Notes under the pieces: model-generated
What the model was told of the DNA's origin: nothing
What the model saw: the letters and a program-made list of their open reading frames with translations, nothing else
Database searches by the model: none
Translations under genes and position numbers: made by a program
Shown: positions 1 through 64,000 of the stretch, in pieces
Position numbering within the stretch: the first letter of the stretch is position 1
Layout of the letters: every line of letters begins with the position of its first letter
NCBI GenBank assembly: GCA_028868825.1
Contig: JAGWTU010000002.1
Location: 124,001-188,000, forward strand
Length of the DNA: 64,000 nucleotides
Direction of reading: 5' to 3'
From: Burkholderiales bacterium
Lineage (GTDB): Bacteria; Pseudomonadota; Gammaproteobacteria; Burkholderiales; Burkholderiaceae_C

Positions 1-1100
1 GCCTCGGCGACGGTCGCCTTGCGGCCGCCGGCCATCTGCTGCTCGATCGTGCGCCCGCCATGCCAGTCGTAGACGACGTAGAGCGCGCTCGCGTCGGCGC
101 GGCGCTCGTGGACGCGGACGAAACCGGCGCCGGCCTGGTCGGCGACGCGCGAGCCGAGCCAGGCCTCGTGCGCCAGCATCGCGCGCTCGTCGAGGTCGCT
201 CGCGCGGCCCGGGCTCAGCGTCTTGATCGCGACGAGCGCACCGGTCCCGGGATCGCGTGCCTGGTACAGGCGGTGCACGCCGCTGTCGGCGACGAGCGCC
301 GTGATGCGGTAGCCGTCGATGAGCTCGCCGACCTTCAGTGCCGCCGCCGCGGGCAGCCGCTTCATCTCGGCGCGCTCGTCGTCGAGCCGGCGCGCGTCGA
401 GCCCGGCGACGCGGATCACGAGCGCGGTCGCGTTGTCGCGCCCGCCGCCGGCGATCGCCGCCGCGACGAGCGCCGCGGCCGCCTGCGCGGCGCTGCCCTG
501 GCGCGCCAGCGCGGCGATGCGCGCGGGTTTGAGCACGCCATGCACGCCGTCGCTCGTCAGCAGATAGCAGTCGCCGACGCGCACCTCGCCCTGCCCGTAA
601 TCGACGCGCACGGTGTCGTCGAGACCGATGGCTCGCGTGAGCCGGCTGCGCTGGTCGGGATGGTCGTAGGCATGGTCCTGGCTCAGCTGCAACGCATCGT
701 CGCCGCGCAGCAGCCAGGCGCGCGTGTCGCCGACGTGGGCCAGCGTCCAGGTCTGGCCGCGCAGCGCCAGCGCCGTCAGCGTCGTCAGCGCCGCGCCGCC
801 GCCTTCGCGACCATGGCGGCGCCGGTTGTGGTCGGCGAGCCAGGCGTTCTGCGCCGTGATCAGGCGGTCGAGCACGACCGTCGTCTCCCAGGTCTCGGGC
901 GCCGCGAAATAGTCGGCGAGCAAACCCATCACCGTCGTCTGCGCCGCCTCGAGTCCGCGGCCGCCGCCCGACACGCCATCCGCGAGCGCCGCGATGAGGC
1001 CGCGGCCGCCTTCGTCGGACGCCACCACGCCGCCGAAATCTTCGTTCAGCTCACGCGGCCCGCGCTGGCTCTGGTAGCCGATCTCGACTTCGAAACTCAT
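1..1100 (-). CDS. Bifunctional PP2C-type phosphatase / Ser-Thr protein kinase, truncated at the left window edge
   Basis: Not in ORF track (open at edge). Reading the minus strand from ATG at 1100 gives MSFEVEIGYQSQRGPRELNEDFGGVVASDEGG...ALADGVSGGG...AHVGDTRAWLLR...TSDGVHGVL...GGRDNATALVIRV (PP2C motifs), then in the same frame LKVGELIDGYRITALV...VAIKTLSP (kinase N-lobe). Confidence 0.85.
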   Translation of the reverse strand, partial: MSFEVEIGYQSQRGPRELNEDFGGVVASDEGGRGLIAALADGVSGGGRGLEAAQTTVMGLLADYFAAPETWETTVVLDRLITAQNAWLADHNRRRHGREGGGAALTTLTALALRGQTWTLAHVGDTRAWLLRGDDALQLSQDHAYDHPDQRSRLTRAIGLDDTVRVDYGQGEVRVGDCYLLTSDGVHGVLKPARIAALARQGSAAQAAAALVAAAIAGGGRDNATALVIRVAGLDARRLDDERAEMKRLPAAAALKVGELIDGYRITALVADSGVHRLYQARDPGTGALVAIKTLSPGRASDLDERAMLAHEAWLGSRVADQAGAGFVRVHERRADASALYVVYDWHGGRTIEQQMAGGRKATVAE

Positions 1101-1144
1101 CGCCGCATTGTCGCCAGTGCGGCCCTGCACCAAGGAAGATACGC

Positions 1145-3598
1145 ATGAAGAAAGCCCAACTCGTCCTCGTCGGCAACGGCATGGCCGGCGTGCGCACGCT
1201 CGAGGAGCTGATCCGCATCGCCCCCGATCTGTACGAGATCACGGTGTTCGGCGCCGAGCCGCATCCGAACTACAACCGCATCCTGCTGTCGCCGGTGCTC
1301 GCCGGCGAGCAGCGGATCGACGAGATCATCCTCAACCCGTTGTCCTGGTACGCGGAGAACGGCATCACGCTGCACAAGGGCACGAAGGTCGATCGCATCG
1401 ACCGCATCCACCGCCGCGTCATTGCCGCCGACGGCACCGAGTGCGCCTACGACCGCCTGCTGATCGCCACCGGTTCGAACCCCTTCATCCTGCCGGTGCC
1501 GGGCCGTGACCTGGAAGGCGTGATCGGCTACCGCGACATCGCCGACACGCAGGCGATGATCGCCGCGGCCGAGAAATACCGCCACGCGGTCGTCATCGGC
1601 GGCGGCCTGCTCGGCCTCGAGGCCGCGCATGGCCTGCTCAAGCGCGGCATGCAGGTCACCGTCGTCCACATCATGCCCTGGCTGATGGAGCGCCAGCTCG
1701 ACGACGTGGCGGCCAGGATGCTGCAGAAATCGCTCGAGGAGCGCGGCATCCGCTTCCTCATCGGCGCGCAGACCGACAGCCTGATCGGCGGCGAGGACGG
1801 AAGGGTGATGGCCGTGCGCTTCAAGGACGGCAGCGAGATCCCGGCCGACCTCGTCGTGATGGCCGCCGGCATCCGTCCGAACACCACGCTGGCCGAGGCC
1901 GCGGGGCTGCATTGCCAGCGCGGCATCGTCGTCAGCGACACGATGCAGACCGTCACCGACCCGCGCATCTACGCCGTCGGCGAATGCGCGAGCCATCGCG
2001 GCATCGCCTACGGCCTCGTCGCGCCGCTGTTCGAGCAGGGCAAGGTCTGCGCCACGCATCTGGCGCAGTTCGGCATCGGCCGCTACGCCGGCAGCCAGAC
2101 GAGCACCAAGCTCAAGGTCACCGGCATCGACCTGTTCAGCGCCGGCGAATTCATGGGCGGCGCAGGCACCGAGGAGATCGTGCTCTCGGACCCCTATGCC
2201 GGCGTCTACAAGAAGCTCGTGATCAAGGACGACAAGCTCGTCGGCGCCTGCATGGTCGGCGACACCGTCGACGGCAGCTGGTATTTCAAGCTGCTGCGCG
2301 ACGGCCGCAAGGTCCACGACATCCGCGACAAGCTGATGTTCGGCGAGAGCCATATCGGCGACGTCGGCCACGAGGGCCATACGCGGGCGGCGCAGATGGC
2401 CGACAGCGACGAGGTCTGCGGCTGCAATGGCGTCACCAAGGGCGTCATCTGCAAGGCGATCAAGGAGCGCGGCCTGTTCACGCTCGACGAGGTGCGCAAG
2501 CACACGAAGGCCAGCGCCTCGTGCGGCTCATGCACGGGTCTCGTCGAGCAGTTGCTGATGTTCACCGCCGGCGGCGACTACAGCGCCGCACCGCGCAAGA
2601 AGGCGATCTGCGGCTGCAGCGACCACAGCCACGAGGACGTGCGCGAGGCGATCCGCAAGGCCCATCTGCTGACCATACCCGACGTCTACCGCGCACTCGA
2701 CTGGCGCACGCCCGACGGCTGCGCCAGCTGCCGTCCGGCGATCAACTACTACCTGCTCAGCACCTGGCCCAAGGAGGCCGTCGACGACCCGCAGAGCCGC
2801 TTCGTCAACGAGCGCAGCCACGCGAATATCCAGAAGGACGGCCGCTACAGCGTGATTCCGCGCATGTGGGGCGGCGAGACGACGGCCGCCGAGTTGCGGC
2901 GCATCGCCGACGCGGTGGACAAGTACCAGATCCCGACCGTCAAGGTCACCGGCGGCCAGCGCATCGACCTGCTGGGCGTGAGGAAGGAGGACCTGCCGGC
3001 GGTCTGGAAGGACATCGGCATGCCCAGCGGCCATGCCTACGCGAAGGCGCTGCGCACGGTGAAGACCTGTGTCGGCAGCGAATGGTGCCGCTTCGGCACG
3101 CAGGACAGCACGCAGATGGGCAAGGACCTCGAACGCTCGCTGTGGCGCATGGTGGCGCCGCACAAGGTCAAGCTCGCCGTCAGCGGCTGCCCGCGCAACT
3201 GCGCCGAGGCCGGCATCAAGGATGTCGGCGTCGTCGGCGTCGATTCGGGCTGGGAGATCCATGTCGCCGGCAACGGCGGCATCAAGACCGAGGTCGCGCA
3301 GTTCCTGTGCAAGGTCAAGACCGCTGCCGAGGTGCTCGAGATCAGCGGCGCCTTCCTGCAGCTGTACCGCGAGTACGGCTGGTACCTCGAGCGCACCGTG
3401 CATTACGTGAACCGCGTCGGGCTCGACTTCGTCAAGCAGCGCGTCGTCGACGATGTCGAGGGGCGCCAGGCGCTGTGGGCAAGGCTGCAGTTCGCGCTCG
3501 ACGGCGAGCCCGATCCCTGGTTCGACCATGCGCCGGCGCGCGTCGACCTGCGGCAGTTCGAGGCCATCGCTGTCGAAGCAGCCAAGGAACACGCATGA
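1145..3598 (+). CDS. nirB: Nitrite reductase (NADH) large subunit
   Basis: 817 aa; FAD/NAD(P) pyridine nucleotide-disulfide motifs, BFD-like CGCNGVTKGVIC, siroheme/4Fe-4S motif SGCPRNCAEAGIKDVG. Confidence 0.96.
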   Translation: MKKAQLVLVGNGMAGVRTLEELIRIAPDLYEITVFGAEPHPNYNRILLSPVLAGEQRIDEIILNPLSWYAENGITLHKGTKVDRIDRIHRRVIAADGTECAYDRLLIATGSNPFILPVPGRDLEGVIGYRDIADTQAMIAAAEKYRHAVVIGGGLLGLEAAHGLLKRGMQVTVVHIMPWLMERQLDDVAARMLQKSLEERGIRFLIGAQTDSLIGGEDGRVMAVRFKDGSEIPADLVVMAAGIRPNTTLAEAAGLHCQRGIVVSDTMQTVTDPRIYAVGECASHRGIAYGLVAPLFEQGKVCATHLAQFGIGRYAGSQTSTKLKVTGIDLFSAGEFMGGAGTEEIVLSDPYAGVYKKLVIKDDKLVGACMVGDTVDGSWYFKLLRDGRKVHDIRDKLMFGESHIGDVGHEGHTRAAQMADSDEVCGCNGVTKGVICKAIKERGLFTLDEVRKHTKASASCGSCTGLVEQLLMFTAGGDYSAAPRKKAICGCSDHSHEDVREAIRKAHLLTIPDVYRALDWRTPDGCASCRPAINYYLLSTWPKEAVDDPQSRFVNERSHANIQKDGRYSVIPRMWGGETTAAELRRIADAVDKYQIPTVKVTGGQRIDLLGVRKEDLPAVWKDIGMPSGHAYAKALRTVKTCVGSEWCRFGTQDSTQMGKDLERSLWRMVAPHKVKLAVSGCPRNCAEAGIKDVGVVGVDSGWEIHVAGNGGIKTEVAQFLCKVKTAAEVLEISGAFLQLYREYGWYLERTVHYVNRVGLDFVKQRVVDDVEGRQALWARLQFALDGEPDPWFDHAPARVDLRQFEAIAVEAAKEHA

Positions 3599-3963
3599 AG
3601 AACTGGATCACCGTCTGCCGCGTCGATGACATCCCGCTGCTCGGTTCGCGCCGCGTCGCGCGCGAGCGCGGCATCGCCGTGGCGCTGTTCCGCACCGCCG
3701 GCGACCGCGTCCATGCGCTGCTCGACCGCTGCCCGCACAAGGCTGGACCGCTGAGCCAGGGCATCGTCTTCGGCGAGGGTGTGGCCTGCCCGCTGCACAA
3801 CTGGACGATCGGTCTCGCCGACGGCCGCGCGCGCGAACCCGACAGCGGCTGCACACCGACCTTCGCCTGCCGCGTCGAGGGCGGCGCCGTGATGCTCGAC
3901 GCCGACGAACTGGCGCACCGCGCGACCGACCTCGCGCCGCCCGTCGCCGGCCCCTGCCGCTGA
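3595..3963 (+). CDS. nirD: Nitrite reductase small subunit (Rieske-like)
   Basis: ATGA overlap with nirB; MKNWITVCRVDDIPLLGSRRV...CPHKAGPLSQGIVFGEGVACPLHNWTIGL. Track ORF 1912..3963 carries it with a spurious 5' extension. Confidence 0.95.
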   Translation: MKNWITVCRVDDIPLLGSRRVARERGIAVALFRTAGDRVHALLDRCPHKAGPLSQGIVFGEGVACPLHNWTIGLADGRAREPDSGCTPTFACRVEGGAVMLDADELAHRATDLAPPVAGPCR

Positions 3964-3968
3964 AGGCC

Positions 3969-6728
3969 ATGGCCGAGACCCGATCGACCTGCCCTTATTG
4001 CGGCGTCGGCTGCGGCGTCGTCATCGAGAGCGAGGCCGGCCGCATCACCGGCGTGCGCGGCGACCCCGACCATCCGGCCAACCAGGGCCGGCTGTGCACG
4101 AAGGGCAGCACGCTGCACCTGAGCGCGGCGGCGCATCTGCAGCCGCAGGTGCGCGCGCTGCGGCCGATGCGGCGGCCGACGCGCGGCGCGCCGCTGCAGC
4201 CCACCGGCTGGGACGCGGCGCTCGACCTCGCCGCCGATCGCTTCGCTCAGGCGATAGCCACCGAAGGGCCCGACGCCGTCGCCTTCTACCTCAGCGGCCA
4301 GTTGCTGACCGAGGACTACGCCGTCTTCAACAAGCTCGCCAAGGGACTCGTCGGCACGAACCACGTCGACACCAATTCACGCCTGTGCATGAGCAGCGCC
4401 GTCTCGGGCTACAAGGGGTCGCTGGGCGCCGACGCGCCGCCGGCCTGCTACGACGACCTCTTGCTCGCGCGCACCGTCTTCATCACCGGGTCGAACATGG
4501 CCTGGGCGCATCCGGTGCTGTTCCGGCGGCTGGAAGACGCGCGGCGCGCGAACCCCGGTCAGAAGTGGATCGTCGTCGACCCGCGCCGCACCGAGACCGC
4601 CGAGGCCGCCGATCTGCATCTGCAGATCCTGCCGGGCACCGACGTCATGCTGCACCACGCGATGCTGCACGTGATGCTGTGGGAAGGCCTCACCGACGCC
4701 GCGCACATCGCCGCGCACACGAGCGGATTCGAGGCGCTGCGCGACCGCGTGCGCGAGTTCTCGCCCGGCCAGGCGGCGAAGATCTGCGGCGTGCCCGAGG
4801 CCGACATCATCCAGGCCGCGCGCTGGTTCGCGCAGGCCACGCCGACGCTCTCGCTGTGGTGCCAGGGCCTGAACCAGAGCAGCAGCGGCACCGACAAGAA
4901 CCGCACGCTGATCAACCTGCACCTGGCCACCGGCCAGATCGGCAAGCCCGGCGCCGGCCCGCTGTCGCTCACCGGCCAGCCCAATGCGATGGGCGGGCGC
5001 GAGGTCGGCGGCCTCGCGAACCTGCTCGGCGGGCACCGCGAGGTCGCCGATCCGCAACACCGCGCCGAGATCGCCGCGCTGTGGGGCGTGCGCGAGCTCT
5101 CGGCGCGGCCGGGGCTGACGGCGGTCGAAATCTTCGAGGCGGCGGCCGCGGGCCGCATCCGCGCGCTGTGGATCGCCTGCACGAACCCGGCGCAGTCGAT
5201 GCCCGATCAGCACCTCGTGCGGCGCGCGCTCGAGCGCTGCGAATTCGTCGTCGTCCAGGAGGCCTATGCGACGACCGCCACCGCGGCATTCGCCGACCTG
5301 CTGCTGCCGGCGACGAGCTGGGGCGAGAAGGAAGGCACGGTGACGAACAGCGAGCGCCGCATCAGCCGCGTGCGCGCCGCCGTCGCCGCGCCCGGCCTGG
5401 CGCGCGACGACTGGCGCATCGCGGCCGACTTCGCGCGCCGGCTCGAAGCGCGGCTGCCTTCGCGGCGCACGGCCGGGCTCGAGGGCCGCTCGATGTTCGA
5501 CTACGAAACGCCCGAGGCGATCTGGAACGAGCACCGCGAAACGACGCGCGGCCGCGACCTCGACATCACCGGACTGAGCTGGGCCGCGCTCGAATCGCCG
5601 CAGCAGTGGCCCTGCCCCGACGGCTCCGCGCAAGGCACGGCGCGCCTGTACACCGACGGCCGCTGCGCCCATGCCGACGGCCGCGCGCGCTTCGCCGCGC
5701 CGGCCTGGAAACCGACCGCCGAGGTGCGCGATGCGCGCTACCCGTTCTCGCTGACGACGGGCCGGCTGCGCGACCAATGGCATGGCATGAGCCGCACCGG
5801 CACGCTCGGCCGCCTCAACGCCCATGCGCCGGGGCCGACGCTGGACCTGCACCCGCAGGAACTCGCGCGCCGCGGCTGGCGCGAAGGCGAACTCGTGCGC
5901 GTGAGCTCGCGCCGCGGCGCCATCGTGCTGCCGCTGCGCTCCAGCGCCGCGGTCGCGCCGGCGCAGGCCTTCGTCGCGATGCACTGGGGTTCGGAAGCGA
6001 TGGCGGGCCTGGGCGTCAACGCGCTGACGACCGGCGCGAACTGCCCGCAATCGCGCCAGCCCGAGCTCAAGCATGCGGCGGTGCGCATCGAGCCCGCGGC
6101 GCTGCCCTGGTCGCTCGTCGGCGCCGCCTGGCTGCCGGCCGCCGAGGCACTGGCGCTGCGCGAGCGGCTGCGCCTGCAGTTCGACCATTTCGGCTACGCC
6201 AGCTGCATCGCCTTCGGCCGCGAGCCCGACGAGCGCATCGGCCTGCTGTGGCGCGCCGCCGCGGCGCAGCCGGTCGCACCCGAGGTCGTCGCCGCGATCG
6301 AAGCGGCGCTCGGCCTCGCCGACGGCCCCATCCTGCGCTATGCCGACGCGCGCGCCGGCCAGCGCCGCGCGATGCGGCTGGCCGAAGACGGCACGCTGCA
6401 GGCCTTCGTGCTGGCCGGCAGCGCCGCCGCGCTCGACTGGGTGCTGGCGCTGCTGCAGCAGCGCCAGGGCGCGGCGGCGTTCGGCCGCGCGCTGCTCGCC
6501 GGCAGCCGCGACGCGCCGGCGCCGGTAGCACCAAGATCACCCCAGGTCTGCGCCTGCCACGATGTCAGCACCGCGGCCATCACCGCCGCGCTGCCGCTGT
6601 GCAGCGGCACGCCCGAGCAGCGCCTGCTGGCACTGCAGCAGCGGCTGCATTGCGGCACCTCGTGCGGCTCCTGCCTGCCGGCGCTGCGCTCGCTGGTGCG
6701 CGAACATCCCGAGAAGATGGTCGCTTGA
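3969..6728 (+). CDS. nasA: Assimilatory nitrate reductase catalytic subunit (molybdopterin), C-terminal BFD-like [2Fe-2S] domain
   Basis: TRSTCPYCGVGCGV N-terminal 4Fe-4S motif, Mo-bisPGD body, C-terminal VCACHDVST...CGTSCGSCLPAL. Confidence 0.95.
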   Translation: MAETRSTCPYCGVGCGVVIESEAGRITGVRGDPDHPANQGRLCTKGSTLHLSAAAHLQPQVRALRPMRRPTRGAPLQPTGWDAALDLAADRFAQAIATEGPDAVAFYLSGQLLTEDYAVFNKLAKGLVGTNHVDTNSRLCMSSAVSGYKGSLGADAPPACYDDLLLARTVFITGSNMAWAHPVLFRRLEDARRANPGQKWIVVDPRRTETAEAADLHLQILPGTDVMLHHAMLHVMLWEGLTDAAHIAAHTSGFEALRDRVREFSPGQAAKICGVPEADIIQAARWFAQATPTLSLWCQGLNQSSSGTDKNRTLINLHLATGQIGKPGAGPLSLTGQPNAMGGREVGGLANLLGGHREVADPQHRAEIAALWGVRELSARPGLTAVEIFEAAAAGRIRALWIACTNPAQSMPDQHLVRRALERCEFVVVQEAYATTATAAFADLLLPATSWGEKEGTVTNSERRISRVRAAVAAPGLARDDWRIAADFARRLEARLPSRRTAGLEGRSMFDYETPEAIWNEHRETTRGRDLDITGLSWAALESPQQWPCPDGSAQGTARLYTDGRCAHADGRARFAAPAWKPTAEVRDARYPFSLTTGRLRDQWHGMSRTGTLGRLNAHAPGPTLDLHPQELARRGWREGELVRVSSRRGAIVLPLRSSAAVAPAQAFVAMHWGSEAMAGLGVNALTTGANCPQSRQPELKHAAVRIEPAALPWSLVGAAWLPAAEALALRERLRLQFDHFGYASCIAFGREPDERIGLLWRAAAAQPVAPEVVAAIEAALGLADGPILRYADARAGQRRAMRLAEDGTLQAFVLAGSAAALDWVLALLQQRQGAAAFGRALLAGSRDAPAPVAPRSPQVCACHDVSTAAITAALPLCSGTPEQRLLALQQRLHCGTSCGSCLPALRSLVREHPEKMVA

Positions 6729-6786
6729 GCGCGGTCGCTTGAAGTCGGTCGCCTGAAACGCTCGCGCCGACGCGCGGCGCCGCGCC

Positions 6787-6987
6787 TCAGGCGTAGACGT
6801 TGAGCAGCGCCCCCGGCGATCCGGCGGCCACCGGCGCCGGTTGCGGCAGCGCCGCGATGAGCTGCGCCGCGCCCTGCGCCTGGCTGTCCATCGCGCGCTT
6901 GAGCACGCTGATCGCCGCGCTGCCCTGGACCGTGCCCGGGTCGGCGTTGCTGGCGTTGACGACGGTGGCGCTGCTGACGGGATTCAT
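6787..6987 (-). CDS. YjfB family putative motility protein
   Basis: 66 aa MNPVSSATVVNASNADPGTVQGSAAISVLKRAMDSQAQGAAQLIAALPQP; YjfB-like pattern. Confidence 0.75.
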   Translation of the reverse strand: MNPVSSATVVNASNADPGTVQGSAAISVLKRAMDSQAQGAAQLIAALPQPAPVAAGSPGALLNVYA

Positions 6988-7033
6988 GACCGGTCCTTCG
7001 CGGTGCGGCGCCGCCGGCGTCGCGCCGGCGCGT

Positions 7034-8392
7034 TCACCGCCCCGTTGGCGTATCGGCCGTCGCGGCGGCGACTTGAGTCGGCGCGATGCTCGGATCGAGG
7101 ATCTCGAGCAGTTCGGTGATCCAGGCCGCGTCGGCGACAGCCGGCGTCGCGATGCGCTCGAGGTCGACGCGCAGCCGCAGGTCGCCGATCCGGTAGTCGA
7201 GCTCGCGCCCGAGCACCGCGAGTTCGATCGCCTCGGTGGCGTCGCTCGGCTCGATCGCGATGCCCAGCTGCAACGATTCGAGCACGCCGGTCGACGACAG
7301 CACCTGGATCATCGCGTCGACCGTCGCCAGCCAATGCGCCGCGGCGACGCGCTCGACCGGCGTCGCCTGCGCCCGCGGCTCGCGCAGCAGCGCCTGCGCG
7401 CGCGTCAGGCGGTCGACGACGCGGCGCAGCCCGCTGTCGATCTCGCTCGCCGCGGCCGGCGCCAGGCTGCTGGCCGCCTGCACCGCGGCGCAGCGGTTGA
7501 GCCAGTTCGTCATCGCCGGCGCGAATTCGCCGCGCCCGATGCGCGACGCGACGGCGGCGCGGCGCAGCCGGTTCACCCCGCCGCCGAGCAGCGGCGCCAT
7601 CGCCTCGGCGAAGAACAGCGCCTGCGCCGCCGGTTCGAGCTTCTTCACCGTCAGCGCGAAGGGATAGCCCGAACCGTCGAGCCGCTCGTGCGACGCGGCG
7701 ATGAGCTGGCCGACCTCGGTCGGCAGCCTGGCGAGTTCGGTCGCGACCTGGGCGCCGAGCAGCGGGTGGCGGCGGATCTCCTGGATCTCGGCGCTCGTGC
7801 GGCGGCCGCTGCTGGGCGCGAACAGGCGCTCGGGCAGGTAGAGCTCGCCGATGTCGTGCAGCAGCGCGGCGCGCGCCAGGTTGCGTCGCGCGCTGGTGTC
7901 GATGCCGGCGAGCTGGCCCATCATCAGCGCCAACAGGCAGACGAGCGCCGAATGCTCGATCTGCCGGCGCCCCGAATGCCGCATCACCGTGTACAGCAGC
8001 AGCTCGGTCGGGTTGGGCACGAGGCTCTCGATGAGCTTGATCGAGGCCGCCAGCCCCGGCGCCAGCGCCTTGCCGAGCTCGTCCGAGCCCGTCAGCTGCT
8101 GCTCGATCTCCTCGCGCACGGCGGCCAGGCGCACCGGGTCGCCGGGGGCGACGCAGAGCTCGACCGGCTTGCGCAGCGGCCGGTCGCGCAGCCGCTCGAG
8201 CAGCTGTTCGTCGAGCAGCTTGTTGCGCGCCCAGAGCTTGACGCCGTTGGCGTCGCAGATGTCCTCGGCGGCGTGGATCGAGCCATGCTCGCTGGCCGCG
8301 ACGAGGGCGCGCGCCATGTGCTCGTTCGACTTGAGAAAGCGCGAATGGCCGGTATAGAACAGGTGGCCTATCGGCTCTTCCGGAATCTTCAT
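7034..8392 (-). CDS. HD-domain (HD-GYP/HDOD-like) phosphohydrolase or signalling protein
   Basis: 452 aa with LLHDIGELYLPERLF...HPLLGAQVATELARLP...ASHERLDGSGYPF. Confidence 0.8.
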   Translation of the reverse strand: MKIPEEPIGHLFYTGHSRFLKSNEHMARALVAASEHGSIHAAEDICDANGVKLWARNKLLDEQLLERLRDRPLRKPVELCVAPGDPVRLAAVREEIEQQLTGSDELGKALAPGLAASIKLIESLVPNPTELLLYTVMRHSGRRQIEHSALVCLLALMMGQLAGIDTSARRNLARAALLHDIGELYLPERLFAPSSGRRTSAEIQEIRRHPLLGAQVATELARLPTEVGQLIAASHERLDGSGYPFALTVKKLEPAAQALFFAEAMAPLLGGGVNRLRRAAVASRIGRGEFAPAMTNWLNRCAAVQAASSLAPAAASEIDSGLRRVVDRLTRAQALLREPRAQATPVERVAAAHWLATVDAMIQVLSSTGVLESLQLGIAIEPSDATEAIELAVLGRELDYRIGDLRLRVDLERIATPAVADAAWITELLEILDPSIAPTQVAAATADTPTGR

Positions 8393-8415
8393 GGCGGTCT
8401 GCTGGACCCTCTGGA

Positions 8416-8430
8416 CGTTACAATGTGTAA
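8416..8430. promoter_or_regulatory. Perfect dyad GTTACA-atg-TGTAAC upstream of the HD-domain gene
   Basis: 6-bp perfect inverted arms with 3-bp spacer, 24 bp upstream of the minus-strand ATG. Confidence 0.4.
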
Positions 8431-8540
8431 CTAGAAACCATTATCCGATGCAGAGTAAACCCTGGGCTATCCACGGCAACAGGGACTCGAAGCCGGCGCC
8501 GGATCGCGCGTGACTTATGCCACTGTGGCGGCGCCACCGC

Positions 8541-11756
<3,216 letters not shown>

Positions 11757-11881
11757 GGCGGGGCGAGTCTACGACGCCCGCGGCGAGCGCATCGGCGCCG
11801 CCGCGAGCGCGCCGCCGCGGCCCTCGATATCATCCGGCGGCCCCTCGTTCGCGCGCCGCCAGGCGCCGCCCAGACCCAGCC

Positions 11882-13186
11882 ATGTTCGCGCTTCCCCTGT
11901 CCCGCTGGTTGCAGGCCCGCGGCGTCCACTACGCGTGGGTCGTCGCCGCCGTCGCCTTCCTGACGATGCTCACCGCGGCGGCGACGATCGGCCTGCCGGG
12001 CGCGTTCCTGAAACCGCTGACCCAGGAGTTCGGCTGGGACATCGGCCAGATGTCGTCGGCGCTGGGCGTGCGCTTCGCGCTCTTCGGCCTCATGGGGCCG
12101 TTCGCGGCGGTGCTGATGGCGCGCTACGGTCTGCGCCGCATCATCGGCGCGGCGATGCTGCTGATCGCCAGCGGCATGGCGCTGGCCACCCAGATGCACG
12201 CGCTGTGGCAATTCCAGCTCCTGTGGGGCGTGGTGCTCGGCTTCGGCTCGGGGCTGACGGCGCTGGTGCTCGGCGCCACCGTCGCCAACCAATGGTTCGA
12301 GCAGCGGCGCGGCCTCGTGATGGGGCTGCTGACGGCCAGCACGGCGACCGGCCAGCTCGTCTTCCTGCCGCTGGCGGCCTGGCTCATCGAACACCATGGC
12401 TGGCGCGCGGCGGTGCTGCCGACGCTGGCGATGTGCGCGCTCGTCATCACGCTGGCCGCGACGCTGGTGCGCAGCCGGCCCGAGGAGATCGGCCTGCGAC
12501 CCTATGGCGCCGACGCGGCCGCAGCGGCGCCACCGCCGCAGCCGACACGCAAGCCGCGCATGAGCGACCCCGTCACCGTGCTGCTGGAGGCGATGCGCAG
12601 CCCGATGTTCTGGCTGCTCGCGGGCACGTTCTTCGTCTGCGGGCTGTCGACCAACGGCTTGATCCAGACCCACTTCATATCGCTGTGCGCCGACTATGGC
12701 CTGGCGCCGGTGCCGGCGGCGTCGGTGCTGGCGATGATCGGCGCCTTCGACTTCGTCGGCACCATCGCCTCGGGCTGGCTCACCGACCGCTACGACGCGC
12801 GCCGGCTGCTGTTCTGGTACTACGGGCTGCGCGGGCTGTCGCTGCTGTGGCTGCCGCATTCGGATTTCACGATCTACGGGCTGTCGCTGTTCGCGATGTT
12901 CTACGGCCTGGACTGGGTCGCGACGGTGCCGCCGACGATGCGGTTGGCGAACCAGTCGTTCGAGCGCGCGCGGGTGCCGATGATCTTCGGCTGGGTGTTC
13001 GCGGCGCACCAGTTGGGCGGCGCGGTCGCGGCCTACGGCGGCGGCTTGTCGCGCACGGTGCTGGCGTCGTACAGCCCGGCGCTGTACACGGCGGGCGTGG
13101 CTTGCTTGTGCGCGGCGGCAGCGGTGATCTCGATACTGCCGCGGCGGCCGGACGCGGTGGTGGGGGCGGCGGCGCAAGGGGCCTGA
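11882..13186 (+). CDS. MFS transporter
   Basis: Start at ATG 11882 (MFALPLSRWLQARGVHYAWVVAAVAFLTML); multiple hydrophobic TM segments; MFS oxalate/formate-like pattern. Confidence 0.85.
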   Translation: MFALPLSRWLQARGVHYAWVVAAVAFLTMLTAAATIGLPGAFLKPLTQEFGWDIGQMSSALGVRFALFGLMGPFAAVLMARYGLRRIIGAAMLLIASGMALATQMHALWQFQLLWGVVLGFGSGLTALVLGATVANQWFEQRRGLVMGLLTASTATGQLVFLPLAAWLIEHHGWRAAVLPTLAMCALVITLAATLVRSRPEEIGLRPYGADAAAAAPPPQPTRKPRMSDPVTVLLEAMRSPMFWLLAGTFFVCGLSTNGLIQTHFISLCADYGLAPVPAASVLAMIGAFDFVGTIASGWLTDRYDARRLLFWYYGLRGLSLLWLPHSDFTIYGLSLFAMFYGLDWVATVPPTMRLANQSFERARVPMIFGWVFAAHQLGGAVAAYGGGLSRTVLASYSPALYTAGVACLCAAAAVISILPRRPDAVVGAAAQGA

Positions 13187-13244
13187 GTCGTCGGATTTCG
13201 GCGGCGCGTTTGGCCCGAGCTGCTGGCTGGCCGGTTGGTTGCTT

Positions 13245-13294
13245 CTTTGTCCGCGCTGTGCCTCGCGCCAGGGGGCACCCGGCCGGGGCTCGGG
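13245..13294 (-). repeat. Solo arm (copy C) of dispersed palindromic repeat family
   Basis: 50 bp ctttgtccgcgctgtgcctcgcgcc...cccggccggggctcggg, about 47/50 identical to the reverse complement of 56480-56529. Confidence 0.8.
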
Positions 13295-13443
13295 AACGTT
13301 GACTACGAAGCCCTTGCCGCACGGGTCGCCTAACGAGATGGGCTCCGAAACTCACGAGTCGACGCCGGGCGGTTTGGCTCCAGGCTTGTATGCACCCCTA
13401 TCCGCGGTTTGACGCTCCGTATCCAATTGGCTACAATCCAGAC

Positions 13444-13746
13444 ATGCTCACCGTCCTCCAGACCGAAGAGTTCGTCGCATGGCTCGACGCTCTGAAGGAC
13501 AAGAAAGCTCGGATCCGCATTGCAACCCGCCTCCGGCAAGCGGAAGCGGGCAGTCTCGGCGACTGGAAGCCCGTCGAGGGCGAAATTTCGGAGATGCGGG
13601 TGCACTACGGCCCAGGCTACCGTCTGTAATTCGTACGCCGCGGCCGAGTCATCGTTGTCCTGTTCAATGCAGGCGACAAGTCGACCCAGAATCGCGATAT
13701 CCGCCGGGCCTTGAGGCTGGCTTCCGAACTCGGAGACGATCTATGA
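13444..13746 (+). pseudogene. RelE/HigB-type toxin interrupted by one in-frame TAA (13627-13629)
   Basis: MLTVLQTEEFVAWLDALKDKKARIRIATRLRQAEAGSLGDWKPVEGEISEMRVHYGPGYRL*FVRRGRVIVVLFNAGDKSTQNRDIRRALRLASELGDDL*; same frame continues to a TGA overlapping the antitoxin ATG. Confidence 0.85.
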
Positions 13747-14042
13747 CCAAGGCCAAATCCGCGCTCAAGCTTGTCGCATTCGATGCAGCTCGGTACCTCG
13801 ATGACGATGCAGCCATCGCCGAGTACATGACAGCCGTACTCGAAGCCAATGATCCCGATCTCCTGCTTCTCGCCCTCGGCGATGTGGCACGAGCCAAGGG
13901 AATGGCGCAAGTGGCCAAGGATGCAGGATTGGGACGTGAGAGTCTTTACAAGGCGCTAGCACCTGGCGCCAAGCCCCGCTTTGAAACCGTCATGAAGGTG
14001 GCGCGGGCACTGGGTGTCAAGTTCACGGCTCAGCCGGCCTGA
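13743..14042 (+). CDS. HigA-type addiction module antidote protein (HTH)
   Basis: MTKAKSALKLVAFDAARYLDDDAAIAEYMTAVLEANDPDLLLLALGDVARAKGMAQVAKDAGLGRESLYKALAPGAKPRFETVMKVARALGVKFTAQPA. Confidence 0.88.
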   Translation: MTKAKSALKLVAFDAARYLDDDAAIAEYMTAVLEANDPDLLLLALGDVARAKGMAQVAKDAGLGRESLYKALAPGAKPRFETVMKVARALGVKFTAQPA

Positions 14043-14624
14043 ATGCCGAACGCCCGACGCCACGACGATCTCCTGGCCATCGCCCGCGCATCCCGCTAGT
14101 TCCTGCCGGCACTCGAAGCCGTGCGATCACTGCAATTGGACTCGTGGTGCATCGGCGCCGGCGCCGTGCGCAATCTCGTCTGGGACCAACTGCATGGATA
14201 CCTGGAACCATCGATGCTCGCCGATGTCGATGTCGCGTATTTCGAACCCGGCGACACCGACTCGACGGAACGTGATGCCGATCTCGAGAGCCGGCTGCGG
14301 GAACGGATGCCGGAGCTGCCATGGGAAGTCACCAATCAGGCGCAGGTCCACACCTGGTTCGAAGGTCATTTCGGGCACGCCGTACCGCCGCTGCGGTCGC
14401 TGGAGGAAGCCATCGCTTCATGGCCGGAATACGCGACCTGCGTCGGCGTCTTCATGACGGCATCGGGGGACCTGGGCGTCATTGCGCCGCATGGGCTGGA
14501 AGATCACTTCGCGCAGCGTGTTCGCAGAAATCCCCTGCGCGTCAGTCGCGAGACCTATCGTCGGCGTATCGAGCAAAAGCAGTATTGCCTGCGCTGGCCT
14601 GGCGTGACGATCGAACCCGGTTGA
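14043..14624 (+). pseudogene. Nucleotidyltransferase family protein (NTP_transf_6-like) with in-frame TAG at 14097-14099
   Basis: ATG abuts antitoxin stop: MPNARRHDDLLAIARASR*FLPALEAVRSLQLDSWCIGAGAVRNLVWDQLHGY...DVDVAYF; the track ORF starts at an internal GTG (14121). Confidence 0.7.
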
Positions 14625-14688
14625 GACGCGAAGAAGCACCCATCCGTGCAACGCGCCCGCAAGCTCCACGCAAACCACCGACGGTCTT

Positions 14689-14929
14689 CGCAAAGGCGGA
14701 TGCGGCCCGCGCCCCGGCGCGCGTAGAGGCGCCGAGAAGCGCAGGGCTTGCGGCCGCGCGCGCAGCGCGCATCGACTTCTGACTCGGCGCCGCTTGTTTG
14801 AGCGTAGCGAACGAAGTGAGCGCAGCGAGTTCGGCGCCGGGCCGCAAGACCGAGCATCGGAGGGACGTCTGCGCGCAGCGCAGACCGCCGGGTCCGCGCG
14901 CCGGGGCGCGGGCCGCATCCGCCTTTGCG
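14689..14929. repeat. Palindromic repeat element, copy A
   Basis: 35-bp perfect inverted arms 14689-14723 / 14895-14929 flanking core tgtttgagcgtagcgaacgaagtgagcgcagcgagttc at 14795-14832. Confidence 0.9.
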
Positions 14930-15086
14930 CGCGGCGGCCTCGGCAAGCCAACCGACGGCTCGTTCGGTGACGATCAAAACCGTACCGCGGCCTGGGTTCC
15001 CAGCCTTGCGGCCGGGCGCAAAATTCGAAGTTCAAGTCCACGCGGGCAACACCGATAAGAATGCGTGGGTCCACCCACTTCGAACC

Positions 15087-17192
15087 ATGTCCAAAGGCGT
15101 CACCTCGCCATCAGCGCCCGCCCCCGATGAGACGTCCGTCCGCGCCGCCGAGCCGGCCTGCGCGGCCTTCGTCGCGGCCCAGCGGCAAGCCCTGCCCGAC
15201 TGGCTGAACGAGGCCATGGAAGTCGCCGGGCAGCGGCTCGCGCGCGCCGCGGACGAGGCCGGCAACGCCGCCGCTCGCGCCACCAGCATCGAGCTCGGCG
15301 CCGAGCTCGCGGCGCACCGCAGCGATTGGCAGGAGCGCTTCGCCGCGGCGCTCGATCTGGCCATCGACATCGACGAGCGCGGGGCCGATGCCGATGCGGC
15401 GAACCTGCACATGCCGTTCAGGCTCGAGCTGATAGCCGACGCCGACGTCGACGAGGACATCGCGATCTCGCGCCTGATCCAGACGGCCGAAGCGGGCGCC
15501 GGCAGCGCCTTGCACGATGTCGCCATGCTGTACGCGCGCCTCGCCGATCCGGGCGGCGGTCCGGCCCGCAGCTACCCGCTGCGACCCCAGGTCATCGCGC
15601 GCGGCCTGCGCAAGGCCGTGGCGGGCCTGGGCCTGCCGGGCGAACACCGCCTGCTGCTGCTGCAGGAAATGGGCATGGCCTTGGCCGCCGTCCTGGCCCC
15701 CGCGTACAAGCGCCAGCGCCAGGCGCTCGACGCGTTGGCGCGGGCGGCCGAGCCGGTCGAACTGCGGTTGCGCGCCCTGCCGGCGGTCCCCCAGCCCGCC
15801 GTCGAGCGGCCCCGCGAGCAGCGCAGGCGCCCCCGCGATGCGGCCGCGGCGCCGCGCTCCGGCGACTCGTCGCTGCGGCAATTGCGCGAGTCGCTCGGCG
15901 ACCCCAAGGGCGCCGGACCGGGCGCCGCGATGGCGCAGATGATGCGCCTGGTGGCGCAACGCGTGCCGCCCGGCGGCTATCTCGAGAACCTGGTGCGGCG
16001 CCTGGCCCGGCCGGCCTGCCTCGTCGCCGACCAGAACCCCGAGGTCTGGCAGACGCTGGACCATCCGCTGTGGCGCCTGCTCGACCGCGTGCTGGCCGCG
16101 GGCGCCGTCCATATCGATCTCGATTCGGACCTGCCCGACGACATCCGGACGCTCGAGGAGGCCTTGCGCGGCCTCGAAGCGGCCGTCGCCCCGCGCGCCG
16201 GCGATTGCCTGGCGGTCGAGCAGGCGGTCGACTCCCGCGTCGCCGAGCTCGACGACACGCAGGCGGCATCGATCGCGCACCAGGTCGATGCGATGCAGGC
16301 CCGGGTCGACCGCAGCGAGATCGAAGCCGCCCTGCGCGCGCAGATCGCCGAGCAGATGCAGCCTGTCGCCGTGCCGCTGGCGGTGCGCCACTTCCTGCTC
16401 GACACCTGGACGGCGGTGATGGGGCGCAGTTCGGTGCAGCATGGCATCGAGAGCGAGGCCTTCAGGACCCAGGGCGCCTTCGTCGAAGTCCTGCTCAGCG
16501 CCGCCGCACTGAGCGAGCGCAGCCCGCTGGCGGCCGGCGAGCTCGCGCGGCTCATCAATCCCGCCGGCCAGGCGCTCGCCGAGGCCGGCTTCGCCGAGGC
16601 GCTGATCGGCGTCGAGTTGTCGCGCCTGGCGCGCGCCTTGCGCCGGGCGCCGAGCGCCGTCGCCGTGGCACCGCCGCAGGCGCGGACGCAGCCGCTGTCA
16701 CCGGAAGACGCAGCGGCGAGCGCGCCGGCGGCGCCGCGTTCGCGGTCGCGCCGGCGCACGGGCGCTGCCGAGCCCGGCCCGCCGCAGCGCCCGGAACCCG
16801 ACGCGCCACGCGACGCCGCCGAGACCGGTCTGCACGACGCGCTGGAGACGGTGCTGCTGGATCGCTTCGATCCGACGCGTCCGGATGTCGATGCCGCGCC
16901 GAAGGCCGAGTCCTGGGTCGACGGGCTGGCGCCCGGCGCCTATTGCCGCCTGTTCCTGCTCGATCGCTGGATGAACACCCGGCTCAGCTGGCGCAGCGAC
17001 AACGGTTCGATGTTCATCTTCGCGAGCCGGCACCAGGGGCGCTGCCATTCGCTGTCGCGGCGCGCGCTCGTCAAGCTGCGTCATGCCGGCCTGGCGGCGA
17101 CGATCGAACGCGGCGCCTCGATCGCCGAGGTGATGGCGGAACTCGCGCAAATCAGCCAGCGTCGGCCGCCACGTCCGCCGCGCGGCGCCTGA
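15087..17192 (+). CDS. DUF1631 family protein
   Basis: Start ATG 15087 (MSKGVTSPSAPAPDET); C-term CRLFLLDRWMNTRLSWRSDNGSMFIFASRHQGRCHSLSRRALVKLRHAGL. Confidence 0.8.
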   Translation: MSKGVTSPSAPAPDETSVRAAEPACAAFVAAQRQALPDWLNEAMEVAGQRLARAADEAGNAAARATSIELGAELAAHRSDWQERFAAALDLAIDIDERGADADAANLHMPFRLELIADADVDEDIAISRLIQTAEAGAGSALHDVAMLYARLADPGGGPARSYPLRPQVIARGLRKAVAGLGLPGEHRLLLLQEMGMALAAVLAPAYKRQRQALDALARAAEPVELRLRALPAVPQPAVERPREQRRRPRDAAAAPRSGDSSLRQLRESLGDPKGAGPGAAMAQMMRLVAQRVPPGGYLENLVRRLARPACLVADQNPEVWQTLDHPLWRLLDRVLAAGAVHIDLDSDLPDDIRTLEEALRGLEAAVAPRAGDCLAVEQAVDSRVAELDDTQAASIAHQVDAMQARVDRSEIEAALRAQIAEQMQPVAVPLAVRHFLLDTWTAVMGRSSVQHGIESEAFRTQGAFVEVLLSAAALSERSPLAAGELARLINPAGQALAEAGFAEALIGVELSRLARALRRAPSAVAVAPPQARTQPLSPEDAAASAPAAPRSRSRRRTGAAEPGPPQRPEPDAPRDAAETGLHDALETVLLDRFDPTRPDVDAAPKAESWVDGLAPGAYCRLFLLDRWMNTRLSWRSDNGSMFIFASRHQGRCHSLSRRALVKLRHAGLAATIERGASIAEVMAELAQISQRRPPRPPRGA

Positions 17193-17202
17193 GGCTGGTT
17201 CG

Positions 17203-19806
17203 TCAATCCGCGGCACAGGAGGCCGGCGCGGCGACCTCCTTCACCGCCGCGCCGGCGGCGGGTCTGCGCGGCGACTCGCGTCGCGCGGCAACCCACTCGG
17301 ACGCCTGCTCGGCGCTCATCGGCCGCGCCAGCAGATAGCCCTGGCCGAGCCGGCAGCCGAGCTCGCGCAGCTGCGCGAGCTGGCCCTCGGTCTCGATGCC
17401 CTCGGCGACCACGACCTTGCGCAGCGAACTGCCCAGCAGCACGATCGAGCGCACGACGGCCGTCTCGTTGGCGCCGGCGTCGAGCCGGCTGACGAAGCTG
17501 CGGTCGATCTTCAGGCAGTCGATCGGCAGCGTCGACAGGTGCGACAGGCTCGAGTAGCCGGTGCCGAAGTCGTCGATGGCCAGCGTGACGCCGACCCGGC
17601 GCAGCTCCTCGAGAACCGGCAGCGAGCCTTCGACATGCGACATCAGGATGTTCTCGGTCAGCTCGATGCACAGCTGGTGCGGCCGGATGCCGCTCTCGAC
17701 GATCGCGCGGCCGACGCGCGCGGCCAGCGTCGCGTGGGCGATGTCGTGGCCCGAGACGTTGACGTTCATCGTCAGCTCGGTCGCGCGCGGTGCGCTGTCC
17801 TGCCAGACGCGCAGCTGGCGACAGGCGCAGTTGAGGACGAAATCGGTCAGCGGCAGCATCAGGCCGGCATCCTCGGCGATCGGCAGGAACGCCGCCGGAC
17901 TGATCAGCCCGTCGCGCGGATGCGGCCAGCGCACGAGCGCCTCGAAGCCGCTGACGTGGCCGCTGACGAGGTCGCAGATCGGCTGGTAGGCGACCGAGAG
18001 ACGGCCCTCGTCGATCGCGCGGCGCAGGTCGCCCTCGAGCCGCAGCCGCTCGGCGACCTCGGTGTGCAGACCGGCGTCGAACAGCGCGTAGCGCGCCTTG
18101 CCCGCGCCCTTGGCCTTGTACATCGCGATGTCGGCGTCGCGCAGCACGTCGTCGGGGTTGGCGTAGCCCAGCGCGCTGAAGGTGATGCCGATGCTGGCGC
18201 TGGTGTTCAGCTCGGTGCCGGCGACGAGGAACGGCGTGCGCACCGCTTCCATCAGCCGATCGGCGAGGCCGACGGCCGTGCTCTCGTGGTCGAGTCGCGT
18301 GACGAGCACGGCGAATTCGTCGCCACCGAGCCGGGCGACGATGTCCTCGGGTCGCAGGCTGTCGCAGATGCGCCGCGCCACCTGCACCAGGAACTCGTCG
18401 CCGGCGCTGTGGCCGAGGCTGTCGTTGATGAGCTTGAAGCGGTCGAAGTCGAGGAACAGCACGGCGAAGGCGTCGGCCGGGTCGGCCTGGGCGCGCTCGA
18501 CGGCCTGGCTCAGCAGGTCGTGGAAGCGGCGCCGGTTCGGCAGCCCGGTGAGCGCGTCGTGGAAGGCGATGTGCTTGAGGCCGGCCTCGGCCTGGCGGCG
18601 CGCGGTGATGTCCTGCATCTGCAGGATCAGGCAGGGCGTCGCGGCACCGGGCTCGGAGAAGAAGCTGCAATGCGCGATCACCCACAGCGGGTCGCCGCCG
18701 CTGTGGCGGCAGCGCAGTTCGAGCGCGAAGCCCTCGAACTCGCGGCCCGCGACGAGGCCGAGCTGCTCGTCGAGCTTGGGTCGGTCCTCGTCGGTGACGA
18801 GCTCGCGCAGGCTCATGCCGACGAGCGCGTCGCCGCTGCGGCCGACGATCGTGCGCAGCGCCGGGTTGGCCTGCAGGATGCGCCCTTCGAACGACAGCAG
18901 CGCCATGCCGATCGAGGCGTGCGTGAAGGCGCTGTGGAAGCGCCGCTCGCTGGCCTCGAGCTCGCGCACGTGGCGCGCCGCCAGCTCGCGTTCGCGCTCG
19001 TGGGCCTCGGCGCCGGCGCGGCGCACAGCCTCGGACGCCTCCTGCTGGCGGAAGAAGTAGTGCAGCGTCGCCAGCATCATGCCCAGCAGCGGCACCATCG
19101 CCGCCAGCACGCCGATGCCCGACTGGCGGTACGTCAGGTCGAGCAGCGCGGCGACGGCGGCGCTGCCGGTGCAGGCCAGGCCGATCCAGCCGAACACCGA
19201 GAACAGGTCCGACCATTGCAGCCGCTCGTTGCGCTTGAGCCGCGGCACCGCCGTCATCAGCAGGGTGTTGAGCACGAAATAGCCGAACGCCACGGCCATC
19301 GTCGAGACGATGCGCATGCCGGCGCCCGGCGTGCCGCGGTCGAATGCCAGGTGCAGCGCCGATCCGGCGATGGCCATCGACAGCGCCGCCATCGCCGGGC
19401 TGGCGATGCGGCTGCTCCAGCGCTTGGACGTGCGCCAGGAGCCGACGAGCGCTTCGCCGGCCGAGGCCAGCACGGCCGCCTCGGTGCCCAGGATGAGCAG
19501 CGACAGGAAGATGAAGACCTCGCCGGCGGCGAACGAGTTGTTCGAACGCGCCACGCGCACCGGCACGAAGCCGGCCAGCATCGCGATGGCGATGCCGGCC
19601 ACGGCCTGCAGGCCCAGCGGCAGCGGCAGCAGCGTCAGGCGCACGAGCGAGCCGACGATGACGCCGCCGCCGAGCAGCACGACCAGCCACCAGTAGGCGG
19701 CGGCGCGGCGGTTGTAGTCGGGCAGCAGGGCGAACTGCAGGGTGCGCCACCAGACCGGGCGTCGGGGGCTGGCCTGGGCGGCGGCCGGGGGGTTCACGAT
19801 GGGCAC
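17203..19806 (-). CDS. Membrane-anchored PAS-GGDEF-EAL protein (c-di-GMP signalling), copy 1
   Basis: LLPDYNRRAAAYWWLVV N-term, VARLGGDEFAVL, VSGFEALVRW, DDFGTGYSSLSHL. Start uncertain (GTG 19806, or TTG 19812 overlapping upstream stop). Confidence 0.88.
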   Translation of the reverse strand: MPIVNPPAAAQASPRRPVWWRTLQFALLPDYNRRAAAYWWLVVLLGGGVIVGSLVRLTLLPLPLGLQAVAGIAIAMLAGFVPVRVARSNNSFAAGEVFIFLSLLILGTEAAVLASAGEALVGSWRTSKRWSSRIASPAMAALSMAIAGSALHLAFDRGTPGAGMRIVSTMAVAFGYFVLNTLLMTAVPRLKRNERLQWSDLFSVFGWIGLACTGSAAVAALLDLTYRQSGIGVLAAMVPLLGMMLATLHYFFRQQEASEAVRRAGAEAHERERELAARHVRELEASERRFHSAFTHASIGMALLSFEGRILQANPALRTIVGRSGDALVGMSLRELVTDEDRPKLDEQLGLVAGREFEGFALELRCRHSGGDPLWVIAHCSFFSEPGAATPCLILQMQDITARRQAEAGLKHIAFHDALTGLPNRRRFHDLLSQAVERAQADPADAFAVLFLDFDRFKLINDSLGHSAGDEFLVQVARRICDSLRPEDIVARLGGDEFAVLVTRLDHESTAVGLADRLMEAVRTPFLVAGTELNTSASIGITFSALGYANPDDVLRDADIAMYKAKGAGKARYALFDAGLHTEVAERLRLEGDLRRAIDEGRLSVAYQPICDLVSGHVSGFEALVRWPHPRDGLISPAAFLPIAEDAGLMLPLTDFVLNCACRQLRVWQDSAPRATELTMNVNVSGHDIAHATLAARVGRAIVESGIRPHQLCIELTENILMSHVEGSLPVLEELRRVGVTLAIDDFGTGYSSLSHLSTLPIDCLKIDRSFVSRLDAGANETAVVRSIVLLGSSLRKVVVAEGIETEGQLAQLRELGCRLGQGYLLARPMSAEQASEWVAARRESPRRPAAGAAVKEVAAPASCAAD

Positions 19807-19808
19807 CT

Positions 19809-22451
19809 TCAATGGACCAGTTGGGCCGCGTCGGCGCGACCGACGCCGGCGGGCGACCGGACGGCGGCCTGCGCCGCGCCACGCAGCAGGCGGTCCGCGG
19901 CCTCGACCGCCAGCGGTCGCGAGAGGTAGAACCCCTGCCCGAAGCCGCAGCCGAGTTCGCGCAGGAGTTCGAGCTGGGCCTCGGTCTCGATGCCCTCGGC
20001 GATGACCTGCTTGCCCAGCAGCGAGGCGAGCAGCACGATGGCCTTGATCACCGCCGCCTCGTTGGACCCGGCGCGCAGGTTGCGCACGAAGGACATGTCG
20101 ATCTTCAGGCTGTCGATGGGCAGCACCGCGAGGTGGCTCAGCGACGAATAGCCGGTGCCGAAGTCGTCGATGCTCAGCCCCACGCCGAGTTGGCGCAGCG
20201 CCTTCAGCGTGCTCATTGCCGCCTCCAGCTGGGCCATCAGGATGTTCTCGGTGAGTTCGATGACGAGCTGGCGCGGCGCCACCGCCGCGGCCGCCAGCGC
20301 GGCGCGCACGCGGGGGACGAATTCGGGGTCGGCGACGTCGCGCGCCGCGACGTTGACATGCACCGTCAGCTCCGAGGCGCCGGGGTGCGCGGCGCGCCAC
20401 CGATGCAGATGGCGGCAGGCGTCGCCGATGACGTGGTCGGTGAGCTGGGTGATGAGGCCCGACTCCTCGGCGATCGGCACGAAGGTGCCGGGGCTGATCG
20501 GGCCGAGCTCGTCGTGGGTCCAGCGCGAGAGCGCCTCGAAGCCCACCAGGGCGCGCGTGACGAGGTCGTAGATCGGCTGGTAGGCGACCGCCGTCGAGCG
20601 CTGCGCCAGCGCCAGGCGCAGGTCGCCCTCGAGCCGCAGGCGCTGCTTGACCTCGGTGTGCAGGCCGACGTCGAAGATCGCGAAACGCGATTTGCCGTCG
20701 CCCTTGGCGCGGTACATCGCGATGTCGGCATCGCGCAGCATGTCCTCGGGTCGCGTGTAGCCGATCGAGCTGAAGGTGATGCCGATGCTGGCGCTGGCGG
20801 TGATCTCCATCGACGCCAGCTGCAGCGGTTCGGCCAGCGTCGCGAGCAGCCGCTCGGCGAGGTCGACGGCGTCGCCGTCGCGGTCCAGGCAGGTCGCGAG
20901 GATGGCGAACTCGTCGCCGCCCAGCCGTGCCAGCAGGTCGCTCTTGCGCAGCGCGCGCGACAGCCGCCGCGCCGCGGCGACGAGGAATTCGTCGCCGACC
21001 GAGTGCCCCTTGCTGTCGTTGATCAGCTTGAAGCGGTCGAAGTCGAGGAAGAGCACGGCGAACGACAGGCGCGGATCGTCGCGCGCCAGCTCGATCGCCT
21101 GGCTCAGCGACTCGTGGAAGCGCTCGCGGTTGGCCAGTCCGGTGAGCTTGTCGTGGAAGGCGCGGTGATGCAGTTCGAGCTCGGCGCGGTGGCGCGCCGT
21201 GAGGTCCTGCACCTGCAGGATCACGCCGGGCCCGTTGCCCGGCGATTCGGCGAACAGGCTGCAGCTGATGCCGACCCAGATCCCGATGCCGTCGGGTCGG
21301 CGGCAGCCGATCTCGTTGGTGTGCGCGGCCCCCGATGCCGTGCCCGCCCCGTCCAGCGCCGCGCGCAGCCGCGCCTGGTCGCCGGCGTCGACGAAATCGG
21401 CGAACGGCCGACCCTCGAGGTCGGTGGGTCCGCAGCCCAGCAGCTGGCGCAGCGCCGGGTTCGCCTGGTGGACGAGGCCTTCGCGCGAGACCAGCGCCAT
21501 GCCGATCGAGGCGTAGGTGAAGGCGCTCTGGAAGCGGTGCTCCGAGGTCTCGAGCTCGCGCAGATGCTGGCTGGCCTGCTCGGCGGCCTGGTGGTGCGCG
21601 AGCTGCAGCGCCAGCGTCGCCTCGCGTTCGAGCGCGAGCGCGGCGGCGCGCCGGGCGCCTTCCTCGGCCTGCTGCTGGCGGGCGAAATAATGCAGCGTCG
21701 TCAGCAGCAGGCCGAGCATCGGCAGCGCCGTCAGCATCACGCCCAGGCCGGCGACGCGCTGGGTGACGAAGAGCAGCGCGGCCAGCGCCGAGGCCACGAC
21801 GCTGGCCGCGCCGACCCAGCCGAAGACGCTGGCGAAGTCCAGCAGCACCAGCCGCTCGTTGCGCTTGAGCCGGGCCACCGTCGACATCAGCACCGCCGTG
21901 CAGGCGCTGTAGCCGGCACCGAAGGCCATCGCCGCGAACACCAGCAGCGCCGCGTCGTCGCTGCCCTGGTTGCCGAAGCGGCGCGTGATCGCATGCAGGC
22001 CATGACCGCACAGCGTCATCGCGAAGGCCGCGATCGCCGTCGTGCCCAGCCGCGTCGTCCAGCGCCGCGAGCTGCGGCACGACGAGGCCAGCGCCTCGCA
22101 GGTCGCCGCCAGGCAGCCGGCGGCCGGCCCGTGCATCAGCAGCAGCAGCACGGTGAAGAGATCGCCGATCGAGAACACCTGGTTGGTGCGCGGGATCTTC
22201 AGCGGCACCAGCGCGACGAGCAGCGCCAGCAGTGAACCAAAGCCGATCTGGACGAGCGCCGCCGGCGGCAGCCTCGACAGCTGGGCGAGGGCGACGGCGA
22301 GCGACGCGGCGCCGAGCGCCACCATGAGCCACCAGTAGACGGTGGCGCGCCGGTTGTAGTCCGGCATCAGTGCCGCATGCAGACGCTGCCAGCCTCGGGC
22401 TCCGAGGGGGGCACTGCCGGTCAGGGACCTTGCGTCTGCGGACATCGTCAT
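19809..22451 (-). CDS. Membrane-anchored PAS-GGDEF-EAL protein, copy 2
   Basis: LMPDYNRRATVYWWLMV N-term, LLARLGGDEFAIL, LVGFEALSRW, DDFGTGYSSLSHL; directly precedes copy 1 on the same strand. Confidence 0.92.
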   Translation of the reverse strand: MTMSADARSLTGSAPLGARGWQRLHAALMPDYNRRATVYWWLMVALGAASLAVALAQLSRLPPAALVQIGFGSLLALLVALVPLKIPRTNQVFSIGDLFTVLLLLMHGPAAGCLAATCEALASSCRSSRRWTTRLGTTAIAAFAMTLCGHGLHAITRRFGNQGSDDAALLVFAAMAFGAGYSACTAVLMSTVARLKRNERLVLLDFASVFGWVGAASVVASALAALLFVTQRVAGLGVMLTALPMLGLLLTTLHYFARQQQAEEGARRAAALALEREATLALQLAHHQAAEQASQHLRELETSEHRFQSAFTYASIGMALVSREGLVHQANPALRQLLGCGPTDLEGRPFADFVDAGDQARLRAALDGAGTASGAAHTNEIGCRRPDGIGIWVGISCSLFAESPGNGPGVILQVQDLTARHRAELELHHRAFHDKLTGLANRERFHESLSQAIELARDDPRLSFAVLFLDFDRFKLINDSKGHSVGDEFLVAAARRLSRALRKSDLLARLGGDEFAILATCLDRDGDAVDLAERLLATLAEPLQLASMEITASASIGITFSSIGYTRPEDMLRDADIAMYRAKGDGKSRFAIFDVGLHTEVKQRLRLEGDLRLALAQRSTAVAYQPIYDLVTRALVGFEALSRWTHDELGPISPGTFVPIAEESGLITQLTDHVIGDACRHLHRWRAAHPGASELTVHVNVAARDVADPEFVPRVRAALAAAAVAPRQLVIELTENILMAQLEAAMSTLKALRQLGVGLSIDDFGTGYSSLSHLAVLPIDSLKIDMSFVRNLRAGSNEAAVIKAIVLLASLLGKQVIAEGIETEAQLELLRELGCGFGQGFYLSRPLAVEAADRLLRGAAQAAVRSPAGVGRADAAQLVH

Positions 22452-22510
22452 CCCGGTTGTTCGAACTGCACCCCAGCGTCCGCGCCCTCGCCGCGGGTGC
22501 GTGGGGCGCG

Positions 22511-24823
22511 CTAGGGTTCTCCCAGCACCGTCGTCTCGGCCATCGTGATCCCTTCGGCCATCGTCATGCCCTCGGCCATCGTGATGCCTTCGGCCATCGT
22601 GATGCCCTCGGCCATCGTGATGCCCTCAGCCATCGTGATGCCCTCGGCCATCGTGATGCCCTGCGACATCACGACGCCCTGGGCCAGCGTCGATCCGCTG
22701 CCGGACATCAACCACGCCGAGAGCAACGACGACGGCGTGAACGCCCCGGTCTTGCCGAGCCAGGAGCTCGATCCGACCAGCGAGTCCGCAAGCACCACGC
22801 CCGTAGTGATCAGCGCCTGGCTGTACATCGGCGTTTCGACGACGGACTTGACGAAGGTATTGGCCGCGACACCGCTGGCGGCGGGCCAGTAAGTCACGGT
22901 GGCGACGCGACCGAGGCCGCGGACCCACCACAGCGCCGGGTTGTAGATCGGCTGATACGCCGACAACAGCGCCTGCCCGGAGGCGATATGGCTGCCGCCG
23001 ACGGTCACCAGCAGGCCCCAGGGCACGGTCAGTCCGGTGATCGTCGACGCCTGCACGCTGGGCAACGAGCCGCTGCTGGCGGTCGTCGTCTTGCTGGTGG
23101 TCGCCAGCGTCGACTGGATGCCGAGCGAGGTCGCCAGCATCGAGGCGCCAGGGGCGAGGGTGCCGGCGGCGATGGCGGTCGCCAGGTCGGTGCGCAGCGA
23201 GCGCGCCAGTGCGACCGCGCCGTCGGCATTCACGAGTCCCGCGCCCTGTTCGACGAGGCTGTAGCCGGCCAGCGGCTGCGCCGAGTACTGCAGGATGGCC
23301 TTGACCAGCGGCGGCGTGAGGCCGGGATTGGCCTGCAGCAGCAGCGCCACGGTGCCGGCCACCGCGGGCGCGGCGACCGAGGTGCCGGAGAGGTACTTCA
23401 GGCCCTGGTTGGCCGGCTGCGCCGTGCCGCCGAGGCCGGCGACGAGCGCCGGATAGCCCATCGCCAGCGCATCGAGCTGGCCGGCGACGGTCGCCGCGGC
23501 GCCGAGCACCTTGTTGCCCGGCGCGACGAGGTCGGGCTTGAGCAGGTTGTCGGGCTGGTGCGCGCCATCGGCGTCGAAGTTGCCGCCCAGCGTCGGTCCG
23601 CGCGAGCTGAAGCGATTGACCGTGTCGTCGGCGCGCGACGGCGTGGCCCTGGGGTTGGCCGAGCCGACGGTGATCACCGTCGGGTCGTTGCCCGGCGCCG
23701 CGATCGTGCCGTAGGTCGCGACGCCGGCCGCATCGAGGCCGTAGTTGCCGGCCGCGACGACGACCGTGATGCCGGCCGCGGTGGCGGCGCGAACGGCGCG
23801 ACAGATCGGGTCGGTCAGGTAGCTCTCGGTCGAATTCGCCGCCAGGCTGACGTTGAGGACGCGGATGTTGTACTGGCGGGCGTGGAACAGCACCCAGTCG
23901 ATGCCGGCGAGCGCGTCGCCGAGGGCACCGGTGCCCGCCTTGTCCAGCACCTTGACGTCGTAGAGCGTGGAGTTCGGTGCGACGCCGGTTGCATCGGGGC
24001 TGCGGAACGCGCCGCGACCGGCGATCACGCTGGCGACATGGCTGCCGTGGCCGTAGACGTCGGGCGCCGGATTCCTGGCGGTGCTGATCGTCGCTTCGTA
24101 GCTCCTCCGTGCGGCGCTGCCCGGGGCCAGCGAGCTCGACAGGTCGACGCCCGGTGTCCAGACGCGGGTGACTTCCTTCTGCACCAGCTGCCCGGCATCG
24201 CCGACGGTCTGCATATTGACGCCGAGCGCGACGCGGCTGCTGCGGCCGTCGGCGCTGAGCATCGACGCGTGGACCGGCGAGATGCCCGAATCGAGCACCG
24301 CGACGCCGACGCCGCTGCCGTCGAGCCCCGTGTAGCCGCTGCTCGTGTAGGTGCGCGGACTGCGCGTGCTGCCGGTGACGCTGCCGGTGCTCGTCTCGAC
24401 GAGGCTGGCGGTGCGCGCCGTGTAGCGATTGGGCGATACGCTGGTGACATCGGCGCGCGCGGCGATCGTCGCCACCGCCGACGACGGCAGCATCACGAGG
24501 AGCGCCGAGACCGCGTAGTAGCGCGCGTAGACCGAGCCGCCCGCGGCCAGCACGGCGCTGCGCAGCGCCGTCATCTCGACATCGCTCGAATTGCTGACCA
24601 CCACGGCCTTGACCATCGGCACGCCGTTGATCAGACGGGCCCAGTTGCGGGCCGGCGCCTGGGTCCCGGCCGCCACGGCGGTGGCCAGGTCGTCGGCGAT
24701 CTTGTCCTTGGCCTGCGCAGCGACTGGCGCGAGTCCGGCTGCCGCCAGCGCGATCAGCAGCGCCGCGCTTCCCAGACTTTGCGAGCGGGCGACGACGGCC
24801 CTGAACCTGATGTTGAAGTTCAT
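22511..24823 (-). CDS. S8 family serine peptidase (subtilase) with C-terminal GITMAE repeat tail
   Basis: Signal-peptide-like N-term; catalytic motifs VAVLDSGI, HGSHVASVIAGR, LSGTSVAAPAVAG; tail (GITMAE)n...TTVLGEP. Confidence 0.93.
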   Translation of the reverse strand: MNFNIRFRAVVARSQSLGSAALLIALAAAGLAPVAAQAKDKIADDLATAVAAGTQAPARNWARLINGVPMVKAVVVSNSSDVEMTALRSAVLAAGGSVYARYYAVSALLVMLPSSAVATIAARADVTSVSPNRYTARTASLVETSTGSVTGSTRSPRTYTSSGYTGLDGSGVGVAVLDSGISPVHASMLSADGRSSRVALGVNMQTVGDAGQLVQKEVTRVWTPGVDLSSSLAPGSAARRSYEATISTARNPAPDVYGHGSHVASVIAGRGAFRSPDATGVAPNSTLYDVKVLDKAGTGALGDALAGIDWVLFHARQYNIRVLNVSLAANSTESYLTDPICRAVRAATAAGITVVVAAGNYGLDAAGVATYGTIAAPGNDPTVITVGSANPRATPSRADDTVNRFSSRGPTLGGNFDADGAHQPDNLLKPDLVAPGNKVLGAAATVAGQLDALAMGYPALVAGLGGTAQPANQGLKYLSGTSVAAPAVAGTVALLLQANPGLTPPLVKAILQYSAQPLAGYSLVEQGAGLVNADGAVALARSLRTDLATAIAAGTLAPGASMLATSLGIQSTLATTSKTTTASSGSLPSVQASTITGLTVPWGLLVTVGGSHIASGQALLSAYQPIYNPALWWVRGLGRVATVTYWPAASGVAANTFVKSVVETPMYSQALITTGVVLADSLVGSSSWLGKTGAFTPSSLLSAWLMSGSGSTLAQGVVMSQGITMAEGITMAEGITMAEGITMAEGITMAEGMTMAEGITMAETTVLGEP
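22535..22660 (-). repeat. Seven 18-bp in-frame tandem repeats encoding GITMAE (one GMTMAE)
   Basis: Units such as ctcggccatcgtgatgcc read directly from the sequence. Confidence 0.95.
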
Positions 24824-24906
24824 CCTGGATTCCTTGATTGCGGTCGGCGCGATGGCGCCGGTCGGCCGTCGGGGCGGCCGGGTTCGATGCGCGATCTGTC
24901 CCGCGT

Positions 24907-27159
24907 TCAGGGTTCGCCGCGCACGGCACCTTCGCTGAGGACCAGGCCCTCGCTGAGCACGAGACCTTCACTGAGCACCAGGCCTTCGCTGAGGACCAGG
25001 CCTTCGCTGAGCACGAGACCCTCGCTCAGCACGAGACCTTCGCTGAGCACGAGGCCCTGGCTGACGGCATAGCCGAGTTGCAGCGCCTTGCCGCTGGACA
25101 GCCAGGACGACAGCAGCGCCGTCGGCATGAAGACGCCCGTGTGTCCGACGAGCGAACTGGTGCCCGCCAGCGCGTCGCCCGAGACGACGCCCGGCGTGAC
25201 CAGCGTCTGGTTCGAGATCGCGGTGTCGGTGAACGACTGCACGTAGGTGTTCGGCGTGATCCCGGTACCCGACCAGTACACCGGCCGGCGCATGCGCGCC
25301 ACGCCGCCGGCCCAGGTGATGCGCGGATCGAAGATCGGCTGGTAGCCGTACATCAGCGTGGTGCCGTCGACGACATGGTTGCCGCCGACGACGACGATGC
25401 GCGACCAGTTGAAAGGCGTCGCCGCGACGGTCGAGGCGGCGACGATGGCCGGCACGTTGGCGATGAGCATGCTGTCGCCAGGCAGGATCGTGCCGGCCGC
25501 GATCGCGGTGGCCAGATCGGGACGGATGATCTTGGCGATCTGCACCGCGCCATCGACATTGAGCACGCCGGCGCCCTGCTCGAGCAGGTCGTAGCCGGCC
25601 AGCGGCTGCGCCGTGCCCTGCAGGATGGCCTTGATCACCGGCGGCGTCAGCCCCGGATTGGCCTGCAGCATCAGCGCCGCGGCGCCGGCCACGGCGGGTG
25701 CCGCGATCGAGGTCCCGCTCAGCAGCATCTGGGTCTGGTCGAGGTAGGCGGTGATGCCCAGCGGCGTGACCAGCGTGCTGCCGAAGGTGCCGGCCAGCAC
25801 GTTCCAGGTCAGCCCCGTCGACGCCGTGGCGGCGGCACCGACCACCTTGTTGCCCGGCGCGACGAGGTCGGGCTTGATGATGTTGTCGTACTGCGTGACG
25901 CCGGCGGCATCGACGTAGCCGCTGCGCGTCGGGCCGCGCGAGCTGAAGAGGTCGACCGTGTCGTCGCCGCGCCCCGACGTGCCGTGCATGTTGACGGCGC
26001 CCACGGTGATCACCGAGGGATCGTTGCCCGGCGAGCCGATGCGGCCGTAGACCTCCTGCGCCGACAGGTTGAGCCCGAAGTTGCCGGCGGCGACGACGAC
26101 GGTGATGCCGGCCGCGGTGGCGCTGCGCACGGCCACGCACAGCGGGTCGGTCTGCCACGACTCGGTGGACTGCGCCGCCAGGCTCAGGTTCATGACCCGG
26201 ATGTTGTATTCCTTGGCGTGGAAGATCACCCACTGGATGCCTTCGAGCGCGTCGCTGACGGTGCCCAGGCCGGTCGAGCTCAGGACCTTGACGTCGTAGA
26301 TATTGGCGTTCGGCGCGACGCCGTTGATGTCCTGCGCATTCGACGCGTTGGGCGCGAAATAGCGGCCCGCGGCGATCGAGGCGACATGGGTGCCATGGCC
26401 GTAGGCGTCCTGCGTCACCGCGCTGTCGTTGGCGATCGCGGCCTCGTAGGTGGCCAGCGCCGTCGACCCGGGCTGCAGCGAGCTGCTGCCGGCCACGCCG
26501 GTGGACCAGTTGGCCAGGCTCGCGTTGAGCATGTTGACGTTGCGCTTGACGCGCGAACCGCCGGCCGGGCTGTTGAAGCTCGCGTGGGCGCGCATCACGC
26601 CGGAATCGAGGATGGCGATGCCGACACCGCTGCCGTCGTAGCCGCTGTAGCTGGACTTCGTCACATAGGTGCGCACATCCGGCCCGTTGGCGCCGGTGAC
26701 GGTCTCGATCGTGCTCGCCGTGCGTTGCGTCTGCCGGTTGGGCGAGACGCTGACGACGTCGCTGCGCTGGGTCAGCGCGGCGACATCGGCGGCCTTGACC
26801 TGGACCGTCATCGCATGCACCGCCGGGTGCACCGCATGCACCGAGCCGCCGAGGCCGATGACGAAAGCGCGCAGGTCCTTCATCATCGGATCGCTCGAAT
26901 TGGAGACGACGATGACCTGCACCTGCGGCACGCCGCCGACGACACGCGACCAGCGCGCGCCGGAGCGGCCGGGCGTGCGGATCTCGTCACCCAGGTCGGC
27001 GGCGAGCTTGCCGTGCCGCTGCGGGCCTTGCGACTGGCCATGCGCCAGGCGCAGGCCGAATCCGGGAGAGAACAGCGCGGCGCAGAGGGCCGCGGTGAGG
27101 GCCACCGCCGCGAGCCTGCGGCGTTCGATCAGGACGACGAAACGGGTCGCCATGTGCAT
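24907..27159 (-). CDS. S8 family serine peptidase (subtilase) with C-terminal GLVLSE repeat tail
   Basis: Start ATG 27159 (MHMATRFVVLIERRRLAAVAL, AGGGGA-type RBS upstream); VAILDSGV, HGTHVASIAAG, LSGTSIAAPAVAG; tail (GLVLSE)7GAVRGEP. Confidence 0.93.
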   Translation of the reverse strand: MHMATRFVVLIERRRLAAVALTAALCAALFSPGFGLRLAHGQSQGPQRHGKLAADLGDEIRTPGRSGARWSRVVGGVPQVQVIVVSNSSDPMMKDLRAFVIGLGGSVHAVHPAVHAMTVQVKAADVAALTQRSDVVSVSPNRQTQRTASTIETVTGANGPDVRTYVTKSSYSGYDGSGVGIAILDSGVMRAHASFNSPAGGSRVKRNVNMLNASLANWSTGVAGSSSLQPGSTALATYEAAIANDSAVTQDAYGHGTHVASIAAGRYFAPNASNAQDINGVAPNANIYDVKVLSSTGLGTVSDALEGIQWVIFHAKEYNIRVMNLSLAAQSTESWQTDPLCVAVRSATAAGITVVVAAGNFGLNLSAQEVYGRIGSPGNDPSVITVGAVNMHGTSGRGDDTVDLFSSRGPTRSGYVDAAGVTQYDNIIKPDLVAPGNKVVGAAATASTGLTWNVLAGTFGSTLVTPLGITAYLDQTQMLLSGTSIAAPAVAGAAALMLQANPGLTPPVIKAILQGTAQPLAGYDLLEQGAGVLNVDGAVQIAKIIRPDLATAIAAGTILPGDSMLIANVPAIVAASTVAATPFNWSRIVVVGGNHVVDGTTLMYGYQPIFDPRITWAGGVARMRRPVYWSGTGITPNTYVQSFTDTAISNQTLVTPGVVSGDALAGTSSLVGHTGVFMPTALLSSWLSSGKALQLGYAVSQGLVLSEGLVLSEGLVLSEGLVLSEGLVLSEGLVLSEGLVLSEGAVRGEP
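24931..25056 (-). repeat. Seven 18-bp in-frame tandem repeats encoding GLVLSE
   Basis: Units such as ttcgctgaggaccaggcc, ctcgctgagcacgagacc, ttcactgagcaccaggcc; all translate to GLVLSE. Confidence 0.95.
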
Positions 27160-27566
27160 ATCAGTTCCCCTGGGTGGCGAGGGACGCGGCCGGACATCGG
27201 CCACGCAAAATGTTGGATCTCTCCGCTGCCGCGACTGGCCTTCGACCACCCTCGCGTCCGAACCGACCTACAGCTGACTTTGCGCCACCCCTGTATTTCG
27301 GTATGGGTCCATTTTGCAGTTCTTTTCTTCTCGTAACCACTGATGCGCAATGGTTAAGCGGGGGCCCGCGTGTCGCTTGTCACGAGTTCAAAGCGGCTGG
27401 CGAGGGCTCTCACGCCTCCCAGTCGAAGCGCGCGACAGCGGCGCCGCGCGCCATGCCGGCGCGGCACGAACACCGCGCCTGCGGCGCCGATCGTGGCGGA
27501 ATTCGTGAATTTCGAGACGCCGCTCTACCTCGGCGGGTTGCTTTTGCTGCGCTGCAGCACTACTCT

Positions 27567-27578
27567 AGGGTAAACCCT
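27567..27578. promoter_or_regulatory. Dyad AGGGT-AA-ACCCT upstream of the DUF3563 gene
   Basis: 5-bp perfect arms, 39 bp upstream of ATG 27617. Confidence 0.35.
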
Positions 27579-27616
27579 GAGTCGCTATCCGTACGCAGGG
27601 CCTACGAGGTCACACC

Positions 27617-27775
27617 ATGTCCAAGTTATTCGAAATGCTCAAATCGCTGATCCCTGCCGTCGACCCCGACGAGGCCTATCTGGCCGAATCGGCCGACGTT
27701 TACGAACTCGAGCGCCGCATCGAGGAGCTCGACCGCCGCCGCGGCGACCCGGCCCAGCCGGGCGTCTGGCATTGA
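27617..27775 (+). CDS. DUF3563 family small protein
   Basis: 52 aa, below track cutoff: MSKLFEMLKSLIPAVDPDEAYLAESADVYELERRIEELDRRRGDPAQPGVWH. Confidence 0.8.
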   Translation: MSKLFEMLKSLIPAVDPDEAYLAESADVYELERRIEELDRRRGDPAQPGVWH

Positions 27776-27785
27776 GGGGTCGACG

Positions 27786-27986
27786 ATGATGAACGGCGCC
27801 CAGAACCCCGCTGCCACGCTGACGCGCGGTCTGTGCACCCTGCCCTTCGACGCCGCCCGTGATCAGCGCGCCGCCGCGGTGCACGCGGGCCTGCTGAAGC
27901 CGTCGATGCTCGCCGACAGGGAGTTCACGCGCGCCCTCGACGCGCTCGAGCATTGGATGCTCGGGCCGCTGGCGCGGCACAACTGA
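27786..27986 (+). CDS. Hypothetical small protein
   Basis: 66 aa ORF immediately downstream of DUF3563 on the same strand. Confidence 0.45.
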   Translation: MMNGAQNPAATLTRGLCTLPFDAARDQRAAAVHAGLLKPSMLADREFTRALDALEHWMLGPLARHN

Positions 27987-28145
27987 GACCGCGCCGGGGC
28001 GGCGCTCGACGCCCCTCGAGCGACCCATCGGATGGGATGTGTTTCGACGCGGATCGCGCCCGTGAACTGCGACACGTCGACCCTCCGGGATCGGGGGGAT
28101 GCCGTCGCAGCGGCCCTGCGCGACGAATGGTTACATTGCGATTGA

Positions 28146-28793
28146 GGCCGTCGGGACCGGCCGGGCGGGAACCCCTTCGTCGGCGATGTCGCCGCCGCGG
28201 TCGACGACTACCGGGACATCCCGGCGCCGGTGCGTGCCGAGCTGAAGGCGCGCATGGCGCGGCGCGACTACGACGAGATCGCGACGATCCGCCGCGATTC
28301 GATCGACGGCCAGGCGCGCTACGCGCCGACGATCAGCGACATGCATTTCGGCGCCGGCCACGTCTGCCACAGCGTCGGCCGCCAGCGCTGGACGGCGCAG
28401 ACCACCGAGCGCGGGCTCGTCTATTGCGCCAGCGGCCATTGCATCCTCGTGCCGACGGTGTGCCGCAACGTCAGCCGCATCGAGCGCGTCAGCCCGGCCC
28501 GGCGCAAGCAGGCCGAGGCGCCGACGCCGGCGCCGGCGCCGGCGGCGACGATGGTGTCCGGCCCCGGCGCGGCGGGCGGTGTCAGCGAGGCCGGCGTCGT
28601 CGGCCACGGCACGGCCATGCAGGTCACCGGGCCTTATCTGCCCGCGTTCGCGGCCAACGGGACGACGCCTGCGACGCCGGCCCTGGTGCCCGATGTCAAC
28701 CCCGCCGTGCCCGAGCCGTCGCGCTGGGCGCTGACGCTGGCCGGCATCGGGTTCGTCGCGCTGATCGCGGCGCGCCGGCGCCGGCGCGACTGA
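28146..28793 (+). CDS. PEP-CTERM sorting-domain protein, MHFG-type; 5' end unresolved
   Basis: Contains ISDMHFGAGHVCHS...CASGHCILVPTVCRNVSRIER and C-term VPEPSRWALTLAGIGFVALIAARRRRRD. No obvious signal peptide in frame; first in-frame start is GTG 28230. Confidence 0.7.
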   Translation, partial: GRRDRPGGNPFVGDVAAAVDDYRDIPAPVRAELKARMARRDYDEIATIRRDSIDGQARYAPTISDMHFGAGHVCHSVGRQRWTAQTTERGLVYCASGHCILVPTVCRNVSRIERVSPARRKQAEAPTPAPAPAATMVSGPGAAGGVSEAGVVGHGTAMQVTGPYLPAFAANGTTPATPALVPDVNPAVPEPSRWALTLAGIGFVALIAARRRRRD

Positions 28794-28808
28794 CCGCTGG
28801 CGAGCCGG

Positions 28809-29609
28809 CTATCGCGCCAGCGCCCACCGCGCGATGATCGCGTGCAGCGCGTCGAGCCCGTCGGTCAGCGCCGCCGGACCCGGCTGCAGGATCAGCGAGG
28901 ACTTGATCTCGTGCAGTTCGCCGTCGCGCACCGCGGGGATCGCCTCCCAGCCCGGCCGCGCGGCGACGCGCTCGGGCCTGAACTTCTTGCCGCACCAGCT
29001 GCCGATGATGATGTCGGGCGCCGCATGCACGATCTCCAGCGGGTCCGCGACGATGCGGTCGCGGCCCAGGCTGGCCGCGGCGCGGCGCGGGAAGATGTCG
29101 TCGCCGCCGGCGATCGCCATCAGCTCGCTGACCCAGCGGATGGCCGAGATCGGCGGCTCGTCCCATTCCTCGAAATAGATGCGCGGCCGTCGCGGCAGCA
29201 TCGCCGCGGCGCGCGCGACGGCATCGAGATGCGCCTGCAGCCGCCCGACATAGGCGGCGGCGCGCTCGCTTGCGCCGACCATCGCGCCCAGCCGCAGCAG
29301 ATAGCCCAGGATCTGGTCCACCGTGCGGTGGTTGCTGATCCAGACCTCGACGCCGCGCTTGATCAGCGCTTGCGCGATGTCGGCCTGCATGTCCGAGAAG
29401 CCTATCGCGAGGTCGGGTTCGAGCTCGAGGATGCGCTCGATCTTCGCGCTCGTGAAGGCCGAGATGCGCGGCTTGTCCTGGCGCGCGCGCGGCGGCCGCA
29501 CGGTGTAGCCCGAGATGCCGACGATGCGGTGCTCCTCGCCGAGCGCGTACAGCGCCTCGGTCGATTCCTCGGTCATGCAGACGATGCGGGTCGGGTAGGT
29601 CGCGGTCAT
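28809..29609 (-). CDS. ABC transporter substrate-binding / cobalamin-binding-like protein (BtuF-like fold)
   Basis: MTATYPTRIVCMTEESTEALYALGEEHRIVGISGYTVRPP...KIERILELEPDLAIGFSD. Confidence 0.78.
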   Translation of the reverse strand: MTATYPTRIVCMTEESTEALYALGEEHRIVGISGYTVRPPRARQDKPRISAFTSAKIERILELEPDLAIGFSDMQADIAQALIKRGVEVWISNHRTVDQILGYLLRLGAMVGASERAAAYVGRLQAHLDAVARAAAMLPRRPRIYFEEWDEPPISAIRWVSELMAIAGGDDIFPRRAAASLGRDRIVADPLEIVHAAPDIIIGSWCGKKFRPERVAARPGWEAIPAVRDGELHEIKSSLILQPGPAALTDGLDALHAIIARWALAR

Positions 29610-30130
29610 CGGGTTTCGTGTCGCAGGTACAGCCGCTCGGTCGCCGCGAGTTCGACGTCGGGGTGGGCGGCGGCGGCGAAGCCGAGCCGCTCGAGCAGGC
29701 GGATCGAGCGCGCATTGTCGGCCTCGACCTGGGCACGGAATTCGACGATGCGGTGCGCGGCGCGCAGATGCGCGAGCATCGCCGCCGTCGCCTCCCACGC
29801 AAAACCCCGGCCCCAGGACGCGGGTTCGAGGACATAGGCCACCCAGGCGCGGCGGCGCGCGATCAGCGTCGCCTGCACATAGCCGATCGGCGGGCCGCCA
29901 TGCGGCGCGACGATCCAGTTGCACCAGACCTCGCTGCCGTCGGCCGGACCGCCGGCGCTTTGCCGCGCATAGACCTCGCGGAGCGCGGCGACCGAGGCCG
30001 GCGCGTCGACATCGAGATGGCGATAGATGGCGGCCTGCGCCAGCACGCGGTACATCGCCTCGGCATGCTCGGTGCCCAGCGGCTCGAGCGCGAGCCGCGG
30101 CGTCGCCAGCGCCGGTTCAGCCCGAGCCAT
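29606..30130 (-). CDS. GNAT family N-acetyltransferase
   Basis: TPRLALEPLGTEHAEAMYRVL...WGRGFAWEATAAMLAHL...NARSIRLLERLGF. Confidence 0.85.
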   Translation of the reverse strand: MARAEPALATPRLALEPLGTEHAEAMYRVLAQAAIYRHLDVDAPASVAALREVYARQSAGGPADGSEVWCNWIVAPHGGPPIGYVQATLIARRRAWVAYVLEPASWGRGFAWEATAAMLAHLRAAHRIVEFRAQVEADNARSIRLLERLGFAAAAHPDVELAATERLYLRHETR

Positions 30131-30866
30131 GGCGGGCCGCCGCGAGGCGCTTCAGCGACTCGGCGTTGAGTTCGCGCGTCGTCGCGCCCCAGCCGCGCGT
30201 CATGCGGTCGATCTCGGCCTGCACGCGCGCCACGGTGGCCTGGTCGCCCTGCGCGCGGGCCCAGATCTCGTATTCGACCCAGGCGGCGAAGGTGCCGTAA
30301 CGCGAGGTCACCGATTCGAACTCGGCGCGCGCGGCCGTCGCGCGACCGGCGCCGCCAAGCGCGACGGCGTACAGCAGCGCGACCTCCTCGGCGCGGAACA
30401 TCGGGTTGCGCTGGCGCAGCGATTCGATCTGCGCCAGCGCCTCGTCGTGGCGGCCGCAGGCGAGGCAGGCGCGCGCGGCGCCGAAACCGATCTCGAGGTC
30501 GGACGCGAAGGGCCCGCGCAGACAGTCCTCGTACAGCCGCGCCGCTTCGTCCGCCTGCCCGTCGTCGAGCAGCGCCGCGGCCAGCCGCATCTGGTGCTGC
30601 GCCGTCGGCTGCTCGGCGTAGAGCGCGCGCGCCTCGCGCAGCGCGCCGCCGGGGTCGATCGCCCGCACGGCCACCGTCATCGCGCGCCGCGCACCGCGCT
30701 GCAACCCCGAGCGCGGCAGGATCACCGCGACGAGGTAGACCAGGCTGCCGAACAGGGGAAAGAAGAAAAGGATCAGCAGCCAGTACAAGGGCTGGCCGGT
30801 GCGCACGGCGTGCACCGCGCAGATCAGCGCCAGGATGATGTGCAGGCTCAGTCCTGCGATCTCCAT
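30117..30866 (-). CDS. Membrane protein with N-terminal TM segments and TPR-like repeats
   Basis: Likely start MEIAGLSLHIILALICAVHAVRTGQPLYWLLILFFFPLFGSLVYLVAVILP followed by TPR-like helices. Confidence 0.65.
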   Translation of the reverse strand: MEIAGLSLHIILALICAVHAVRTGQPLYWLLILFFFPLFGSLVYLVAVILPRSGLQRGARRAMTVAVRAIDPGGALREARALYAEQPTAQHQMRLAAALLDDGQADEAARLYEDCLRGPFASDLEIGFGAARACLACGRHDEALAQIESLRQRNPMFRAEEVALLYAVALGGAGRATAARAEFESVTSRYGTFAAWVEYEIWARAQGDQATVARVQAEIDRMTRGWGATTRELNAESLKRLAAARHGSG

Positions 30867-30933
30867 GAAGACTCCTTGGCAGGCTTGCGAGAACAAAAGT
30901 TCGCCATTTGACCACTCCGTATTCGGGGTCGAC

Positions 30934-30956
30934 GGAGTACCCCTTGAGCGGGCGAT
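30934..30956. promoter_or_regulatory. Copy 1 of 23-bp motif upstream of TAXI-TRAP
   Basis: ggagtaccccttgagcgggcgat, 19/23 identical to 37446-37468. Confidence 0.5.
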
Positions 30957-31041
30957 TCCGAATGGACATAACCATTCAACTGGGTAGATTCGACGGCCTC
31001 GTCGGCAGCGACGCCGCCTTAGCCCCTACACAGGAGAGTCC

Positions 31042-32013
31042 ATGTCCATCGTCCATCCGCGGCGGCGCCGCATCGTCCTCGGCGCGCTCGGCGCCTCCCT
31101 CGCCTCGGCGCTGCCGCGCGCGCAGGCCGCGTCGCGCTTCGTCACCGTGCTCACCGGCGGCCAGAGCGGCGTCTACTACCCGCTGGGCGTCGCGCTGTCG
31201 CAGGTCTGGGGCCATGCGCTGCCCGACGCGAAGATCAGCGTCCAGGCCACCAAGGCCTCGGCCGAGAACCTCAACCTGCTGCAGGACGGCCGCGGCGAGA
31301 TCGCGTTCACGCTCGCCGATGCGCTGTCCGACGCCTGGCGGGGCAGCGCCGAATCGGGCTTCGCGAAGCCGCTGACGAAGCTGCGCGCGGTCGCCGGCAT
31401 CTACCCCAACTACATCCAGATCGTCGCCAGCTCGGCTTCGGGCATCCGCACGCTCGCCGACCTCAAGGGCAAGCGCATCAGCGTCGGCGCGCCGAAGTCG
31501 GGCACCGAGCTGAACGCGCGCGCCATCCTCAAGGCCGCGGGCTTGGGCTACGGCGATTTCGCCAAGGTCGAGTACCTGCCGTTCGGCGAATCGGTCGAGC
31601 TGATGAAGAACCGCCAGCTCGATCTGACGCTGCAATCGGCGGGTCTGGGCGTGGCGTCGATCCGCGACCTCTCGACCTCGGTGCCCATCGTCATCGTGCC
31701 GATCCCGGCCGCCGTCGTCGCCAAGGTCGGCGACAGCGCCTACCAGCCGGCGACCATTCCTGCGCGCACCTACACGGGCCAGGAGATCGAGGTGCCGACG
31801 GCGGCGATCAAGAACTTCCTCGTCAGCCACGAAGGCGTGCCCGAAGATACCGTCTACGCGATGACGAAATCGATGTTCGAACACCTCGACCAGCTCGTCG
31901 CCGCGCACAGCGCGGCCAAGGGCATCCATCGCGACACGGCGACGCAGGGCACGACGGTGCCGTTCCACGCCGGCGCCCAGCGGTACTACCGCGAAGTCGG
32001 GCTGATGAAGTGA
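31042..32013 (+). CDS. TAXI family TRAP transporter solute-binding subunit
   Basis: FVTVLTGGQSGVYYPLGVALSQVW...KASAENLNLLQDGRGEIAFTLADAL. Confidence 0.93.
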   Translation: MSIVHPRRRRIVLGALGASLASALPRAQAASRFVTVLTGGQSGVYYPLGVALSQVWGHALPDAKISVQATKASAENLNLLQDGRGEIAFTLADALSDAWRGSAESGFAKPLTKLRAVAGIYPNYIQIVASSASGIRTLADLKGKRISVGAPKSGTELNARAILKAAGLGYGDFAKVEYLPFGESVELMKNRQLDLTLQSAGLGVASIRDLSTSVPIVIVPIPAAVVAKVGDSAYQPATIPARTYTGQEIEVPTAAIKNFLVSHEGVPEDTVYAMTKSMFEHLDQLVAAHSAAKGIHRDTATQGTTVPFHAGAQRYYREVGLMK

Positions 32014-34025
32014 CGACCGACGAGGCGCCGCGCGGCGGCCGCGCGCTGCTCGCCGTGGCGGTGACGTTCTCGACGTTCCAGATCGTCACCGCGGCCTTCA
32101 GCCCCTGGTCGAGCTCGGTCGTGCGGGCGGTGCACGTCGGCTTCCTGCTGCTGCTGACCTTCGCGCTGCACCCGCCGTTGCGGCGTCGCGCCGTCGGCCC
32201 GTTCATCGGCTGGACGATGGGCGCCATCGCCTTCGCGGGCGGCCTCTACCACTGGGTCTACGAGGCCGACCTGATCCAGCGCGCGGGCGATCTGACGACG
32301 GCCGATTTCATCGTCGGCACGCTCACCATCGTGCTCGTGTTCGAGGCCGCGCGCCGCATCATGGGGCCGGCGCTGCCGCTGATCTGCGCCGCCTTCCTGC
32401 TCTACGGCCTGTTCGGTCAGCACCTGCCGGGCGCGCTCGCGCACCGCGGCTACGGCGTCGACCAGATCGTCTCGCAACTGGGCTTCGGCACCGAGGGCCT
32501 CTACGGCACGCCGACGTACGTCTCGTCGTCGTACATCTTCCTCTTCATCCTCTTCGGCGCCTTTCTCGAACAGGCCGGGATGATCCAGCTCTTCACCGAT
32601 TTCGCGCTCGGCCTCGTCGGCCACGCCAAGGGCGGCCCGGCCAAGGTGGCGGTGATCTCTTCGGCGCTGATGGGGACGATCAACGGCTCGGGTGTGGCCA
32701 ACGTCGTGACGACCGGGCAGTTCACGATCCCGCTGATGAAGCGCTTCGGCTACCGCGCCGAATTCGCCGGCGGCGTCGAGGCCACGGCGAGCATGGGCGG
32801 CCAGATCATGCCGCCGGTGATGGGCGCGGTGGCCTTCATCATGGCCGAGACGATCAACGTGCCCTATGTCGAGATCTGCAAGGCGGCGGCGATTCCCGCG
32901 CTGCTGTATTTCTGCACGGCGTTCCTGATGGTGCACCTCGAGGCCGGACGCCGCGGCCTCGTCGGCATGCCGCGCGCCGAATGCCCCGACCCCTGGGCTG
33001 CGCTGCGGCTGCGCTGGTACCTCGTGCTGCCATTGGCGATGCTCGTCTGGCTGCTCTTCGCCGGCTACACGCCGCTGTTCTCGGGCATGGTCGGGCTGGC
33101 GCTGACGGTGGTGCTGATCTTCGGCGCCGCGCTCACGCGACGCTTCGGCCCGCTGCCGCTGCGGCTGCTGTTCTGGATCGTCGTCGGCGTTGCCGCGTCG
33201 GGCTTCTTCCGCTGGGGCATGGCCGCGGTGATGGTGCTGGTGGCGGCGCTGGCGCTGGCGCTGGTCTTCGCCCGCGGCGGGCGCGCGACGCTGCGGCTGG
33301 CGCTGCAGGCGCTGGCCGACGGCGCGCGCCACGCGCTGCCGGTGGGCGTGGCCTGCGCGCTCGTCGGCGTCATCATCGGCGTGCTCACGCTCACCGGCGC
33401 GGCGACGAGCTTCGCCGGCGCCATCATCGACATCGGCCACAACAGCCTGTTGGCCAGCCTCGTGCTGACGATGCTCGTGTGCCTGGTGCTCGGCATGGGC
33501 ATACCGACGATCCCGAACTACATCATCACGAGCTCGATCGCCGCGCCGGCGCTGCTGCAGCTGGGCGTGCCGCTGCTGGTCTCGCACATGTTCGTGTTCT
33601 ATTTCGGCATCATGGCCGACCTCACGCCGCCGGTGGCGCTGGCGGCCTTCGCGGCGGCGCCGATCGCGCGCGCCTCGGGCATGAAGATCGGCTTGGAGGC
33701 GATGCGCATCGCCGTCGCCGGCTTCGTGATCCCGTACATGGCGGTCTACGACGCGGCGCTGATGCTGCAGGGCGGCAACTTGTGGGACACCGCGTATATG
33801 GTGTTCAAGGCGCTGATCGCGATCGCCCTGTGGGGCGGCGCGGCGATCGGCTATTGGCGCGCGCCGCTGAGCTGGTTCGAGCGCGCGGCGGCGCTCGTCG
33901 CCGCCGGCCTGCTCGTCGCCGCGCTGCCGCTGACCGACGAGCTGGGCCTGGCGCTGGCCGCCGCGCTGGCGCTGGGCCATGGCTGGCGCCACCGCCCGGC
34001 CGCGGCAGCGCCTTCGGGTCCGTGA
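32010..34025 (+). CDS. TRAP transporter fused permease subunit (TAXI-associated)
   Basis: 671 aa, many TM segments, ATGA overlap with solute-binding gene; GSGVANVVTTGQFTIPLMKRFGY, LGMGIPTIPNYIITS. Confidence 0.93.
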   Translation: MTTDEAPRGGRALLAVAVTFSTFQIVTAAFSPWSSSVVRAVHVGFLLLLTFALHPPLRRRAVGPFIGWTMGAIAFAGGLYHWVYEADLIQRAGDLTTADFIVGTLTIVLVFEAARRIMGPALPLICAAFLLYGLFGQHLPGALAHRGYGVDQIVSQLGFGTEGLYGTPTYVSSSYIFLFILFGAFLEQAGMIQLFTDFALGLVGHAKGGPAKVAVISSALMGTINGSGVANVVTTGQFTIPLMKRFGYRAEFAGGVEATASMGGQIMPPVMGAVAFIMAETINVPYVEICKAAAIPALLYFCTAFLMVHLEAGRRGLVGMPRAECPDPWAALRLRWYLVLPLAMLVWLLFAGYTPLFSGMVGLALTVVLIFGAALTRRFGPLPLRLLFWIVVGVAASGFFRWGMAAVMVLVAALALALVFARGGRATLRLALQALADGARHALPVGVACALVGVIIGVLTLTGAATSFAGAIIDIGHNSLLASLVLTMLVCLVLGMGIPTIPNYIITSSIAAPALLQLGVPLLVSHMFVFYFGIMADLTPPVALAAFAAAPIARASGMKIGLEAMRIAVAGFVIPYMAVYDAALMLQGGNLWDTAYMVFKALIAIALWGGAAIGYWRAPLSWFERAAALVAAGLLVAALPLTDELGLALAAALALGHGWRHRPAAAAPSGP

Positions 34026-34450
34026 CGCTGGCCTCGGCCCTCGGCGCGCTGTGCCTGAGCGCCGGCAACTGGCACGCGGCGCTGCCGGCGACGGCGTTCA
34101 CGCTGCGCTGGACGCATTCGATCGAGAAGATCGAATGGGACGAGGACTACGAGATCGCCGGCGCCTGGCTGCTGCTGTCGCAGGCGCGCATCCGCGGCTC
34201 GGGCGCGGGGATGGAGCCGCCGGCCGGTGCGCGGCTCTTCGATGGCGCCTGGCATTACCGGCCCGCCGACCGCTGGCGCCGCCGCCTGCTGCTGGCGCGC
34301 TCGGTCTATGCCGCCGACTACCGCATCTGCATCGCCGGCGGCTGCCGCCCGCTGTCCGACTGGATCCCGGTGGCCGCCGGGACGACGACGCTCAGCGCCT
34401 GCGCTCAGAACAGCCAATCTGGCAGCAGCAGCGAGATCGGCGGCACGTAG
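34022..34450 (+). CDS. DUF1850 domain-containing protein
   Basis: GTG start overlapping permease stop; VTLASALGALCLSAGNWHAALPATAFTLRWTHSIEKIEWDEDYEI; DUF1850 commonly follows TAXI-TRAP genes. Confidence 0.8.
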   Translation: MTLASALGALCLSAGNWHAALPATAFTLRWTHSIEKIEWDEDYEIAGAWLLLSQARIRGSGAGMEPPAGARLFDGAWHYRPADRWRRRLLLARSVYAADYRICIAGGCRPLSDWIPVAAGTTTLSACAQNSQSGSSSEIGGT

Positions 34451-35682
34451 GTCACGAGGACGAGGAAGGCCAGCAGCAGCAGCGTCCAGGGCAGCGCCGC
34501 GCGCGCCACGGCGACGATCGGCATCTTCGTGATCCCCGCGGTGACGAACAGGTTCAGCCCGACGGGCGGCGTCACCATGCCGATCTCCAGGTTCACGACC
34601 ATGATGATGCCCAGGTGCACCGGGTCGATGCCGAGCCGGCTGGCGATCGGGAACAGGATGGGCGCCAGGATCAGGATGATGCCGGTCGGCTCCATGAACA
34701 TCCCGGCGGCCAGCAGCAGCAGGTTAACGATGACGAGGAACTGCCAGGCCGGCATGCCGGCGCCGACGATGGCCTCGGCGATCTGCTGGGGAATGCGCTC
34801 GGTCGTCAGCACATGCGCGAAGAGCAGCGCGTTGGCGACGATGAACATCAGCATCACCGTCACCTTGCCGGCCTCGATCAGCACGCCCGGCACCTGCCTG
34901 AAGCCGATGTCGCGGTAGACGAAGAGCGCGATCGCGAAGGCATAGACGGCGGCCACCGCGGCCGCCTCGGTGGGCGTGAAGATGCCGCCATAGATGCCGC
35001 CGAGGATGATGACGATGAGCAGCAGCCCCCACAGCGATTCGCGGCCCGAGCGCAGCACCTCGGCCAGCGTCGCGCGCGGCTGGCGCGGCAGGTCGAGGTG
35101 GCGCGCGCGCCAGTAGATCGCGACCATCAGCAGCAGCCCGAGCAGGATGCCGGGCACGACGCCGGCCATGAACAGCTTGCCGACCGAGGTCTCGGTGGCG
35201 GCGCCATAGACGACCATCACGATCGACGGGGGGATCAGGATGCCCAGCGTGCCGGCGTTGCAGACGACGCCGGCGGCGAAGGGCTGCGGGTAGCCGGCGC
35301 GCACCATGCCGGCGATGACGATGCCGCCGACGGCGACGACGGTCGCCGGCGACGAGCCCGAGACGGCGGCGAACAGCATGCAGGCCAGCACCGAGGCCAT
35401 CGCCAGCCCGCCGTGCAGATGGCCGACGCAGGCATTGGCGAAGCGGATCATGCGCCGCGCGACGCCGCCTGTCGTCATGAAGGCGCCGCCGAGGATGAAG
35501 AACGGGATCGCCAGCAGCGTGTAATGCTCGCTCGTCTCGTAGATCTTCAGCGCCAGCGAGGCCGGCGAATCGGGCGCGAAGGCGAGGATCGTCAGCAGGG
35601 ACGACAGGCCCAGCGACACCGCCACCGGCATCCCCATCGCCATGAAGACGATGAGCAGCGCGAAAAGCATCGCGACGGTCAT
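34405..35682 (-). CDS. dctM: TRAP transporter large permease subunit (DctM family)
   Basis: MTVAMLFALLIVFMAMGMPVAVSLGLSSLL...GTLGILIPPSIVMVVYGAATETSVGKLFMAGVVPG. Confidence 0.94.
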   Translation of the reverse strand: MTVAMLFALLIVFMAMGMPVAVSLGLSSLLTILAFAPDSPASLALKIYETSEHYTLLAIPFFILGGAFMTTGGVARRMIRFANACVGHLHGGLAMASVLACMLFAAVSGSSPATVVAVGGIVIAGMVRAGYPQPFAAGVVCNAGTLGILIPPSIVMVVYGAATETSVGKLFMAGVVPGILLGLLLMVAIYWRARHLDLPRQPRATLAEVLRSGRESLWGLLLIVIILGGIYGGIFTPTEAAAVAAVYAFAIALFVYRDIGFRQVPGVLIEAGKVTVMLMFIVANALLFAHVLTTERIPQQIAEAIVGAGMPAWQFLVIVNLLLLAAGMFMEPTGIILILAPILFPIASRLGIDPVHLGIIMVVNLEIGMVTPPVGLNLFVTAGITKMPIVAVARAALPWTLLLLAFLVLVTYVPPISLLLPDWLF

Positions 35683-36227
35683 GGCGTGCCGCCGCGGGCG
35701 GCCTCTTCTTCGGCCGCGAGGTCACGGTGCCTGAGCGCATCCTCGGCCTCGTCGCCGAGCAGGCTCGCGCGCTCGCCGCGCAGCAGCCGCAGCCCGATCT
35801 GGCCGAAGCGCAGCGCCAGCAGCGCGAACCCGAGCGGCAGCACGATGCGCGGGATCCAGCTCGCGATCGGGATGTCCTGCATCAGGATGCCGACATCGTG
35901 CATCTTCAGCACGTACTGCGTCGCACCCCAGACGACGATCAGCGCGTAGGCGATGCACAGCGCCGTGGCCAGCAGCGCCACCGCGCGCGCCGCGCGGGAG
36001 CCGAGCTTGCGCACGACGACATCGACGCCGATATGCGCGCCGACGCGCACGCCGTACGACATGCCGATGAAGATCAGCCAGGCGAACATCACGCCGGTGG
36101 CCTCGAGCGCCCAGCTGTAGCTGTAGCCGAAGACATAGCGCGCGACGACCTGGGTGAAGGTCAGCAGCGTCATCGCCGCCATCAGCAGCGCGATCAGCCC
36201 TTCCTCGAGGCGCTCGAGCCAGCGCAT
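35679..36227 (-). CDS. dctQ: TRAP transporter small permease subunit (DctQ family)
   Basis: 182 aa four-TM protein, 4-bp overlap with dctM. Confidence 0.9.
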   Translation of the reverse strand: MRWLERLEEGLIALLMAAMTLLTFTQVVARYVFGYSYSWALEATGVMFAWLIFIGMSYGVRVGAHIGVDVVVRKLGSRAARAVALLATALCIAYALIVVWGATQYVLKMHDVGILMQDIPIASWIPRIVLPLGFALLALRFGQIGLRLLRGERASLLGDEAEDALRHRDLAAEEEAARGGTP

Positions 36228-36240
36228 GCCGCGTCGAGGC

Positions 36241-37468
<1,228 letters not shown>

Positions 37469-37593
37469 CAGCGCGCAGGCCGGGCGATGATCGCCCCGAG
37501 GGGTCGATTCGGCCTTGTCGAATCGATCGACCGGCGTCAACGTCCCGATCGCGGTGCTGGGCCTTGTGCCCGCCGCGCATCAGGACCGAGCCG

Positions 37594-38457
37594 ATGAAAC
37601 AAGAATTTTCGCTAGCGCACCTCACGGTACTGGGCTGCCCGCCGCCCGAGATGGTTTACATCGCGGCGCGCGCCGGCTACGACTACGTCAGCATCCGGCC
37701 GATCTACATGGGTCTGCCGGGCGAGCCGAATTACGCGCTGGCCGACAACCCGCAGATGCTGCGTCAGACCAAGCGCGCGCTGGCCGCCACCGGCGTGCGC
37801 GTGCACGACATCGAGCTCGCGCGCGTCTACGAAGGCCTGCATCCGACCAAATACCTGCCGGCGATGGAAGTCGCCGCCGAACTCGGCGGCAAGGCCGTGC
37901 TGTCGAGCATCTGGGGCGGCGAGCGCGATTTCTATATCGAGAAGTTCGCCCAGATCTGCGACCTGGCGAAACCGTTCGGGCTCACCGTCGATCTCGAATA
38001 CGTGCCCATCGCCGCGGTCGCCAACCTCGCCCAGGCCGTCGACGTGCTGCGCGAGGTCGACCGCAGCAATGCCGGGCTGATGATCGACATGCACCATTTC
38101 CACCGCGCCCGCGACAACCCGGCCAACCTCGACGCGCTGCCGCGCGAATGGTTCCATTTCGCCCATCTGTGCGACGCGCCGCCCGAGATCCCGACCGACC
38201 GCGCCGAGATGATCCGCATCCTGCGCGAGGCCCGGCTGTATTCGGGCGAGGGCGGCATCGACATCGCGGCCATCCTCGCCCACCTGCCGCCCTGCGTCTA
38301 TTCGATCGAATCGCCGAACAAGGAACTGCACGAGGAGATCGGCTACGCCGAGCATGCGGCGCGCTGCCTCGAATCGCTCAAGGCCTACCTGGCGCGCAGC
38401 GCGGCCGCGGCCGGCACGCCGGCGACGGCCCTGCGCTCGACCGTCGGCGCGCTGTGA
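37594..38457 (+). CDS. Sugar phosphate isomerase/epimerase (xylose isomerase-like TIM barrel)
   Basis: MKQEFSLAHLTVLGCPPPEMVYIAARAGYDYVSIRPIYMG...LMIDMHHFHRARDNPANL...YSIESPNKELHEEIGYAEHA. Confidence 0.85.
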   Translation: MKQEFSLAHLTVLGCPPPEMVYIAARAGYDYVSIRPIYMGLPGEPNYALADNPQMLRQTKRALAATGVRVHDIELARVYEGLHPTKYLPAMEVAAELGGKAVLSSIWGGERDFYIEKFAQICDLAKPFGLTVDLEYVPIAAVANLAQAVDVLREVDRSNAGLMIDMHHFHRARDNPANLDALPREWFHFAHLCDAPPEIPTDRAEMIRILREARLYSGEGGIDIAAILAHLPPCVYSIESPNKELHEEIGYAEHAARCLESLKAYLARSAAAAGTPATALRSTVGAL

Positions 38458-38507
38458 GACGATTTGGCGGACCCCACCACCTCGAGCCACCGGCATCGCG
38501 TCCCGTC

Positions 38508-39299
38508 ATGAAACATCCCGCCAAGAAGACCATCGACACCCGCGGCAAGCGCCTCGGTGGCGAGACCCCGCTGCTGTGCACGCCGCTGGTCGGCCGCAAC
38601 GCCGAGCGCGTGCTCGCCGAGGCCGCCAGCGTGCTGCGCGGCAAGCCCGACATCATCGAATGGCGCGTCGACTTCTTCGACGCCATCGCCGACACCGCGG
38701 CGGTGATCGCCGTCGCCCAAGCGCTGCGCCAGCTCGTCGGCACGCTGCCCATCATCTTCACGCGCCGCTCGATCCGCGAGGGCGGCGAGCGCATCGCCAT
38801 CGACGACGAGGGCGTCGTCGCGCTCTACGACGCGGTGGCCGCGAGCCGGCTCGTCGACTTCATCGATTTCGAGATGGGCAACGACGCCGACCAGGTGCGC
38901 CGCGTGCGCGAGAGCACGCGCAGCCATGGCGTGCGGCTGATCCTCTCGCACCACAACTTCAGCTACACGCCCGATGTCGATTTCATCGTGCGCCTCTTCC
39001 TCGAGGCCGAGCGCCTGGGCGCCGATGTCGCCAAGGTCGCGGTGATGCCGCGCGACCGCGCCGACGTGCTGACGCTGCTGACCGCGACGGAGCGTGCCGA
39101 CGCGAAGTCGCATATCCCGCTGATCAGCATGTCGATGGGCCCGCTGGGATCGGTGACGCGGATGATCGGCGGCCTGTTCGGCTCCGGGCTGACCTTCGCC
39201 GTCGGCGAGGCGGCATCGGCGCCGGGGCAGATCCCGATCGGCGACCTCGTCGCCGTGTTCGACATCATCCGCCGCGCCCGCGGCGGCGAAATGTTCTGA
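38508..39299 (+). CDS. aroD: Type I 3-dehydroquinate dehydratase
   Basis: PDIIEWRVDFF, IFTRRSIREGG, LILSHHNFSYTP (catalytic His), GADVAKVAVMP (Schiff-base Lys), ISMSMGPLGSVTRM. Confidence 0.92.
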   Translation: MKHPAKKTIDTRGKRLGGETPLLCTPLVGRNAERVLAEAASVLRGKPDIIEWRVDFFDAIADTAAVIAVAQALRQLVGTLPIIFTRRSIREGGERIAIDDEGVVALYDAVAASRLVDFIDFEMGNDADQVRRVRESTRSHGVRLILSHHNFSYTPDVDFIVRLFLEAERLGADVAKVAVMPRDRADVLTLLTATERADAKSHIPLISMSMGPLGSVTRMIGGLFGSGLTFAVGEAASAPGQIPIGDLVAVFDIIRRARGGEMF

Positions 39300-40357
39300 T
39301 GCCCGATTCGAGCCCGACGCGCATCGCGGTCGCCGGCGCCGGCCTCATCGGCCGCGCCCATATCGGCGTGCTGCAGCGCAGCCCCGACTGCAGCCTGAGC
39401 GCGATCGTCGACCCCGGGCCCGCCGCGCACGCGCTGGCCGAGGCTGCCGGCGTGCCGCTGTACGCATCGATATCGGAGCTGCTCGCCGCCGACCGGCCCG
39501 ACGGCATCGTCGTCGCCACGCCCAATGCGCTGCATGTGCCGCAGGCGCTGGAGGCGATTGCCGCCGGCGTCGCCGTGCTGCTCGAAAAGCCGATCGCGCC
39601 GACGGTGGCCGAGGCGCGGCAACTCGTGCGCGCGGTCGACGAGTCGGGCGCGCGCGTGCTCATCGGCCACCACCGCGCGCACAGCCCGATCATGGCCAAG
39701 GCGCGCGAGGTCGTCGCTTCGGGCCGCCTCGGCCGCCTCGTCGCCGTGACCGGCAGCGCGACCTTCTACAAGCCCGACGAATACTTCGCCGATGGTCCCT
39801 GGCGGCGCGAGATCGGTGGCGGGCCGATCCTGCTCAACCTCATCCACGAGATCCACAACCTGCGCATGCTGTGCGGCGAGATCGCCGCCGTGCAGGCCAT
39901 CGCCTCGCGCGCGACACGCGGCCATGCGGTCGAAGACACGGTGGCGATCACGCTGCGCTTTGCCGGCGGCGCGCTCGGCAGCTTCATGCTCTCGGATTGC
40001 GCGGCCAGCCCGCGCAGCTGGGAGCAGACCTCGCGCGAGAACCCGGCCTACGCGAGCAGTGACGACGAGGACTGCTACGTCGTCGCCGGCACCGACGGCA
40101 GCCTCGCGGTGCCGACGATGCGGCTGAAGACCTATGCACGCGCGGCCGACCGCTCCTGGTTCCAGCCCTTCGAGGCCGGCGTCGTCGGCGTCGTCCGCGA
40201 CGACCCGCTGGTGCACCAGATGGCGCATTTCGGCGCCGTCGTGCGCGGCGAAACGGCGCCGCTCGTGAACGCGCGCGACGGCCTGGCCAATCTGCGCGTC
40301 ACCGCAGCCATCGCCGAGGCCGCCGCGAGCGGCCGCACGGTCGAGATCCACCCCTAG
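39299..40357 (+). CDS. Gfo/Idh/MocA family oxidoreductase
   Basis: RIAVAGAGLIGRAHIGVL...VLLEKPIAPTVAEARQLV...GGGPILLNLIHEIHNLRMLCGE. Confidence 0.92.
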   Translation: MPDSSPTRIAVAGAGLIGRAHIGVLQRSPDCSLSAIVDPGPAAHALAEAAGVPLYASISELLAADRPDGIVVATPNALHVPQALEAIAAGVAVLLEKPIAPTVAEARQLVRAVDESGARVLIGHHRAHSPIMAKAREVVASGRLGRLVAVTGSATFYKPDEYFADGPWRREIGGGPILLNLIHEIHNLRMLCGEIAAVQAIASRATRGHAVEDTVAITLRFAGGALGSFMLSDCAASPRSWEQTSRENPAYASSDDEDCYVVAGTDGSLAVPTMRLKTYARAADRSWFQPFEAGVVGVVRDDPLVHQMAHFGAVVRGETAPLVNARDGLANLRVTAAIAEAAASGRTVEIHP

Positions 40358-40370
40358 AGAAAGCCACGCG

Positions 40371-40811
40371 ATGAAGATCCTCATGCTCCACGGCATCAAC
40401 CACAATATGTTCGGCAAGCGCGACCCCAAGCAGTACGGGACGATCACGCTGGCCGAGATCGACTCGCGGCTGCAGGCGCTGGGCCGCCAGCTCGGCACCG
40501 AGGTCGAATCGTTCCAGACCAACAGCGAAGGCGCGATGTGCGAGCGCATCCATCAGGCCTACGCCGACAAGGTCGATGCGGTGCTGATCAACGCCGGCGC
40601 CTGGACGCACTACAGTTACGGCATCCGCGACGCGCTCGCGATCCTGACGGTGCCGGTGGTCGAGCTGCACATGTCCAACATCCACGCCCGCGAGGCCTTC
40701 CGCCATGTCTCGGTGTTCGCCGAGATCGTGCGCGGACAGATCTGCGGCTTCGGCGTCGACAGCTACCTGCTGGCGCTGCGCGCCGCGGTCTCGGCGGTCG
40801 AGAACGGCTGA
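40371..40811 (+). CDS. aroQ: Type II 3-dehydroquinate dehydratase
   Basis: MLHGINHNMFGKRDPKQYGTITLAEID...FQTNSEGAMCERIHQAY...LINAGAWTHYSYGIRDAL...ELHMSNIHAREAFRHVS. Confidence 0.93.
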   Translation: MKILMLHGINHNMFGKRDPKQYGTITLAEIDSRLQALGRQLGTEVESFQTNSEGAMCERIHQAYADKVDAVLINAGAWTHYSYGIRDALAILTVPVVELHMSNIHAREAFRHVSVFAEIVRGQICGFGVDSYLLALRAAVSAVENG

Positions 40812-40819
40812 GCGCGGCG

Positions 40820-41656
40820 ATGCTGATCACCGGTAGGACCGAATTCATCGCCCACATCGGCTGGCCGACGCATGCCTTCAAGGCGCCGATGATCTACAAC
40901 CCGTATTTCGAGCGCGCCGGCATCGATTGCGTCGTCGTGCCAATGGGCTGCCAGAGCGCGAATTACGCCACCTTCCTGCGCTCGGTGTTCACGCTCGAGA
41001 ACATCCGCGGCGCGCTGATCACGATGCCGCACAAGGTCTCGACGGTGGCGCTGCTCGACGTCGCGACGCCGACGGTGCAGATCGCCGGCTCCTGCAACGC
41101 CGTGCGGCGCGACGAGCAGGGCCGCCTCGTCGGCGACATGTTCGACGGCGAGGGCTTCGTGCGCGGCATCCGCCGCAAGGGCTGCGTCACCGAGGGCATC
41201 GCGGCGCTCGTCGTCGGCTGCGGCGGCGTCGGCTCGGCGATCGCGGCCTCGCTCGCGGCCGCCGGCATCGGCGCCATTACGCTGACCGACGCGCACGAGG
41301 CCTCGGCCGTGGCGCTCGGCCAGCGGCTGGCGGCGCATTACCCGGCGCTGCAGGTGCGCGTCGGCAGCAACGACCCCGCCGGCCACGACCTCGTCGTCAA
41401 CGCCACGCCGATGGGCATGGACGACGGCGACCCGCTGCCGATGGATGTCGCGCGCATCGCGCCGTCGGCCTTCGTCGGCGAGGTCGTGATGAAGCAGGAG
41501 ATGACGGCCTTCCTGCGCGCCGTGCGCGATCGCGGCTGCCGCTACCAGATCGGCTCGGACATGCTGTTCGAGCAGATCCCGGCGTACCTCGAATTCTTCG
41601 GCCTGCCGACGACGACGCCCGAAGCGCTGCGCGAAGTCGCGCGGCTGCAGTACTAG
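40820..41656 (+). CDS. Shikimate/quinate dehydrogenase family protein
   Basis: MLITGRTEFIAHIGWPTHAFKAPMIYNPYFE...ITMPHKVSTVALLD...LVVGCGGVGSAIAASLAAAG...VVNATPMGM. Confidence 0.92.
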   Translation: MLITGRTEFIAHIGWPTHAFKAPMIYNPYFERAGIDCVVVPMGCQSANYATFLRSVFTLENIRGALITMPHKVSTVALLDVATPTVQIAGSCNAVRRDEQGRLVGDMFDGEGFVRGIRRKGCVTEGIAALVVGCGGVGSAIAASLAAAGIGAITLTDAHEASAVALGQRLAAHYPALQVRVGSNDPAGHDLVVNATPMGMDDGDPLPMDVARIAPSAFVGEVVMKQEMTAFLRAVRDRGCRYQIGSDMLFEQIPAYLEFFGLPTTTPEALREVARLQY

Positions 41657-41664
41657 ACATCGCG

Positions 41665-43563
41665 ATGCGCCGCTCGATCGCCACCGTCTCGCTCTCGGGC
41701 ATGCTGCGCGAGAAGATCGAGGCCATCGCCGCGGCCGGCTTCGACGGCTTCGAGGTGTTCGAGAACGACCTGCTGCAGTTCAGCGGCAGCCCGCGCGACG
41801 TGCGCGCGATGGCCGCCGACCTGGGCCTCGCGATCGACATGTTCCAGCCCTTCCGCGATTTCGACGGCGCGCGCCTGGAGCAGGTGCAGCGCAGCCTCGA
41901 CCGCGCCGAACGCAAGTTCGACCTCATGGGCGAGCTCGGCACCGATCTGCTGCTCGTGTGCTCGAACGTCCAGCCCGAGGCCAGCGGCGACATCGAACAG
42001 CTCGCCGAGCAATACGCGATGCTCGCCGAGCGCGCGCACCAGCGCGGCCTGCGCATCGCCTACGAGGCGCTGGCCTGGGGCCGGCAGATCAAGCTCTACG
42101 CGCAGGTCTGGGCCGTCGTGCGGCGCGTGAACCGGGCCAACTTCGGCCTCACGCTCGACAGCTTCCACACGCTGGCACTGCGCGACGATCCGGCGGGCAT
42201 CGCGCGCATACCGGCCGACAAGATCTTCTACGTCCAGCTCGCCGACGCGCCCTGGGTGCAGACCGACGTGCTCAGCCACAGCCGCCATTTCCGCTGCTTC
42301 CCGGGCCAGGGCGAATTCGACGTCACCGGCTTCCTCGGCGCCGTGCTCGACGCCGGCTACCGCGGGACGATCTCGCTCGAGGTCTTCAACGACGAATTCC
42401 GCTCGGCGCCGGCGCGCGCCAACGCCGTCGACGCGATGCAATCGCTGCTCTGGCTCGAGGAACAGGTGCGGCTGACGCGGCCGCCACCGGCGGCGAACAC
42501 GCCGGCGGCCGCGCCGGTCGCGCTCTTCGAGGCGCCGCCGGCGCCGCGGCTGGCCGGCTGGTCGTTCATCGAATTCGCCGTCGACCCGGCGGCGGCCGAT
42601 CGGCTCGGCGCGCTGCTCGAAGCCCTCGGTTTCACGCGCCGCGGCCGCCACCGCACGCGGGCCATCGATCTCTACGCGCTCGGCGAGGTGCGGCTGCTGC
42701 TGAACCAGGAACCCGATTCCTATGCCCGCCCCTATTTCGAGATCCATGGCGCATCGGCCTGCGCGCTGGCACTGACGACGCCCGACGCCTGCGCCGCGAT
42801 CGAACGCGCACGCGCGCTCGGCTGCACGACGCTGGGCGGTTGCGACGGCGCCAACGAACTCTCGGTGCCCTCGGTCACCGCGCCCGACGGCAGCCTGGTC
42901 TATTTCTGCGAACCCGCCGCGGGCGGCGCGCAGGCCTTCGAGGCCGATTTCGAGACCGTCGATGCGGCCGCCGCGGCTCCCGGCGGCGCGCGCATCGACC
43001 ATATCGTGCGCGCCGTGCCGGCCGGCCAGATCAACCCCTGGGTGCTGTTCCAGCGCGCCGTGCTCGGCCTCGTGCCGCAGCGCCAGGTCGTGCTGCACGA
43101 CCCCTACGGCGTGCTGCGCAGCCGCGAGATCGAATCCGACGACGGTGCGGTGCGCACCTCGCTGATCGTCTCGGAGCGCGACAACACGGTCGTCTCGCGC
43201 TCGGTGTCGCGCTTCTTCGGCGCCGGCGTGCAGCAGATCGCGATCGCCGTCGACGACATCTTCGCGACGATGGCCGAGCTGCACCGCCGCGGCGCGCCGA
43301 TGCTGCCGGTGCCGGCGAACTACCACGACGATCTGCAGGCCCGCTACGACCTCGACCCGGCGCTGCTCGAGTCGCTGCGCACGCTCGGTCTGCTGTATGA
43401 GCGCGACGAGCGCGGCGGCGAATTCATCCACGCCTACGCGGCGCCTTTCGACGAGCGCTTCGAATTCGAATTCGTCCAGCGCCGCGGCGGCTACGACCAT
43501 TACGGCGCGACGAATTCGCCGGTGCGGCTGGCGGCACTGGCCGAACATATCCGCGGCGGATGA
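41665..43563 (+). CDS. quiC: 3-dehydroshikimate dehydratase; sugar phosphate isomerase/epimerase fused to 4-HPPD-like domain
   Basis: MRRSIATVSLSGMLREKIEAIAAAGFDGFEVFENDLLQF N-terminal TIM barrel; C-terminal vicinal-oxygen-chelate dioxygenase-like domain (IDHIVRAVP..., GVQQIAIAVDDIF...). Confidence 0.88.
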   Translation: MRRSIATVSLSGMLREKIEAIAAAGFDGFEVFENDLLQFSGSPRDVRAMAADLGLAIDMFQPFRDFDGARLEQVQRSLDRAERKFDLMGELGTDLLLVCSNVQPEASGDIEQLAEQYAMLAERAHQRGLRIAYEALAWGRQIKLYAQVWAVVRRVNRANFGLTLDSFHTLALRDDPAGIARIPADKIFYVQLADAPWVQTDVLSHSRHFRCFPGQGEFDVTGFLGAVLDAGYRGTISLEVFNDEFRSAPARANAVDAMQSLLWLEEQVRLTRPPPAANTPAAAPVALFEAPPAPRLAGWSFIEFAVDPAAADRLGALLEALGFTRRGRHRTRAIDLYALGEVRLLLNQEPDSYARPYFEIHGASACALALTTPDACAAIERARALGCTTLGGCDGANELSVPSVTAPDGSLVYFCEPAAGGAQAFEADFETVDAAAAAPGGARIDHIVRAVPAGQINPWVLFQRAVLGLVPQRQVVLHDPYGVLRSREIESDDGAVRTSLIVSERDNTVVSRSVSRFFGAGVQQIAIAVDDIFATMAELHRRGAPMLPVPANYHDDLQARYDLDPALLESLRTLGLLYERDERGGEFIHAYAAPFDERFEFEFVQRRGGYDHYGATNSPVRLAALAEHIRGG

Positions 43564-43587
43564 CGGGCGCGGCCGCGGCCGCCGGAT

Positions 43588-44358
43588 TCAGATGCCGGCG
43601 TACCAGGCGTAGCCGCTGTGGTCTTCCCAGTAGCCGCCGCTGCCGCGGCCGATGTCGCCGAACGATTCCACCAGCTCGATGCGCATCAGGTATTTCGCCT
43701 GCTTGTAGCCGAGCTGGCGCTCGACGCGCAGGCGCAGCGGCGCGCCGTTGGTCACCGGCAGCGCGCGACCGTTGAGGCCGTAGGCGAGGATGGTCTGCGG
43801 GTGGTAGGCATCGTCCATGTCGATGCTCTCGTAATAGGGCACCTCGTGGTCGCCGCTGCCGAAGCTGTCGGCGCAATGGAAGACGAGGAAGCGCGCCTGC
43901 GGCAGCGGCCGCACGAGTTCGAGCACGCGCGCCAGCGGCACGCCGGTCCACTGGCCGATCGCGCTCCAGCCCTCGACGCAATCGTGGCGCGTGATCTGCG
44001 TGCGCGCCGGCATCAGCCGCAGTTGCGCCAGCGACAGCGACGCCGGTTGCGCGACGAGGCCGTCGACCACCAGCCGCCAGTCGGCGAAGCCGCCGGCCGC
44101 CAGCTCGCGGTAGTCGTCGTCGTCGGGGTCGGTGTTCCCGTTGCCGCGGAAGCCGGGCGAGAGGTCGGCGACGGTGAATTCCTGCGCCATCGAGCGCCGG
44201 CCTCCGAGCAGCTTGTGGACGCCGCGGTTCAGCGTCTCGGCGCTCGAGAGCAGGCCGCCGGTGCCGCGGTCGACGCGCTCGCAGCCGCCGAGCAGCAGGG
44301 CGCCGGCGCCGGCGGCGGCGCCGAGCAGGATGCGGCGGCGGGCGATGGGCTTATTCAT
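43588..44358 (-). CDS. Molybdopterin-dependent oxidoreductase (sulfite oxidase/MsrP-like)
   Basis: RRRILLGAAAGAGALLLGGC leader; RHDCVEGWSAIGQWTGVPLARVLELV; LRLRVERQLGYKQAKYLMRIEL. Confidence 0.88.
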   Translation of the reverse strand: MNKPIARRRILLGAAAGAGALLLGGCERVDRGTGGLLSSAETLNRGVHKLLGGRRSMAQEFTVADLSPGFRGNGNTDPDDDDYRELAAGGFADWRLVVDGLVAQPASLSLAQLRLMPARTQITRHDCVEGWSAIGQWTGVPLARVLELVRPLPQARFLVFHCADSFGSGDHEVPYYESIDMDDAYHPQTILAYGLNGRALPVTNGAPLRLRVERQLGYKQAKYLMRIELVESFGDIGRGSGGYWEDHSGYAWYAGI

Positions 44359-45241
44359 GGTGCACCGTGATGCGGTAGCGGCCGGTGATCATCGACCGCA
44401 GGTGGTTCCACAGTCCGCTGACGATGACCTCGAAGACGTGGATGGCGACGAAGCCGACGAGCAGCCAGGCGACGATGAAATGGATCGTGCGCGCCGACTG
44501 GCGCCCGCCGAGCCAGTCGACCCAGCCCGGCAGCAGCGAATTCAGCCAAGGCGACATCGCCCAGCCGCAGAGGATGATCAGCGGCAGCAGGCCGAAGATG
44601 ACACCGAGGTAGGCGAACTTCTGCAGCACGTTGTAGTCGCGCGCCGCCTCGCCCTGCGGGTGGCGGAACAGCGCGTGGTCGACGATCGAGCGCCCGATGC
44701 CGCGCAGGTCGGCGCGCGTCGGCCAGAGGTCGCGCCGCAGATGGCCGCTGGACAGCGCATGACCGACATAGGCCAGGCCGTTGAGCACGAAGATCCAGGC
44801 GAAGAAGAAATGCCAGCGCCGCGCGTCGGCCAGCGAATAGGGTCCCGGTATCGTCATCCACGACGGAAACGCGACCGAATTCGGCAGGCCGTCGGGGCCC
44901 TTCGACAGGCCGAGCCACCCGGTGGTGTCGTAGTTGCGACCGAGCAGTTGCGTCACGCCTGTGGGGTGACCGCCGCTCGACATCGTGCCGATCATCAGCA
45001 GCGAATGGCGCCCCGCGACGTAGGACGAGGCGCCCCAGTCGAGCGAGGGATGGGCGTTGAAGATCATCAGCCCGCTCATCAGCAGCACGGTGAACGAGAC
45101 GACATTGGTCCAGTGCATCAGCCGCACGGCCAGGCTGTGGCGCGGATAGAAATAGCTGGCGGGGGCGGCTTCGGTCACTCGCGATCTCCGTGCAGAGGAT
45201 GCCGCCGTGGGCGGCGGCGGGGCCGTCGTCGGCGCGTTCAT
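44351..45241 (-). CDS. Cytochrome b/b6 domain-containing membrane protein, partner of the oxidoreductase
   Basis: YPRHSLAVRLMHWTNVVSFTVLLMSGLMIFNAHPSLDWG; several TM helices; overlaps 5' end of preceding gene. Confidence 0.87.
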   Translation of the reverse strand: MNAPTTAPPPPTAASSARRSRVTEAAPASYFYPRHSLAVRLMHWTNVVSFTVLLMSGLMIFNAHPSLDWGASSYVAGRHSLLMIGTMSSGGHPTGVTQLLGRNYDTTGWLGLSKGPDGLPNSVAFPSWMTIPGPYSLADARRWHFFFAWIFVLNGLAYVGHALSSGHLRRDLWPTRADLRGIGRSIVDHALFRHPQGEAARDYNVLQKFAYLGVIFGLLPLIILCGWAMSPWLNSLLPGWVDWLGGRQSARTIHFIVAWLLVGFVAIHVFEVIVSGLWNHLRSMITGRYRITVHHE

Positions 45242-45501
45242 GCTAACCCGGCGCCGGATTCACTGCTGGCCAAAAGTTCGGTGTCACTGCCGTCATCGAG
45301 GGCGATGCGCAGGAGGCCGGGCCGCCGACGGTGCAGGTAGGGCTCATGGGGGTTGGTCGGCCCGGAAGGCGCCGGCTTACGCCGCGACGCTGACGGCCGC
45401 GCCGCCGGCTCAAGTCGGCTTGCGGCGGGCCGATACCCACATGGGGCCGCAAGCCGCGTCGCGGCATCGCCGACGCCGCGGCCCGCTGAACGCTGGAAAC
45501 C

Positions 45502-47175
45502 ATGATCAACGACGCCGCGGTGGTGCAATACGAAACGCTGCTCGCCCAGGAGCGGGCCGCGCGTGCGGCCGCCGAGGCGACGCTGGAGGCGACACGCCGC
45601 GAGCTGTTCGACACCAATGTCGAGTTGCAGACGCTCATCGTCGGACTCGACGAGGCGGTGGCCACGCGCACGGCCGAGATGCTCGCCGCGCGCGACCGCG
45701 CGATCGCCGCCGATTCGGCCAAGAGCGCCTTCCTGGCGAACATGAGCCACGAGATCCGCACGCCCCTGACGAGCATCATCGGCTTCGCCGAGCTGATGCT
45801 CGACCAGCGCCGGCTGACCTCGATCGGTCGCGGCGAGGCGCTCTCGACGATCCTGCGCAACGCGCGCCACCTGCTCGAGCTGATCAGCGACATCCTCGAC
45901 CTCTCGAAGATCGAGGCCGACGGGCTCGAACTCGACGTCCAGGACGTCGACCTGCCGGGCCTGCTGGCCGAGATCGAATCGATGCTCGGACCGCGGGCGC
46001 GCGAGAAGGGCCTGCAGTTCGATGTCTGCCCGCGCCTGCCGCTGCCGCGCACGATCCGCGGCGACAAGGTGCGGCTCAAGCAGATCATCGTCAACTTCTG
46101 CAGCAACTCGCTCAAGTTCACCGAGACCGGCACGGTCGAGATCGAGGTCATCCACGACCGCGCGACGCGGCGGCTCGAGATCGCCGTCGGCGACACCGGC
46201 ATCGGCATGACCGAGGGCCAGGTCGCGCGCCTGTTCCAGCCCTTCACGCAGGCCGACGTCTCGACGACGCGCCGCTTCGGCGGCACGGGCCTGGGCCTGT
46301 ACATCAGCCGCCAGCTCGCCCAGCTGATGGGCGCGACGATCGAGGTCCGCTCGCAGCCCGGCGCCGGCAGCCGCTTCGCGCTGTGCCTGACGCTGGGCGA
46401 CGCCCCGCCGGGGCCGCTGATCCACGACCAGGCCGATTTCTCGCGCGGCACCGAGCTGTTCCGCCACGACGACCTCGAATGGGTGCCGGCGCTGCGCGGC
46501 CGCGTCCTGCTGGCCGAGGACGGCCCGCACAACCAGCGCCTGATCGGCGCGCTGATCGAGGCCACCGGGGCCGAGCTGACGCTCGTCGACAACGGCGAGG
46601 CGGCTTTCCAGGAAGCGCTGGGCGGCGACTACGACCTCGTGCTGATGGACATCCAGATGCCGGTGATGGACGGGCTGACGGCGATCCGGCTGTTGCGCGA
46701 CGCCGGCTATGCGAGCCCGATCGTCGCCCTCACCGCCAACGTCATGCGCTCCGACATCGAGAGCTACCGCCAGGCCGGCTGCGACGATGCGCTGGGCAAG
46801 CCGATCGACCGCCGCCGCATGTACGGCGTGCTGGCGCGCCACCTCGCCGCGGCCGATGGCGAGGCCGAACGGCCCGATCAGGTCGGCGACAAGATCGAGG
46901 CCGTCGTGCAGCGCCTGGCCGAGGAGTTCCGCGCCGAGCTGCCGCAGCGCATCGCGATGCTCGAGCTGCTGCTGGCGCGCCGCGAATGGCCGCGCCTGCG
47001 CAGCGAGTTGCATGCGATCAAGGGCGTCGCCGGTTCGATCGGCTACCCGCAGCTGACGCGCCTGGCGCAGCCGGGCGAGCTGGCCATCCTCGACCAGCGC
47101 TACGAAGAGGCCGAATTGCAATGCGCCTTGCTGCTGGACGCGGCGCGCGCGATCGTGGAGTGCCCCTCATGTTGA
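45502..47175 (+). CDS. Hybrid sensor histidine kinase / response regulator with C-terminal HPt-like domain
   Basis: NMSHEIRTPLTSIIGFAELML, FGGTGLGLYISRQLAQLMG, LVLMDIQMPVMDGLTAIRLLR, ELHAIKGVAGSIGYPQLTRLA. Confidence 0.94.
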   Translation: MINDAAVVQYETLLAQERAARAAAEATLEATRRELFDTNVELQTLIVGLDEAVATRTAEMLAARDRAIAADSAKSAFLANMSHEIRTPLTSIIGFAELMLDQRRLTSIGRGEALSTILRNARHLLELISDILDLSKIEADGLELDVQDVDLPGLLAEIESMLGPRAREKGLQFDVCPRLPLPRTIRGDKVRLKQIIVNFCSNSLKFTETGTVEIEVIHDRATRRLEIAVGDTGIGMTEGQVARLFQPFTQADVSTTRRFGGTGLGLYISRQLAQLMGATIEVRSQPGAGSRFALCLTLGDAPPGPLIHDQADFSRGTELFRHDDLEWVPALRGRVLLAEDGPHNQRLIGALIEATGAELTLVDNGEAAFQEALGGDYDLVLMDIQMPVMDGLTAIRLLRDAGYASPIVALTANVMRSDIESYRQAGCDDALGKPIDRRRMYGVLARHLAAADGEAERPDQVGDKIEAVVQRLAEEFRAELPQRIAMLELLLARREWPRLRSELHAIKGVAGSIGYPQLTRLAQPGELAILDQRYEEAELQCALLLDAARAIVECPSC

Positions 47176-47612
47176 ATCCGGAAACCGCCGAAGCCGCGCC
47201 GGCGGCGTCATCGGAGAACCGCTGCGACGTGCTGATCGTCGACGACAGCGGCGCCTCGCGCGAGATCCTCGCGGCGATGCTGCGCCAGCTCGACCCCGGC
47301 CTGCAGATCCGCCAGGCGCGCGACGCCGCCCAGGCGCTGGGCACCTGGCTCGAGATGTTCCCGCGCGCGACCTTCCTCGACATCGACATGCCCGACCAGG
47401 ACGGGCTGACGCTGCTCAAGACGCTGCGCCAATCGCGCCCCGACGCCTTCGTCGTGATGGTCTCCGGCCACAGTTCGGCCGACAACGTGCGCCAGGCGCT
47501 GTCGATGGGCGCCAACGGCTTCATCGTCAAGCCCTACAAGCCGCAGCGCATCGTCGACATGATCGACCGCTACGCGGCCGTCACCGGCCGCAAGCTCGGC
47601 GCGCCCGGCTGA
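47169..47612 (+). CDS. Response regulator (CheY-like receiver)
   Basis: DVLIVDDSGASREILAAML...FLDIDMPDQDGLTLLKTLR...GFIVKPYKPQRI; overlaps the kinase stop. Confidence 0.93.
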   Translation: MLNPETAEAAPAASSENRCDVLIVDDSGASREILAAMLRQLDPGLQIRQARDAAQALGTWLEMFPRATFLDIDMPDQDGLTLLKTLRQSRPDAFVVMVSGHSSADNVRQALSMGANGFIVKPYKPQRIVDMIDRYAAVTGRKLGAPG

Positions 47613-47631
47613 GCCGCGAACGCCGCGGGCG

Positions 47632-48447
47632 TCAGGCGTCGTCGCGGTCGCCGCCGAACAGGCTGCCGAGCACCGAGCCGACGACGCCGCCGGCGACCGC
47701 GCCGCCCAGCCCCGCCGACGAGCCGCCGATGCCGGCGCCGACCGAGGTCGCCGAGGCGCCCTCGCGGCTGAAATACGGCGACAGCGCATGCGCCAGGTTG
47801 GGCATCGTCAGCGTCTGCAGCCAGATCCTGCCGGGGCCGGTCAGGCGCGCGATGAACAGGCCGTCGCCGCCGAAGAGCTTGTTCTTCAGCCCCGGGATCA
47901 GCGTGATGTCGAACTGCACCGAGCTCTCGAACATCCCGATATGCCCCGGATGGACGTTGAGCGATTCGCCAGGCGCGAGGTCGTAGCTGACGATCTCGCC
48001 GCCGAGTTCGACCCAGGCCCGCGCCTGGCCGCCGAGCTTCTGCAGGACCATCCCCTCGCCGCCGAAGATGCCGGCGCCCAGCGAGCGCTGGAAGCCGATC
48101 GACAGCTCCACGCCTTCGGTGCCGCAGAGGAAACCGTGGCGGTGCACGAGATAGCTGCGACCGGCGTCGACCTGCAGCTCCATGATCGATCCCGGCACCT
48201 TGGCCGCGAAGGCGACCATGCCCTGCCCGCCGTCGACGTGGTACTCGTTCATGAACAGGCCGCCGCCCGAGATCGCGCGCCCGATCGCGCCCCACAGGCC
48301 CTTCGATCCCGCCGTCAGCGCCGTCGTCGTCAGCACGACGTTGGGCGACATCCACGAGAACTGGCCCGGCTCGGAGACGATGCGGTCGCCCGCCTCGAGG
48401 CCGATTTCGAGCACGGGCAGCGTGGTGCCGTGGATGCGCGACTTCAT
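47632..48447 (-). CDS. TIGR00266 / AIM24 family protein
   Basis: PVLEIGLEAGDRIVSEPGQFSWMSPNVVLTT...GKRSYLVHRHGFLCGTEGV-type pattern...LFGGDGLFIARLTGPGRIWLQTL. Confidence 0.85.
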   Translation of the reverse strand: MKSRIHGTTLPVLEIGLEAGDRIVSEPGQFSWMSPNVVLTTTALTAGSKGLWGAIGRAISGGGLFMNEYHVDGGQGMVAFAAKVPGSIMELQVDAGRSYLVHRHGFLCGTEGVELSIGFQRSLGAGIFGGEGMVLQKLGGQARAWVELGGEIVSYDLAPGESLNVHPGHIGMFESSVQFDITLIPGLKNKLFGGDGLFIARLTGPGRIWLQTLTMPNLAHALSPYFSREGASATSVGAGIGGSSAGLGGAVAGGVVGSVLGSLFGGDRDDA

Positions 48448-48497
48448 GGGCTAATTCCTTGGTTGGGGAATGGATTCAGTTTAGCGCCGGGTGCGCT

Positions 48498-48510
48498 GTC
48501 ACTGTGTGAC
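48498..48510. promoter_or_regulatory. Dyad GTCAC-tgt-GTGAC in the divergent intergenic region
   Basis: 5-bp perfect arms between genes at 48447(-) and 48577(+). Confidence 0.3.
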
Positions 48511-48576
48511 GGCGTCGACCCCGTTTGCACCCGCGCTGCGTATAAGCCGCGTTCGCCACCCGAAAAGAGCCGATCC

Positions 48577-50166
48577 ATGAAACGACTTGCCTGCGCCCGT
48601 GTCCTCACGCTCATCCTTGCCACCGCTGCCGCCGGCGCCGGGGCGCAGAGCGCCGCGTCGCGCATCGAGCGGGTCACCGTCTACCCCGGCAGCGCCACGG
48701 TCGAGCGCGTGGCTCGCGTCGCCGCCGGCGCGCGCACGCTGACCTTCGCCTGCCTGCCGGCGGCGCTCGACGTGCAGAGCCTGCATGTCAGCGCCGACGC
48801 CACCGTGCGGCTGGGCGAGACCGCGGTGCTGACGCGGCCGCGCGCGCAGGCCGGCGAATGTGCGAGCGGCCCGCTCGATGCCCGCATCCGCGAGATCGAG
48901 ACGCAGAAGGACGCGCTCGCCGCCGAGAACGACGCGCTGGCCCTCGTCACCGGCTACCTCAAGGGCCTGGGCGGCGGCGACGACGGCCGCCGCGCCGCGC
49001 CCGATGCCAAGGCCGTCGCCGCGACGGCCGAGCAACTGCGCCGCAGCGGCCAGGACGCGCTGCTGCGCCAGCGCCAGATCGCGCGCCGCCAGGTCGAGCT
49101 CGACCGCGACCTCGCGCCGCTGCTGGCCGAGCGCGAGCGCGCCGGTGCCGGTGGCGATGTCGTCAGCGTCAGCGTCAACCTCGCCGCCGGCGCCGACGCC
49201 GAGGTCCGGCTCGGCTACCGCGTCGCCGGGCCGAGCTGGACGCCGGCCTACCGCGCGACGCTCGACAGCGCGAGCGGCCAGGTGGCGATCGAACGCCAGG
49301 CCCTCGTCGCCCAGGCCACCGGCGAGGACTGGAAGGGCGTGCGGCTGACGCTGTCGACCGGCCAGCCGCGCAGCGACCCGGCCGGGCGTCTGCCGCAGCC
49401 GTGGCGCATCGGCGTGGCGCCGCCGCCCGAGCCGCGCCGGGCCTATGCGGCCGCGCCGGCGCCGGCGGCGATGATGGCGATGGAGCGATCCAAGACCAGC
49501 GACGCCGCGCCTGCGACCGCACCCATCTTCGACGTCACCGTCTTCGACCAGGCCTACGCGACCGAATTCGCGCTGCCGCAGGCGATCGACCTGCCGAGTT
49601 CGGGCCAGCGCGTCGCGCTCGTGCTCGGCCGGCAGGCGGCACCCGCCAAGGTCTACGCGCGCACGGCGCCGCAGATCGAGGCCGCGGCCTACGTCGTCGC
49701 CGAGCTGCCGGTGCCCACCGGCGTCTGGCCCGCCGGGCCGCTGCAGCTCTACCGCGACGGCGCCTATGTCGGCAACTCGCGCTGGGATGCCGGCGCTGCG
49801 GCGACATTGACGCTGCCCTTCGGCCGCGACGAACAACTGCGCGTCGCGGCCGAGCCCGGCAGCGACAGCATGGGCAGCGGCGGCTTCATCGGCGGCCGCG
49901 CCGAGCGCCGCATCCAGCGCGCCTGGCGCGTCGAGAACCGGCATCGGCAGGCGGTGAAGCTGCAGCTCATCGAGGCCGCGCCGGTCTCGGTCGACGAGCA
50001 GGTGAAGGTGACTTCCGCTTTCCAGCCCCAGCCCGCGGAGACCGCCTGGCACCAGCAGCCCGGGGTCGCGATGTGGTCGATCGAACTCGCTGCCGGTCAG
50101 ACGGCGCGCGTCGCCGCCGACTACGTCGTCAGCTACCCCAAGGACGTCCGCGTCGAGGACCGCTAG
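48577..50166 (+). CDS. DUF4139 / mucoidy inhibitor A (MuiA) family protein
   Basis: SRIERVTVYPGSATVERVARVAAGARTLTFACLPAALDVQSLHV...LGYRVAGPSWTPAYRATLD...GEDWKGVRLTLSTGQP. Confidence 0.88.
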   Translation: MKRLACARVLTLILATAAAGAGAQSAASRIERVTVYPGSATVERVARVAAGARTLTFACLPAALDVQSLHVSADATVRLGETAVLTRPRAQAGECASGPLDARIREIETQKDALAAENDALALVTGYLKGLGGGDDGRRAAPDAKAVAATAEQLRRSGQDALLRQRQIARRQVELDRDLAPLLAERERAGAGGDVVSVSVNLAAGADAEVRLGYRVAGPSWTPAYRATLDSASGQVAIERQALVAQATGEDWKGVRLTLSTGQPRSDPAGRLPQPWRIGVAPPPEPRRAYAAAPAPAAMMAMERSKTSDAAPATAPIFDVTVFDQAYATEFALPQAIDLPSSGQRVALVLGRQAAPAKVYARTAPQIEAAAYVVAELPVPTGVWPAGPLQLYRDGAYVGNSRWDAGAAATLTLPFGRDEQLRVAAEPGSDSMGSGGFIGGRAERRIQRAWRVENRHRQAVKLQLIEAAPVSVDEQVKVTSAFQPQPAETAWHQQPGVAMWSIELAAGQTARVAADYVVSYPKDVRVEDR

Positions 50167-50214
50167 GCCTTCGGTCAGAATCCGACCCGGCCACATGGCC
50201 GGCGTGGAGGAGCG

Positions 50215-50607
50215 ATGACGATAGCCAAATGGTGTCTGGCCGCGGCGTGGGCGCTGCCGATCCTGACGGTCGGCCTGGCCAAGGTGGCGTCGGCGCGTGG
50301 GCCGCGCGAGCAGTTCTACGACAACGCCGACCCGCGCGAATGGGAGCGCCGCCAGACCGGCTGGAAGCAGCGCGCCAACGCCGCGCAGCAGAACGGCTTC
50401 GAGGTGCTGCCGCTGTTCTTCGTGGCCGTGCTGCTGGCGCAGATGAGCGGTGTCGACGCGGCCCGCGTCGACATGCTGGCCCTGCTCTTCGTCGCGCTGC
50501 GCGTGGCCTATGTCGGCATCTACCTGGCCAACCTCGCGGCGCTGCGCACGGCGGTCTGGGGCGCGGGGGTGGCGGTCTGCGTCGTGCTGCTCGGCCTGGC
50601 CGCGTGA
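50215..50607 (+). CDS. MAPEG family membrane protein
   Basis: 130 aa, ANAAQQNGFEVLPLFFVAVLLA...LLFVALRVAYVGIYLANLAALRTAVW. Confidence 0.85.
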   Translation: MTIAKWCLAAAWALPILTVGLAKVASARGPREQFYDNADPREWERRQTGWKQRANAAQQNGFEVLPLFFVAVLLAQMSGVDAARVDMLALLFVALRVAYVGIYLANLAALRTAVWGAGVAVCVVLLGLAA

Positions 50608-50746
50608 ACGATTGCCCATGCTGCATCGCAGCATGGTTGCTCGGCCGCGGTTAGCATAGCGGCGCTCCGAACGCTGCCCGGCCCGGCCGGTTGCAGGGAC
50701 GACGGCACTCTCAGGACTCGGCGCGTCGTCGCCCGCAGCAAAGCAG

Positions 50747-51529
50747 ATGAATTGGTTGATGACCCTGGGTGGCGCGCTGACCGGGTTCCTGGTCGGGCTC
50801 ACCGGCGTCGGCGGCGGCTCGCTGATGACGCCGCTGTTGATGCTGGTGTTCGGCGTCGCGCCGCTGACCGCCGTCGGCACCGACCTGTGGTTCGCCGCCA
50901 CGACCAAGGTCGTCGCCGCGGCGATGCACCGCGGCCACGGCACCATCGACTGGCCGATCGTGCGCCGGCTCTGGCTCGGCAGCCTGAGCGCCTCGGCGGC
51001 CACGCTGTGGTGGATGAAGACGCGGCCGGTCGACCATTCCTCGGTGCACCTGATGACGGTCTCGATCGCCGTGGCGCTGCTGCTCACCGCCTTCGGCATC
51101 CTGTTCCAGAAGCGGCTGCACGGCCTGGGCAGCCACCTGCGCGACGTCGACAAGGCGCAGTTCCACAAGCTGCAGCCGGGCCTGACGGTGGCCGCGGGCG
51201 TCGTGCTCGGCGTGCTGGTGACGCTGACCTCGGTCGGCGCCGGCGCCATCGGCACCGTCGCGCTGGTCTACCTCTATCCGCGGCGGCTGACGCCGCCGCG
51301 GCTCATCGCCACCGACATCGTCCACGCGATCCCGCTGGCGCTGTTCGCCGGCGTCGGCCACCTGATGCTCGGCGACGTGAATGTCGGCATGCTCGGCGGC
51401 CTGCTGCTGGGATCGATACCGGGGGTGATCGTCGGCACGAAGCTCTCGACGCGGCTGCCGCACCATTGGCTGCGCGCGCTGCTGGCGCTGCTGCTGCTGG
51501 TGATCAGCGCGCGCATGCTGATGCACTGA
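50747..51529 (+). CDS. Sulfite exporter TauE/SafE family protein
   Basis: GFLVGLTGVGGGSLMTPLLMLVFGVAPLTAVGTDLWFAATTK. Confidence 0.92.
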   Translation: MNWLMTLGGALTGFLVGLTGVGGGSLMTPLLMLVFGVAPLTAVGTDLWFAATTKVVAAAMHRGHGTIDWPIVRRLWLGSLSASAATLWWMKTRPVDHSSVHLMTVSIAVALLLTAFGILFQKRLHGLGSHLRDVDKAQFHKLQPGLTVAAGVVLGVLVTLTSVGAGAIGTVALVYLYPRRLTPPRLIATDIVHAIPLALFAGVGHLMLGDVNVGMLGGLLLGSIPGVIVGTKLSTRLPHHWLRALLALLLLVISARMLMH

Positions 51530-51595
51530 GCGGCGAGCGACACGGGATTGGATGGGGTATCTTTGGCGCCCCCGAAGAACCACCCGGAGTCCCCG

Positions 51596-52204
51596 ATGAA
51601 GCTCTACTACAGCCCCGGCGCCTGCTCGCTGAGCCCGCATATCGTGCTGCGCGAAAGCGGCCTGCCCTTCGATCTGGTGCTGGCCAGCACCAAGACCCAC
51701 AAGCTGCCCGACGGCAGCGACTACTACGCCATCAACCCCAAGGGCTATGTGCCGCTGCTCGAACTCGACGACGGTCAGCGCCTGTCCGAGGGCCCGGCGA
51801 TCGTCCAGTACGTCGCCGACCAGGTGCCGGCCAAGCAGCTCGCGCCGGCGGCCGGCACGATGGAGCGCTACCGCCTGATGGAATGGCTGAACTTCATCTC
51901 CACCGAGGTGCACAAGGGTTTCTCGCCGCTGTTCAACCCGGCCACGCCCGAGGACGCCAAGCCGATGGCGCGCCAGCGCGTCACCGACCGCCTGAGCTGG
52001 ATCGACACCCAGCTCGAGGGCCGCGACTGGCTCGTCGGCAGCCATTTCACCGGTGCCGACGCCTATCTGTTCGTCGTCTCGGGCTGGGCCGGCTACGTCG
52101 GCGTCGACATCTCGAACCTCAAGCGCCTGGCCGCCTACCGCGACCGCATCGCCGCGCGCCCGGCGGTGCAGGCGGCGATGAAGGCCGAGGGACTGCTGAA
52201 GTAA
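51596..52204 (+). CDS. gstA: Glutathione S-transferase
   Basis: MKLYYSPGACSLSPHIVLRESGLPFDLVLAS...INPKGYVPLLELDDGQRLSEGPAIVQYVAD. Confidence 0.93.
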   Translation: MKLYYSPGACSLSPHIVLRESGLPFDLVLASTKTHKLPDGSDYYAINPKGYVPLLELDDGQRLSEGPAIVQYVADQVPAKQLAPAAGTMERYRLMEWLNFISTEVHKGFSPLFNPATPEDAKPMARQRVTDRLSWIDTQLEGRDWLVGSHFTGADAYLFVVSGWAGYVGVDISNLKRLAAYRDRIAARPAVQAAMKAEGLLK

Positions 52205-53497
<1,293 letters not shown>

Positions 53498-53626
53498 CTT
53501 CTCTCCTCGGTTGTTCGGGTGCTGGGGGCGGCCAGTCTAGGGCCTGTTAACGCTATGGGAGCGCCCTCGGCGGCGGACTCGGCGCATACCCGTTAGGCTG
53601 ATGCCCGATCAACCACCGGGAACGCG

Positions 53627-54163
53627 ATGACGAAGGACAACCGGATCGACGCCTGGCTCGCCGACGAGGCGGCGGCCATCGAACGCACCGCGAACGGCCC
53701 CGGGCCCGGCGTCGCGCGGCCCGAGCAGGTGGCCGGGCTCAGCGGCCTGGATTTGATGCAGGCGTTGCGCGACGGCAGGCTGCCCTACGCGACGATCTCC
53801 AAGACGCTGGATTTCCGGCTCATCGAGATCGACCGCGGACGCGCCGTCTTCCAGGGCCGGCCCGGCGGCGGCCACCTCAACCCGATGGGTTCGGTGCATG
53901 GCGGCTGGTTCGCGACCCTGCTCGATTCGGCGCTCGGCTGCTCGGTGCACACGATGCGGCCCGCGGGCCGCGGCTACACGACGGCCGAACTGGGCGTGAA
54001 CATGGTGCGCGCCTTGACGCCGAAGGTGGCGCGCGTGCGCGCCGAAGGCCGGGTCATCCATTGCGGCCGCCAGCTCGCGACCGCCGAGGCGCGGCTCGTC
54101 GGACCCGACGGCACGCTGTACGCGCATGCGACGACGACCTGCCTCGTGTTCGAGACGGCTTGA
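53627..54163 (+). CDS. PaaI family thioesterase (hotdog fold)
   Basis: NPMGSVHGGWFATLLDSALGCSVHTMRPAGRGYTTAELGVNMVRALTP. Confidence 0.88.
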   Translation: MTKDNRIDAWLADEAAAIERTANGPGPGVARPEQVAGLSGLDLMQALRDGRLPYATISKTLDFRLIEIDRGRAVFQGRPGGGHLNPMGSVHGGWFATLLDSALGCSVHTMRPAGRGYTTAELGVNMVRALTPKVARVRAEGRVIHCGRQLATAEARLVGPDGTLYAHATTTCLVFETA

Positions 54164-54184
54164 ACGCCGGCGCGCCGCAAACCC

Positions 54185-54718
54185 ATGCCCCGTTACGTCG
54201 CCCTCTTCCGCGGCATCAATGTCGGCAAGGCCAAGCGCCTGGCGATGGCCGATCTGCGCGCCTTGTTCGTCGAACTCGGTTTTGCGGAAGTGCGCACGCT
54301 GCTCAACAGCGGCAACCTGATCTTCGATGCCGGCGCGGCGCCCGAGGCGGCGCAAGCCGCGCGCATCCGCACCGCCGTGGAGCGGCAACTCGGCGTCGAC
54401 GCGCTGGTGGTCGTCAAGTCGGCGGCGCAGATCGACGCGGCGATCCGGGAATGCCGGCTCGAGGCGCGGCTGACCGACCCGACGCATCTGCTCGTGCTGC
54501 TCGGCAACGACCCGCGCTCGCTCGGCGGCATCGCGGCGGTCGCCGGTCGCGTGCAGGTCGGCCGCGAGGCGGCTTATCTGTGGTGCGAAGGCGGCGTGCT
54601 CGCGGGCAAGACCGGTGCCGATGCCCTGCTGGGCCAGGGCGGCACCGCGACGACGCGCAACTGGGCGACGCTCGCGAAGATCCTCGCGCTGATGCATCCG
54701 GCGCAGCCGCTCCGCTGA
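54185..54718 (+). CDS. DUF1697 domain-containing protein
   Basis: MPRYVALFRGINVGKAKRLAMADLRALFVELGFAEVRTLLNSGNLIFDA. Confidence 0.92.
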   Translation: MPRYVALFRGINVGKAKRLAMADLRALFVELGFAEVRTLLNSGNLIFDAGAAPEAAQAARIRTAVERQLGVDALVVVKSAAQIDAAIRECRLEARLTDPTHLLVLLGNDPRSLGGIAAVAGRVQVGREAAYLWCEGGVLAGKTGADALLGQGGTATTRNWATLAKILALMHPAQPLR

Positions 54719-54929
54719 CGCCGGCCGACGCCGGCGGCGACGCGCGGCGCGGCGACGGCCGCTCGTCGAATTGAGCGCCGGCAGGTCCTCTTTTCGCCCG
54801 ACCGCCGGCAAGGCGCGGCCCGCACAGTAGCGGCAGCGCGCGGACAGGCAGGTCCGCGGGCGCCGGGCGTCCGGATCCGGCAGGCGCCTCGCCTCGCGAG
54901 GCAAGCGAGTTCCCAGTCCCGAGTCACGC

Positions 54930-55190
54930 ATGAAGAATCTGCAGCGCCTCGAATTCCTCGCGATGTACGTCGGCTCCGCGGCCCTGGTGGCCTTTCTGGC
55001 CGCCAGCCTGAGCTGGCCGCAGATCGCGACCTACTCCTGCCCTACGAGCGACGGTTTCGGCATCGAACAATGCGAAGCCGACGCCACGCTGGATGCCGCC
55101 GCTCCCGCGGTCGCATTCGAGCCGGCGCCGGCGCCGCGGGCCGGCACCGACGAACGCTCAGCGCCGAGCCTGGCGAGCGCCGCCGACTGA
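54930..55190 (+). CDS. Hypothetical small protein with one TM/signal segment
   Basis: MKNLQRLEFLAMYVGSAALVAFLAASLSWPQIATYSCPTSDGFGIEQCEAD. Confidence 0.5.
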   Translation: MKNLQRLEFLAMYVGSAALVAFLAASLSWPQIATYSCPTSDGFGIEQCEADATLDAAAPAVAFEPAPAPRAGTDERSAPSLASAAD

Positions 55191-55201
55191 GCGGACGGCG
55201 A

Positions 55202-55576
55202 TCAGGCCAGGTCCTCCCAGTAGAACGACTTCCAGGTATCGGCGCCATCGAGCAGCCGGATGCGGACATCGCCGATGACGGCGGGATCGAAGTTCCTGAT
55301 GTTGACACCCACGCGCCGAAACCGACTGCGGTCCAGCGGTTCCCAATGCGTCGTGCAGCCGCAATGCCGGCATCTGACGACGCGCAGCGTCCTGTCCCCT
55401 TGCATGTATTCGTCGGTCCGCTCCGGGTGTCCGACGACCTTCACCTCATCGACGTCGTAATACGCCCACAGGCTGCCCAACCTGCGGCAGATCGAACAAT
55501 TGCAGTTCGTGACCTCCTCGGGAGGCCGCGGAATTTCGACGCGCACGGACCCGCAATGGCATGTGGCTGAAAGCAC
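55202..55576 (-). CDS. GFA (glutathione-dependent formaldehyde-activating-like) family protein
   Basis: CHCGSVRVEIPRPPEEVTNCNCSICRRLGSLWAYYDVDEVKV...RCRHCGCTTHWEP. Confidence 0.92.
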   Translation of the reverse strand: MLSATCHCGSVRVEIPRPPEEVTNCNCSICRRLGSLWAYYDVDEVKVVGHPERTDEYMQGDRTLRVVRCRHCGCTTHWEPLDRSRFRRVGVNIRNFDPAVIGDVRIRLLDGADTWKSFYWEDLA

Positions 55577-55631
55577 GGCACCCTCCGAATCATGGGCTCA
55601 ATGAATCGGCGACGAATCGAATTCCTTCGAT

Positions 55632-56000
55632 CTATCGTTGGAGTCGTCCGCCGAATGCGACGCGCCCCCTTCCCGGTGGCGCATATTCGATGTGAATTCT
55701 ATCGACCGGGCGACCCAGGCAGAGCGACACCGCCTGCGCCAGCGCCGCGGCTTCGACGGTCCTGGTCTGCTCATCCGGCCATTCGGCATGCAGCACCTCG
55801 AGGAAGACCGGTAATTGGTCGCCGGCTACCGTGGTGCCGTTTTCCGCATAGGCATCCTCGCGAATCTCGGCCAGGCGCACCCAGACGCGCGCCACGCCTG
55901 CGCTCAGCACTTGCGCGATGGCGTCCGCGAGGACCTGGGCGATGCCCTCGGGCCAGGCACCGGATCCCGAGACGACAGGACGAACGTCGATGATGGGCAT
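55632..56000 (-). CDS. Tautomerase / MIF-like superfamily protein
   Basis: ATG at 56000: MPIIDVRPVVSGSGAWPEGIAQVLADAIAQVLSAGVARVWVRLAEI. Confidence 0.72.
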   Translation of the reverse strand: MPIIDVRPVVSGSGAWPEGIAQVLADAIAQVLSAGVARVWVRLAEIREDAYAENGTTVAGDQLPVFLEVLHAEWPDEQTRTVEAAALAQAVSLCLGRPVDRIHIEYAPPGRGRVAFGGRLQR

Positions 56001-56275
56001 GGGACCCTCTCCAGCGCCAAGCCTAAGTTTTGCGCCACGCTCCATTGCTTGCATTTCGACCGTGCCTTTGCATAACACGCATCGCTGAACTCGGCACGCT
56101 CGAAAATGCCTCGTTGCCGCAAACAAGGTCGCTGCATTAAGCCCCATTTTCCCGTATGTCGGGCCCAAGACGCCCCATGGCCCCATCCAGACAACGACCA
56201 GGCTTTGCGCAATCTGACCCCCGCGATGCTCGACCGGTCATCCGCGGGCGCCAAGACCGCCGCAGGCCACGACCC

Positions 56276-56529
56276 GTGCCTCGCGCCGGGCGGCGCCCGG
56301 CCGGGGCGAGTTGCGGCGAGGAGGAGCGCAGGTTCGGGGTCGGCGCGCGCAGCGCGCTTCGTCATCAAGCTCGTCGCGTCTGTTTGAGCGTAGCGAACGA
56401 CGTGAGCGCAGCGAGTTCAGCGACGCGACCCCGGGCCGAGCACCGCACTGGAGTCGGCGCGCAGCGACGACCGTCGCAGCCCGAGCCCCGGCCGGGCGCC
56501 GCCCGGCGCGAGGCACAGCGCGGACAAAG
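56276..56529. repeat. Palindromic repeat element, copy B
   Basis: 32-bp perfect inverted arms 56276-56307 / 56485-56516 around core tgtttgagcgtagcgaacgacgtgagcgcagcgagttc at 56381-56418 (1 mismatch to copy A core). Confidence 0.9.
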
Positions 56530-56537
56530 TTCCCCCC

Positions 56538-57056
56538 TCACCCCGCCTTCCGCACCCTCCGCCTCGGCGCCGCCCCCTCCCCCGCCAGCACCAGCGGCGT
56601 CTGCGCCTTCACCTCCTTGAGCACGATGCTCGAGCGCAGGTGCGTCACGCCGGGAAGCTTGAACAGCGTCTCGTGCAGCAACTGCTCGTAGCGCTGGATG
56701 CCGCTGCAGTGCACCGTCAGCACATAGTCCGACTGCCCCGTGGTCGAGACGCAGCCGACGATGTGCGGGCAGACCTGCACGGCGCGCTCGAAGCGCTGCA
56801 CGAGATCCTCGCTGTGCTGGCCGAGGTTGACCTCGACGAGCACGCTCAGGCCCAGCCCCACCTGCTCGCGGTCGACCAGCGCCGTGTAGCCGCGGATCAC
56901 GCCCGCCTCCTCCATCTCGCGGATGCGCTTCCAGCAAGGCGTGGCCGAGAGGCCGACGCGCTCGGCGAGCTGCTGGATCGTCTGGCGCGAATCGCGCTGC
57001 AGCTCGTCGAGGAGCCTCAGGCCGTACGCGTCGATGGAAATTTCCTTCTTCTTCAT
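56538..57056 (-). CDS. Lrp/AsnC family transcriptional regulator
   Basis: ISIDAYGLRLLDELQRDSRQTIQQLAERVGLSATPCWKRIREMEEAGVIRGYTALVD. Confidence 0.94.
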   Translation of the reverse strand: MKKKEISIDAYGLRLLDELQRDSRQTIQQLAERVGLSATPCWKRIREMEEAGVIRGYTALVDREQVGLGLSVLVEVNLGQHSEDLVQRFERAVQVCPHIVGCVSTTGQSDYVLTVHCSGIQRYEQLLHETLFKLPGVTHLRSSIVLKEVKAQTPLVLAGEGAAPRRRVRKAG

Positions 57057-57147
57057 GAGCGTTCTGGAGATTGTTCGACTCCAATTTCTGGCAATCCCTA
57101 TCGTATTCGAGAAGACATTACTCGCGTCTTGGAACAACAATCCTGCG

Positions 57148-60100
57148 ATGGACAGCCCGACCATCGCCCTCGCCCGCCCCGATTACCGCCTCGCCGACGC
57201 GCTCTGGGCGCCCTCGGGAACGGTGTACATCACCGGCACCCAGGCCCTCGTGCGGCTGATGCTGATGCAGCGCGCCCGCGACGCCGCGGCGGATCTCGCC
57301 ACCCAAGGCTTCGTCAGCGGCTACCGCGGCTCGCCGCTGGGCATGGTCGACCAGGCGATCTGGAAGGCCGGCGAGCGCTTCGGCGACGCCGGCATCCGCT
57401 TCGTGCCGGCGATCAACGAGGAGCTCGCCGCCACCCAGGTGCTGGGCACGCAGCGCGTCGAGAGCGACCCCGAGCGCACCGTCGCCGGCGTGTTCGCGAT
57501 GTGGTACGGCAAGGGCCCCGGCGTCGACCGCGCCGGCGACGCGATCAAGCATGGCAATGCCTATGGTTCGTCGCCGCATGGCGGCGTGCTCGTCGTCGCC
57601 GGCGACGACCATGGCTGCGTCTCGTCGTCGATGCCGCACCAGAGCGACCAGGCGTTCCAGGCCTGGCAGATGCCGATCGTCGCGCCGGCCAATGTCGCCG
57701 AGATGCTCGAATTCGGCCTCTACGGCTGGGCGCTGTCGCGCTACTCGGGCTGTTGGGTCGGCTACACGGCGCTGTCCGAGGTCGTCGAGAGCGCCGGCAC
57801 CGTCGACCTCGACGCGATCAACACGGCCGCCGCAGCCTGGGCCGATGCCGCGACCGTGGCCGCGCGCAGCGGCCACCGCGCACCGGCCGACGGCCTGCAT
57901 TACCGCTGGCCCGACCTGCCGTCGCTGCGCATCGAATCGCGCCTGGCCGACAAGCTGGCGGCGGTGGCGGCCTTCGCCGGCGTGAATTCGATCGACCGCC
58001 TCGTCATCGCCGCGCCGCGCGCGCGTGTGGGCATCGTCACCTGCGGCAAGGCGCATTACGACCTGATGGAGGTGCTGCGCCGGCTCGCGATCACGCCGGC
58101 GATGCTCGCCGATGTCGGCGTGCGGCTGTACAAGGTCGGCCTCGCGTTCCCGCTCGAGCGCCAGCGCATGGCGGCCTTCGCCGACGGCCTGCAGGAGATC
58201 CTCGTCATCGAGGAAAAGGGCCCGGTCGTCGAGAACCAGCTGCGCGAGATCTATTACAACGCCGCGATCCGCCCCGTCATCGTCGGCAAGCGTGACGCCG
58301 AGGGCGCGCCGCTGGTCTCCGCTTTGGGCGAGCTGCGGCCGTCGAAGCTGATCGAGATCGTCGCCCATTGGCTCGAGCGCCATTACCCGCGCCATGCCGG
58401 CCTCGGCGAACATCTGCAGCATGTGCGCGACTTCACCGCGCCGGCGCTGCTGTCCAACGCCGGCGACGCCGTCAAGCGCGTGCCGTATTTCTGCGCCGGC
58501 TGCCCGCACAACACCTCGACGCGCGTGCCCGAGGGCTCGACGGCGCGCGCCGGCATCGGCTGCCATTTCATGGCCAACTGGATGGACCGCAGCACGGCCG
58601 GGCTGATCCAGATGGGCGGCGAGGGCGTCGACTGGGTCTCGCACTCGATGTTCACGAAGACGCCGCATGTGTTCCAGAACCTCGGCGATGGCACCTATTA
58701 CCACTCGGGCTATCTCGCGATCCGCCAGGCCGTGGCGGCGAAGGCGACGCTGACCTACAAGATCCTGTTCAACGACGCCGTCGCGATGACCGGCGGCCAG
58801 CCGGTCGACGGCAAGATCTCGGTCGACGCGATCGCGCGCCAGGTCGAGAGCGAGGGCGTGCAGCGCGTCGTCGTCGTCAGCGACGACATCGCCAAGTACG
58901 ACGCGATCAAGCAGCGCTTCCCCGCCGGCACCGAATTCCACGACCGCGCCGAACTCGACGCCGTGCAGCGCCGCTTGCGCGAGATTCCCGGCGTCACCGT
59001 GCTGATCTACGAGCAGACCTGCGCGGCCGAGAAGCGGCGCCGGCGCAAGCATGGCGAGCTCGCCGAGGCACCGAAGCGCATCTTCATCAACGAGGCCGTC
59101 TGCGAAGGCTGCGGCGATTGCAGCGTGCAGAGCAACTGCGTCGCCGTGCTCCCGCACGAGACGCCCTTCGGCCGCAAGCGCCGCATCGACCAGACGGCCT
59201 GCAACCAGGATTACAGCTGCGCGCTCGGCTTCTGCCCGAGCTTCGTCAGCGTGCGCGGCGCATCGCTGCGCCGGCGCAGCGGCATCGCCGCTGGTGCCAA
59301 GGAGGCGCTGCTGGCGCGCGTCGCCGCGCTGCCGCAGCCCCCGGCGCATGACTGGGATGCGCCCTGGGACCTGCTCGTCACGGGGGTCGGCGGCACCGGC
59401 GTCGTCACCGTCGGCGCCGTCGTCGCGATGGCGGCGCATCTCGAGGCGAAATCCGCGAGCGTGCTCGACTTCATGGGCTTCGCGCAGAAGGGCGGCTCGG
59501 TGCTGAGCTTCGTGCGCATCGCCGACCGGCCCGAGCGGCTGAACCAGGTCCGCATCGACACCCAGCAGGCCGATGCGGTGCTGGCCTGCGACCTCGTCGT
59601 CGGCGCCTCGGCCGAGGCGCTGCAGGCGGTGCGCCATGGCCGCACGCGCATCCTCGCCAACACCCATGGCATCCCGGTCGCCGAGTCGCTGCGCAACCCC
59701 GACGCCGAGCTGATGGAGAACGAGCTGCTGGCGAAGATGCGCTTCGTCGCCGGCGACGACCGCGTCGAGACCTTCGACGCCCAGGATCTGGCCGAGGAAT
59801 TCCTCGGCGGCACGCAGACGGCGAATGTGCTGGCGCTGGGCTGCGCCTGGCAGCGCGGGCTGGTGCCGCTGTCGCTGGCGGCGATGGAGCAGGCGCTGCG
59901 GCTGAACGGCGTCGCCGTCGAGGCGAACCTGCTGGCGTTTTCGATCGGGCGGCTGGCGATCGGCGACGCGGCGGCGCTGCGCTCGCTGCGCGCCGGCGCC
60001 GGCGACGCTGCAGCCGACGAGACGCTCGAAGCGCTGCTCGAGCGCGCCCGCACGCATCTGACCGGCTACCAGGACGCCGCCTGGGCGCGCCGCTTCGAGG

Positions 60101-60741
60101 CGACGCTGGCGCCGCTGCGCGAGCGCGAGCAGGCCCTCGCCGGCCCCGGCGCGGCGCTGCCGTTGACGCAGGCCGCCGCGCGCAGCCTGCTCAAGCTGAT
60201 GAGCTACAAGGACGAGTACGAGGTCGCGCGGCTGTACACCGACGGCCGCTTCAAGGCCCAGCTCGAGGCGCAGTTCGAAGGCGATCTGACGCTGCAGTTC
60301 CACATGGCGCCGCCGCTGATCGCCAAGTCGCGCGATGGCCAGCCGCCGCGCAAGGTCACGCTCGGCCCCTGGCTGATGGGCGGTTTGCGCTGGCTCGCGA
60401 AGGCCAAGCGGCTGCGCGGCACGGCCTTCGATCCCTTCGGCCGCACGCAAGAGCGCCGCATCGAGCGCGAGCTGATCGCGCAATACGAGGCGCGGTTGCG
60501 CGAGCTGACCGCAATGCTCGACACGCTGCAAGCCGAGCCTGCCAAGGCGGCGCTGGCGCTGCAGATCGCCGCGCTGCCGCTGGCTATCCGCGGCTACGGC
60601 CATGTCAAGCTCGCGAACCTGGCGCTGGCACGCGCCCGCGAGGCCGAACTGCTGCACCGTCTGGCGCCGCAGCGCTATCCGAAGCCGCAGACGCCGGCGC
60701 AGGCCGGGCAGTTCAAGGGCGCCGCCGTCGTCGCCGGTTGA
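57148..60741 (+). CDS. Indolepyruvate ferredoxin oxidoreductase family protein
   Basis: 1198 aa; GFVSGYRGSPLGMVDQAIW, AGCPHNTSTRVPEGS, FINEAVCEGCGDCSVQSNCVAV, LVTGVGGTGVVTVGAVVAMAAHLE. Confidence 0.94.
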   Translation: MDSPTIALARPDYRLADALWAPSGTVYITGTQALVRLMLMQRARDAAADLATQGFVSGYRGSPLGMVDQAIWKAGERFGDAGIRFVPAINEELAATQVLGTQRVESDPERTVAGVFAMWYGKGPGVDRAGDAIKHGNAYGSSPHGGVLVVAGDDHGCVSSSMPHQSDQAFQAWQMPIVAPANVAEMLEFGLYGWALSRYSGCWVGYTALSEVVESAGTVDLDAINTAAAAWADAATVAARSGHRAPADGLHYRWPDLPSLRIESRLADKLAAVAAFAGVNSIDRLVIAAPRARVGIVTCGKAHYDLMEVLRRLAITPAMLADVGVRLYKVGLAFPLERQRMAAFADGLQEILVIEEKGPVVENQLREIYYNAAIRPVIVGKRDAEGAPLVSALGELRPSKLIEIVAHWLERHYPRHAGLGEHLQHVRDFTAPALLSNAGDAVKRVPYFCAGCPHNTSTRVPEGSTARAGIGCHFMANWMDRSTAGLIQMGGEGVDWVSHSMFTKTPHVFQNLGDGTYYHSGYLAIRQAVAAKATLTYKILFNDAVAMTGGQPVDGKISVDAIARQVESEGVQRVVVVSDDIAKYDAIKQRFPAGTEFHDRAELDAVQRRLREIPGVTVLIYEQTCAAEKRRRRKHGELAEAPKRIFINEAVCEGCGDCSVQSNCVAVLPHETPFGRKRRIDQTACNQDYSCALGFCPSFVSVRGASLRRRSGIAAGAKEALLARVAALPQPPAHDWDAPWDLLVTGVGGTGVVTVGAVVAMAAHLEAKSASVLDFMGFAQKGGSVLSFVRIADRPERLNQVRIDTQQADAVLACDLVVGASAEALQAVRHGRTRILANTHGIPVAESLRNPDAELMENELLAKMRFVAGDDRVETFDAQDLAEEFLGGTQTANVLALGCAWQRGLVPLSLAAMEQALRLNGVAVEANLLAFSIGRLAIGDAAALRSLRAGAGDAAADETLEALLERARTHLTGYQDAAWARRFEATLAPLREREQALAGPGAALPLTQAAARSLLKLMSYKDEYEVARLYTDGRFKAQLEAQFEGDLTLQFHMAPPLIAKSRDGQPPRKVTLGPWLMGGLRWLAKAKRLRGTAFDPFGRTQERRIERELIAQYEARLRELTAMLDTLQAEPAKAALALQIAALPLAIRGYGHVKLANLALARAREAELLHRLAPQRYPKPQTPAQAGQFKGAAVVAG

Positions 60742-60846
60742 ACGCGGGGTCGGGGTCGCGGCCCCGGATTCACGGACCGGGGTCGCGCCCGATGGCGGCG
60801 GCGTCGAAACCAGCGATCATCGGCACCCGCGCACCCCCCTGACCCG

Positions 60847-61953
60847 ATGCCGTCACCGTTGCCCGCCCCAGCCGCCACCGCACTCGACTTCGACGACGTG
60901 CCCTTCCGCGGCATCGTCGAGCAGTCACTGGCGGGCGTCTATGTCGTGCTCGACGAGCGCTTCATGTACGCCAACGACCGCTTCGCGGCGATGTTCGGCT
61001 ACCCGCGCGACGAGTTCATCGGCCGCCGCATGGTCGATTGCGTCACCGCCGATTCGGCCGCCGAGGTCATGCGCAACTACCACCGCCGCATCAGCGGCGA
61101 GGTGCGCGCGATCCATTACCAGACCAAGGGGCTGCGCAAGGACGGCGCCATCGTCCACCTCGAGCTCCACGCCTCGCGCGTCGAATGCCGCGGCCGGCCG
61201 GCGCTGGCCGGCGTCGCGCTCGACATCACCGAACGCGTGCTCGCGCAGGAGGCGCTGCGCGAGTCGAGCGCGCAGCTGCAGGCGCTGGCGCACCGGCTGA
61301 CCACGGCGCAGGAGGTTGAGCGGGCGCGGCTGGCGCGCGATGTCCACGACCTGCTCGGCGGCATGCTCAGCTCGGCCAAGTTCGACGTCTCGCGCATCGT
61401 CCGCCGCACCGCGGCGCCGGGGCAGGAGGAGCTGCATGGCATCGCGAGCGAGCTCGTCGAGCTGCTGCAGGAGACCATCGTCCAGGCGCGATCGATTTCC
61501 GAGGGGCTGCACCCGGCCGCGATCGAGCTGCTGGGACTCGGCGCCGCGCTGCGGCAGATGATGGACCGCTACGCCGCACGCCACGAGATCGAGGTCGTGA
61601 CGCAGACGCCGGGCGAACGGCTGAACCTGACGGTCGAGGTCGCGACGCAGATCTACCGCATCGCCCAGGAGGCGCTGACGAACGTCTCGCGCCATGCGCA
61701 GGCCAGCCGCGTCGAGCTGGCGCTGGCAGCCGCCGACGGTCGCTACACGCTGAGCCTGCGCGACGACGGCCGCGGCCTCGCCGCGGTGCCGCGGCGGCCG
61801 GGATCGATCGGACTCTTCAGCATGGCCGAGCGGGCGCGCGAGATCGGCGCCGAGTTGCGCGTCGCCGGGCATCCGGGAGGCGGCACCGAGGTCACGCTGA
61901 GCGGGCCGCTGCAGCCGCCGCCCGCGCGCCTCGAGGCGGAGGCCCCGCGATGA
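60847..61953 (+). CDS. PAS-domain sensor histidine kinase (HisKA_3/NarX-type)
   Basis: ERARLARDVHDLLGGMLSSAKFDVSRIVRR...IYRIAQEALTNVSRHAQASRVEL...SIGLFSMAERAREIGAELRV. Confidence 0.93.
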   Translation: MPSPLPAPAATALDFDDVPFRGIVEQSLAGVYVVLDERFMYANDRFAAMFGYPRDEFIGRRMVDCVTADSAAEVMRNYHRRISGEVRAIHYQTKGLRKDGAIVHLELHASRVECRGRPALAGVALDITERVLAQEALRESSAQLQALAHRLTTAQEVERARLARDVHDLLGGMLSSAKFDVSRIVRRTAAPGQEELHGIASELVELLQETIVQARSISEGLHPAAIELLGLGAALRQMMDRYAARHEIEVVTQTPGERLNLTVEVATQIYRIAQEALTNVSRHAQASRVELALAAADGRYTLSLRDDGRGLAAVPRRPGSIGLFSMAERAREIGAELRVAGHPGGGTEVTLSGPLQPPPARLEAEAPR

Positions 61954-62564
61954 TCGACCTGCTGCTCGTCGACGACCACCGCATCTTCCGCGCCGGCATG
62001 GTCCGGCTCGTCTCCGACGAGCCCGACATCCGCGTCGCCGGCGAGGCCGGCGACGGCGCGAGCGCGCTGGCGATGATCCGCGCCCACCGCTACGACGTCG
62101 TGCTGATGGACATCAACATGGGCGCGCGCAACGGCCTCGACACGCTCACCGCTCTGCGCGCCGAGCAGCCGCGGCTGCCGGTGATCATGCTGTCGATGTA
62201 CGTCGAGTCGCAATACGCGCGGCTGGCGCTGAAGCTGCGCGCCAACGCCTATCTGTCCAAGGACACGAGCCCCGAGGAGCTGATGGCGGCCGTGCGCCAT
62301 GTCGCCGGCGGCGGCGTCTATGTCAGCCCGGGCTTCAATGTCGCCGACAACACGCCGGCCACCGCGCATGCCGCGCTGACGCCGCGCGAGATGGAGGTGA
62401 TGCTGAAGATCGCCCGCGGCGTGCCGCTGACCGAGATCGGCAGCCAGCTCTGCCTGAGCGTGAAGACGGTCGGCTCGCACCGCAGCCGCATCCTCGTCAA
62501 GCTCGGCCTGGCGAGCAACGCCGAACTCGTGCAGTACGCGATGCGCCAGGGCCTGGTCGACTGA
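61950..62564 (+). CDS. NarL/LuxR family response regulator
   Basis: MIDLLLVDDHRIFRAGMVRLVSDEPDIRV...VLMDINMGARNGLDTL...LTPREMEVMLKIARGVPLTEIGSQLCLSVKTVGSHRSRIL; ATGA overlap with kinase. Confidence 0.95.
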   Translation: MIDLLLVDDHRIFRAGMVRLVSDEPDIRVAGEAGDGASALAMIRAHRYDVVLMDINMGARNGLDTLTALRAEQPRLPVIMLSMYVESQYARLALKLRANAYLSKDTSPEELMAAVRHVAGGGVYVSPGFNVADNTPATAHAALTPREMEVMLKIARGVPLTEIGSQLCLSVKTVGSHRSRILVKLGLASNAELVQYAMRQGLVD

Positions 62565-62683
62565 CCGGATCCTATCTCGGTGTTAACCCGCAGTCCGGCT
62601 CAGAACACCGCACCTGACGCGAAAGCACCGCGCTCCTTACCATAGCGTGTTGCATCGCCCGCTTTCATCCGAGAGGCTCCCCC

Positions 62684-63670
62684 ATGTACGCACAATTGGT
62701 CGAGACCGGCGCCCAGCGCCTGCGCGGCGTCGACGAGATGTCGGCGCAGGAACAGGCCTTCCAGCAGCGCATCGACGCCGGCGTCAAGATCGAGCCCAAG
62801 GACTGGATGCCCGAGGGCTACCGCAAGACGCTGGTGCGCCAGATCTCGCAGCACGCGCATTCGGAGATCGTCGGCCAGCTGCCCGAGGGCAACTGGGCGA
62901 CGCGCGCGCCGACGCTGCTGCGCAAGGCGATCCTGCTGGCGAAGATCCAGGACGAGGCCGGCCACGGTCTGTACCTGTACAGCGCGGCCGAGACGCTGGG
63001 CGTCTCGCGCGACGATCTGCTCGACGCGCTGCACTCGGGCAAGGCCAAGTACTCGAGCATCTTCAACTACCCGACGCTGTCGTGGGCCGACATCGGCGCC
63101 ATCGGCTGGCTCGTCGACGGCTCGGCGATCATCAACCAGATCCCGCTGTGCCGCTGCTCCTACGGCCCGTACTCGCGGGCGATGATCCGCGTGTGCAAGG
63201 AGGAGTCGTTCCACGCCCGCCAGGGCTACGACATCATGCTCGCGCTGTGCCGCGGCAGCGCCGAACAGAAGGCGATGGCGCAGGACGCGCTGAACCGCTG
63301 GTGGTGGCCTTCGCTGATGATGTTCGGGCCCAGCGACGCCGAATCGGTCAACAGCGCGCAATCGGCGGCCTGGCGCATCAAGCTGCACAGCAACGACGAG
63401 CTGCGCCAGAAGATGGTCGACCAGACGGTGCCGCAGGCCGAGCATCTCGGGCTCACCGTGCCCGACCCCGAGCTGCGCTGGAACGAAGCCACGGGCCATT
63501 ACGACTTCGGCGCCATCGACTGGGCCGAGTTCCACGCCGTGCTCAAGGGCAACGGCCCCTGCAACCGCGAGCGTCTGCGCACCCGCGTGCAGGCCTGGGA
63601 GGACGGGCAATGGTTCCGCGACGCGCTCGTCGCCCATGCCGAAAAGAAAACGTCGCGCGCCGCGGCCTGA
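62684..63670 (+). CDS. paaA: 1,2-phenylacetyl-CoA epoxidase subunit PaaA
   Basis: [81 protein letters not shown]. Confidence 0.97.
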
Positions 63671-63681
63671 AAGGATTACCG

Positions 63682-63966
63682 ATGAGCAAGGAGTGGCCGC
63701 TGTGGGAAGTCTTCATCCGCAGCCAGCATGGACTCGCGCACAAGCATGTCGGCAGCCTGCACGCGCCCGACGCCGAGATGGCGGTGAACAACGCCCGCGA
63801 TGTCTACACGCGCCGCAACGAGGGCGTCAGCATCTGGGTCGTGCGCGCCGCCGACATCGTCGCCAGCAGCCCCACCGACAAGGGTGAGCTTTTCGAGCCG
63901 TCGAACAGCAAGGTCTACCGCCACCCCACCTTCTTCCCGATGCCGGAAGAAGTGAAGAACCTCTGA
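63682..63966 (+). CDS. paaB: 1,2-phenylacetyl-CoA epoxidase subunit PaaB
   Basis: MSKEWPLWEVFIRSQHGLAHKHVGSLHAPDAEMAVNNARDVYTRRNEGVSIWVV. Confidence 0.96.
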   Translation: MSKEWPLWEVFIRSQHGLAHKHVGSLHAPDAEMAVNNARDVYTRRNEGVSIWVVRAADIVASSPTDKGELFEPSNSKVYRHPTFFPMPEEVKNL

Positions 63967-63974
63967 GGCCGGCG

Positions 63975-64000
63975 ATGCAGGATCCGCGATTCGACTATCT
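63975..64000 (+). CDS. paaC: Start of PaaC, truncated by the window edge
   Basis: ATG 63975 reading MQDPRFDY..., in paaAB context; only 8 codons visible. Confidence 0.65.

What the first reader, a model, noticed from the sequence alone, without database searches (positions are those of the whole stretch)
14689..14929. Dispersed palindromic intergenic element with conserved core and swappable arms (copy A)
Seen directly: 35-bp perfect inverted arms (gcaaaggcggatgcggcccgcgccccggcgcgc and its reverse complement) enclose a 38-bp core tgtttgagcgtagcgaacgaagtgagcgcagcgagttc. The same core, with one mismatch, sits inside an unrelated 32-bp inverted repeat at 56276-56516. The core is conserved while the arms differ, which suggests a structured or mobile element family rather than an ordinary terminator. 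The repeat also creates the identical spurious peptide AELAALTSFATLKQ in two unrelated minus-strand ORFs (14542..14946 and 56365..57084). I recall similar peptides in Burkholderiales annotations but cannot verify that here.
Basis: partly seen in the sequence, partly recalled or inferred. Interest (0 to 1): 0.75.

Follow-up and report, generated by a model that had tools for sequence, protein, structure and literature searches.

The report
Giant REPIN-like folding repeat in Burkholderiales
The two look-alike palindromes are real members of a large, apparently unnamed family of dispersed ~240-base repeats, usually found as facing pairs in beta-proteobacteria, whose one strand is kept able to fold into a precise shape; they look like genome parasites that spread as single-stranded DNA, though no enzyme for this was found.

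Summary
Both palindromes belong to one covarying structural family. Own genome: 3 copies by core, 5 by covariance model. Own GTDB family: 234 of 401 sampled genomes, 88 of 141 genera, up to 26 core matches per genome. The "swappable arms" are helices whose sides change together: 96.7% of cells paired, against 30-48% when partners are slid; 38 of 50 pairs change on both sides.

Non-Watson-Crick pairs are G.T rather than A.C (180:21), so one strand is the folded one, not a cruciform. Side-hairpin tips are mostly GN(N)A loops (13 of 13 in compact ~91-nt relatives), the loop of extra-stable DNA mini-hairpins. Neighbouring long-form copies face each other, 5' ends inward, in 54 of 55 cases, mostly as one A-type plus one B-type half. 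A ~520-bp pair is dispersed in a Rhizobacter MAG, with empty orthologous sites in congeners.

Best model: a large REPIN/BIME-like non-autonomous doublet moved as single-stranded DNA. It is not a canonical REP: no Y1 transposase in this genome or in 16 of 35 other carriers, and no copies beside Y1 genes. Bordetella "BRE" may be a compact relative (untested). Mover unknown; RNA not excluded.

The parts
14687..14929 (+). copy A, an A-type half element (singlet); + strand is the folded strand
   Evidence: unit bounds from a 93% identical own-genome copy; arms; model hit 14732-14867, 146.8 bits
14689..14723 (+). left outer arm of A (type A end GCAAAGG)
14895..14929 (+). right outer arm of A (CCTTTGC end)
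14732..14745 (+). left strand of the two-fold symmetric internal loop, CCGAGAAGCGCAGG
   Evidence: covarying columns 48-61 of A1
14744..14755 (+). inner stem, 5' side (pairs with 14840-14851)
14756..14770 (+). side hairpin GCGCGC-GCA-GCGCGC with GNA triloop
14785..14794 (+). apical stem, 5' side
14795..14832 (+). conserved core: rod of CGNAG and GA steps with a CGNAG tip
14840..14851 (+). inner stem, 3' side
14850..14863 (+). right strand of the symmetric internal loop, CCGAGCATCGGAGG
14867..14885 (+). 3' side hairpin GTCTGCGC-GCA-GCGCAGAC with GNA triloop
56261..56529 (+). copy B, a B-type half element (singlet)
   Evidence: unit bounds from a 91% identical own-genome copy on C72; model hit 56319-56453, 141.1 bits
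56276..56307 (+). left outer arm of B
56485..56516 (+). right outer arm of B
56381..56418 (+). core of B (one mismatch to A)
13245..13294 (-). solo remnant of a B-type right arm, 94% identical over 50 bp
   Evidence: sequence

Best explanation
Copies A and B are single halves of a dispersed, non-autonomous doublet element: a large REPIN/BIME-like unit of B-half (-), a ~40-60 bp linker and A-half (+), about 520 bp in all. SHOWN: each half is a conserved structure of one strand (outer stem, two-fold CCGAGNANCGCAGG internal loop, inner stem, GN(N)A-capped side hairpins, apical CGNAG/GA rod) kept by compensatory change; halves face each other; units are scattered between genes, and two loci have empty counterparts in congeners. 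INFERRED: when this strand is exposed (for example as lagging-strand template) it folds, and a host-borne enzyme acting on single-stranded DNA, supplied in trans, recognises the fold and copies or moves the doublet; singlets such as the window's two are decayed halves. The GN(N)A tips and the G.A-rich rod suggest that the folded molecule is DNA rather than RNA. NOT SHOWN: the enzyme, the cut sites, or movement itself.
For: Covariation in all helices except one 2-bp pair group, 96.7% paired vs 30-48% slid. G.T 180 vs A.C 21 over 177 distinct copies (54 vs 8 in seven helices of 43 copies). Side-hairpin loops GNA 122, GNYA 13, GNRA 5 of 173, no UUCG; 13 of 13 GNA in compact relatives; GNA/GNNA loops define extra-stable DNA mini-hairpins (PMC4686876). 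Facing orientation 54 of 55; pairs typed 30 A+B, 5 B+B, 0 A+A. Near-identical ~520-bp doublets at many loci of one MAG and empty sites in congeners. Convergent 24 vs divergent 5 gene contexts. REPIN precedent for doublets as the replicating unit and singlets as remnants (PMC3116915).
Against: No mobilising enzyme identified; Y1 transposase absent from the own genome and 16 of 35 carriers. No target duplication or cut site readable; an empty site in two congeners could also be loss. Only 33 of 94 distinct long-form 3' hairpins have GNA tips. If BRE is a relative, one copy of it is transcribed (PMC3110155). Copies are related, so the counts are not independent.
Confidence: 0.5

Rival explanations
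1. The + strand is a structured non-coding RNA, mobile or domesticated, and the fold is selected at RNA level.
For: Strand-specific covariation with G.U wobbles is what a structured RNA shows; the possibly related BRE repeat of Bordetella is transcribed as an ~80-nt RNA (PMC3110155).
Against: GNA triloops and few GNRA or UUCG tetraloops; no orientation bias relative to the flanking genes (39 vs 35 co-directional); facing pairs of the same structure and empty sites look like mobile DNA; no Rfam match.
Confidence: 0.25
2. It is an ordinary double-stranded palindrome (cruciform, terminator or protein-binding site at gene 3' ends), and its perfect arms come from template-switch correction between the arms rather than from selection on a fold.
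For: Found after genes and between convergent genes; arms perfect within a copy yet different between copies.
Against: The G.T:A.C bias of 180:21 is not expected for a strand-symmetric cruciform or for arm correction; covariation also in short helices separated by conserved unpaired motifs; no T-run after the arms of the window copies.
Confidence: 0.12
3. It is a true REP/REPIN moved by a Y1 (RAYT) transposase that the own genome has lost.
For: Doublet organisation, extragenic location and structured strand as in REPINs (PMC3116915, PMC8266576); 19 of 35 carrier genomes have a Y1 gene.
Against: Y1 absent from the own genome and from several copy-rich genomes (G178, G336, G309, G158); no element within ~1.5 kb of the 20 Y1 loci; no conserved GTAG at the 5' foot; each half is ~240 nt, not 20-50 nt.
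Confidence: 0.1

Closest known systems
REPIN / BIME (REP doublets; PMC3116915, PMC8266576)
   Same: Two structured repeats in inverted orientation with a short linker; dispersed, extragenic, non-coding; heterotypic halves as in the E. coli y-z BIMEs; singlets besides doublets.
   Different: Halves are ~240 nt with a multi-module fold instead of 20-50-nt palindromes; no conserved GTAG; tens of copies rather than hundreds; no Y1 transposase in many carriers and none next to copies.
BRE, beta-proteobacterial repeat element (Hot et al. 2011, PMC3110155)
   Same: High-GC dispersed repeat of Bordetella and Comamonadaceae, intergenic, possibly mobile; its 75-91 bp matches the ~91-nt compact forms seen here.
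   Different: The long form is ~240 nt per half and a facing doublet, not a tandem 90-bp repeat. Sequence identity with BRE was not tested (no letters in the paper's text).
Integron attC sites and IS200/IS605 ends
   Same: Strand-specific single-stranded DNA folds with extrahelical bases, recognised by an enzyme (from established knowledge).
   Different: No integrase, cassette, or Y1 transposase found with it; ends and boxes were not compared in detail.
MITEs
   Same: Small, non-autonomous, inverted-repeat, dispersed.
   Different: Arms conserved by structure and not by sequence; no transposase-matched terminal repeats or target duplications found.

Membership tests
REP / REPIN | short (20-50 nt) palindrome preceded by conserved GTAG | tested here: not met
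   halves ~240 nt; no common GTAG at the 5' foot of the aligned copies; definition from PMC8266576
REP / REPIN | doublets in inverted orientation as the main unit | tested here: met
   54 facing of 55 neighbouring pairs
REP / REPIN | cognate Y1 (RAYT/TnpAREP) gene in the genome, flanked by the repeat | tested here: not met
   0 in own genome, 16 of 35 carriers without, no repeat at the Y1 loci
REP / REPIN | extragenic location | tested here: met
   (simple gene caller)
REP / REPIN | hundreds of copies per genome | tested here: not met
   3-26 core matches per genome; decayed copies and contig breaks may be missed
BRE (PMC3110155) | sequence identity to the Bordetella bprJ repeat | not testable with these tools
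   no sequence in the text, supplements not available
BRE (PMC3110155) | unit of 75-91 bp, often in tandem | tested here: inconclusive
   window copies are ~240 nt; compact relatives are ~91 nt, one locus in tandem (L150)
structured RNA family in Rfam | match to a curated covariance model | tested here: not met
   none for the window at gathering, none for copy A up to E = 10
single-stranded DNA element (attC / IS200-type logic) | pairing conserved on one strand | tested here: met
   G.T 180 vs A.C 21
single-stranded DNA element (attC / IS200-type logic) | the folded molecule is DNA | tested here: inconclusive
   GN(N)A tips favour DNA but are not decisive
single-stranded DNA element (attC / IS200-type logic) | a recombinase that acts on the fold | not tested
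   no candidate beyond Y1 was searched for

The most novel reading that the evidence does not exclude
A class of mobile bacterial doublet elements in which one DNA strand is built as a scaffold of extra-stable GNA mini-hairpins and G.A rods, recognised by a still unknown, non-Y1 enzyme that acts on single-stranded DNA; widespread across Burkholderiaceae, with compact relatives in other families of the class.
Probability: 0.3. Interest if true: 0.85.

Novelty: new variant of a known kind. Interest (0 to 1): 0.6.

Why it matters
The family occurs in more than half of the genomes sampled from the own GTDB family, tends to sit at assembly breaks and creates spurious annotated peptides, yet the open literature searched holds no description of its long, doublet, covarying form. 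If the folded strand is DNA, it would be one of the more elaborate natural single-stranded DNA structures kept by selection, and its recogniser would be an undescribed single-strand DNA system. The covariance model and the doublet definition make this testable.

Tried and rejected
Rfam and plasmid/phage BLAST with copy A: nothing. RAYT/Y1 as the mover: rejected as a general answer. Toxin-antitoxin cargo between the halves, suggested by a PIN/AbrB gene pair between A(-) and B(+) on own contig C72 and by higBA between a solo B arm and copy A: not upheld, because the 54 facing pairs elsewhere have core spacings of only 277-548 bp. Orthologous empty sites for the window copies: neighbours are not conserved in the genus and the BLAST was swamped by element copies. 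Three separate mini-hairpins in the core instead of one rod: covariation of alignment columns 130 and 142 favours the rod. BRE sequence check: no letters in the paper. Literature searches by peptide and DNA string gave only unrelated papers.

Full report
OBSERVATION. Copy A has 35-bp and copy B 32-bp perfectly complementary arms; the 38-bp core occurs exactly at 14795-14832 and with one mismatch at 56381-56418, with none expected by chance. The shared minus-strand peptide is a by-product in two ORFs. Each copy folds far more stably than shuffles, as RNA and, for copy A, as DNA.

FAMILY. The own genome (5.84 Mb, 125 contigs) has three core matches and five covariance-model matches, including a 93%-identical copy of A at the end of contig C45 and a 91%-identical copy of B on C72; these bound the repeated units at about 14687-14928 and 56261-56529. 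A scan of named genomes gives Rubrivivax, Piscinibacter, Ideonella, Methylibium, Aquincola, Rhizobacter and Inhella. A covariance model, R1, from 43 copies finds the element in 234 of 401 genomes of the same GTDB family, 88 of 141 genera. Core-pattern counts reach 26 per genome, with the backwards control at zero throughout. In a sample of 399 genomes of the phylum, strong matches are confined to this family, with shorter, weaker ones in other families of the class.

ANATOMY. Each half is about 230-245 nt. From outside inwards: outer stem (the 'arms'); a short helix; a symmetric internal loop with the same strand, CCGAGNANCGCAGG, on both sides; an inner stem; a side hairpin; an apical stem; a core rod of CGNAG and GA steps with a CGNAG tip; and a 3' side hairpin. 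On 43 copies the 50-pair consensus pairs in 96.7% of cells (30-48% when partners are slid by 1-3 columns), 38 pairs show changes on both sides, and no shuffle of 500 reaches the observed values. All six pairs counted in the symmetric-loop region are formed in all 43 copies although four of them vary. So the 'swappable arms' are helices under compensatory change, not foreign arms.

ONE STRAND. Helices chosen only by Watson-Crick pairing carry 54 G.T but 8 A.C mismatches (sum over the seven covarying or hairpin helices), and 180 against 21 over 177 distinct copies. A double-stranded cruciform would give equal numbers. The selected single strand is the + strand of the window for both copies. Copies are related, so this is a strong bias but not an exact probability.

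DNA OR RNA. First side-hairpin loops are GNA in 122, GNYA in 13 and GNRA in 5 of 173 copies, never UUCG. In compact relatives (about 91 nt, in other genera and in other families of the class) the 3' hairpin tip is GNA in 13 of 13 copies, on many different stems; a 14th compact copy, in Variovorax paradoxus VAI-C, was not classed. Loops of GNA or GNNA on G-C stems are what defines extra-stable DNA mini-hairpins (PMC4686876). The sheared G.A reading of the loop and rod is inferred from sequence, not seen in a structure. Against: only 33 of 94 distinct long-form 3' hairpins are GNA. I put DNA over RNA at about 60-65%.

DOUBLET AND DISPERSAL. Of 55 neighbouring long-form pairs, 54 face each other with 5' ends inward (core spacing 277-548, mostly 280-300), one is tandem and none faces outward. 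Where ends could be typed, pairs are 30 A+B, 5 B+B and 0 A+A. In a Rhizobacter MAG (G336) near-identical ~520-bp doublets lie at many unrelated loci. At two of them a congener has 10 and 24 bp where G336 has about 730 and 980 bp, and a second congener also lacks the unit at the first; the extra DNA also holds degenerate flanking repeats, and flanks are too diverged to read a target duplication. Elements lie between convergent genes 24 times, divergent genes 5 times, and co-directional genes 39 and 35 times by orientation (genes called by a simple codon model).

MECHANISM. Best supported: a non-autonomous, REPIN/BIME-like doublet that spreads through a folded single strand, mobilised in trans; the window copies are singlets, as REP singlets are held to be remnants of REPINs (PMC3116915). 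Shown: family, structure, strand choice, doublet, dispersal. Inferred: mobility through single-stranded DNA, recognition of the fold, mobilisation in trans. Missing: the enzyme. A Y1 transposase is absent from the own genome and from 16 of 35 other carriers including several of the copy-richest, and no element flanks the Y1 genes that are present.

KNOWN RELATIVES. It works like a REPIN, but by the tested features (length, GTAG, transposase link, copy number) it is not a REP. Searches of the open literature found no description of the long form, which does not prove that none exists.

VERDICT. A real, well-supported structured and dispersed family; a new variant of a known kind; mover and biological role open.

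Noticed in passing
window 13444-14042: higBA-like toxin-antitoxin pair: HigA (TIGR02684, 1e-34) is intact, while the HigB-like frame is interrupted by an in-frame stop. It lies between a solo B-type arm (13245-13294) and copy A.
   Followed up: partly
L237:818-2083 (own genome contig C72): A truncated A-type half (-) and a B-type half (+) face each other with an AbrB-type antitoxin gene and a PIN-like (VapC-like, named by eye) gene between them.
   Followed up: partly
L224-L236 (Rhizobacter MAG): Outside the doublets stand decayed tandem copies of the terminal arm (~45-bp units), as if ends were repeatedly added at the same place.
   Followed up: no
L009, L040, L041, L007, L230, L232, L236: In some copies part of the half is replaced by another hairpin module (GGACACAAACAGTCC..GGACTGTTTGTGCC type): mosaic structure.
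   Followed up: no
right flanks of L006, L013, L030, L076: A second dispersed motif near AACGTCCGCAACGGGCCG follows many copies.
   Followed up: no
L008, L010, L014, L024, L033: Many copies sit at contig ends of draft genomes, so the family is under-counted and breaks assemblies.
   Followed up: no
L152-L155, L157, L159, L244: Compact relatives carry after the fold a hairpin of the type CTTTCTTTG..CAAAGAAAG, which also matches Pasteurella multocida plasmids over 42 bp.
   Followed up: no
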